Position numbers and translations under genes: made by a program
Assembly (NCBI GenBank): GCA_021809755.1
Contig: JAJZJZ010000010.1
Coordinates: 1 to 38,158, forward strand
Length of the DNA stretch: 38,158 bases
Direction of reading: 5' to 3'
Source: Thermoplasmata archaeon
Lineage (GTDB): Archaea > Thermoplasmatota > Thermoplasmata > Thermoplasmatales > Thermoplasmataceae
Shown here: in pieces, positions 1 to 38,158 of the stretch
How the letters are laid out: the number at the start of each line of letters is the position of its first letter
How positions within the stretch are numbered: position 1 is the stretch's first letter
The notes under the pieces: generated by a model
Seen by the model: the letters and a program-made list of their open reading frames with translations, nothing else
The model's database searches: none
Told to the model about the DNA's origin: nothing

Positions 1-960
1 TTTGCAGCTGTTGGATACATAGAGTTTAATAATTCTAATGATGCTTCATATGTTTATACATACATGAACTCTTCTGCACATACCTCGTATAACTACACCA
101 TAGGAACAGGTCAAAATATCTATCTAACCAACGGTCAGAATTATATCTATCAGTGGAGTCAGAGTACGTTTGGGGTAAACAACACATTATGGAATCTTTC
201 CATAACAATCGGCCTAGATGGGGCGAATATCATTGGAATTTTTTATTTCACACCGGATAACTTAAGTATTAGCCATTTTACAAGTCTGCTTAATGCTGAA
301 ATGTCTAAACTGGCAAACCCTTCATCGAATCTTATAAATAATGTGTTTATTACATCTTCACAAGTAGTCACCCAAACAAATATACCATTCGTTCATGATG
401 TGAGTGTCATTATTGGTATAAGCAACGGATTGCAGATGTTTGACGAGTATGCAAAGGCTTATAATTTATACCAAAGTGTCTCAAACCCAAGTGAACACCT
501 ACTAATCAATGACACTGTCGGGAATCTTACCCTCATAGGTATGTCCGAATATACTGCAGGATATTATAATTATTCTTCTGCAAGTGGGCAAATGATTGGC
601 TCTGTCCAGATTACAACTGGGGTTGCAATAGCAAACTTTACGAATACAAATACTCCCTCTACTATATTCACTGGCCTTAACTATTTAATCTCAGAAGACA
701 GCCAAGCTGCAGCAAACTCTTCAACAGGCTCGATAAACTACGGAAATCTTGGCTCTGGACAATATGTTTATATTCACGGACCAGCAGGTAACGCATATAC
801 ATACAATGGGCAGAGTTATCAATCGGTTAGTTTTGGCAATATGTCATTAATTTTCAGTTACGATGGCTCGTTCATTACTGTAATATATTATGTCGGACAC
901 TATGCATTAAGTAAATCTGCAGTCCTGAATCTTCTCAGTGATGAATATTCATACCTTTAA
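1..960 (+). CDS. Secreted modular surface protein, 5'-truncated by window edge
   Basis: The reading frame is open from base 1, so the N-terminus lies outside the window; the first ATG (64) is probably internal. About 319 residues are visible. The composition (Asn, Ser, Thr, Tyr, Gly rich, many N-x-S/T sequons, almost no Lys/Arg) is that of an archaeal extracytoplasmic glycoprotein. No membrane segment is seen in this part, and any signal peptide would be upstream. Two stretches of 39 residues, encoded by 196-312 and 841-957, align without gaps (about 14 identities by eye, sharing the S-x5-DG core and an L-S-x-S helix start). This indicates a repeated module of roughly 100 residues. A similar but weaker pattern lies between them and in the protein at 2677-3489. 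The function is unknown. The 3' end overlaps the ABC ATPase gene on the other strand by 26 bases. Confidence 0.75.
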   Translation, partial: FAAVGYIEFNNSNDASYVYTYMNSSAHTSYNYTIGTGQNIYLTNGQNYIYQWSQSTFGVNNTLWNLSITIGLDGANIIGIFYFTPDNLSISHFTSLLNAEMSKLANPSSNLINNVFITSSQVVTQTNIPFVHDVSVIIGISNGLQMFDEYAKAYNLYQSVSNPSEHLLINDTVGNLTLIGMSEYTAGYYNYSSASGQMIGSVQITTGVAIANFTNTNTPSTIFTGLNYLISEDSQAAANSSTGSINYGNLGSGQYVYIHGPAGNAYTYNGQSYQSVSFGNMSLIFSYDGSFITVIYYVGHYALSKSAVLNLLSDEYSYL

Positions 961-1840
961 TTTTTAATATATCCAAATATTTTCTTTTTAACATTGAATA
1001 ATCATTTATTCTTTTTATTTCATAACCTTGAGAATTTAATTCCCTGATCACTGAAATGATTTCTTCATTTTTGCTCATTTCAATTATAATTTCGCTTCCA
1101 GTGTGCTCATACTCTTTTGATAATGATAATGTTGGTTGGACGGACTTATCCAATGTAATAATTTTTTTATTTCCAGGGTAATCCATGATGACTGTTTCTT
1201 CTATTTTGCCATCTATGAGTATGATTACCTCATTGCAAAATTTTTCGAGTAAGCCCAAATCGTGTGAGGCCATTATCAAGATTTTATCCTTGACATTAGA
1301 GATTTGATGTATGATGTTATCAAGGACTAGTTCACCTAGAATGTCAAGATTATCTAATGGTTCATCAAGCAACACGATTTTCGGATTCCCTATAATGGCT
1401 GCACCAAGAGATAATCGCTTTAGTTCTCCTGTTGAATATGTATTTATTAGAGATTTTCCTTTTTTTTCCAGACCTATTTGTTCTAGTACTGAATTTACTT
1501 CTTCTGGAACTCCAAAATCCGTACCTTTTCTTATACAGTCTATAAAGCTAAGAAGATGTCTACCCGAGACAAATTGGTAAAACCTTGGATTCTCAATAAG
1601 TGATCCTGTCCCTATTACGGCATTTTTCCTGTCTTCTCTTATATCTATCCCATTTATTTCAATTTCCCCACGGAATAGTTCAACTGAGCCAGAAAGCAAT
1701 TTCAGAATTGTAGATTTCCCAGCACCATTGGGGCCTAAGAGTCCCAGAACTTTTGGCGATTCTATATTTAGTTCCTTAATTAATAGAGTCTTGTCTGGGC
1801 CCATACTTTTCTCAAGATGTCTAACTTTGATACTACTCAT
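935..1840 (-). CDS. ABC transporter ATP-binding protein (ABC-2 exporter type)
   Basis: Nucleotide-binding subunit that would power the neighbouring ABC-2 permease in the cytoplasm. The Walker A GPNGAGKST is at residues 36-44. A variant signature (YSTGEL in place of LSGGQ) lies near residue 137, followed by Walker B with LLDEP and a D-loop, then the switch histidine in ASHD. A C-terminal extension of about 80 residues after the ATPase core is typical of the drug/antibiotic/lipid exporter branch (CcmA/NatA-like). The ATG overlaps the permease stop by 4 bases, so the two are translationally coupled. The substrate cannot be read from the sequence. Confidence 0.93.
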   Translation of the reverse strand: MSSIKVRHLEKSMGPDKTLLIKELNIESPKVLGLLGPNGAGKSTILKLLSGSVELFRGEIEINGIDIREDRKNAVIGTGSLIENPRFYQFVSGRHLLSFIDCIRKGTDFGVPEEVNSVLEQIGLEKKGKSLINTYSTGELKRLSLGAAIIGNPKIVLLDEPLDNLDILGELVLDNIIHQISNVKDKILIMASHDLGLLEKFCNEVIILIDGKIEETVIMDYPGNKKIITLDKSVQPTLSLSKEYEHTGSEIIIEMSKNEEIISVIRELNSQGYEIKRINDYSMLKRKYLDILKIKGMNIHH

Positions 1841-2673
1841 TTAACTATCCCCCGTCTCAAAAACATAAGATAAGCTATTAACAAGAAGCAACCGGTGTAT
1901 GCTACCAATATTTCCACAGAAAACAAAATTTGAAATATGGGAGCTGGTGAAATGGAACCCCCATAATATAGAACATATGGATCAAGGTTCATGAAAACGC
2001 GATAAACTATTCTGTCTGCATTGGCCTTAATTAATAGAGGGTTTACATTTGATGCAGAAAAAATAAGAGAGACTATGTCCATTGCAACTATATACAGTAT
2101 AAGATAGGATATTGAAGCATTAGACTGCTTAGTAAAAAAGGTGCTAACTGCAATTCCCATTGATACATCAGAAAATGTCAATAGAAGAGCCAGAAGATAA
2201 TAGTCAATAAAATATGAGGATGGTAGAGATTGAAATTGAATTATATAAGCTACAAATTGAATTGCAATATATATGGTTACTATTGTTGCCGTAGCAATAA
2301 ATGAGGAAAGCAGCTTTCCTATTAGGATTATATCCCTTGAAACTGGAAGTGAAAAAAGCTGATAAATTGTTTTCTGCTCCAGTTCGTAAGAAATTGCTCC
2401 TGCAGCAAAGAATGCACTCCCAAGGATTGGTATATATATGAATATATTTCCCCAGATAAAATTGAAAGTTGCTTCCCTCAATTCTATCGGTAAGTGTAAT
2501 GATAAACCCCCCTCCTGAACAAAGCTTTGAATTACTGAACCAAGCGTAAAGAAAGTAAGAATAATCATTAAAATAGATATGAGTATTGTTAGGAAAGCCA
2601 TGAAAAAAAATGCACGGGAATTCCAAAAATTTAAAGTAAAAAAACTGGTGATTTTTCTAAGTTGAAATAGCAT
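1837..2673 (-). CDS. ABC-2 type transporter permease
   Basis: A membrane protein of 278 residues with about six hydrophobic segments: one at about residues 20-50 and the others spread to the C-terminus. A GAISYELEQKTIYQLFSLPV stretch follows the second segment; this E-x-G/K-T loop is characteristic of ABC-2 permeases that contact the ATPase. It is the middle gene of a tight operon, with a 3-base gap after the upstream secreted protein and a 4-base overlap with the ATPase. It probably works with the ATPase as a homodimeric exporter or as a lipid/peptide translocator; this is inference from the family. Confidence 0.9.
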   Translation of the reverse strand: MLFQLRKITSFFTLNFWNSRAFFFMAFLTILISILMIILTFFTLGSVIQSFVQEGGLSLHLPIELREATFNFIWGNIFIYIPILGSAFFAAGAISYELEQKTIYQLFSLPVSRDIILIGKLLSSFIATATIVTIYIAIQFVAYIIQFQSLPSSYFIDYYLLALLLTFSDVSMGIAVSTFFTKQSNASISYLILYIVAMDIVSLIFSASNVNPLLIKANADRIVYRVFMNLDPYVLYYGGSISPAPIFQILFSVEILVAYTGCFLLIAYLMFLRRGIVK

Positions 2674-2676
2674 ATT

Positions 2677-3489
2677 TTACCCCATAATTATTGACAAAAT
2701 CTGATTTGCAAGAGATACGAGAATATCAACATAATTTCCCAAGATTTTTATTTCTACCTTCTCCCCCACAGGCGGATAAACCAAAATATAATGAGGTAAA
2801 AGAGCTTCCAGCGTAAAATATATTTTATTTGCATTTACTGAATTATTAAACATTATGGAAATAAAATAGCCGTTGGAAGTAAGGTTTGCACTGATGAATT
2901 TTATGGGCGTCCCGTTATTAGACATATATACAAATGAAAATATTGAGTTCGAATCTATGAAGTTCTCCAGCCTCTCGTTCTTACCTTGATTAATAGAATA
3001 AGCCCTTAATGAATCTTCTATGGCTGGTAATTTCCCCATTATATCTATACCAGGGAGCGGATTGGCGAAACAAAAAGTATTACTCACATACATAGTCCTG
3101 TATGACCCCAAAGAATTGCTGGTGTTCAGATTTGAGGATGTCTTATTCAGGTTAACAATGAATTTATAAATAGGAGACCCGTGAGATGATGTTACGTATG
3201 ATATGGAGATACTTTCATTGAGCCCTTTAGAAAAAACTGTTGAAAACGTGCCTAAGTGGTTTGAGGGGAAATATAGGATTACTCCACTAAGGTTACCTGA
3301 CACATATGTATATGATTTGGCACCGTTAAATTGACTATAGAGAACAAATGTAGAATTATCAGGGATAAAATAGAATGGATTGCTTAACTCTTTGATTTTG
3401 TTTGCTGAATATGAAATAGAAACAGTAATCCCCGCCATGAATAATGAAAATACTATTAAAGCTGTAAGGATTTTATATTTATATTTCAT
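2677..3489 (-). CDS. Membrane-anchored extracytoplasmic protein, first gene of ABC operon
   Basis: 270 residues. A positively charged N-terminus (MKYKYK) is followed by one hydrophobic segment at about residues 8-28, so it is a signal peptide or signal anchor. The rest is rich in Asn, Ser and Tyr with many N-x-S/T sequons and is presumably outside the cell. I do not recognise the family. Segments such as the N-L-T-x3-GYFISIMF stretch near the C-terminus resemble in spacing the module of the protein at 1-960, suggesting distant homology. It lies 3 bases upstream of the permease and is the first gene of the operon, so a role as a substrate-binding or accessory surface subunit of the exporter is a reasonable guess, no more. 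Confidence 0.8.
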   Translation of the reverse strand: MKYKYKILTALIVFSLFMAGITVSISYSANKIKELSNPFYFIPDNSTFVLYSQFNGAKSYTYVSGNLSGVILYFPSNHLGTFSTVFSKGLNESISISYVTSSHGSPIYKFIVNLNKTSSNLNTSNSLGSYRTMYVSNTFCFANPLPGIDIMGKLPAIEDSLRAYSINQGKNERLENFIDSNSIFSFVYMSNNGTPIKFISANLTSNGYFISIMFNNSVNANKIYFTLEALLPHYILVYPPVGEKVEIKILGNYVDILVSLANQILSIIMG

Positions 3490-3612
3490 AGCTTTGGATA
3501 TTATTGAGTCTAATAAATTTGTTCAGACTGTAGGAGTTCTAATTTTTTTAAGTTCAAATCTCATTAAAATTACTAATTTTCAATTTCGATCATGAAGTTT
3601 TATTTATAGAAA

Positions 3613-3621
3613 GATATATTT
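3613..3621 (+). promoter_or_regulatory. TATA box of the 3643 gene
   Basis: GATATATTT is centred about 26 bases before the ATG at 3643. This places the transcription start at or next to the start codon, the leaderless arrangement common in Thermoplasmatales. No Shine-Dalgarno motif precedes the ATG. Confidence 0.5.
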
Positions 3622-3642
3622 GTTATCATTCCAATTAAGTTT

Positions 3643-4263
3643 ATGGAAACTTTTGAGGTTATGGAACATTCCAAAAATTCCAATTTAGAGAAGGATCAGA
3701 AAGAAATCATTGCAATTGAATATGTAAAGCCTACTTACATAAAAGGCATAGTATCTTTAGATGTAAAGAAGGGAGATGAAATTTCAGTGGAAGACAGTAA
3801 GATTTACAAGAATGGTTCAGAGATAGGATATGTTACTATGAAAAAGAGTTCAGATGATATAGTTTTGGACACCACTCACGACATAAAATATACGGGCGGT
3901 TATTCAATAGACGGTAAGACCATCTATCTAGATGAACATTTTCCAAAAACTCTCAAGGTCGAGGGAAAGAATATTGATGCAACTGCGACTATTGGACTTC
4001 ATCATGAACTACCAGAAAAATGGCTTTCTGACAATGATTTTGAATACCCATATGCACATGAGGTTGCCACAGGAATAGAAAAGAAATATGTTGAGTATCT
4101 CGGGGTAACATGGAAAGGCTATTGCGATGAAGTCGATAAAAATCTGAGGAAAGTATATAGCCAGAAGTTAAAGGAATCCCCAGCTTCATTAGATCTGGCA
4201 CCCTATCTGTATTGCAGAGACAGGGAGGCCCTGAAGGAGATTAGAGAAAGCCAACCTGAATGA
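3643..4263 (+). CDS. Hypothetical protein with HH-ELPEKW and Y-x2-AHE-x-A helices
   Basis: 206 residues, soluble, with no signal peptide or membrane segment. The N-terminal half is beta-rich, including a repeated K-x-D-E/G pattern at residues 35-75 and a GYSIDGKTIYLDEHFPKTL stretch near 87-105. The C-terminal half is helical and carries H-H-E-L-P-E-K-W and Y-P-Y-A-H-E-V-A-T-G-I-E, spaced about 20 residues apart. This recalls a group of small uncharacterised proteins found in phages and bacteria that have HE-x2-E and AH-x-x-A-x3-E helix pairs. That resemblance is from memory, and metal binding is only inferred. A monocistronic gene with its own TATA box. No function is assigned. Confidence 0.75.
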   Translation: METFEVMEHSKNSNLEKDQKEIIAIEYVKPTYIKGIVSLDVKKGDEISVEDSKIYKNGSEIGYVTMKKSSDDIVLDTTHDIKYTGGYSIDGKTIYLDEHFPKTLKVEGKNIDATATIGLHHELPEKWLSDNDFEYPYAHEVATGIEKKYVEYLGVTWKGYCDEVDKNLRKVYSQKLKESPASLDLAPYLYCRDREALKEIRESQPE

Positions 4264-4291
4264 TAAGTTGCTGACAAAAATTTGATTCAAT

Positions 4292-4561
4292 TCAATGGTG
4301 ACTGTTCTTGGTTTCCATATTTTTTAGGTATTGGGACACTTTCTCAACTTCATAATTTAGATTTTCCACTATTTTATCGCCAGCAGGCCTCTCCTTCAAT
4401 ATAAATCCATTTTTTGTGACCAGAAATAAATAAGACTTCTTCTTCATATCTATACCAAGGCATATTCCGTGGTTTTCAATTAGATATTTTATAAAAAATT
4501 TTTCAGAATAGAATTTCATCTGAATCAATAAATGCAGTTCAAATAGATTATATTTTAGCAT
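4292..4561 (-). CDS. Possible small hypothetical protein (89 aa)
   Basis: A start-to-stop ORF on the minus strand between two plus-strand genes; nothing else explains 4264-4581. The protein has an aromatic, Lys-rich N-terminal half and a short C-terminal helix, with no recognised domain. Its start lies only 20 bases from the ATG of the divergent methyltransferase gene, so the two promoters would have to overlap each other's coding regions. It may be real or chance. Confidence 0.4.
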   Translation of the reverse strand: MLKYNLFELHLLIQMKFYSEKFFIKYLIENHGICLGIDMKKKSYLFLVTKNGFILKERPAGDKIVENLNYEVEKVSQYLKNMETKNSHH

Positions 4562-4581
4562 TTCCTATTCATTTTAGATAT

Positions 4582-5724
4582 ATGAGGAATAATGAGGAAT
4601 ATTTAATATTAAAAATTGACAAGAAGACCATACCTCTGGCATTCGTAGAGGTAAATTCCTCTGTCTATGTAATTTCTTCTGGAAATTCAAATCGCTGGCC
4701 GAGTGAAGTTCTGAGAGAGGGAATTGCGAAGATCTTCTTCCGTGGAGAGGAAATACTGGTCAAATCAAAACTTGTAACAGATTCCAATGAACAGAAGGAT
4801 ATTAGGGCTGCAATGTTGGTAAAATATGGAAATCTGAATTTCGATAAATGGTTTCCGAAAATATCAAGGATTATTAAATTTTCACAAACAAATTCAGACT
4901 CTGGGAATAGTGTCAATCACTATACTAACTGGTTAAAGGATGAGTTTGATTCCATTGCTTTTAATTATGACCATCATATATATGACAATCTCGTCAACAA
5001 TTATCTCAGGGAACGATCTATTACCCTAATGAAAACATATTTCCCACCCTCGAGAAGGCTCATGGAAATTGGCTCGGGAACTGGCACTGAAACTTTGGAA
5101 ATGCTGAAAGACGGCTATGAGATTACGGCCGTAGACATATCGGAAAACATGAATTCCATATTAAAAAAGAAGGCAATGGAAGCAAAAGTTAGCCACCTTC
5201 TTAGAACATTGACAGTGAAGGCGTCAGATCTCATAAATTATGAAGAGGAATTTATCAATAAGCCTTTTGATGGATTGTACTCTAATTATGGAGCACTAAA
5301 TTGCGAACCTGATATTGAAAGCATTATTGAAATTATTCATAAAATAGTTAAACCACATGGAAAGGTAGTTCTTGGGATTTTCAACAAATTTTGTCTATTA
5401 GAAATGACTGCCCATATGATTGGATTGAAACCACGAAGGGTTTTTGAGAGATTTTCAACCAAGATTCCGGAAGGATCATCCAGATTCTGTATAGATGTAT
5501 ACCCTTATTCGCCGGCATACCTTAAGAGATTGTTTTTAAAAAGATTTGATATTGAGATGATATATGGCTGTCCTGTTATATTACCGCCTTCAAATTACTC
5601 CTCGTTAATTAAGGGAAGGATCAGTGAAGAGAGAGTTAAGAAAATTGACATATTTTTTTCCAAATTATGGCCATTCAAATATATGGGCGACCATACACTA
5701 TATTTCCTAAGCAATAAGAATTGA
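4582..5724 (+). CDS. SAM-dependent methyltransferase with N-terminal split-barrel-like domain
   Basis: 380 residues in two parts. From about residue 115 it is a class I methyltransferase. The F-D-x-I-A-x-x-Y-D lead-in is at 122-130, motif I is LMEIGSGTGTETLEM (160-174), and the acidic end of strand 2 is AVDIS (183-187). The region following FDGLYSNYGALNC corresponds to motif IV. The first 110 residues are a separate domain with a WPSEVLREGIAKIFFRGEEI stretch and an acidic/KYG ending. This pattern resembles FMN/F420-binding split-barrel proteins (pyridoxamine-phosphate-oxidase or DDN type), which is inference from pattern memory. The substrate is unknown; small-molecule or lipid O/C-methylation is likely. 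It is convergent with the glycosyltransferase gene. Confidence 0.85.
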   Translation: MRNNEEYLILKIDKKTIPLAFVEVNSSVYVISSGNSNRWPSEVLREGIAKIFFRGEEILVKSKLVTDSNEQKDIRAAMLVKYGNLNFDKWFPKISRIIKFSQTNSDSGNSVNHYTNWLKDEFDSIAFNYDHHIYDNLVNNYLRERSITLMKTYFPPSRRLMEIGSGTGTETLEMLKDGYEITAVDISENMNSILKKKAMEAKVSHLLRTLTVKASDLINYEEEFINKPFDGLYSNYGALNCEPDIESIIEIIHKIVKPHGKVVLGIFNKFCLLEMTAHMIGLKPRRVFERFSTKIPEGSSRFCIDVYPYSPAYLKRLFLKRFDIEMIYGCPVILPPSNYSSLIKGRISEERVKKIDIFFSKLWPFKYMGDHTLYFLSNKN

Positions 5725-5737
5725 CCTCTAACCACTT

Positions 5738-6616
5738 TCAAGATTTTGAGGTTTCAATATTTTTCCATAAAATCTGGTCATGGTTGGTGAAAACATCAAT
5801 ATAAGCTGATAATTTAGCTATTATCTCAATTAGAATAAGAAGTGGAAATATTAATGCCCATCTTTTGTTTCTTTTCAAAGTCTTCTTAAAGATTGCCAGC
5901 GTTCCCCTGCTATTATTCAACACCATAAAAGAAACTGAACTCGGTCTTTCAAGTTTCCTTCCTATTTGTATGTGCCCATAATTAATTCGTCGTCTTTGTT
6001 GAATCAGATCGGTCAAAGTCGATGGAACAAAGTTTTTCACCTCTATGTCTCCAAAATATACTCCTTTAGCACCATTTTTCTGAGCAAGAAGACACTGATA
6101 TGCATCATCGTTCACGACTTCAGGAAGCTTTTCTAGAAATTTTCTTTTAATATAAAGGAATTCACCCCCGTGAATCGGTATCCCATTATTTGAAAAAAAT
6201 CTCAACTGAATATCACGTATACACCAGAGAAGGCATCCAGCTTTCCTGATTAAACCGTTCACCTTTACCTGCGTAACGTTCGTAAGAGCTAATCCATGGT
6301 CCCCTATTCTTTCCATAATATCTTGAAATATAGACGAATCAAATGTAATATCAGAAGAAATTAAAAAGACGTTTTCATTATCTATTAATTTCAATGCACG
6401 ATTATAAGCTGAACTTTTGCCCGTCCTGTCTCGGGAATATGAAATTATATCGGTTTGATTGTTGTGAGATGATATAAAGTCGGGTATACTCTTGTCCCCA
6501 TCTATCGCCCAAATTATCTGATTTAATCCCGAATTGTGTAATAAGGGGTAAATTCTCTCGACCGAGTAGAGATCGTTGTTAGAAAATACGATTGCGGTGC
6601 TATTTATCGTTATCAT
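5738..6616 (-). CDS. Family 2 glycosyltransferase, membrane-anchored
   Basis: A GT-A fold glycosyltransferase. It begins with a strand plus SVERIYPLL, then IIWAIDGD, a G-K-S-x-A-Y-N-R-A-L-K nucleotide-sugar motif and LISSDITFDSS (a DxD-like metal site). Later come a GGEFLYIKR acceptor-site region, DDAYQCLLA (the catalytic D-D position) and Q-Q-R-R-R, typical of processive or polyprenyl-linked family 2 enzymes. A hydrophobic segment close to the C-terminus (about residues 253-272 of the short form) anchors it to the membrane. I start it at the ATG at 6616, preceded by AAGGGTGATG. The longer open frame, to 6709, would overlap the upstream gene by 110 bases and lacks a better start. The overlap with the upstream gene is 17 bases, so the two are co-translated. 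Confidence 0.85.
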   Translation of the reverse strand: MITINSTAIVFSNNDLYSVERIYPLLHNSGLNQIIWAIDGDKSIPDFISSHNNQTDIISYSRDRTGKSSAYNRALKLIDNENVFLISSDITFDSSIFQDIMERIGDHGLALTNVTQVKVNGLIRKAGCLLWCIRDIQLRFFSNNGIPIHGGEFLYIKRKFLEKLPEVVNDDAYQCLLAQKNGAKGVYFGDIEVKNFVPSTLTDLIQQRRRINYGHIQIGRKLERPSSVSFMVLNNSRGTLAIFKKTLKRNKRWALIFPLLILIEIIAKLSAYIDVFTNHDQILWKNIETSKS

Positions 6617-7241
6617 CACCCTTGAAGTCCATTTCATACCGTCTATATTTTTCCGAGTCAAGGTAAAAATATCTTCTGGAGATCTTTGGGCTAAATTTTG
6701 CAGATTCACCCTTTTTCATTACATCAATATGAGAATTTATTTGTGTCTTGATATACAAAAAAGGAGCCAGAAATAAGAATATAACGAAATCTACAATACT
6801 ATGAATTTTAAATCTTCCGTTATTCCCAACATTGGAATGGGTTTTCATCTTGAAAAGCAGTTCTTCGTAATATTCAGATCCATGAAGAGGGATAACTCTC
6901 TTCGCATCTGTTTTCTTCAAGGGACTCATGCTACCAGAATAAAAATCAGCTGCATAGTCTGCATCCATGAATAAGGAAAGACATATTTCCTTGTCTCTTA
7001 CCATTCTTCTCGCTATTAGAGACTTTAAAATAACCGTCCACAACTTGCTTTTTTCAGAAATTATGAACACATCAACATCATCCTCTTCCCTGGGCTCATA
7101 TGATACTGACCCTGAAATTCCAATAAATTTGACTGACTTCTTTTTAAGGTATCCCGAAAAGTTTACAGCCTGTTCAATTTTCCTTGTCTTTGATTCGGAC
7201 ATAACCGAACTTTCATTATTATTAATTGATTCTAATTGCAA
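6600..7241 (-). CDS. Nucleotidyltransferase-fold protein with C-terminal membrane segment
   Basis: 213 residues. The stretch GISGSVSYEPREEDDVDVFI at about residues 41-60 has the G-S-x(n)-D-x-D signature of the Pol-beta/KNTase nucleotidyltransferase superfamily. The second half has a hydrophobic segment near residues 146-164 (DFVIFLFLAPFLYI), unusual for this fold. The start codon is TTG at 7241 with a GGGGGTT stretch upstream; an ATG at 7202 is an alternative that would shorten it by 13 residues. It is the first gene of a two-gene unit with the glycosyltransferase, so a role in nucleotide-sugar or glycolipid chemistry at the membrane is plausible but unproven. Confidence 0.75.
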   Translation of the reverse strand: MQLESINNNESSVMSESKTRKIEQAVNFSGYLKKKSVKFIGISGSVSYEPREEDDVDVFIISEKSKLWTVILKSLIARRMVRDKEICLSLFMDADYAADFYSGSMSPLKKTDAKRVIPLHGSEYYEELLFKMKTHSNVGNNGRFKIHSIVDFVIFLFLAPFLYIKTQINSHIDVMKKGESAKFSPKISRRYFYLDSEKYRRYEMDFKGDDNDK

Positions 7242-7395
7242 ACCTCATAACCCCCGTGATCCATGATTACTGGAAAAACAAGTAAAAAAAATACCGTGAG
7301 GGAGCATGAATACTTATATAATTTGCAGTTATTAAATCTTTATACTTCCCATTTTCATAACATTTAAAGACTGAAAATTATATTTAATGTCAACG

Positions 7396-7404
7396 TTTAT
7401 ATAT
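7396..7404 (+). promoter_or_regulatory. TATA box of the 7425 gene / second ABC operon
   Basis: TTTATATAT is centred about 25 bases before the ATG at 7425, so the mRNA should start at or within a few bases of the start codon. It lies in a 183-base divergent gap (7242-7424) that also serves the minus-strand nucleotidyltransferase-like gene. Confidence 0.6.
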
Positions 7405-7424
7405 TATAAATATGTATATATGAT

Positions 7425-7895
7425 ATGAATAAATCAATGTTAACTGGCAAGGAGGGCAAGATAAGGATTTTAGGTTTCTTATTCTTAATTGACTTTATTG
7501 TCACAATGGTAATCCTGTTTACTGACAAAAACTTGCAAAACGATTTTGGTATATACACAGGAAGCGGATATTTTATACACTGGTACGGGCTACTTGTCAC
7601 GGGGATACTCGACATTATTGGGGCAATTCTCCTATTTATTAAACCGGAGAAGCTCTTCCTAATATTTGGAACTATATGGTCTGTGTTTATGATAGGCTTC
7701 ACATTTGGAGATATATTACTTTATAATGAGGTTGGTTTAAGCAATGCTAACCAATTTGCTACTTACTTATTTGGGTTGTCCAAATATCCAGGTGCAGAAC
7801 CTTATTATCCGGGTCTCTATGATATTCTGGTTGCCATATATATTGTTGCTTTTGTCTACGCCTTGATAATTCTTATCAAGGAAAGAAGTGCATAG
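7425..7895 (+). CDS. Four-helix integral membrane protein of unknown function
   Basis: 156 residues with four hydrophobic segments at about residues 15-32, 52-72, 77-96 and 130-150. A short loop containing YPGAEPYYPG lies between the last two. No known domain is recognised. It sits 39 bases before the GTG start of the ABC ATPase on the same strand and has its own TATA box, so it probably heads the three-gene transcript. It may be an accessory subunit of that exporter; this is inference from position only. Confidence 0.8.
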   Translation: MNKSMLTGKEGKIRILGFLFLIDFIVTMVILFTDKNLQNDFGIYTGSGYFIHWYGLLVTGILDIIGAILLFIKPEKLFLIFGTIWSVFMIGFTFGDILLYNEVGLSNANQFATYLFGLSKYPGAEPYYPGLYDILVAIYIVAFVYALIILIKERSA

Positions 7896-7934
7896 GGACA
7901 AAATAATTCATATATTTTGTTTTTATCAGGCATA

Positions 7935-8855
7935 GTGATCGAAATTGAGAACGTTTCAAAAAACTTCAAGGGATCACGTTCTCCGGCAATCCAAAATTTG
8001 AATCTATCTATTTCTAATGGAGAAGTTTTAGGGCTTGTTGGCCTAAATGGGGCAGGAAAAACGACAACCCTTAGGCTTTGTTCAGGTATTTTGTTGCCCA
8101 CCTCTGGAAATATAATCGTGAATGGTCTTGATCTGTCTGAAGATAAGAGAGAAGCATCCAGAAATATTGGATGGGTTCCAGAACAAACTAATTTTAATTT
8201 ATATGAAACCCCAATTTCATTAATGAGGTATTACTCAACCCTATATGGCATAGAAAAGAATTCTGCAGACAAAATCATTGTTAATCTCCTATCCATGGTC
8301 GGTCTTGAATCAAAGTACAACAAAATTCCATTTCTCAAGATGTCTCAGGGAATGAAAAAGCGATTCATGATTGCTGTGGCGCTTCTCAACAATCCGGACA
8401 ATATTCTTTTAGATGAAACGATTAATGGTCTTGACCCAAATGGCATTAAGTTTGTTATAGACCTCATAAAAAAATTTAAAGAGGAGGACAAAACCATTGT
8501 ATTATCGTCGCACATTCTAAAGGAGGTAGAGGCCGTATCGGACAAGGTTGCAATAATTCACAAGGGAAAACTTGTAAAACTAATAACTAAGGAACAAATT
8601 TCACTAACCGACTCAGTTACCATTATGATTAAGATTGAAAATCCAGACAATGCTCTTGAATCTGTATTGGGAGAGTTGGGAGATTTTACCATAGATGGAA
8701 AGAATGTAGTGTTAAAGAATGTAAGAGTACCTGCAAATGAAGTTTACAGAGTGAATGGAATTCTTGTATCACATAAATATAATATATCATTCTTCCAAGC
8801 CACTTCAGGTAATCTGGAGGACGTCTTCTTCAAGGCTACAGGTGATTCAAAATGA
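7935..8855 (+). CDS. ABC transporter ATP-binding protein
   Basis: About 306 residues from the GTG at 7935. The frame opens at a TTG at 7917, but the typical ABC beginning (x-IEIENVSKNF) starts at the GTG. Walker A is GLNGAGKTT, at about residues 37-45, with WVPEQT as the Q-loop and KMSQGMKKR as the signature. Walker B reads LLDETINGLDP (DET instead of the usual DEP), and SSH is the switch histidine. The C-terminal 90 residues form the regulatory extension seen in NatA/CcmA-like exporters. The 3' end overlaps the permease start by 4 bases, so the two subunits are made together. Confidence 0.93.
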   Translation: MIEIENVSKNFKGSRSPAIQNLNLSISNGEVLGLVGLNGAGKTTTLRLCSGILLPTSGNIIVNGLDLSEDKREASRNIGWVPEQTNFNLYETPISLMRYYSTLYGIEKNSADKIIVNLLSMVGLESKYNKIPFLKMSQGMKKRFMIAVALLNNPDNILLDETINGLDPNGIKFVIDLIKKFKEEDKTIVLSSHILKEVEAVSDKVAIIHKGKLVKLITKEQISLTDSVTIMIKIENPDNALESVLGELGDFTIDGKNVVLKNVRVPANEVYRVNGILVSHKYNISFFQATSGNLEDVFFKATGDSK

Positions 8856-10336
8856 ACCGCTTTTTATCAGAGACTATTTACTTTTTTAAGAAAAAGAATG
8901 TAATAGGAGTAGTACTTATTTTATTAATATTCACCCTCATTTTTGTTGCTTTCTATTCCCCCCCTCCAAAGGCTTCAACTGCATTATCATATGATATGAC
9001 AACTTATTTTAACACAGATACCAACTCTTTTAACGCAACGGTGTATGCCTTCAACGGTCAGGGTTTTTCGGCAGACGGATTGCAGATCAATTATGACTTC
9101 GGTCTTGTTGACAATTCAACATTTTTTGCTCAATTTAAAGGTACAGGAACTACTAATTCAAATGGATATTTGATAATTAGTTACAACGTTCCAAAAAGCA
9201 CCAGCGTATCATATTTATCTCTTGGGAGTCTCAACTTAACATATAACAATGGATTTTTCTCAACTATTTCAGAAGTACATTCCTACAATAAAGGAACACC
9301 AGTTATAAATCCCTATTTCATTACGTGCGTCTATGGTCAGACAAATCTTGCGGATCGATCAATTGTGCTTGCATATATCTCACCCAATTTATCAGGTGCA
9401 CCTCATATAAGCTTGACCGTTGAGAATACTTCTTACTATTATTTTGGGTCTCAAGGATATGGAAATCCAACTTTAATAGGAAATTATTCGGGATTCACTC
9501 ATTTAAATATCCATTTCACCAAATATCTTGTTAATAACCAATACTATATTCAATCGTTTAAGCTCCAAATATTTAAACAGAATTTTACAAATAGCTATCC
9601 TCTATCTTCGTTCGTAATAGACGTTACAAGTGCTTCTATATTTAGCTCACAAACAGCTGGTTTAGCAACTAATATTGCTCTGTTTTTCATGATCCTTCTC
9701 TTTATATGGTTTACAGAAGATTATTTTATGAAACCTGTTAAAAACGGTACCATGGAATCAGTTATTTCAAAACCTGTTGGAAGAAGAGAAATTTTTCTGT
9801 TGAGATTTTTTGCTGTTGTTATTGGTTCCCTAATAGTTTTACTCGTAGACTTATTGGTATCAGATTTGGTTTTTGAATTGTTTACCAAAAACTTTGTTTC
9901 TTCAGGTGCTATTGTGGGAACGGTTATTACACTCTTCTATTACGTGCTTGCCTCGACTTCAATAGTATTTATGCTTTCAACATTTGGCGGAAGGAAGTTC
10001 AGTGAAAAACTCATACTCCTGTTTATTATATTGATAACGTGGGTTTACCCTGCGCTAGTTTTTATTTATTCAGAAAGTGCTACCTTGTTAAAGGTACTAT
10101 CTCCAGCCTATAAATCAATTGTTACTGTGTCAACTATAATGCAATACGCAAATCCATTTATGATTCCTTACGTGTTTAATGATATTATAACTAAGGGTAT
10201 ACTTTTACCGGGTGGTGCCTACGGGCCTTTGTATGATTACGGAATTAATCCTATTTTTGTCACCATTGTTGCCGCCGCTTGGATTGCGATACCATTTATT
10301 GTTGGATATCGGAGGATTAAAAAACTTGATTTCTAA
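8852..10336 (+). CDS. ABC-2 type permease with large inserted ectodomain
   Basis: 494 residues. A first membrane segment is at about residues 17-34. It is followed by about 230 extracytoplasmic residues rich in Asn, Ser and Tyr with many sequons. At least five hydrophobic segments follow from about residue 272 to the end. The ectodomain contains a FNATVYAFNGQGFS strand and TTNSNGYLIISYNVP, the pattern of Ig-like or carboxypeptidase-regulatory-like beta-sandwich domains (T/N-x2-G-x5-Y-x-V-P). After the second segment, K-P-V-K-N-G-T-M-E-S-V-I-S-K-P is the coupling region typical of ABC-2 permeases. Cotranscribed with the ATPase. The substrate is unknown. Confidence 0.88.
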   Translation: MNRFLSETIYFFKKKNVIGVVLILLIFTLIFVAFYSPPPKASTALSYDMTTYFNTDTNSFNATVYAFNGQGFSADGLQINYDFGLVDNSTFFAQFKGTGTTNSNGYLIISYNVPKSTSVSYLSLGSLNLTYNNGFFSTISEVHSYNKGTPVINPYFITCVYGQTNLADRSIVLAYISPNLSGAPHISLTVENTSYYYFGSQGYGNPTLIGNYSGFTHLNIHFTKYLVNNQYYIQSFKLQIFKQNFTNSYPLSSFVIDVTSASIFSSQTAGLATNIALFFMILLFIWFTEDYFMKPVKNGTMESVISKPVGRREIFLLRFFAVVIGSLIVLLVDLLVSDLVFELFTKNFVSSGAIVGTVITLFYYVLASTSIVFMLSTFGGRKFSEKLILLFIILITWVYPALVFIYSESATLLKVLSPAYKSIVTVSTIMQYANPFMIPYVFNDIITKGILLPGGAYGPLYDYGINPIFVTIVAAAWIAIPFIVGYRRIKKLDF

Positions 10337-10455
10337 TATTTACCTAATTATTTATTTCATCTCAAAAAAATAATTGAATTTGTTTAGTTCTTTAAAATAT
10401 ATTCACAGTGTATAATTGAGAAAGAATAAATAATGATAATGGTATAGAATAAACC

Positions 10456-11895
10456 ATGAATATAGAAGTTTTAGAAGGTAACTGGAAGAGCGATGCTAAA
10501 AGAAGCATAAAATTAGTAACCTTTTTTGAGCAGGAACAAGTCAACAGTGAAATAACAGAGTTAAACCACTCCCTTAAGGAAGTTGATTTTAAGGGAAAGT
10601 CAAATGATATAAGAATTGTCTCTTTACCTCACATAAAGGAGAATTTCTGTGTTGTTGGTCTTGGGAAAAGAGACAAATACTCTATTGAAACCTATAGGCG
10701 CGCACTATCTCAAGCCTTAAGAGAGATAAAAAAAACTGGAATTCCATCCGTTATTGCCACTCTTCCTGGAATTGATGGATCTGATGTGGAAGCTTTTGAA
10801 ACAGCATATATATCAGAAACTACCCTATATGAGTTTTCAAAATATAAGTCACAAAATCATGAGAAGTCAGGGATAACGGAAATTTTAATTTCCGGAAATG
10901 GTGATTTGAAATCTGCATTGAGAAGAGGAGAGATACTCGGCAAATCGACAAATTATGCAAGGGATTTTGCAAATATGCCGCCTTCTGAGGGGACCCCTTC
11001 TTATTTTGAGAAATTGGCTAAGGAGATTAAGAATGTTAAAGTTACTGTCATTGAAAAGGACAAATTTAAGGAGCTTGGAATGGGAGGATTGGAAGGTGTT
11101 TCAAGGGCAGCGAAGGAACCTGCCAAACTTGTAATAATGGAATACAAAAACTCTTCTGAAAAGCCAATTGCAATGATTGGGAAAGGAATTATCTTTGATA
11201 GTGGTGGAATATCCATAAAACCATCTGCGGGAATGCAGGAAATGAAATTTGATAAGTGCGGGGCTTCTGCAGTTCTTGGCGTGATGAAGGCTCTCAGCGA
11301 AATGAATGCCAAAGTTAATGTTATAGGGCTTGCACCATTAACAGAAAACCTTCCTGGAGGAAATGCCTACAAACCAGGGGACATATTGCGTCATTACAAT
11401 GGAAAGACTTCAGAGGTAATAACAACTGATGCGGAGGGCCGTCTAGTAATGGCGGATGCATTGTCTTACGCTGTTGAAAAATATTCTCCAAAGGCTATTC
11501 TCGATATATCAACACTCACAGGAGCTTGCGTAACGGCATTGGGGAATAATATAGCCGGATTGATGGGCAATAATCAGGAGCTTGTCAATAAAATGCTTGG
11601 CATTTCATCCAGAACTTGGGAAAAGGTCTGGCAACTTCCAATAGATGATGATTTCAGGGAGCAAATTAAAAGCACGGTGGCCGATATCAAAAATACAGGC
11701 GGTTCTCAGGGAGGAGCAGAAACAGCCGGAGCCTTCCTTGAAAATTTTATAGGAACGACACCATGGCTTCACCTCGACATAGCAGGTACTGCATGGACCC
11801 AAGAAAAAACTGCAAAAAAGGAATATGTCGGAAAGGGAGCAACCGGATTTGGGGTCAGGCTCCTTACGGAATTCTCAATTTCAATGTTTAACTGA
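10456..11895 (+). CDS. pepA: Leucyl aminopeptidase (M17 family)
   Basis: A cytosolic dinuclear-zinc exopeptidase that removes N-terminal residues from peptides and completes protein breakdown after the proteasome and tricorn-like enzymes. 479 residues, the normal M17 length, with the N-terminal macro-like domain (1-160) and the catalytic C-terminal half. The active-site block GKGIIFDSGGISIKPSAGM, with its Lys and Asp ligands, and TTDAEGRLVMADALSYA (the NTDAEGRL motif, Asn changed to Thr) are both present. The third ligand block reads KFDKCGA where bacterial enzymes have YDMGGA, keeping the essential Asp. Monocistronic. Its stop is 2 bases from the stop of the convergent PIN-ATPase gene. Confidence 0.95.
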   Translation: MNIEVLEGNWKSDAKRSIKLVTFFEQEQVNSEITELNHSLKEVDFKGKSNDIRIVSLPHIKENFCVVGLGKRDKYSIETYRRALSQALREIKKTGIPSVIATLPGIDGSDVEAFETAYISETTLYEFSKYKSQNHEKSGITEILISGNGDLKSALRRGEILGKSTNYARDFANMPPSEGTPSYFEKLAKEIKNVKVTVIEKDKFKELGMGGLEGVSRAAKEPAKLVIMEYKNSSEKPIAMIGKGIIFDSGGISIKPSAGMQEMKFDKCGASAVLGVMKALSEMNAKVNVIGLAPLTENLPGGNAYKPGDILRHYNGKTSEVITTDAEGRLVMADALSYAVEKYSPKAILDISTLTGACVTALGNNIAGLMGNNQELVNKMLGISSRTWEKVWQLPIDDDFREQIKSTVADIKNTGGSQGGAETAGAFLENFIGTTPWLHLDIAGTAWTQEKTAKKEYVGKGATGFGVRLLTEFSISMFN

Positions 11896-11897
11896 TT

Positions 11898-13682
11898 TTA
11901 AGGAAAGGAGCATTTTATGCTCTTCCCATTTTTTATTGCTTTCTGTATTGCTGAACCAGCGCCACTGTCAATTTTGATTCTCACAATTCCTTTGTTGGAA
12001 CTTATGGCCTGCAAAATAATAATATCATCAACATAAATGTTTACGGAACTGTTCTTTTTTCCAGTGTCAAGATAGATAATTCTGTTTTTTATAAGAGGTA
12101 TAATATCAGTTTTATCATCACTTTCCGGCTCCTTTGCCTCAACATCGATTCTTACCCGTAACTTCCTCTCTATTTCTGATATGGAAGCTCCTTTTCTACC
12201 TATAAGCCTTGCCATCATAGGTTCTGGTACACTAACCACGGCTCTACCTGAACCTTTCATCCTTACTGATATATTTTCTGTGCCAAGAAATTTTGATATT
12301 TCATCTTTTACCCTGTTTTTTACATCTTCAGAAATTCCAGCATCCTGCTCTTTGGTAACAGGAACGACAACCACCTGATCACCAAAGGTATATATCTCAT
12401 ACTTCGGTTCATTTGAAGGATGTTCTGTTATAACTATAACTGGTCTTGAAAGATCATCCTGAGTCATACCTGATGGGACTTTGACAACATAGTGAACTCT
12501 TAAAATACTGGAAATATCTCCCTTGCTCACATAAAGAACAGTATCTATTACCTGCGGGATTAATCCAAGTTCGATTCTTCCTATGAATCTATGGATAGCG
12601 TCAATGGGTCTGGTTGCATGGACAACTCCAATCATTCCGACCCCGGCTAGTCGCAGGTCGCTGAATACTTTAAAATCTGTGGTGACCCTCATTTCATCAA
12701 ATATTGTATAGTCGTTCCTCACAAGAAGTAATAAATCTCCAGTTTTTTCCATGGAACCATCTAGGGCTGTATACTGTGTTATCTCCTTGTTGACTTGCAG
12801 ATCCCTTGGTCTTTCCATAGTTTTCACAATGAGATTTTTTTCATTAAGGAGATTGGCTAGCGCCTGAACAAATGTACTTTTTCCTGCACCAGGGCTTCCA
12901 GCAACAAGAACTCCTGACGAACCTGAAAGGACCTGGTCTAAAATCTCCCGATCTAGTGAATAATCCTCAATGGTAGTTGTTTTTATTGGTCTGACTGCCG
13001 TTATCTCAAGACTGCTTGCAAAGGGCTGCCTCGCAATTACAATCCTAAATTGACGAAGTTGAACTACAGTTGCGCCTAGATCATCCATCTCAATAAAGGA
13101 TTCGTGGTCACCCCTTGCACGCTTAATAATGTTGTTAGCTATTGCTTCTGCTTCCGCTTCGGTTATCTCCTTTCCAACGATTTCTACCTTTATATGTCCA
13201 GGATAACCTTTCTTTAGCTTTGTCTTTGATCCGGATTTTATATGTGCGGAAATTGTCATATCATCAAAAAATTCCTCGATATTCCTATTCATTGAATCCT
13301 TTGATTCCAGGTATTCAACCCGGATACCTTTTATTATGGCTATCTCTCTTTGAACGTTGTCTCCAGTGACGAGGATTGCATCGTATTCTGCAGCAACGTT
13401 GCGAATCAGATCATCTATTTCCCCAACTCTTGCCTTCTCTATCTGCCACTCACCTGGCCTTTTACCTGTTATTTCGAGCGAGATCTTGCCATCATCTGCC
13501 ATCATTCTGATTCGTTTTAGCTCCTCCAGAGCCGCGAAACCTATGCTCTTCCCTTCGTTAGCCTGATGCTCAACTTCAGACAACATAGCCTCTGTAAAAA
13601 TAACACGAGAATCTATTTTATCCCTAATAAATTCATAAAATCTCCCGTCGACAATAACAGAGGTGTCTGGTATGTAATCCAC
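11898..13682 (-). CDS. PIN domain - PilT/VirB11-like ATPase - KH domain protein
   Basis: 594 residues matching the archaeal PINc/VapC-type ATPase family (COG1855). Residues 1-125 form a PIN nuclease domain with D6 in IPDTSVIVDG, acidic residues around 31-38 and D108 in TGDN. After a linker, the secretion-type ATPase carries the P-loop GSPGAGKST at 262-270. It then has TIFDEMRVTTDF (Walker B/Asp box) and GMIGVVHATRP (His box). At about 490-530, ARLIGRKGASISEIE is a KH-type GxxG RNA-binding motif. The combination suggests an RNA-binding ATPase with nuclease potential, perhaps involved in ribosome or RNA quality control; the exact role of the family is not established. It is divergent from the asparagine-synthase-like gene. 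Confidence 0.92.
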   Translation of the reverse strand: MDYIPDTSVIVDGRFYEFIRDKIDSRVIFTEAMLSEVEHQANEGKSIGFAALEELKRIRMMADDGKISLEITGKRPGEWQIEKARVGEIDDLIRNVAAEYDAILVTGDNVQREIAIIKGIRVEYLESKDSMNRNIEEFFDDMTISAHIKSGSKTKLKKGYPGHIKVEIVGKEITEAEAEAIANNIIKRARGDHESFIEMDDLGATVVQLRQFRIVIARQPFASSLEITAVRPIKTTTIEDYSLDREILDQVLSGSSGVLVAGSPGAGKSTFVQALANLLNEKNLIVKTMERPRDLQVNKEITQYTALDGSMEKTGDLLLLVRNDYTIFDEMRVTTDFKVFSDLRLAGVGMIGVVHATRPIDAIHRFIGRIELGLIPQVIDTVLYVSKGDISSILRVHYVVKVPSGMTQDDLSRPVIVITEHPSNEPKYEIYTFGDQVVVVPVTKEQDAGISEDVKNRVKDEISKFLGTENISVRMKGSGRAVVSVPEPMMARLIGRKGASISEIERKLRVRIDVEAKEPESDDKTDIIPLIKNRIIYLDTGKKNSSVNIYVDDIIILQAISSNKGIVRIKIDSGAGSAIQKAIKNGKSIKCSFP

Positions 13683-13728
13683 AATATTGTAAGGTATACT
13701 GCTTATTTAATTCCTAGTATGCAATGTC

Positions 13729-14490
13729 GTGGAAATGGCTCGACTGGTTGATGGACATTCCCTTGTGGAGAGACTTAAATCCAACCTTAATTCAATCAAT
13801 GAGCCTTATATCTTAGGATTTTCAGGTGGCTTAGATAGTTCACTTCTGTTGTATCTTTCTGATCAACTTTGCAAACCATGTGTGGTTGGAATTGAAGGAT
13901 CGAAAGATATATCGAATGCGAGGATTGTTGCCGCTCACTATAAAAGACAACTAAAAATTGAGATTTTTTCGAAATCTGAGGTTGTTGAGGCAGCTTCTGT
14001 TGTGCTACGTGCAGATCCCAATTCATCAATTTTAGAGATTTCGTATGATGCGGTTTTGGCGGGATTATTCCAGAGATCTGATCGACATTATATTGTTACT
14101 GGTCAAGGTTCTGATGAAATATTCTATGGGTATTCAAAATTTGTTGATGGTAGGGAAAGTTCAAATGCAGAGAGTCTCCGCGTCCTTAAAGAAAGAACTA
14201 TCCCTCGGGAGAACAAAATAGCGACAATTATGCAAAAAGAACTTATTACTCCATACCTTGATGGTGATATAATAGACTCTTTTGCAGGTCTTCCCCGAGA
14301 AATGCATATTTCAAAAGGCGTCGGAAAGTTCTTATTGAGGAAAAGTGCCATTGAAGCAGGATTCGATGTAAAATTTTCTGAATCGAAGAAACTGGCAGCC
14401 CAATACGGCTCCGGCTTTAAGAGTGTGATCGCCTCCGCAATAAGATCTGGCATTTTAGGAAATACGGAAAAAATAAGAGGGGACCTATGA
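13729..14490 (+). CDS. Stand-alone asparagine synthase (ATP-pyrophosphatase) domain protein
   Basis: 253 residues comprising only the synthetase half of AsnB-like enzymes. The PP-motif GFSGGLDSSLLLYLSD is at about residues 29-44, and VTGQGSDEIFYGYSKF, the G-x-G-x-D-E-x-F/L-G-Y block that handles the adenylated intermediate, is near 125-140. The N-terminal glutaminase domain with its catalytic Cys is absent, so ammonia would be used directly or supplied by a partner. The start is GTG at 13729; an ATG two codons later is equally possible. The stop overlaps the MFS transporter start by 4 bases, so the two products are co-translated and perhaps functionally linked. The substrate may be aspartate or another carboxylate to be amidated or ligated. 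Confidence 0.85.
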   Translation: MEMARLVDGHSLVERLKSNLNSINEPYILGFSGGLDSSLLLYLSDQLCKPCVVGIEGSKDISNARIVAAHYKRQLKIEIFSKSEVVEAASVVLRADPNSSILEISYDAVLAGLFQRSDRHYIVTGQGSDEIFYGYSKFVDGRESSNAESLRVLKERTIPRENKIATIMQKELITPYLDGDIIDSFAGLPREMHISKGVGKFLLRKSAIEAGFDVKFSESKKLAAQYGSGFKSVIASAIRSGILGNTEKIRGDL

Positions 14491-15644
14491 AAAAATTGAC
14501 GCCGGTTCAGTCAGTTGCACTTATGCTAATACTTCGTTTTGTGTATGCAATGAATTGGTATAATGTGTCGCCCTATCTTACTTCTATCAGCGGAACTTAT
14601 GCAGAAGGATCATCTGGATCAGGGCTAATCCTATCGTCCTTTCTTCTTGGAGCTGGAATTTTTCAAATCCCTTCAGGATTTTTAGCTTCAAGGATCGGAA
14701 CAAGAAATGTGGCTCTGTGGGGAATGATAATTATGTCTATTTCGGTGTTTCTATCGCCCCTATCTCCAGATTTTATAATCTTCCTCGTATCAAGATTCTT
14801 TGTAGGTATCGCCTCAGCATTCTTCTTCTCCTCAGGTATAGTTTTGCTTGGGCAGATCGACAAAAAGAATATTGACGGCAAAATAACGATGTTCAATGTC
14901 TCATTTGCAGCCGGCGGTGGCTTTGGAATCATTCTCTTCGGTGAGCTTGGAAGGTTCATACCATGGCAAACCTCACTTTATATTGCCGGGATTATAACGG
15001 CACTTCCTTCCATAATCGCTCTTGCAATGATTCCTAATCCGGGGGTTGTCAGAAAAACAATGAAAGGCATTGCTTCTAAAGCCTTTTCTCCTTTAATGTT
15101 ATTGCTTTCTCTGGGAATTGGCGGATATTGGGCATTAAACTTTACAGCGGTTGAGTATCTTAACCCTTATACCCTTTTTAGAACCGGATCGGTTAATGAC
15201 GCTGGTGTGGTAGGAAGTATTGCACTTTTCTCAGGAATTCTTGGTATTTTCATACTTCCCTTTGCAAGAAAATATAAGCCGCTTATTGTTACCGGGGGTC
15301 TTGTGATATTTCTATCACTTCTTGTTATTTTGATACCTTTTGCCGATGTTACAGGATTAGGAGCAATAGCACTTGCAGAGGGAATTTTCAGTATAACAAT
15401 ATTTTCTGCTGAATATTATTATGTAGTTCTCCTGGAAACAGATGAAACTGTTGTTCCATTAAGTATTGCGACTATGAATTCCTTTCAGATTGGGTTGGGT
15501 TCATTGATTGCGTTTGTATTTTCCCTAATATACTCTTCAAACAAAGAACTAGCTTGGTATTCTTTGGGATTAATCTCACTTATACTTCTGCCACTCTCCA
15601 TACCTGTTTTATTAAAGGTAGAAAAGGTTTCACCCGCTACTTAA
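14487..15644 (+). CDS. MFS transporter
   Basis: 385 residues with about 12 hydrophobic segments. The MFS loop 2-3 signature is present as GFLASRIGTRNVALWG, close to the G-x-L-x-D-R-x-G-R-R/K consensus. Translationally coupled to the asparagine-synthase-like gene upstream. It is not closely similar to the two other MFS proteins of this window, which share a different signature. The substrate is unknown; uptake or export of the amino-acid-like substrate of the coupled enzyme is a guess. The 3' end overlaps that of the convergent MFS gene by 15 bases. Confidence 0.9.
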   Translation: MKKLTPVQSVALMLILRFVYAMNWYNVSPYLTSISGTYAEGSSGSGLILSSFLLGAGIFQIPSGFLASRIGTRNVALWGMIIMSISVFLSPLSPDFIIFLVSRFFVGIASAFFFSSGIVLLGQIDKKNIDGKITMFNVSFAAGGGFGIILFGELGRFIPWQTSLYIAGIITALPSIIALAMIPNPGVVRKTMKGIASKAFSPLMLLLSLGIGGYWALNFTAVEYLNPYTLFRTGSVNDAGVVGSIALFSGILGIFILPFARKYKPLIVTGGLVIFLSLLVILIPFADVTGLGAIALAEGIFSITIFSAEYYYVVLLETDETVVPLSIATMNSFQIGLGSLIAFVFSLIYSSNKELAWYSLGLISLILLPLSIPVLLKVEKVSPAT

Positions 15645-16865
15645 CAAAGAATCGTCCTGATATTTTACTATCCTTGCCCAGAACAACAGGGTAACTGCTG
15701 TTATTAACAAACTTATCACTAATACTACAATCCAAAGAATACCCAGATTACTAGGAAAATACTGAATAAAAAACGTACCCATAACCGGTGCACTCGGCCC
15801 GATAACTCCAGCGATGACCTGGAATGCTCCAAAGTATTGCCCTCTCTTGTTGTATGGTGCTAGTCTGCTGATGATTGTACTAATTATTGGTGCTGTTATG
15901 TTTTCTGCCATAGTAAGAACAAATACATCAACCAGAAGAAACGAAAAACTCCTGAAGAATATCAAAGCAAAAAAACCAAATGCATAGATATTAAGACCAA
16001 TGAGTAACCTTATGTGATCCCTTATGCCTGCGAATATTTTATTAGTATACATTTGGAAAATTGCAACATACAACCCATTCGTTCCGTACAATATACCAAT
16101 TTCTACATCAGAAATATTGTCGTATGCTTTCCAGAACAATGTCAGAGTTGTACCCCATTGCCCCATTACTAGAAACATTATAGAAATTGCAAAAACGGCA
16201 AAGACAAAGGCGACATCTTTTCTAGGAAAACTAAAACCACTTGTTTTTGGTTGTCTGTTTTCTGCTTTGAGTGTCTCTGGGACATACAGAAAATAGAGAA
16301 CCATTTCAACTAAAGTCAGTACCGCAGGTACAAGAAAAATATACCCATAGGATATTCCTGCAATAAATCCTCCTATGGCTGGACCAATTGCAAATCCTAT
16401 ATTGAGAAGTATTCGCACAAGACCGAAGGCGTTTGTCCTTTCTGCCGCAGTAGTAGCATCAGTAATTATGACATTATCTGCCGACCCCTGAATATTCATG
16501 AAAGGCTCTGTTAATATAAGGAGTATGTAAAAGATCAAAACATTTAGATCAAGAAATATACTTACGGATATAAATAGGAATAGAATTGCGATAGCAGGAG
16601 TGGCCACAAGAAGCATCTTCCGCCTGCCAAGGCGGTCCATTAGATTTCCCCCGTAAATTCCAAATGGGACTGATGTTACAGCCATTATAAATAGAACAAT
16701 ACCAATTGTAAAATAAGGAACATCTCGGATTTCATTAAGATACAAAGGTAGAAAAATCCATGCCTGAGACCTTCCAAAAACTCGTATAAACTGATTAAAT
16801 GATATTGTAGCTACAATTCTGTTTTTAAGAAGGCTCCTTACTGAACCTTCCTGAAGGTCTGGCAA
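15630..16865 (-). CDS. MFS transporter (DHA1/drug-efflux-like)
   Basis: 411 residues with about 12 hydrophobic segments. The signature GNLMDRLGRRKMLLV lies between segments 2 and 3, and RILLNIGFAIGPAIGGFIAG (motif C of antiporters) is in segment 5. The TTG start at 16865 is supported by a TATA element about 25 bases upstream. The protein is a clear paralogue of the MFS protein at 31106-32353: both share the R-I-L-x-N-x-G-x-A-I-G-P block and an E-N-x-x-x-P-x-I-S block in the second half. Proton-coupled efflux is the likely mode; the substrate is unknown. Confidence 0.9.
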   Translation of the reverse strand: MPDLQEGSVRSLLKNRIVATISFNQFIRVFGRSQAWIFLPLYLNEIRDVPYFTIGIVLFIMAVTSVPFGIYGGNLMDRLGRRKMLLVATPAIAILFLFISVSIFLDLNVLIFYILLILTEPFMNIQGSADNVIITDATTAAERTNAFGLVRILLNIGFAIGPAIGGFIAGISYGYIFLVPAVLTLVEMVLYFLYVPETLKAENRQPKTSGFSFPRKDVAFVFAVFAISIMFLVMGQWGTTLTLFWKAYDNISDVEIGILYGTNGLYVAIFQMYTNKIFAGIRDHIRLLIGLNIYAFGFFALIFFRSFSFLLVDVFVLTMAENITAPIISTIISRLAPYNKRGQYFGAFQVIAGVIGPSAPVMGTFFIQYFPSNLGILWIVVLVISLLITAVTLLFWARIVKYQDDSLLSSG

Positions 16866-16886
16866 ACGATAACACCGTAAAATACC

Positions 16887-16892
16887 TTATAT
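16887..16892 (-). promoter_or_regulatory. TATA box of the MFS gene at 16865
   Basis: On the minus strand the sequence reads CATATAAGG, centred about 25 bases before the TTG at 16865. This fits a leaderless transcript and is the main reason for accepting TTG as the start. Confidence 0.5.
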
Positions 16893-16957
16893 GCTTCAGA
16901 TATTTAATTTAGATGACACAGAAATTATGAATATTTCATATTTTGCTGAAACTTTAA

Positions 16958-17188
16958 TCAATCTGCCTTAAACACATCTTCTAAAGTCATAATGCTTGCA
17001 ACTATTACCTGGATTAACTCCTTTCTTATCCTTTCTAGTTCTTCTTTATTTTTTACCGCTGACCAGAACTCTTCAAATTCTTCCAGGATTATTGAATGCG
17101 CCTCATGCAAACTAGATATTCTTCTGTACTTTTGACGCGCGTTATGAATCTCTGCAGAAATTTCATCTAGCATTTCTTTATTAACCAT
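16958..17188 (-). CDS. MazG-like small all-alpha protein
   Basis: 76 residues, all helical. The segment EAHSIILEEFEEFWSAV carries the E-E-x-x-E metal-binding helix of the MazG/dUTPase-like all-alpha NTP pyrophosphohydrolases. The later ELIQVIVASIMTLEDV resembles the second helix, E-x-x-D-V-x(n)-D, with the first Asp replaced by Gln and a terminal Glu-Asp. If active it would hydrolyse a non-canonical or modified NTP to the monophosphate. Without the second acidic pair it may instead be a binding or structural variant. Monocistronic, divergent from the zinc-ribbon gene. Confidence 0.7.
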   Translation of the reverse strand: MVNKEMLDEISAEIHNARQKYRRISSLHEAHSIILEEFEEFWSAVKNKEELERIRKELIQVIVASIMTLEDVFKAD

Positions 17189-17268
17189 GTATTGTTATAT
17201 TTATCTGACATATTAACTACATTAAAAATACCTTAAACTTCCGAACTGGATTTCAAGGGTGATATAGC

Positions 17269-17427
17269 GTGAAAATGCTGGTAAGATGTAAGAGATGTGG
17301 TGACTTTTTCCAGATTGATAGAGAAGAGAATGACATTATAAGAACAGATCTACTTCCAGAATCCCAAACTCTTTGCCCCAAATGTAAAAATGAATTATCC
17401 AGTTATAAAAAACCAAAGAAATTTTAA
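17269..17427 (+). CDS. Small zinc-ribbon protein (52 aa)
   Basis: A short gene starting at GTG 17269 with a good ribosome-binding site (AAGGGTGAT) six bases upstream; an in-frame ATG follows two codons later. The product begins (V/M)KMLVRCKRCGDFF and ends with C-P-K-C-K-N-E-L and a lysine-rich tail. The two C-x2-C knuckles, separated by about 25 residues, form a rubredoxin-like or treble-clef zinc ribbon. Such small proteins usually bind nucleic acid or other proteins. It fills most of the gap between the MazG-like gene and the tRNA gene, with which it is convergent. Confidence 0.65.
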   Translation: MKMLVRCKRCGDFFQIDREENDIIRTDLLPESQTLCPKCKNELSSYKKPKKF

Positions 17428-17498
17428 AGAGTAAAACTAATATTGTACATAAATTGCGATTCTAATCTGCAATTTTAAAATATTCTTCTTATGCTACC

Positions 17499-17505
17499 AA
17501 AAAAA
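17499..17505 (-). terminator. Oligo-T terminator after tRNA-Ser
   Basis: On the minus strand seven T residues begin three bases after the tRNA discriminator base. A run of T is the standard archaeal termination signal. None is seen in the 11 bases between L15e and the tRNA, consistent with one transcript for both. Confidence 0.6.
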
Positions 17506-17508
17506 GTA

Positions 17509-17590
17509 CGCCGAGAGGGAGATTCGAACTCCCGATCCACAAAGGGAACCAGATCTCAAGTCTGGCGCCGTACCGCTGGGCCACCTCGGC
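17509..17590 (-). tRNA. tRNA-Ser(UGA)
   Basis: An 82-base class II tRNA. The acceptor stem GCCGAGG pairs with TCTCGGC (one G-T wobble at 7-66), followed by discriminator G73 as expected for serine. The D-stem is GCC/GGC, the anticodon stem CCAGA/TCTGG has loop CTTGAGA (anticodon TGA), the variable arm is long, and the T-arm is GGGAG-TTCGAAT-CTCCC. No intron, and CCA is not encoded. It lies 11 bases behind the L15e stop on the same strand. Confidence 0.96.
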
Positions 17591-17601
17591 ATTTCTATTG
17601 T

Positions 17602-18198
17602 TTATCTTCTGAGTCTGTTATTTGATCTTATTGATGGCCTGCTCTTTGCTGATCCTTTTCTACCAGTCCTTAATCCTCTAGTCTTATAACCAGCTGAGGT
17701 AAGACCCCTGTATACTCTTCCCTTGTTTTGGGGTTCAGCTATCCATGAAATTTTTCTGTCATTGAATATTTCTGGAACGTTCTTATCTACAAGAATGGCT
17801 TCATAATATTTGTAATACCCATCTTCCCCAACGTAGTATGAATTTAGTACCTCCATATTTGGATATTTATCTGCAATTCTCTCTTCTGCAATCCATTGTA
17901 GGCTCTTCTTTCTGGTGAGTTTATTGTAAGCCAATCTTCTTGGTCTTCTTCCTCCCATGATCTTCGGACGGTTGCTTCCTCCCCTTCTCACCCTAGCTCT
18001 CACTATGGCGTATCCTCTTTTAGATTTGTAACCAAGATTTCTTGCTCTATCCAACCTAGTTGGATATTCCAATCTCTCCATTGCCGGACCGTTTCTCCAT
18101 GCAATCATTCTCTGTTTGTGCATGTTATAAATCTCTGACTCTTTAAGTGATTTCCACGCTTCCTTTACTACATTGTATGAACCTGAAACTCTATCCAT
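17602..18198 (-). CDS. rpl15e: Ribosomal protein L15e
   Basis: 198 residues, the normal length for archaeal L15e, a large-subunit protein found in archaea and eukaryotes. It is strongly basic. Recognisable blocks are the N-terminal Y-x(5)-W-K, the P-T-R-L-D-R-A-R-x-L-G-Y-K-x-K-x-G block, [20 protein letters not shown], and a C-terminal [19 protein letters not shown]. In many archaea L15e is the first gene of a cluster with RNase P proteins and the exosome. Here the RNase P Pop5-like gene lies divergently on its other side, which fits that context. Transcription probably continues through the tRNA-Ser gene. Confidence 0.97.
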
Positions 18199-18515
18199 CT
18201 CTTTCTACCCTGTTAGAATGTCACGCATATTATTAAGTGTAATAAATACCTTTACAATATTTATTTTGTTAATACGAATGCCTTATAGCGCATATGATAA
18301 ACAGTCTTATTATGGCATAAAAACATAAATAAATCAATGATTTGGATTATTCTCCTGAAGTGGTCTGGTCTTGGAAATAATATTAAAAAATGAAACTGCA
18401 TTAATATCTAATCAACTTGTCAATATTGATATATAAGACTGCCAAAATGGACATGTCTACTTTTATAATTACTTCTAAATTTTTAAAAATGTAATGATTT
18501 ATTTCTAATGACTTC
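18199..18515. other. 317-base divergent gap between L15e and Pop5-like gene
   Basis: Very AT-rich, with stop codons in all frames and no ORF. It contains the promoters of both neighbours. A TTTTTAAAA element around 18480-18489 sits about 30 bases before the plus-strand ATG, and an AACAGGGTAGAAAG stretch lies just before the L15e ATG on the minus strand. One near-match to a C box (ATGATTT, about 18338) followed by CTGA has no C'/D pair. I see no structured RNA. Confidence 0.5.
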
Positions 18516-18812
18516 ATGAAGGTGCAATTGAAAAGCTCCTTGATCAGGAAGAGGTATGTTCTTGTCTACTATGGCAATAACATAGAAGAATTGCTAAAGA
18601 TGGAAAGTTCTCTGAATCGGCTCTTTAATATAAAAAGAAAATTCAAATCGGATGGATTTTACATATTCCTGACCGATCAATTTAAAAAACAGAAAGTTTG
18701 CTCTTACATAAAGACTAACTTTACTGGGATAACCATAGAAATAGTAAGTGGAACAATAAAAAAATGCAAGACTAAAATAAAGGAGAAAATTGACGCGATT
18801 AACCCGTTATAA
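18516..18812 (+). CDS. rnp2: Probable RNase P protein component 2 (Pop5 homologue)
   Basis: 98 residues, basic. The N-terminal L-I-R-K-R-Y-V-L-V matches the L-R-x-K-R-R-Y-I-x-F opening of archaeal Pop5/Rnp2, and the C-terminal IEIVSGTIKKCKTKI matches the conserved G-V-S-G-T-I-R block. It is shorter than most family members (110-130 residues), lacking some middle residues. The protein would bind the RNase P RNA and help mature tRNA 5' ends. The neighbouring L15e gene supports the call because the two are linked in many archaeal genomes. Its 3' end overlaps the rfcL 3' end by 14 bases. Confidence 0.75.
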   Translation: MKVQLKSSLIRKRYVLVYYGNNIEELLKMESSLNRLFNIKRKFKSDGFYIFLTDQFKKQKVCSYIKTNFTGITIEIVSGTIKKCKTKIKEKIDAINPL

Positions 18813-20085
18813 TTTCCATTTCCTTTTCATCCAGTCCAAGAAGTTCCATAAGTTCAATTTTATTCTCCTTTGATGTTGAAGCAAGAGCAGAATAAAACCA
18901 AAGAAGATCTGAAGCTTGCTTAGAGGATGAATGAGTAAATTTTCCTATTTTCTTTAACGTGTTCTTTCTCATAGATCTCGAGCCTTTGGATCGTGACATT
19001 CTCATAATCATAGACGGAAACTCATATTTAACAAATTTTTTGTTAACGGTGGATATTCCATTAAAAACGCCTGCAGCTATATCCTCAGCATAGACCTTGT
19101 AACGGAAATGCTGTTTTCTAATGACTCTCCCCATATAGATATCTGCGTTTGATAATATCTCATATGCATGAACTAGATCTATGGGAATCTCTGCCTCCAT
19201 GGGAAGATTATTATCTATCCATAATACAAGATCGGATGTGTCGAAGTCTTTGTCTCTGAGTAATTCAAAAATTTTCTCATAATTTCTTCCCCTAAATATT
19301 TCTTTCATTATTTCAAAGATTGAAGTCGTGGCATCTCTTTGTCCTTCTGCAAGATTCTCCATCATTGAACTATTACTGTTTATTGCTATGGACTGAACAT
19401 CGTTTATAATTCCACGGATATCAGGAAAATTTCTCTCAATTATTACACTAACATCGTTCTGAGAAATTCTAAAGCCATTCTCTTCAACAATTTTTATGAT
19501 GTTTGTTCGAAGTTTCCTGACGTTCTCATTATAATCGATATCCCTCCTCCTGTTGTAAAGCTTGAACTCAATAGAGAGAGAATTGTTTATTATATCGCTC
19601 CCTCCGCTCTTTCTTCTGAAACCATAAAAATCATTCATTGTCAAAATTATTGGATTACGGGTGTTTTTAATTACATTGAGAAGTTCATTCATTCCACCAG
19701 TGTCTGAACTTCCATTTTTTGACCTTGAATCGTTTATGTTGTCTGCTTCATCCATGAGGATAACTTTAGAGAACCCTTTTTTCTCTATGGAAAAAAGATC
19801 CATATAAATTGATGCAAGGCCTGCTATATTTTTAATGCTCTGGCGATCTCTCAAATCTGAAGCATTCATTTCTATTACTGGAACCCCAAATTCATTAGCA
19901 ATTGCAAATGCAGTGGTTGTCTTTCCAAGTCCCGGTTCTCCCCATAAGATCATTGCATTCTTTGTGACCTCTCCCATTTGCCAGGATTCAATCCAGTTCT
20001 TTATTTTGATTCTTATGTCATTGGCCATTAGGGTATCATCCAAGTTGGTTGGTCTGTAGAAATCATTCCAAAATACTCCCTTCAA
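18799..20085 (-). CDS. rfcL: Replication factor C large subunit (clamp loader)
   Basis: 428 residues, in the usual archaeal RfcL range. The RFC box near the N-terminus (W-x-x-F-Y-R-P) is followed by Walker A ILWGEPGLGKTT (about 46-57), VIEMNASDLRDRQSI, Walker B VILMDEADNI and sensor 1 IILTMNDFYG. A helical C-terminal domain is present, but the acidic/basic PIP tail typical of some large subunits is short. Together with RfcS (not in this window) it loads the PCNA clamp at primer-template junctions. The start is TTG at 20085, since there is no earlier in-frame start and the RFC box follows at once. Confidence 0.95.
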   Translation of the reverse strand: MKGVFWNDFYRPTNLDDTLMANDIRIKIKNWIESWQMGEVTKNAMILWGEPGLGKTTTAFAIANEFGVPVIEMNASDLRDRQSIKNIAGLASIYMDLFSIEKKGFSKVILMDEADNINDSRSKNGSSDTGGMNELLNVIKNTRNPIILTMNDFYGFRRKSGGSDIINNSLSIEFKLYNRRRDIDYNENVRKLRTNIIKIVEENGFRISQNDVSVIIERNFPDIRGIINDVQSIAINSNSSMMENLAEGQRDATTSIFEIMKEIFRGRNYEKIFELLRDKDFDTSDLVLWIDNNLPMEAEIPIDLVHAYEILSNADIYMGRVIRKQHFRYKVYAEDIAAGVFNGISTVNKKFVKYEFPSMIMRMSRSKGSRSMRKNTLKKIGKFTHSSSKQASDLLWFYSALASTSKENKIELMELLGLDEKEMEIITG

Positions 20086-20250
20086 TTAATCACCCTATAT
20101 TGGACTAAACACTTTCTCATATTCAATAATAATGCTTTTTTGGATATGATTCTTTACATTAATCATAGGGAAGATAATTTTAATATTACATTTATTTCCT
20201 GTAAGGAGAGAATTCAAATTAATCTACTAAAATTGTATGAAATGCAAATC

Positions 20251-20257
20251 TTTTAAA
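20251..20257 (+). promoter_or_regulatory. TATA-like element of the GHMP kinase gene
   Basis: TTTTAAA is centred 25 bases before the GTG at 20279, in a 193-base divergent gap (20086-20278). The position implies a leaderless mRNA beginning at the GTG and supports that start. Confidence 0.45.
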
Positions 20258-20278
20258 CCCTGTTAACTTCACTTTGTT

Positions 20279-21271
20279 GTGACAGGGAAAAATACCCTCG
20301 CTTTTAGTCCATTAAGGGTAAGTTTTGCGGGAGGGGGAACAGATATTTCGCCTTTTGTTGATGAACATGGGGGTTCCGTAGTTAATTCAACTATTGAAAG
20401 AGGAGTTTTCGTAACTTATCGTGAGGATCCGTACCCTGTTGAAATATCGTCCAGAGACTTTCTCAAAACATTTGTTTTAGGAAATCATGAAGAAAATAAT
20501 GTGCAAAATAAAATCATTGAACTAATGGGAGAATTTGGAATAAGAACTGGAAGGATATTTATATCAGACGAGGTTCCACCGGGTTCAGGATTGGGGTCTT
20601 CATCTGCCCTCATAACTGCGCTGTTAAAGATAATTCACGAATTGAGAGGAGAGGAAATAACTAATATGGAACTCGCTGAGGAGGCCTATGGAAGAGAGAG
20701 GGATTTTTTTGGTATAACCTTGGGAAAACAGGACCCGTATGCAATTTCAGTTGGCGGACTCAAATTTATGAAGTTCAAAGGAAATGAGATAAGAACAGAA
20801 TATTTTAAGGAAAAATCCATAAGTGAATATATTGATGAAAGGATGCTCCTTGTATATTCTGGAAGAACAAGGGAAAGCAGTGCAATATTAGGCGATCAGG
20901 TTTCAAAATCAAAGACAGGAGATCAGGATACAATCAAGAGACTAATACAAATGAAAAATATTGCAGAGGAAATGCATATTGCATTGATCCAAAATAATTT
21001 TCCTCTATTCTATAACCTTATAAATCAGGGATGGAATGTGAAAAAAAACCTTGGAAAAAATGTTTCTTCAGAAAAAATTGAATCGATCATCTCCAGATCA
21101 ATGTCCATGGGTGCAAAGGCTGCAAGACTACTTGGTGGCGGAAATCAAGGTTTTGTGCTCATTATGGCAGAACCAGATAAACTAACTTCTATCCAGATGG
21201 AAATGACTAAGATATCAACATTTGTAACAAGAATTTCGACCTCACCTCTTGGCACCAGAATAGTGAGATGA
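20279..21271 (+). CDS. GHMP family sugar/isoprenoid-type kinase (COG2605-like)
   Basis: 330 residues from a GTG start. It opens with SPLRVSFAGGGTDISPF, the hallmark of the heptose-7-phosphate-kinase/fucokinase-like branch of GHMP kinases (HddA type). The ATP-binding motif 2 is PPGSGLGSSSALITAL, and the C-terminal motif LLGGGNQGFVLIM closes the active site. The likely reaction is ATP-dependent phosphorylation of a sugar phosphate, feeding nucleotide-sugar synthesis for surface glycans. Mevalonate-pathway kinases also belong to this superfamily, but the opening motif favours the sugar-kinase branch. Monocistronic. Confidence 0.85.
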   Translation: MTGKNTLAFSPLRVSFAGGGTDISPFVDEHGGSVVNSTIERGVFVTYREDPYPVEISSRDFLKTFVLGNHEENNVQNKIIELMGEFGIRTGRIFISDEVPPGSGLGSSSALITALLKIIHELRGEEITNMELAEEAYGRERDFFGITLGKQDPYAISVGGLKFMKFKGNEIRTEYFKEKSISEYIDERMLLVYSGRTRESSAILGDQVSKSKTGDQDTIKRLIQMKNIAEEMHIALIQNNFPLFYNLINQGWNVKKNLGKNVSSEKIESIISRSMSMGAKAARLLGGGNQGFVLIMAEPDKLTSIQMEMTKISTFVTRISTSPLGTRIVR

Positions 21272-21291
21272 ATAACAAAATAGGTTATCTT

Positions 21292-21780
21292 TCATTCATG
21301 TTTGCTATGATAGAATAAGTAATTATCAGAAAAAAATTTATTGAGGATTCTAAATGTTAGCCCCCAAATTATTATGTTGCCTTTTATGAACGCTTCCCCT
21401 CTTAAATTGTCTTTTTCTAATTTAAATGATCCTATATCTTCAAAACATCCCCATTCAATTTCATCGCCGATTCGCAGATCTTTCTTCTCTTTCATGGAAA
21501 AAACGAACGGATACACTTTAACCCCTGCACTCTTCATTGGCTCAAAATCCTTCATCGATTGAATATATTCCAAATATGATGAACTTATTCCTGTTTCCTC
21601 TTCAAACTCCCTCTTTGCTGTTTCAATGAGCGTTTCTCCGTGTCTGGAAAAACCTCCTGGGAGGCAATAATCTCCTGACCATGGATCGCTATCTCTTTTC
21701 TTTCTTTTTAAAAGAATGAATTCATTATTATGAAAGGCCAGTACAACGGAGGCGTTTCTTTCAGTTTTCTCCTCACTCAT
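21292..21780 (-). CDS. Nudix hydrolase
   Basis: 162 residues. The Nudix box is GGFSRHGETLIETAKREFEEETGI at about residues 41-64, with all G-x5-E-x7-R-E-x2-E-E-x-G positions filled. The preceding DPWSGDYCLPGG is typical of house-cleaning Nudix enzymes of the MutT/CoA-pyrophosphatase-like group. It hydrolyses a nucleoside diphosphate linked to another moiety; the exact substrate is not readable. A TATATATAA stretch at 21815-21823 lies about 39 bases before its ATG, leaving a short leader without a Shine-Dalgarno site. Confidence 0.92.
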   Translation of the reverse strand: MSEEKTERNASVVLAFHNNEFILLKRKKRDSDPWSGDYCLPGGFSRHGETLIETAKREFEEETGISSSYLEYIQSMKDFEPMKSAGVKVYPFVFSMKEKKDLRIGDEIEWGCFEDIGSFKLEKDNLRGEAFIKGNIIIWGLTFRILNKFFSDNYLFYHSKHE

Positions 21781-21877
21781 ATGGGCATCATCATTAAGGG
21801 CGTTCTAATCACAATATATATAATTATTAAATGGAAAATTAACGTTATCAATGGATCCAATTTATTGAAATAGGGAA

Positions 21878-22165
21878 TTATAGTTTAGATATTATGGATT
21901 TAACTGGCATTCCCACTTCTATACCCAAGGCTTTTGCTTTCACTGAAACTGCCTCCACATTGGATGATAGTATTGATTCGGCATCTTTTACGCCTTTTAC
22001 TCTTATGGCAGTATCGCCTAACTTATCTGCTGTCTCCATATTGAGATACCCACACATTACGTAACCAATTTTTCCCTTGATAAGCACAAGAGGAGCCTTT
22101 TCCATATCCATCTTCAGATAAGTAAAGGTCTTCCCTTCAATTTTCATTTCCTTTGTTTCAACCAT
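21878..22165 (-). CDS. DUF1805 family protein
   Basis: 95 residues from the ATG at 22165. The frame could extend to a TTG at 22174, but the TATA box fits the ATG. The core APLVLIKGKIGYVMCGYLN, the ETADKLGDTAIRVKGVKD block and the ending ALGIEVGM-P-x-K-S-I match the DUF1805 (YunC/COG3377) family of small archaeal and bacillar proteins. No biochemical function is established for the family. The conserved Cys in M-C-G-Y and the Asp in L-G-D are likely functional residues. Divergent from the thermosome gene. Confidence 0.88.
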   Translation of the reverse strand: MVETKEMKIEGKTFTYLKMDMEKAPLVLIKGKIGYVMCGYLNMETADKLGDTAIRVKGVKDAESILSSNVEAVSVKAKALGIEVGMPVKSIISKL

Positions 22166-22185
22166 ATTCAACAATCATAAAAGAG

Positions 22186-22194
22186 TATATATAA
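22186..22194 (-). promoter_or_regulatory. TATA box of the DUF1805 gene
   Basis: The minus strand reads TTATATATA, centred 25 bases before the ATG at 22165, so the transcript should begin at the A of that ATG. It lies next to the inverted repeat at 22209-22221. Confidence 0.6.
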
Positions 22195-22208
22195 TCTATT
22201 TATGGAGC

Positions 22209-22221
22209 CATAGCTGCTATG
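22209..22221. repeat. Inverted repeat CATAG-CTG-CTATG
   Basis: A perfect 5-base inverted repeat with a 3-base spacer, just upstream of the DUF1805 TATA box in the 203-base divergent region shared with the thermosome gene. It could be an operator for a dimeric regulator. Its short length means chance is possible. Confidence 0.3.
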
Positions 22222-22342
22222 TCGTAGAAATTTTACCATTTTTTCAAGAGTTTTCAATTAAAGTTTTTGATTCTCATAATTTAAAACTATCTATAAAACA
22301 TAAGGGCATGCATATCTAATATCGTATTGTCAATATAAAAGC

Positions 22343-22349
22343 TTATATA
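22343..22349 (+). promoter_or_regulatory. TATA box of the thermosome gene
   Basis: TTATATA is preceded by an A-rich BRE-like stretch (22336-22340) and centred 32 bases before the ATG at 22378, giving a leader of only a few bases. Confidence 0.6.
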
Positions 22350-22377
22350 GAAGTTTATTTTTACTTAGCTGATAGTT

Positions 22378-24009
22378 ATGATAGGCGGACAACCAATATT
22401 CATATTAAAAGAAGGAGCTAAAAGAGAAACTGGCAAAGATGCCATGAAAGGAAATATAGAAGCAGCAAAGAGCATTGCAGCAGCAGTAAGATCAAGCCTT
22501 GGCCCAAGGGGAATGGACAAGATGCTTGTTGATTCCCTCGGTGATATTGTTATAACTAATGATGGTGTAACAATTCTAAAGGAAATGGATGTAGAACACC
22601 CTGCTGCCAAGATGATGGTTGAGGTTTCTAAAACTCAAGACTCTTTTGTTGGCGATGGAACAACAACGGCAGTCATAATCTCTGGAGCACTTCTTCAGGA
22701 AGCTGAGGGATTGATAAATCAGGAGGTTCATCCAACCGTTATAGCAGAAGGTTACAGAATGGGAGCGGAGAAGGCCAAGGAAATTCTGGATCAGATGTCC
22801 AAACCTGTTACAATCAATGACAAGGCTCTACTTGTCAAAATGGCTCAAACTTCGCTGAGCAGTAAATCCGCATCTGGGAGCAGAGACAAACTTGGCGAGA
22901 TATCATATGAAGCAATAAAGGCAGTTGCAGAGAAAACTGAAACAGGATATTCAGTCGATCTGGACAATGTTCAGATAGTCAAGAAACAGGGTGGAGATAT
23001 TGAGGACAGTGAACTTATCTCAGGAATAATTGTAGATAAGGAAAAGGTTCATCCTGGTATGCCTGACACAGTTAAAAAAGCAAAAATTGCATTGCTAAAT
23101 GCAGCATTGGAAATCAAAAAACCTGAATTCGACACAAACATTAGGATAGATGACCCATCAATGATTCAGAAATTCCTTTCACAGGAGGAATCTCTACTCA
23201 AGGAAATGGTAAAGAAAGTAAAGGATTCAGGGGCAAATGTTCTGATAACCCAGAAAGGAATAGATGATCTTGCTCAGCATTATCTTGCAAAAGAAGGAAT
23301 TTATGCAGTAAGAAGAGTGAAGAAGAGCGATATGGAAAAATTAGCAAAGGCCACAGGGGCTGCAATTGCATCCTCAATGGATGAGTTAACCTCCTCAGAT
23401 CTTGGTGCAGCAGAAACCGTTGAGCAGGTAAAAATTGGAGATGACTACCTCACTTTTGTAACAGGATGCAAAAATCCAAAGGCTGTTAGTATACTAGTCA
23501 GAGGGGGAACAGAGCATGTAGCTGATGAAATTGAGAGATCAATAGTTGACTCAATTCATGTCGTAGCAGCAGCCATCGAAGATGGTAAGTATGTATCTGG
23601 TGGAGGATCAGCAGCCAGTGAAATAGCATTCCACATAAGGGAATACGCAACAAAAATCGGCGGAAGACAGCAACTGGCAATTGAGAGATTTGCCAATGCA
23701 GTTGAGGAAATTCCTAGAGCTCTTTCAGAGAATGCTGGTTTAGGAGCTATTGACGTTATAATAAATCTGAGAAATGCCCATGCCAAAGGAAAAAAGAACG
23801 CTGGAATAAATGTTTATAGTGGCGAAATTGAAGACATGGACAAAATTGGAGTTATTGAACCTATCAGAGTTGGAAAGCAAGCAATAGATGCAGCAACCGA
23901 AGCCGCGGTTATGATATTAAGAATTGATGATGTCATAGCTACAAAGGGTTCAAAGGGCGGTGCTCCAGGTGGACCAGGCGCCGAAGGAGGAATGGGCGGA
24001 GAAGATTAA
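22378..24009 (+). CDS. ths: Thermosome subunit (group II chaperonin)
   Basis: 543 residues, full length. Group II chaperonin blocks run in order: [18 protein letters not shown] with [11 protein letters not shown] (equatorial, ATP contact), [15 protein letters not shown] (the GDGTT nucleotide-binding motif) and [10 protein letters not shown]. The apical domain is in the middle, then [13 protein letters not shown] (GGG/A motif near residue 402) and the C-terminal DDVIATKG-x-K block. It ends in a Gly/Met-rich [13 protein letters not shown] tail that lines the ring cavity. It folds proteins with ATP in double eight-membered rings. Whether it corresponds to alpha or beta of Thermoplasma cannot be decided by eye. 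Monocistronic, with a strong TATA box. Confidence 0.98.
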
Positions 24010-24103
24010 TCTTCCCCTTAAATTTTTATTAAATAAACGCTAAAATTCATAGATTTTCAAGAGATCAAAAGTATTAATATTTAATTTCCACTGCACAAAA
24101 ACA

Positions 24104-25624
24104 GTGTTTGCAAGAAAATCCCCCATACTTGTATTCCAGACTTTGCTTTCGGCAATTTTGGGATATGTGTCACTATTCTTCATCAATCGATATATAGGTC
24201 CAATATACTGGGGTTACCTTTCATATGCTATTGCCTTTGCTGGACTTTATACAATAATTATTGATCTTGGATTTTCCACGGCACATGTTAAGATTCTATC
24301 TTCAGGAGAGGATAAGTCAAGGGCCCTTGGTACGTTCATTGCAATAAGAGGCATTTTGAATGCCATATATGTCTTCGCTGTCATTGGTACTTTACTTCTG
24401 TGGGTATATGTTCTTCACAGAGGTTTCTATAACCCCATTGAATTTTGGGTTATTCTGGCCATATTGCCATATTATGCCATAGCAAACATGATCCCTGTTT
24501 TTTCAACTTATTATTCCGTAACATATCAGTCTAACAAGATGGCAATACCGCCACTCATTGAGGCAATATTGAGAAACTCCATTTTCATATTCATCGGAGT
24601 GGTTTATTTCCTTGGGAAAGAGGGAAATCTTGGAAATAATATTTCAGTGATACTTGCCTTAATATATGGCGTTACTTATAGTATTTTTATCATTATTTCC
24701 TATATGATAGGAAGACCATGGAAAATAGGAAGACCGAGCATGGTCCTCTTTAAAAAATACCTCTCCATCGCATTACCTTTAGCTCTGGGGACAAGCATAG
24801 CAATAATAAATGCAAATGTAGACAAGGTGATAATTCAATTCTTTTGGGGAACAATAGCAACAGGCGCCTTTTATGCTAACCAGAAACTAACATCTGCAAT
24901 GCTTGCTATTTCTGCCTCAGTTTATGTTTTTTTTATACCATTACTTACATCATCAAGTCACAAAACAGCAAAGGATTTCAATGATCAGGTACACGAATAT
25001 GAAAGAATAATTTCGCTAGTAACTCTGCCCATTGCCATAAGCATGATTTGGATGTCCCCATTTATACTAAATCTGTTTAATAGGGTTTACTTACCATATG
25101 CACTTTCACTATCTATTTTGTCTGTGGGTACCTATTTCTCTGTGTTGTCCTCGCCATTCACCTCTGCAGTTATTTCAAAAAGCAAGCAGAAATATATTGC
25201 CATAATAGGGTTAGGGGCAGTAATAGTTAATCTGGTTGCTAACATAGTTCTAATCCCAACGGAAATATTAGGCATCAAACTTGCAGGACTTGGAGATTCT
25301 GGAGCAGCTATTGGGTTTCTTCTTGGCGCTCTGTTCGCCTATATTGCATATAAGGAATATTACAGGAAAATCAATGGTGTTCGTACCTCTTCTAAATTCT
25401 ACCTTCAAATAATTCCAGCAGTTTTACAGTCATTATTCTTAATTGGAGCTTATTTATACATCAAACCCTATGATATTTTGGAGTTACTGCCAGTTGTCCT
25501 TTTAAGTTATCTCTTATATATAGGTATTTCAATAGGAATTAAAGAGATAAGTGTTGAAGAAATAAGAGATGTGTTGGTAGGATTAAAATTATTAAAGGAT
25601 AAAAAAGAAAATGAAAAAAGTTAA
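24104..25624 (+). CDS. Polysaccharide flippase / Wzx-like (MOP superfamily)
   Basis: 506 residues from a GTG at 24104, with about 14 hydrophobic segments over the whole length. The opening FARKSPILVFQTLLSAILGY and FINRYIGPIYWGYLSYA (G-P-x-x-W/Y-G-x-L-x-Y-A) is typical of archaeal oligosaccharide flippases of the polysaccharide biosynthesis (RfbX/Wzx) family. It would move lipid-linked glycans across the membrane for protein or lipid glycosylation, which fits the many sequon-rich surface proteins in this window. A TATTTAATT element lies about 23 bases upstream. The last codons overlap the convergent acyl-CoA dehydrogenase gene by 4 bases. Confidence 0.9.
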   Translation: MFARKSPILVFQTLLSAILGYVSLFFINRYIGPIYWGYLSYAIAFAGLYTIIIDLGFSTAHVKILSSGEDKSRALGTFIAIRGILNAIYVFAVIGTLLLWVYVLHRGFYNPIEFWVILAILPYYAIANMIPVFSTYYSVTYQSNKMAIPPLIEAILRNSIFIFIGVVYFLGKEGNLGNNISVILALIYGVTYSIFIIISYMIGRPWKIGRPSMVLFKKYLSIALPLALGTSIAIINANVDKVIIQFFWGTIATGAFYANQKLTSAMLAISASVYVFFIPLLTSSSHKTAKDFNDQVHEYERIISLVTLPIAISMIWMSPFILNLFNRVYLPYALSLSILSVGTYFSVLSSPFTSAVISKSKQKYIAIIGLGAVIVNLVANIVLIPTEILGIKLAGLGDSGAAIGFLLGALFAYIAYKEYYRKINGVRTSSKFYLQIIPAVLQSLFLIGAYLYIKPYDILELLPVVLLSYLLYIGISIGIKEISVEEIRDVLVGLKLLKDKKENEKS

Positions 25625-26814
25625 TTCATGAATTCTTTTCCTATAGTTTCTCTCGCAATTATGAGTTTCATGATCTCTCTGGAACCTTCCGCAAGCTGGA
25701 AGGATCTTATACCTCTCAATGCCCATTCCTCGGGACAATCCTTAGAATAACCATATGCCCCCTGCCATTGTAGAGCATCATTTATTGCGTCAAATGCCCA
25801 TGTTGTAGAAAGAAGTTTGGCTTTTGCAATTTCTTTGCTTACCCTAAATCTGTCATACTTTCCAAACCTCTGTTCTTGATCATAAAACCAAAGTGCACGA
25901 TACCCAAGATCCAGAGCCGTTTCCATTCTGGCGGTGTGTTCAGCTACTGAAAATTGGAGTCCCTGATACCTTACAATTTCCTTTCCGAAAGCAACTCGAT
26001 TCTTCATGTATTCGATTCCCCTTCCTATTGATTCAAGAGCTGCGCCCCCACTTATTACTGAAATTATAGCTCTGGCAAACTCAAAGCCTTCGTGAATGAT
26101 ATTGAACCCTTTGTCAATAGTGCCAATGAGATTTTCTTCTGGGATGTCATAATCCTTAATCTTGAATGCCCCCCATGAAGATCCTTCACGACCCATTTCC
26201 TCGAGAAAAGTCACATCCATGTGATCTTTACTATAGGGAACAAAAAATAAGGAAACCCCTCTGGCTCCCTTGTCGGGAGATGTTTTTGCTACTGTGACAA
26301 ATCCTCCACCGTTATCCATGATATTTTTCATAAGACTGATATAACTTTTTTCTCCGTTCAGTGTATAGCTCTTTCCGTTTTTCTTTGCCGTTGTTTTCAT
26401 TGAAGCTACATCTGACCCAAAATTTGGTTCCGTTGATGCTATACCTACGAAATTTTCACCCCTTGCAACCTTTGGCAAGTATTTTTCCTTCAGACTTTCC
26501 GTGCCATATTTTGATACCAAGTATGCCCACGCATTATTTACAAGAAACATTACCGGTATGGATACTGTTGGATCAGCCCTTCCAATCTCCTCGGCAATTA
26601 TTCCGACACTTACTGCATCCCTGTTGCTTCCGCCATATTTCTCAGGAACAGTTAACCCAAAAAATCCCTGTTGTGCCATCTTTTTTATGAGTTCAGGATC
26701 GATCCTCTTTTGTTTTATCATATCCCGAATCCTTGGAGATATCTCCTTTTTACAGAATGCTCTTGCGGACTCTCTTATGATCTCCTGCTCTTCACTAAAT
26801 GTAAAATCAAGCAT
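25621..26814 (-). CDS. Acyl-CoA dehydrogenase
   Basis: 397 residues, normal length. An N-terminal helical domain (LDFTFSEEQEIIRESARAFC) comes first. The middle beta domain with TEPNFGSDVASMKTTA (the FAD/substrate loop) and the C-terminal helical domain follow. The catalytic base position is kept in LAEGSREIMKLIIARETIG, corresponding to the YEGT-x-x-I-Q motif of short- and medium-chain enzymes, with Glu present. It oxidises acyl-CoA to the trans-2-enoyl-CoA, passing electrons to ETF; chain-length preference is unknown. It is encoded alone here, without thiolase or hydratase neighbours. A CTTAAATT element sits about 31 bases before the ATG. Confidence 0.95.
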   Translation of the reverse strand: MLDFTFSEEQEIIRESARAFCKKEISPRIRDMIKQKRIDPELIKKMAQQGFFGLTVPEKYGGSNRDAVSVGIIAEEIGRADPTVSIPVMFLVNNAWAYLVSKYGTESLKEKYLPKVARGENFVGIASTEPNFGSDVASMKTTAKKNGKSYTLNGEKSYISLMKNIMDNGGGFVTVAKTSPDKGARGVSLFFVPYSKDHMDVTFLEEMGREGSSWGAFKIKDYDIPEENLIGTIDKGFNIIHEGFEFARAIISVISGGAALESIGRGIEYMKNRVAFGKEIVRYQGLQFSVAEHTARMETALDLGYRALWFYDQEQRFGKYDRFRVSKEIAKAKLLSTTWAFDAINDALQWQGAYGYSKDCPEEWALRGIRSFQLAEGSREIMKLIIARETIGKEFMN

Positions 26815-26898
26815 GAGAGTACATAGTAGGGTTGTATAGAAATTTAAGCGTCTAATTTGGCAGTTTAATAAGGGAAATGATCCAATGTTTGGATAAAC

Positions 26899-27861
26899 TT
26901 AGTTTACTGTTATTGCTTTCTCCTCTATATCATTGAAATTAATGAACCTGTTAGTTGGATCCTTACATAGAAGTGTGACTCTGCTGTCTCTCCTTTCTGA
27001 GGTAAAATCATAACCTAATCTTGAGGCAAGTTCTCTGGAAAATTCTACTATTGAATCGTGAGAGGGCATATTATCCTGAGTTAATCTTGTGATTGACTGT
27101 CCCACATGAACATAACCCTTGGATTCGATAAAATCTGGTTCGGCAGTTTTATCCATCCGAGCATATTCATCAATGTATGGCATATTCACGTCCTTTACCA
27201 GAGTATGTCTGATTACCTTCCTTGTATCAAGGGAGGGCAAAAGCTCAAGAGTTCTGTTGAAGTTTTCCCATGCATTCCCAATTGCCGGGTTCAACACATC
27301 GTTAAAGATTTCTTTAGTCGGTCCTGCGGTAGTAACATACAATTGAGTTGGAAGCGGGTTGAGTTTTTCAAGTACCATTGGCAGTGTTCCGTTCGTAACA
27401 AGGAATGTTGATATTCCCCTCTTCCCAGCTAGTTCTATAAATTCCCCTAATCTGGAATAGAGCGTTGGCTCTCCTGTTAGGGAGATTGCAATATGTTTTG
27501 GCATAGATGCCTCTTTCCACATTTCTGGTGTGACTTTTGGGTTACCCTTAAGACCAGAAATTAGTTTCAAGTGGGCCTTTATGCTCTCTTCCAATATGAA
27601 TTCAGGGTCATCTTCATAAGAAATTTTCATACTATCAAAACCCTGAAATCTCCAGCAAAAAGAGCAATTTTCAGTACATGAATTAAGCGCAGGTGTCATC
27701 TGCACGCACTGATGTGAATTAATTCCATAAAAGGTACCCTTATAGCAGGAGGCTCCTCCGGTCATCTGGCTTTTTGTCCAGTGGCATACCTTGACCGCAG
27801 AATGTTCACCTACAAGACCATAATGTTGTTTCTTATAAATTTCAGCGTATTTATTTGCCAC
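26899..27861 (-). CDS. taw1: tRNA 4-demethylwyosine synthase (Taw1)
   Basis: 320 residues, a radical-SAM enzyme that condenses pyruvate carbons with N1-methylguanosine-37 of tRNA-Phe to make the tricyclic wyosine base. The three N-terminal cysteines of the second iron-sulfur cluster are at 26, 39 and 52. The radical-SAM motif C62-x3-C66-x2-C69 reads SCTENCSFCWR; all six positions match the numbering I recall for Methanocaldococcus TYW1. AISLTGEPTLYSRLGEF carries the GEP motif for SAM binding. The flavodoxin domain of eukaryotic TYW1 is absent, as is normal in archaea. The start is GTG at 27861, supported by a TATA element 24 bases upstream. Confidence 0.95.
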   Translation of the reverse strand: MANKYAEIYKKQHYGLVGEHSAVKVCHWTKSQMTGGASCYKGTFYGINSHQCVQMTPALNSCTENCSFCWRFQGFDSMKISYEDDPEFILEESIKAHLKLISGLKGNPKVTPEMWKEASMPKHIAISLTGEPTLYSRLGEFIELAGKRGISTFLVTNGTLPMVLEKLNPLPTQLYVTTAGPTKEIFNDVLNPAIGNAWENFNRTLELLPSLDTRKVIRHTLVKDVNMPYIDEYARMDKTAEPDFIESKGYVHVGQSITRLTQDNMPSHDSIVEFSRELASRLGYDFTSERRDSRVTLLCKDPTNRFINFNDIEEKAITVN

Positions 27862-27880
27862 ATCACTTTAGAAAAACCAT

Positions 27881-27888
27881 TTATATAA
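27881..27888 (-). promoter_or_regulatory. TATA box of taw1
   Basis: TTATATAA (self-complementary) is centred 24 bases before the GTG at 27861, implying a leaderless mRNA. Confidence 0.55.
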
Positions 27889-28043
27889 CATTTCTGTAAT
27901 TACAATTGTTCATATTGAATAATTATTCCAAAATTCATTTAACTTTAGATTTGAAAAAGTTAATCTACCCTGATGAGCTAAAAACCAGTTGAATGCCTAT
28001 GTTTAAAATTTTCAATTGTATTACTGCTCGAGGTTCGAAATAG

Positions 28044-29324
28044 ATGAAGATATTCGGCATTAGCGCACCCTACACAGGATCTGGTAAAACCACTGTTACT
28101 CTGGCACTTCTGTCTAAATTAAATAATTCTACATCTGTGAAGATTGGTCCAGATTATATAGATAAAAACCTGCATTCGTCTGTAACGAATATCAATCCAT
28201 ATAATATTGACCGCTGGCTTCAGGGACCACAATATAGAGATATTTTTCTCTCATCAATATCACAATTTGATTATGCAGTTATTGAAGGTGTCATGGGTCT
28301 TTACGATTCCGGTTCTCCTATGAAACTGAATTCACTTTACTACTTCAGGAGGATGAAAATACCCTATATTCTTGTTGTTGATGTATACAAAGTAGCAGAA
28401 TCTGGTTACTATATGGCAAAGTCTTTCATAACGGGCCTATGCATCGGAGTCATAATCAACAATTATGCCGGTGAAAGACATCTTGAAATGGTCTCAAAGC
28501 CATTTATTGATCATGGTATAAGGATCATAGGAGCTATCCCACACAGTAAGGAATTCGAGCTCCCAGAAAGGCATCTTGGATTATCCACGGAGATACCAAA
28601 TGAAAAAATCAGAGATATTGCCACAAAGGTCTCTAAATTCATCAACCTTGATTTCCTGGAGGATTTGCCAGAAATCAAATATCAATCAGCAGATCTTAAG
28701 ATGAATACTCCGGTGACTGGAAATTATAATATATATGTAGCTAAAGATTCTGCATTTAACTTCTACTATGAGGATTCTATGGACACCCTTAGAAAAATTG
28801 GAAATGTTTCTTATTTTTCACCACTGAAGAATGAAGTCCCTGAAGATGCAGATTTCATTTATCTGGGAGGAGGTTACCCTGAACTCTATTCCGACGAGTT
28901 ATCCCGGAGTTATAAGACTTTGGATTACATAAGAAATTTCTCTGAATCAGGGAAGATCATCGTGGGAGAATGTGGTGGTTTAATGTATATGGAATCTGGT
29001 ATTGAAACGGCCAACGGGACAAAGAGAATGTTAGGTATATTTAGGGGGACTGTAGAGAAGAATGGAATTCTAACCATAGGCTATACACAAATGAAGGTTG
29101 TTAAAGATAGTCCACTCTTCAAGAAAAACGATATTGTAAGAGGGCATGAGTTTCATTACAGCTCAATAGTTGATGAGGGGGAAAAAAGCCTAAGGATGGA
29201 AATGGGAAAGGGAATCAATGGCATGGACGGTCTCATATCAGTAAATTCTTTTGGCTCTTATTCTCATTTTTCACTTTCCAGATATTCTAAGCGACTCCTA
29301 TACTCACTCATTAATTCAAAATGA
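28044..29324 (+). CDS. cbiA: Cobyrinic acid a,c-diamide synthase (CbiA family)
   Basis: 426 residues. The N-terminal ATP-dependent ligase domain has the deviant P-loop SAPYTGSGKTTVTLAL (residues 7-22), VKIGPDYID and VIEGVMGLYD. The C-terminal type-1 glutaminase-like domain has IYLGGGYPELY, the nucleophile Cys in VGECGGLMYM and GHEFHYSS for the catalytic His region. The enzyme amidates the a and c side chains of cobyrinate using glutamine and ATP. The same fold makes Ni-sirohydrochlorin diamide in methanogens (CfbB), but nothing here suggests methanogenesis. No other corrinoid gene lies nearby, so it is an isolated member of the pathway. Confidence 0.92.
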   Translation: MKIFGISAPYTGSGKTTVTLALLSKLNNSTSVKIGPDYIDKNLHSSVTNINPYNIDRWLQGPQYRDIFLSSISQFDYAVIEGVMGLYDSGSPMKLNSLYYFRRMKIPYILVVDVYKVAESGYYMAKSFITGLCIGVIINNYAGERHLEMVSKPFIDHGIRIIGAIPHSKEFELPERHLGLSTEIPNEKIRDIATKVSKFINLDFLEDLPEIKYQSADLKMNTPVTGNYNIYVAKDSAFNFYYEDSMDTLRKIGNVSYFSPLKNEVPEDADFIYLGGGYPELYSDELSRSYKTLDYIRNFSESGKIIVGECGGLMYMESGIETANGTKRMLGIFRGTVEKNGILTIGYTQMKVVKDSPLFKKNDIVRGHEFHYSSIVDEGEKSLRMEMGKGINGMDGLISVNSFGSYSHFSLSRYSKRLLYSLINSK

Positions 29325-29383
29325 ATTAAGACCCCGTGACTTTAGAAGTTATATGTACCCACAAAAATAGAGAGAACTTTTGA

Positions 29384-29400
29384 AGCCTCAGGCTCTTTTA
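29384..29400 (+). terminator. Hairpin plus T-run downstream of cbiA
   Basis: AGCC-TCA-GGCT forms a short perfect inverted repeat followed by CTTTTA, about 60 bases after the cbiA stop. It looks like a transcription terminator, although archaea usually need only the T-run. Confidence 0.35.
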
Positions 29401-29432
29401 ATCTAATGAATTTTTTATGCAATATAATCAGC

Positions 29433-29446
29433 TTGTCATTTGACAA
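29433..29446. promoter_or_regulatory. Perfect palindrome TTGTCA-TT-TGACAA, candidate operator
   Basis: A 6-base perfect inverted repeat with a 2-base spacer, between the cbiA terminator-like hairpin and the likely TATA region (29461-29478) of the oxidoreductase gene that starts at 29500. The place just upstream of the core promoter is usual for archaeal regulators. No regulator is identified. Confidence 0.4.
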
Positions 29447-29499
29447 ATGTAGATGAAATCTTTTAGGAAATGTTAAATCTCATAAGATAATAGAAATTC

Positions 29500-30444
29500 A
29501 TGAAGTTTGGCATAGTAAGTCTGGGAAATCATGCAATAAACCGGGTGGTACCTGCAATCATATCTTCAGGAAACGAGATTGGCGGGGTTTATAGTACAAA
29601 CCAAAATAAGGCAAGTGAATTTTCAAAAAAATACGGATGCAATCAGCACGGCGTTCTTGAGGAGCTTTTGAAGGAAGACTTGGACGCTGTCTATATTAGT
29701 TCGCCAAATTTTCTGCACTATAATTATTCCATGGCATCATTCAGACATGGAAAACATGTTCTTCTTGAAAAGCCCATGACCTTGAAGATGGAACACGCGG
29801 AGGAACTGGTAAAATATTCCCAAGAAATGAATCTGAAACTTGGGATAGGATTTCACATGAGGTTTCATCCCGTCGCGAAAATGATTAAGGAAAAATTAAA
29901 TAATGATTCCATGGGAGAAATAAGTTATATGGAGGCATCATGGGGATCCTATTCTCAAGGAACCAGAGCAAACCCTGAATCTTCATGGTGGAACGAGGAT
30001 GAAAAAGTTGGCGGGGGTGCCATAATGGGCATGGGTGTTCATGTTTTGGACTTTCTTAATTATATAATGGAGAGAGAACCGGATGAAGTTAAGGGTATGG
30101 GTTCACCTCCTGGGAGGATCGTTGATGATACCAGAGTTGGGATTCTGAGATTTGGAAGTACTTTGGGAAGTATAAATACGTCAAGGAAATATTCCGTACC
30201 AGACAATTCCATAAGAATTTTTGGAACAAGAGGGACAATAGAAGGAAACAATATATTTGGAACCAAAATTACGGGAGAATTGAGAGTCAATGGGAAAGTA
30301 GAAAAGATATTCAACGATAGCGTGAGCTTATACGAATCTGAAGTTAGTGCATTTGTTGATCTTGTGAACAATAAGAAGTCAGAAATAGCTCAGGGAAGTG
30401 AAGGTGCTGCTGTGGTACGGGAAACCATTGAACTGATGAAATAA
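29500..30444 (+). CDS. Gfo/Idh/MocA family NAD(P)-dependent oxidoreductase
   Basis: 314 residues. A Rossmann domain (1-120) leads into HVLLEKPMTL with the catalytic EKP lysine. The C-terminal alpha/beta domain contains VGGGAIMGMGVHVLDFLNYI with the His/Asp active-site pair. The dinucleotide loop reads GIVSLGNHA, where the first Gly of the G-x-G-x-x-G/A pattern is Ser (residue 7). Sugar or inositol dehydrogenation is the usual reaction; a D-xylose or D-glucose dehydrogenase role is possible for this order. Upstream lies a palindrome that may control it. Followed at a 45-base distance by pyrophosphatase, which has its own promoter-like element. Confidence 0.9.
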   Translation: MKFGIVSLGNHAINRVVPAIISSGNEIGGVYSTNQNKASEFSKKYGCNQHGVLEELLKEDLDAVYISSPNFLHYNYSMASFRHGKHVLLEKPMTLKMEHAEELVKYSQEMNLKLGIGFHMRFHPVAKMIKEKLNNDSMGEISYMEASWGSYSQGTRANPESSWWNEDEKVGGGAIMGMGVHVLDFLNYIMEREPDEVKGMGSPPGRIVDDTRVGILRFGSTLGSINTSRKYSVPDNSIRIFGTRGTIEGNNIFGTKITGELRVNGKVEKIFNDSVSLYESEVSAFVDLVNNKKSEIAQGSEGAAVVRETIELMK

Positions 30445-30489
30445 CAAACGTATGGTAATGTTTAAGATAGAAATTTCCCTGTAGTTTTA

Positions 30490-31029
30490 ATGGCAAATGA
30501 AAGTTTATGGCATGCGATAGGGCCTGGCGAAAAGGCACCTGAAGAAGTGAACGTGATAATAGAAACTCCTAAAGGCAGCAGAAACAAGTATGAAATCAGC
30601 AAGGACTATAATGGCATAGTGCTTGACCGTGTACTGCATTCATCTGTTGTTTATCCTGCAGATTATGGTTTAATCCCTCATACACTTTATGACGATGGAG
30701 ACCCTATAGATGTGGTTGTCGTCATGAGCTTTCCGACATATCCTGGAATCATGCTTAAGGCAAGACCCATCGGCATTATGCATATGATTGATGCAGGAGA
30801 TAAAGATAACAAGATAATAGCAGTTCCTTCAAAAGATCCTGCTTTTTCACATGTAAAGTCAATGGACGACCTGAATCCACATCTTCTTAAGGAATTCAAG
30901 AACTTCTTTGAAACCTATAAACTGCTAGAGGGCAAAAAAACATCTGTTGATGGTTTTGGTTCTAAGGAAGAGGCCTATGAGGAAATAAAGCAATCCATCA
31001 AAGTTTACAAAGATAAATATCCAAAATAA
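30490..31029 (+). CDS. ppa: Inorganic pyrophosphatase (family I)
   Basis: 179 residues, the typical length. It hydrolyses pyrophosphate to phosphate and so drives biosynthesis. Family I landmarks are VNVIIETPKGSRNKYEISKD, YPADYGLIPHTL and the metal-binding DDGDPIDVVVVM, followed by DAGDKDNKIIAVPSKDP with its D-x-x-D-x-K block. The C-terminus has EFKNFFETYKLLEGKKT. All expected acidic ligands appear present. A TTTAAGA element is about 27 bases before the ATG. Confidence 0.97.
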   Translation: MANESLWHAIGPGEKAPEEVNVIIETPKGSRNKYEISKDYNGIVLDRVLHSSVVYPADYGLIPHTLYDDGDPIDVVVVMSFPTYPGIMLKARPIGIMHMIDAGDKDNKIIAVPSKDPAFSHVKSMDDLNPHLLKEFKNFFETYKLLEGKKTSVDGFGSKEEAYEEIKQSIKVYKDKYPK

Positions 31030-31105
31030 TTTTATATTTAGCAGACTGGGAATTATTATTACTTCTTTTGGATTATTCTCATTGTTTAACAAATGAATAA
31101 ATAGA

Positions 31106-32353
31106 TTGGTTAACTTAGTGCTTACGCAGAAACCTCATATTATCAAACTCATGAAGAACTATAACAGATCCTTTTGGGTAGCTGGTTTAGCCTCCATGAT
31201 TAGATCCTTTGGAATAGGCTCAACTTGGCCATTCCTTGCAATATTTTTTGAAGTCAATCTGGGAGTGCCCATTCTCTATGTAGGAGCAATATTTACGGCG
31301 ATAGCTGCAGTATCCATGGCATTCAGTCTTGTTGGGGGAACACTTGGTGATCTACTGGGCAGGAAGAAGACCATATTGATAGGCAGCGCAATTGGCTTTT
31401 TAACGTATTTTACGGTTTATTTAATGGTAGATAGCAATGTCATGGCCCTGTATATAGCCATAATTTTCATAATATCGTCCATATCAGGATCCCTTACCTT
31501 TCCCGCAACCTCAGCCATAGTTGCAGATGTAACTACGGTTGAAAATCGTAGGGAAGGTTATTCTATTTACAGGATTTTAACAAATCTAGGGTGGGCTATT
31601 GGCCCTGTCCTGGGTTCATTCCTATACAGTTCCGGAGTGGGAAACATATTCCTCTTTTCTGCAATAACATTACTATTACAATTACTTATTGTACTTTTAT
31701 TTTTAAATCATACGCATAAGGCTGAAGATCCTAATACCAAAGAAAAAAGACAATACATCTCTTTTGACAGATTCCTCATAATTTTTTCAATAGGAACCTT
31801 TTTCATGACTGTCGTTTCATCTCAATTCAGTGTAACCTTTCCTTCGTATGCAGTTCTTAGAGGCAACGTTCTTCCTTATGAAATAGGATATATTTATGCA
31901 GTAAATGGAGTTGTTGTAGTACTTGGCCAATTTCCCACCACTAGAATAACCAGAAAGATAAGCGATCTTTTTTCCATGGAACTCGGAATGATCTTTTATT
32001 CCGTGGGTTATCTTCTTTCCGCTTTTTCATCAAGTCTCACTGCGTTCATCGTAGACATGGTCATTATAACAATAGGGGAGAACTTAAGCTCACCAGGAAT
32101 AAGCTCCATTGTATCAAAAATAGCGCCTAAGGAAAAAGTAGCAAGATATAACGGATTTAATTCTATGATAAATAATGTGGGCAGAGCACTGGGACCATCC
32201 ATCGGAACATTTTTTATGTTTATATTCAATTATAACGGCCTACAACTTTGGGCCTCACTCGACTTGTTTGGTGTTTTCTCTATAATCCTATTTTCGTTTT
32301 TCGGACGTTCTGTTAGAGGAACTAAAAATAGTCTTATCAATGAACATATATAG
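31106..32353 (+). CDS. MFS transporter (DHA1-like)
   Basis: Up to 415 residues with about 12 hydrophobic segments. The motif A loop GTLGDLLGRKKTILIG is between segments 2 and 3, and RILTNLGWAIGPVLGSFLYS (motif C) is in segment 5. The frame opens with TTG at 31106. An ATG at 31151 follows a hydrophilic stretch and is an equally good start, since no clear promoter decides. It is a paralogue of the protein at 15630-16865. The 3' end overlaps the UbiA gene by 17 bases. Substrate unknown; a drug- or metabolite-efflux role is typical. Confidence 0.88.
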   Translation: MVNLVLTQKPHIIKLMKNYNRSFWVAGLASMIRSFGIGSTWPFLAIFFEVNLGVPILYVGAIFTAIAAVSMAFSLVGGTLGDLLGRKKTILIGSAIGFLTYFTVYLMVDSNVMALYIAIIFIISSISGSLTFPATSAIVADVTTVENRREGYSIYRILTNLGWAIGPVLGSFLYSSGVGNIFLFSAITLLLQLLIVLLFLNHTHKAEDPNTKEKRQYISFDRFLIIFSIGTFFMTVVSSQFSVTFPSYAVLRGNVLPYEIGYIYAVNGVVVVLGQFPTTRITRKISDLFSMELGMIFYSVGYLLSAFSSSLTAFIVDMVIITIGENLSSPGISSIVSKIAPKEKVARYNGFNSMINNVGRALGPSIGTFFMFIFNYNGLQLWASLDLFGVFSIILFSFFGRSVRGTKNSLINEHI

Positions 32354-33188
32354 AAAGAATAACGCCAGCCAGAAATATGAAGCCTATGAAAGAGTTTGAG
32401 TTGAGAAATGAAACTCTTATTGATTTTGGATCGTCCGGCTTTAATATAACGTGCTGGTATATGATGAGTAGAATGATTACCGTGGCAGCCGCCAAATATA
32501 TATAGGACTTTATGAAGTATGCTATTGACAGGAAAAGTGCCCCTGTAACTGCATGTACTGTTTCCGAATAATGCATCCCCTTCTTTATGCCGCTTCTGCT
32601 CATAACGGTCTTCAATCCGTTTTGCCTGTCGTACTCAATATCCGGTATAGTATATATCATATCAAACCCTGCAATCCATAGACCAGTGGCAAGTATGAGA
32701 ATATAAATTTCAGGTATTGCTGGGAATGATGGGTCAACTGCAAGGTATCCTGCCATAACACCGACCCCGATGACCAGCCCCATAAAGAAATGACGAAGCA
32801 TTGTTATTTTTTTGAGAAGTGGATCTATTATGAACAGTGCTAGAACAATTGGAGATAATTCAAAAACAAGTCTGTTAAGTAAAAAGGTACAGGTTTCAAA
32901 CAAGAAAGCCGATATTACCGTGAACCAGATAGCCCTATTAATTGTAAATGAACCCTTTACGAGAGCCCAGTCTTTTTTCCTTGGGTTTATTATATCATAT
33001 CTTCTTCCCAATATCCTATTGATGGACATACCCGTTGCCCTTGCAAAACTTCCTGCCAATATTACCAGAATAAGAACGAGGGTTCCTGGATAACCATCGG
33101 CTGCGATAAAGCTTCCTGACACTATGAACGGTATGTCGAATACCGTGTGTTCCAGCTTTATATAGTCTGCAATTTCCTTAAATTTCAT
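32337..33188 (-). CDS. ubiA: UbiA-family aromatic prenyltransferase
   Basis: 283 residues, about eight or nine membrane segments. It attaches a polyprenyl chain to an aromatic quinone precursor in the membrane. The first Asp-rich motif reads NRILGRRYDIINPR where the family normally has N-x-x-x-D-x-x-x-D, so the first Asp is Gly. The second motif, DMIYTIPDIEYDRQNGLKTV, is intact. The UbiD-type partner overlaps by 4 bases upstream. This prenyltransferase/decarboxylase pair is the MqnP/MqnL (or UbiA/UbiD) combination for menaquinone-type quinones; Thermoplasmatales make menaquinone and thermoplasmaquinone. The exact substrate is not proven. Confidence 0.92.
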   Translation of the reverse strand: MKFKEIADYIKLEHTVFDIPFIVSGSFIAADGYPGTLVLILVILAGSFARATGMSINRILGRRYDIINPRKKDWALVKGSFTINRAIWFTVISAFLFETCTFLLNRLVFELSPIVLALFIIDPLLKKITMLRHFFMGLVIGVGVMAGYLAVDPSFPAIPEIYILILATGLWIAGFDMIYTIPDIEYDRQNGLKTVMSRSGIKKGMHYSETVHAVTGALFLSIAYFIKSYIYLAAATVIILLIIYQHVILKPDDPKSIRVSFLNSNSFIGFIFLAGVILSIYVH

Positions 33189-34624
33189 CTTTTATACCTT
33201 TCAAGTATCGCTTCGCATTTTTTAATTACATCCTGATCCATTTCCATGACATCAGGCCATATTCTGTTGAATCCTTCTTCTTTCCACTTTCTGGTAGCAT
33301 CTATTCCTATCTTTGATCCGAAATTAAACATCTCAGATGCATGGTCTAGTGCATCAGTTTGGGTTCTTGGAATAATTGTAATGTCTCTAGCTGGATCGAC
33401 TCTGGTTGTCATTGCCCATATAACCTGCTTTCTATCGTGTATGTTAATATCGTCATCAACCACCAGGACAAACTTGGAGAACATCAGTTGTCCTGTTCCC
33501 CATATTGAGAACATTACCTTTCTTGCATGTCCCGGATATCTCTTCTTTATTGATACCACAACCATGTTGTGAAAGACTGCCTCTTCCATTGTGTTAAGAT
33601 CAACAATCTCAGGTATTTGCAACTGAATGAGGGGCAGGAACATCCTTTCTATAGCCTTTCCCATGGTAACATCCTCGTGCCAAAGCTTACCCACAATGGT
33701 TGTTGGATAAATCGGATTTTTTTTCTCTATTATCCTCTTAACATGAAATACAGGAAACTGTTCCTCAAGTGAATAATATCCTGTGTGATCACCAAATGGA
33801 CCTTCAATTCTGGTCTCAGAAGGATCAACATAACCCTCCAGAACTATTTCTGAATTCATTGGGTATTCTAGATTAACAGAATTTCCCTTAACAAGATCAA
33901 TCCGGTTACCAGATATTAACCCGGAAAAGGAGAACTCGTCAAAGGGATCTGGAAGAGGGGCAACTGCAGAGAAAATGGTCAATGGATCTGATCCTATCGT
34001 AACTGCAACATCCATAACTTCCTTCTTTTCCTTAGCATCCTGCATATTTTGCGAACCCCCCTTATGGATTTGCCAGTGCATTCCCAAGGTTTCATTATCA
34101 AATTTTTGAAGTCTATACATACCGGCATTTCTCTGACCTGTGGCAGGGTTCTTTGTAATGACAATGGGAAGTGTAATGAACGGCCCCCCATCTTTTGGCC
34201 ATGTGGTACATATTGGATATCTGTCAAGATCTACTTTATCCAGTATCCTTGTTGATGAGGGTAATGATGTGTGTATCTTGGGTCTAAGTCCTGAAAGCTC
34301 CCTGAGCATTTCCAGCCCTCTTGATATCATGGATTCCGATTCTCCCGGTGGCCTAATCAAATTACGCAGCTTCATTCCTATGTCATATGGCTTTTGTCCC
34401 AGAATCCATTCCATTTTTCTTTCCCCAGAAAACAAATTGCCTATAACTGGTAATGGAGAATTCTTAACATTTTGAAATATGACAGTCTTGTTCCTGCCAG
34501 AATATTCCTCTCTGTCCATAATGTATGTAAGTTCTAAATAAGGATCAACTTCCTCCTCAATGGATATTAGATCGTTATTCTTCTTTAGAAATGATATGTA
34601 ATCCTGCAGATCATCAAACGTCAT
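33185..34624 (-). CDS. ubiD: UbiD-family prenylated-FMN decarboxylase
   Basis: 479 residues, full length. UbiD enzymes decarboxylate aromatic or unsaturated acids with prenyl-FMN and Mn. Recognisable parts are the N-terminal D-L-x-D-Y-I-x-x-L-K, the NAGMYRLQKFD block (in other members Y-R-x-x-v), MHWQIHKGG, and RIEGPFGDHTGYYSLEEQFPVF, which carries the E-G-P-F-G-D-H-T-G-Y motif with catalytic Glu residues. Cotranscribed with and upstream of the UbiA gene (4-base overlap), so it probably removes the carboxyl group of the prenylated quinone precursor. The UbiX/PadI prenyltransferase that makes its cofactor is not in the window. Confidence 0.94.
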   Translation of the reverse strand: MTFDDLQDYISFLKKNNDLISIEEEVDPYLELTYIMDREEYSGRNKTVIFQNVKNSPLPVIGNLFSGERKMEWILGQKPYDIGMKLRNLIRPPGESESMISRGLEMLRELSGLRPKIHTSLPSSTRILDKVDLDRYPICTTWPKDGGPFITLPIVITKNPATGQRNAGMYRLQKFDNETLGMHWQIHKGGSQNMQDAKEKKEVMDVAVTIGSDPLTIFSAVAPLPDPFDEFSFSGLISGNRIDLVKGNSVNLEYPMNSEIVLEGYVDPSETRIEGPFGDHTGYYSLEEQFPVFHVKRIIEKKNPIYPTTIVGKLWHEDVTMGKAIERMFLPLIQLQIPEIVDLNTMEEAVFHNMVVVSIKKRYPGHARKVMFSIWGTGQLMFSKFVLVVDDDINIHDRKQVIWAMTTRVDPARDITIIPRTQTDALDHASEMFNFGSKIGIDATRKWKEEGFNRIWPDVMEMDQDVIKKCEAILERYKR

Positions 34625-34870
34625 TCTTAGTATATTACATGAGAGAATATCATAATTTGTGAAATTTAATTTTATTACCTCAAATTATTACTGGAATGTA
34701 TATAGAAAATCTTAGTTGTTGAGATTAATGGCATTATTCTTAAAAATCTATGAGCTATATCTTATCATTAGATCTAACCTTTGAACTTAATGTGGATTTA
34801 TGTACATATAAATTAATTCACTAATTCTTGTAAATCGTAAAGACTATTAATTAACAATGAATCATTAGCA

Positions 34871-35587
34871 ATGGAAGCTACATCCGACAGAATAATAAAA
34901 ATTACTGAAATGCTTAGAATTCTGGGTTTATCTTCCTATGAAGCCCAGGGCTTTGCTGCTCTTGTTTATCACAATGTTGCTAATGCAGATACCATTGCTG
35001 ATACTGCTAAAATACCAAGAACTTCAGCTTATAAGGTCATGGAATCTCTAGTCCAGAAGGGCTTTGCCAAGGAAACTGAAGGCAGACCGAAAATGTTCAA
35101 ACTGGAAGACCTCGATATCATAGAAAAAAGATTTCAGGGTGAGATGAGGGACCTCTTTTCTAAGCTACATGAATTGCAAGATATTATGCCTTCAAAGGGT
35201 GACCCGCAGCTAATCTATACAATTTACGGCAAAAATGTCGTCCTTGAAAAACTTGCAGAATTGATTAATCTGGCAGAGGAGGAGATAATAATTTGTACTC
35301 CCCGAGTGAAGGATATTAGAACAGAATTGAAAAAAAATCTGGATAATGCAATGAAGAGAGGTGTCAATGTGATATTTGTCACGCCTCCTAACAAAAGGGT
35401 GCCGCAGAACGCAAAGGTGTTCAGAAAAGAAGGTCTTATTGCCACTGACATTGTGGTTGACAGATCCAAGGCGCTTATTGCTGGGGCAGAACTTGATGCA
35501 TGTGGATTCTCTGATAACCCCGGCCTTTCAATGCATGTGTACCAGTTTATACAGATGATTATTGAAAGGAAAGATGAACTTTCATAA
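34871..35587 (+). CDS. TrmB-type transcriptional regulator
   Basis: 238 residues. Residues 10-75 form a winged helix (LGLSSYEAQGFAALV, then TADTAKIPRTSAYKVMESLVQKGFAKE), the DNA-binding domain of TrmB-family regulators. The C-terminal part (about 115-235) resembles the phospholipase-D-like fold of these regulators: YTIYGKNVVLEKLAELIN and EEEIIICTPR, then a GVNVIFVTPP strand. The maltose-binding third domain of TrmB is missing, so the ligand may differ. It is divergent from the UbiD gene, 246 bases away, and could regulate the quinone genes or itself. No clear shared operator is visible. Confidence 0.9.
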   Translation: MEATSDRIIKITEMLRILGLSSYEAQGFAALVYHNVANADTIADTAKIPRTSAYKVMESLVQKGFAKETEGRPKMFKLEDLDIIEKRFQGEMRDLFSKLHELQDIMPSKGDPQLIYTIYGKNVVLEKLAELINLAEEEIIICTPRVKDIRTELKKNLDNAMKRGVNVIFVTPPNKRVPQNAKVFRKEGLIATDIVVDRSKALIAGAELDACGFSDNPGLSMHVYQFIQMIIERKDELS

Positions 35588-36024
35588 AATATTATTTTAG
35601 GGAGCCACTTGAATGATGGAAATTAACTTTTCTGATAAATAACTAAATTGATTAATATAAGTATTGTGAGGTAATGTATTTGATGTGAAGTACCTGTAGT
35701 ACCCAAAATTATCAATCTAAGCTAGTAGAGTCTACCATTCAGAAACATCTGTCCTGAAAGGGACTTTTCTTGTAAAGCCGACCTTACACGTGGTGAAACT
35801 AAGTTCAGTAATTGTTGAGGAGATAATGTACAGAAAAGCGCTAATCTTTAAAGAATTCCTGTCTGGAGAGAGCATGGAGCGAATTAATAATGGTCTTGTT
35901 GGGATTAATGGATTTTTTGAGGTAAAAAAAGATAAATGAGAAGTTAGACATGACTTTGTGGTTTAATGATGTTTCAAAACTACAATACATATTTTATGTT
36001 AAAAGTAATTTTGTTTAAATCAAT
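35588..36024. other. 437-base gap with clustered inverted repeats and a possible small ORF
   Basis: AT-rich at both ends with a more balanced middle. Four short inverted repeats lie within 100 bases: 35690-35702 (GTAC-5-GTAC), 35725-35735 (GTAGA-G-TCTAC), 35751-35764 (GTCC(T)-GAAA-(G)GGAC, followed by TTTTCT) and 35771-35788 (TGTAA-8-TTACA). The third could be a GNRA hairpin acting as a terminator. An open frame covers 35722-35939. A TTTTATG element at 35993 is probably the promoter of endonuclease IV. No named RNA family is recognised. Confidence 0.4.
35793..35939 (+). CDS. Possible small protein (48 aa, or 37 aa from the internal ATG)
   Basis: The frame starts at GTG 35793 (with another GTG one codon before) or at the ATG at 35826, which has GAGGAG just upstream. 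The product contains SSVIVEEIMYRKALIFKEF and a Gly-rich end before a basic tail. Composition is protein-like (amphipathic helix), and the frame is open back to 35722, so it may be a fragment of a longer decayed gene. No homologue is recognised. Either a real microprotein, a gene remnant or chance. Confidence 0.3.
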   Translation: MKLSSVIVEEIMYRKALIFKEFLSGESMERINNGLVGINGFFEVKKDK

Positions 36025-36882
36025 ATGGCTCAAAAAATAACAGATATGATCAATTTAGGCGGACATGTTTCTACAAGCGGTGGAGTTGAGAATTCTCCTG
36101 ATAGAGCTGCAAAGTTCTCGTTTAAATCATTCCAAATATTCTCAAAGAATCAAATGCAATGGAATGCTAAACCTCTTGAAAAGGAAGTAATCGATCTCTT
36201 TAAAGAGTCGAGGAAATCAAACAACATATCTAGCGTCATGATCCATGCTTCTTATCTGCTCAACACTGCAACCAGCGATACGGAATTGAAAGAAAAAGTG
36301 AGGACCGGATTGTCCCTGGAAATAGAGAGAGCAGACATGTTAGGAGCTGATCTATTAACATTCCATCCCGGGTCCAAGAAGGAAGCAACTATCGAAAAAG
36401 GGATTGAGAATGTTGTGGAAATTCTTAATTCTGTCATCAAGAAACAACAGAACGTTAAGGTGTTAATTGAGAATTCAGCTGGACAGGGTAACAGCGTTGG
36501 AAAAACCTTCCAAGAACTTGCCTCAATAATAGATGGGGTTCATCTAAAAGATAAAATTGGGATTTGCCTGGATACCTGTCATATATGGGCTGCAGGATAT
36601 GACATTGTGTCTCCTGAGGGATATAAGGAAACCATGGACAATTTAAAGTCAAATCTTGGTATGAAATATCTTCTTGGCTTCCATATGAATGATTCTAAAA
36701 AAGGGAAGGGATCAGGTATAGACAGACATGAACAGATTGGGAAAGGAACTATCGGCCTTGAAGGATTCAGGAATTTTATCTTCGATGATGAAATAAGGGG
36801 GAAACCTATGATCCTAGAAACGCCTAAGGGCGAGGATGGATATATGGATGATATAAATGAACTCAATTCAATCTTAAGGTAA
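36025..36882 (+). CDS. nfo: Endonuclease IV (AP endonuclease, Nfo)
   Basis: 285 residues, normal length. It cuts DNA 5' to abasic sites in base-excision repair using three zinc ions. All ligand motifs are visible in order: LGGHVSTSGG, MIHASYLLN, LTFHPGS, IENSAGQGN, GICLDTCHIWAAGYD, GFHMNDS, DRHEQIGKGTIG and MILETPKGE. The last segment before the stop is normal. It forms a likely two-gene unit with the DUF1015 gene, whose start is only 9 bases downstream of its stop. A TTTTATG TATA-like element is about 29 bases before the ATG. Confidence 0.97.
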   Translation: MAQKITDMINLGGHVSTSGGVENSPDRAAKFSFKSFQIFSKNQMQWNAKPLEKEVIDLFKESRKSNNISSVMIHASYLLNTATSDTELKEKVRTGLSLEIERADMLGADLLTFHPGSKKEATIEKGIENVVEILNSVIKKQQNVKVLIENSAGQGNSVGKTFQELASIIDGVHLKDKIGICLDTCHIWAAGYDIVSPEGYKETMDNLKSNLGMKYLLGFHMNDSKKGKGSGIDRHEQIGKGTIGLEGFRNFIFDDEIRGKPMILETPKGEDGYMDDINELNSILR

Positions 36883-36891
36883 TGATATAAA

Positions 36892-38091
36892 TTGATAGTT
36901 AAACCTTTTAGACCTTTCCTATACAACAAAAACTTGGAAAATGTTATGTCGCCTCCCTTTGACACGATTCCAGCGGACCAGGAAAAAGCCCTCCTTGGAA
37001 TACCTTACAATGTTTCTCACTTAAGCAGGCTAAGTTGGAACAATGAAAGTTCGTATAATTTACTCAAGAAATGGATTTCTGAAGGTGTTCTTGTAAGAAC
37101 CGATGAACCAGTTATGATAATAGTTTCCCAGTATTTTAAACACAACTCAGAAATGTTCCAGAGGCTGGGAGTTATATGCCTTACAGACCTGATATCCGAG
37201 GGTTCTACCATCAAACCTCATGAAGATACAATAGAGGCATATGTAATACAAAGACGACAATTGATGGAAACTCTTAAGAGCCAGCTGGAACCTGTTTTTC
37301 TGATTTCATTTGAAAATCAACTGGAAAAGAACCTTAATAGATTAATATCAGGAAAACCGCCTGATAAAATTGTGGAAGAATCTACCGGAGTAAAAAATTA
37401 CATTTATATCATAAAGGAAGAACAAAGCCTTCTCAAAATTGAGGAAATACTGAGAGGTAAGAATTCTGTCATTGCAGATGGCCATCACAGAATCAGAGCT
37501 TCAAGGGATCTATTGGAATCTGCAAAGAATCAGCAGGAAAGGGACTTTTGGAGATTTTCATTAACATATATAACATCAGTATATGAAAGGGCAATAAAAA
37601 TAGGCGGCATTCATAGACTGGTAAAGGACAATAAGCATACCACTTCCTCCATATTACAAAACATTTCAGATGTTTTTAGGGTTGAAACCATAAACAATTA
37701 CCACTCGGATGGAGAGATCGTTTTGTATGATGGTAAATTCAATAATTTGATACCAAAGAAGGAAAATGTCAGGAAAGAATTCCTTGATGGTAACCTCAAA
37801 GGATTATCATCCCCCTTCCTTGTTGATTACTTCATTTTTAGGAGAACCCTCAACATGAATCAGGAGTCAAAGGACACCCTAATAGAATATACAAATGATG
37901 TTGCTACTGCAATAAATTCGGTTGACAGAGGTATTGCATCATATGCAATTCTAATGCCAAGTTGGGATAAAGAAGAGTTTATGAATGAAGTTATAGCTGG
38001 AGAGATTATGCCTCCAAAGTCAACATATTTTTACCCCAAGATTCCTTCAGGTATTGCAATCGAATCTCTCTTAGGGGTTCCGCCACTGTAG
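36892..38091 (+). CDS. DUF1015 family protein overlapping tRNA-Thr
   Basis: 399 residues from a TTG at 36892. Family landmarks: the opening VKPFRPFLYN, MSPPFDTIPADQE with LGIPYNVSHL, the glutamate/dipeptide loop H-E-D-T, and NSVIADGHHRIRAS, which is the A-D-G-H-H-R-Y motif of DUF1015 (COG4198). The biochemical function is not established; the family is sometimes linked to serine kinase-like or amino-acid metabolism. The stop codon TAG (38089-38091) lies inside the tRNA-Thr gene as nucleotides 8-10 of the tRNA. RNase P cleavage would remove the last three sense codons except two bases. It is probably cotranscribed with endonuclease IV. Confidence 0.9.
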   Translation: MIVKPFRPFLYNKNLENVMSPPFDTIPADQEKALLGIPYNVSHLSRLSWNNESSYNLLKKWISEGVLVRTDEPVMIIVSQYFKHNSEMFQRLGVICLTDLISEGSTIKPHEDTIEAYVIQRRQLMETLKSQLEPVFLISFENQLEKNLNRLISGKPPDKIVEESTGVKNYIYIIKEEQSLLKIEEILRGKNSVIADGHHRIRASRDLLESAKNQQERDFWRFSLTYITSVYERAIKIGGIHRLVKDNKHTTSSILQNISDVFRVETINNYHSDGEIVLYDGKFNNLIPKKENVRKEFLDGNLKGLSSPFLVDYFIFRRTLNMNQESKDTLIEYTNDVATAINSVDRGIASYAILMPSWDKEEFMNEVIAGEIMPPKSTYFYPKIPSGIAIESLLGVPPL

Positions 38092-38154
38092 CTTAGCTGG
38101 TTGAGCAGCTGATTCGTAATCAGCAGGTCGGGGGTTCAAATCCCCCCGGTGGCT
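38082..38154 (+). tRNA. tRNA-Thr(CGU)
   Basis: 73 bases. The acceptor GCCACTG pairs with CGGTGGC (one T-G wobble), discriminator T73, D-stem GCT/AGC, anticodon stem GCTGA/TCAGC with loop TTCGTAA (anticodon CGT, reading ACG) and T-arm GGGGG-TTCAAAT-CCCCC. No intron and no encoded CCA. No clear TATA element lies at the usual distance upstream, where the sequence is coding for DUF1015, so it may be processed from the mRNA. Confidence 0.96.
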
Positions 38155-38158
38155 TATT

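Follow-up and report, generated by a model that had tools for sequence, protein, structure and literature searches.

A tRNA-Thr(CGU) gene that overlaps the end of a DUF1015 coding sequence in Thermoplasmata, with a candidate tRNA promoter inside that coding sequence

Introduction

In animal mitochondria, tRNAs cut from a polycistronic transcript set the ends of the mRNAs (tRNA punctuation), with stop codons that lie at or in the tRNAs and that may be completed by polyadenylation. The junction described here is similar in that the end of a coding sequence and a tRNA share bases on the same strand, and in that excision of the tRNA and an intact stop codon would compete on any RNA that holds both. 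It differs in that the junction encodes a full TAG and that the tRNA probably has a promoter of its own.

The junction also has features of archaeal tRNA genes with TATA/BRE promoters, of archaeal intragenic transcription starts, and of elements integrated at archaeal tRNA genes. A study of Haloferax volcanii gives close transcription starts for 39 of 52 tRNAs (PMC4983044); our locus likewise has a TATA-like box upstream of the tRNA, but this box lies within a coding sequence and further upstream than in other tRNA genes of a relative (G003). That study also counts 1153 internal transcription starts (PMC4983044). As with those starts, the candidate promoter is found within a coding sequence; it differs in its association with a tRNA and in being spelled by codons of a conserved motif of the protein. 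As in integrated elements, inserted DNA in relatives has copies of the tRNA 3′ end at its sides, and unlike in those elements the intervals are of 0.4–5.4 kb, with varied cargo and no integrase recognised in the ORFs scanned. A literature search (titles and the starts of abstracts, open-licence papers) returned no description of a DUF1015/tRNA-Thr(CGU) junction.

Genomes and DUF1015 copies

We searched 77 genomes of the family, and 69 of them have a DUF1015 match at E values up to 1e-20. Our table covers 69 genomes and contains 81 DUF1015 copies that have the C-terminal motif, including the probably foreign contig C138 (see below) and one genome from outside the family (G056). Outside the 81 are 15 of the 16 order-level regions, which are without the motif, G094:C121, and partial matches at contig ends (e.g. 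G069, G090, G096:C44, G095:C94, G024:C110 and G002:C201). We call a copy linked if tRNA-Thr(CGU) overlaps the coding sequence or begins no more than 16 nt after its end.

The DUF1015 gene ends inside tRNA-Thr(CGU)

The window is the whole stretch of DNA that was analysed (38,158 nt). Its relevant genes are as follows:

36025..36882, + strand: AP_endonuc_2 (endonuclease IV-like) gene (PF01261, E 9.6e-53)
36892..38091, + strand: DUF1015 coding sequence, 399 aa, TTG start and TAG stop (PF06245, E 1.7e-55)
38082..38154, + strand: tRNA-Thr(CGU), on which ARAGORN and Rfam agree
38082..38091, + strand: 10-nt same-strand overlap of the coding sequence and the tRNA (ORF and tRNA coordinates)
38089..38091, + strand: TAG, at once the DUF1015 stop codon and nucleotides 8–10 of the tRNA (read from the sequence)

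The stop codon of the DUF1015 coding sequence thus lies inside tRNA-Thr(CGU) on the same strand. A preliminary description of this DNA had reported the TAG at tRNA nucleotides 8–10 and the 10-nt overlap, and the ORF, ARAGORN and Rfam coordinates confirm both; the Rfam score of the tRNA is 68 bits, as compared to a gathering score of 29. A tRNA with T8-A9-G10 forces a stop on any coding sequence that enters in that frame. In this tRNA the remaining two frames soon meet a stop as well (TAG at 38094–38096 and TGA at 38102–38104). Upstream, 9 nt separate the AP_endonuc_2 gene from the DUF1015 start, and the former is a probable operon partner of the latter. The DUF1015 gene is the last gene of the window; its contig, C26, ends at 38158, 4 nt past the tRNA.

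For the function of DUF1015, a search for solved relatives gave none at E values up to 1. Residues 321–385 weakly resemble the archaeal ADP-dependent serine kinase SerK (NF053625, E 0.0076). This is the single NCBIfam match of the protein, at 15.4 bits far under the cut-off of 380, and we take it as a weak lead on the function, with no assignment made.

Recurrence of the overlap in relatives

Comparison of related genomes, a check that the preliminary description had suggested, gave 15 further copies with the same arrangement. Among the 81 copies, 43 are linked to tRNA-Thr(CGU), and 16 (the window included) have the 10-nt overlap with the stop at tRNA nucleotides 8–10; the 16 come from four genera of one family of the acid-loving Thermoplasmata, namely g9 (10/10 genomes), g18 (3/3), g19 (the one genome tabulated) and g1 (2/4, the window's genome and G002). 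Ten copies have a longer overlap of 38 nt, ending with TAA at tRNA nucleotides 36–38: C138 and nine of genus g12, where this arrangement is found in 9/9 tRNA-linked copies (L044, L045, L281–L287). The predicted g12 proteins have a tail ending in AADS that is encoded by tRNA sequence. A 15-nt overlap is seen in G003, after an apparent one-base frameshift, and the remaining sixteen linked copies have gaps of 1–16 nt between the coding sequence and the tRNA, including G001, where a TGA lies just upstream of the tRNA (5-nt gap). The overlap is therefore a constant feature of some genera, and in the genus of the window it has been either acquired or lost.

Elsewhere in G003, where 30 of 46 tRNAs were tested against mechanically called ORFs, two other tRNAs are overlapped by 21 nt and one by 1 nt. 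A 506-codon ORF running 21 nt into another tRNA is seen on two different contigs (L172 and L173; G003:C6:29428 and G003:C4:1479).

A candidate promoter in the codons of a conserved motif

The C-terminal motif KSTYFYPK is nearly invariant at the protein level, and its Thr-Tyr-Phe codons form an A+T-rich box upstream of the tRNA:

38017..38040, + strand: codons of the conserved C-terminal motif KSTYFYPK (sequence and alignment)
38023..38033, + strand: proposed TATA box of the tRNA, ACATATTTTTA, at −59..−49 from the tRNA (codon constraint)
38026..38033, + strand: core of the proposed box, TATTTTTA (sequence)
38053..38059, + strand: predicted transcription start of the pre-tRNA (about 27 nt past the box centre)

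The predicted start uses a published spacing, by which the archaeal TATA box is centred about 27 nt before the transcription start (PMC5316973). In tRNA-linked copies the motif codons are mostly ACA TAT TTT TAT/C, and the box that they spell is probably a TATA-like tRNA promoter inside the coding sequence.

A nearby tRNA goes with constraint on the codons of the box. For Phe, TTT is used in 43/43 linked copies (42/42 without C138) as compared to 12/38 unlinked copies, and ACW-TAT-TTT is found in 38/43 linked and 3/38 unlinked copies. From the linked genes' own codon usage, TTT would be expected in 13.2 of 23 cases, and it is observed in 23 of 23. These tallies over the 81 copies, the codon-usage expectation and the tree-based paired test below all count C138 (row G000b).

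C138 was excluded from a test of 57 alignment columns in which the residue is common to 19 or more of the 21 linked genes (every residue except M and W was admitted). The comparison is made among the same genes, and hence on the same tree, which makes it the best control that we have. The four most fixed codons of the 57 columns are the three neighboring box codons for Thr, Tyr and Phe (ACA in 19/21, TAT in 20/21 and TTT in 21/21 linked genes) together with Q82; the latter, CAG, ties for the top and is preferred by unlinked genes too (14/18), whereas the box codons are variable in unlinked genes. The codons flanking the box, for Lys before it and for Tyr, Pro and Lys after it, vary in the linked genes. 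An A+T-rich box of about 8 bp, the core given above, is thus constrained in 21 linked genes.

Further evidence comes from genomes in which the arrangement differs. In G015 and G031 the tRNA is detached, starting 63–65 nt past the stop; there the motif Phe is TTC, and a similar box, ACATATTTATTTATC, is found between the genes at −45..−31. The codon contrast is repeated within G010 and within G014, each of which has a linked and an unlinked copy. It is contradicted within G030, whose second, unlinked copy reads TAT-TTT (one of six unlinked copies that do so), and the Tyr codon is TAC in 5/6 linked rows of genera g2 and g3. In the tree-based paired test, the independent pairs are too few to decide (6 on the best tree, 1 when well-supported branches alone are used). 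Within the genus, codon identity is only weakly raised at the 3′ end of the gene, with values as high in 81 of 330 comparison windows against G001 and in 23 of 263 against G002; against G003 the measure is uninformative.

Proposed expression of the junction

We propose, with a probability of roughly 0.8, a compact and conserved two-promoter junction, in which tRNA-Thr(CGU) would be transcribed mainly from its own promoter in the DUF1015 coding sequence while stops in the tRNA would close that coding sequence. DUF1015 would be made from an upstream (operon) mRNA, on which the stop carried by the tRNA would be put to use. Most of the tRNA would come from an archaeal promoter with its TATA box in the Thr-Tyr-Phe codons, and RNase P would then trim a predicted leader of about 23–29 nt. 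The tRNA is probably independent of the DUF1015 mRNA. The coding sequence may lose its own stop harmlessly, with the tRNA ending the protein at nucleotides 8–10 or, in another frame, at nucleotides 36–38; its own stop would be dispensable because every frame of the tRNA soon meets a stop.

Alternatively, the tRNA could be promoterless and cut from read-through RNA of DUF1015, each transcript giving either the full-length mRNA or the tRNA. This is consistent with the position of the box. Upstream of 44 other tRNAs of G003 an A+T peak is seen at −34..−23, where the locus has no A+T-rich box; the proposed box is more than 20 nt further upstream, which implies a longer leader. De novo motif searches upstream of the 44 tRNAs gave no usable TATA model, and in them the box was not recovered and did not score high. 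Genes without a nearby start do occur, as 13 of 52 tRNAs of Haloferax volcanii are without a close one, and one of them is maybe in a multicistronic operon (PMC4983044). Against read-through as the source of the tRNA, the constraint on the box codons is seen only with the tRNA close, and with a detached tRNA a similar box is found in the intergenic stretch. We consider this alternative unlikely.

The same evidence bears on the preliminary description, which found no separate tRNA promoter obvious and held that one transcript can give an mRNA or a mature tRNA but not both. The former statement is unsupported, given the TATA-like box at −59..−49 inside the coding sequence, whose codons are fixed only with a close tRNA, and the similar intergenic box of G015 and G031; a tRNA without its own promoter was probably the wrong premise. 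The logic of exclusion is valid for an RNA spanning both genes and is limited to such read-through RNA: there, RNase P cutting and full translation would be mutually exclusive, and if cutting wins, the remaining DUF1015 mRNA would be stop-less. That a cut before G38082 removes the stop codon follows by inference from known tRNA processing. A transcription start near 38070–38082 had been named as counting against the either/or claim; the start that we predict, at about 38053–38059, is upstream of that range and would count against it equally.

It is quite improbable that the overlap has been selected as a switch, in which DUF1015 output and the maturation of tRNA-Thr(CGU) would control one another. 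In such a switch, a ribosome at the tRNA-borne stop would keep the nascent tRNA unfolded and uncut, and an RNase P cut would leave a stop-less mRNA. The case for it would be strongest in g12, with the stop in the anticodon loop and about 12 protein residues encoded by the tRNA.

If the two-promoter junction is real, one stretch of DNA would serve as a conserved protein motif and a tRNA promoter, and some bases on, as a protein stop and the body of a tRNA. Synonymous codons could then expose a promoter inside a gene, an overlap of a coding sequence with a tRNA would be no proof of a common transcript, and the harmless loss of the coding sequence's own stop would be explained.

Insertion site behind the tRNA

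In relatives, DNA is inserted at this tRNA, and a repeat of the tRNA 3′ end flanks the insert. The part concerned is as follows:

38112..38154, + strand: tRNA 3′ half, repeated downstream in relatives (sequence comparison)

Of 44 loci for which 1.2 kb or more can be seen behind the tRNA, 14 have a 31–45 nt copy of the tRNA 3′ half 0.4–5.4 kb downstream; this proportion should not be read as unbiased, as 16 loci with longer sequence were partly chosen for fragments already seen, and the weakest copies (81–82% identity) may be due to chance. The repeat begins at tRNA nucleotides 29–36, so an insertion leaves the candidate promoter, the coding sequence and the stop intact.

The cargo includes a type I restriction-modification system (contig C53, L069), PIN-domain proteins (G002, G010 and G014), a GNAT protein (G001) and a methyltransferase (G016); in G018 and G019, ORFs of the intervals resemble PIN-domain genes on visual inspection. 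Pfam scans of 9 of the 39 interval ORFs recognised no integrase, and in 14 genomes PF00589 had no match up to 10 kb away on that contig, within the limits of the contigs (several are short). The inserts behind the tRNA are possibly non-autonomous cassettes moved in trans. By eye, many of the inserts at L069 and L073–L082 have common end sequences. Two units lie in tandem in G019 (L077, 14011–8649), and the flank past the second unit resembles the flank directly behind the G017 tRNA (L079), as would be the case for an empty site. In C53 and G003 a common flank is found behind the fragment, with different inserts.

Alternatively, the fixed ACATATTTT codons could be a signal for something other than tRNA transcription, such as an mRNA structure or an arm site for a recombinase beside the insertion site. 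The use of the tRNA 3′ half as an insertion site in relatives agrees with an arm site, but the sequence that is repeated is the tRNA 3′ half and not the upstream side, and genera g9 and g18 carry the box with a downstream tRNA fragment in only 1/13 loci (G011), within the visible sequence. Such a signal is therefore very improbable as the cause of the constraint, which is probably due to a tRNA promoter.

Assembly quality and probable foreign contigs

The assembly from which the window comes is fragmented (179 contigs, 86% complete), and the window lies at the end of contig C26. This position, together with the TGA and 5-nt gap of G001 and the apparent one-base frameshift of G003, would fit an assembly slip near the contig end with the true stop of the coding sequence a few codons earlier, but we give this next to no credence, as the overlap is also found in G002, where the protein tail reads DIPPL in place of the window's GVPPL, and as the stop falls on these tRNA nucleotides in 14 copies from three further genera.

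Foreign contigs are probably present in the assembly. Contig C138 (L071) is 99.7% identical over 3010 nt to G014, which belongs to another genus, and is probably foreign to the window's genome; in total, 67 tRNA matches are found in the window's assembly and 46 in the relative G003. At the junction and in its flanks, contigs C53 and C108 are similar to G003. We had considered that the window's genome has several copies of the junction, and dropped this idea because C138 is probably foreign and C53 and C108 are G003-like. That the contig breaks off at this point may be due to the variable insertion site or to mixed strains.
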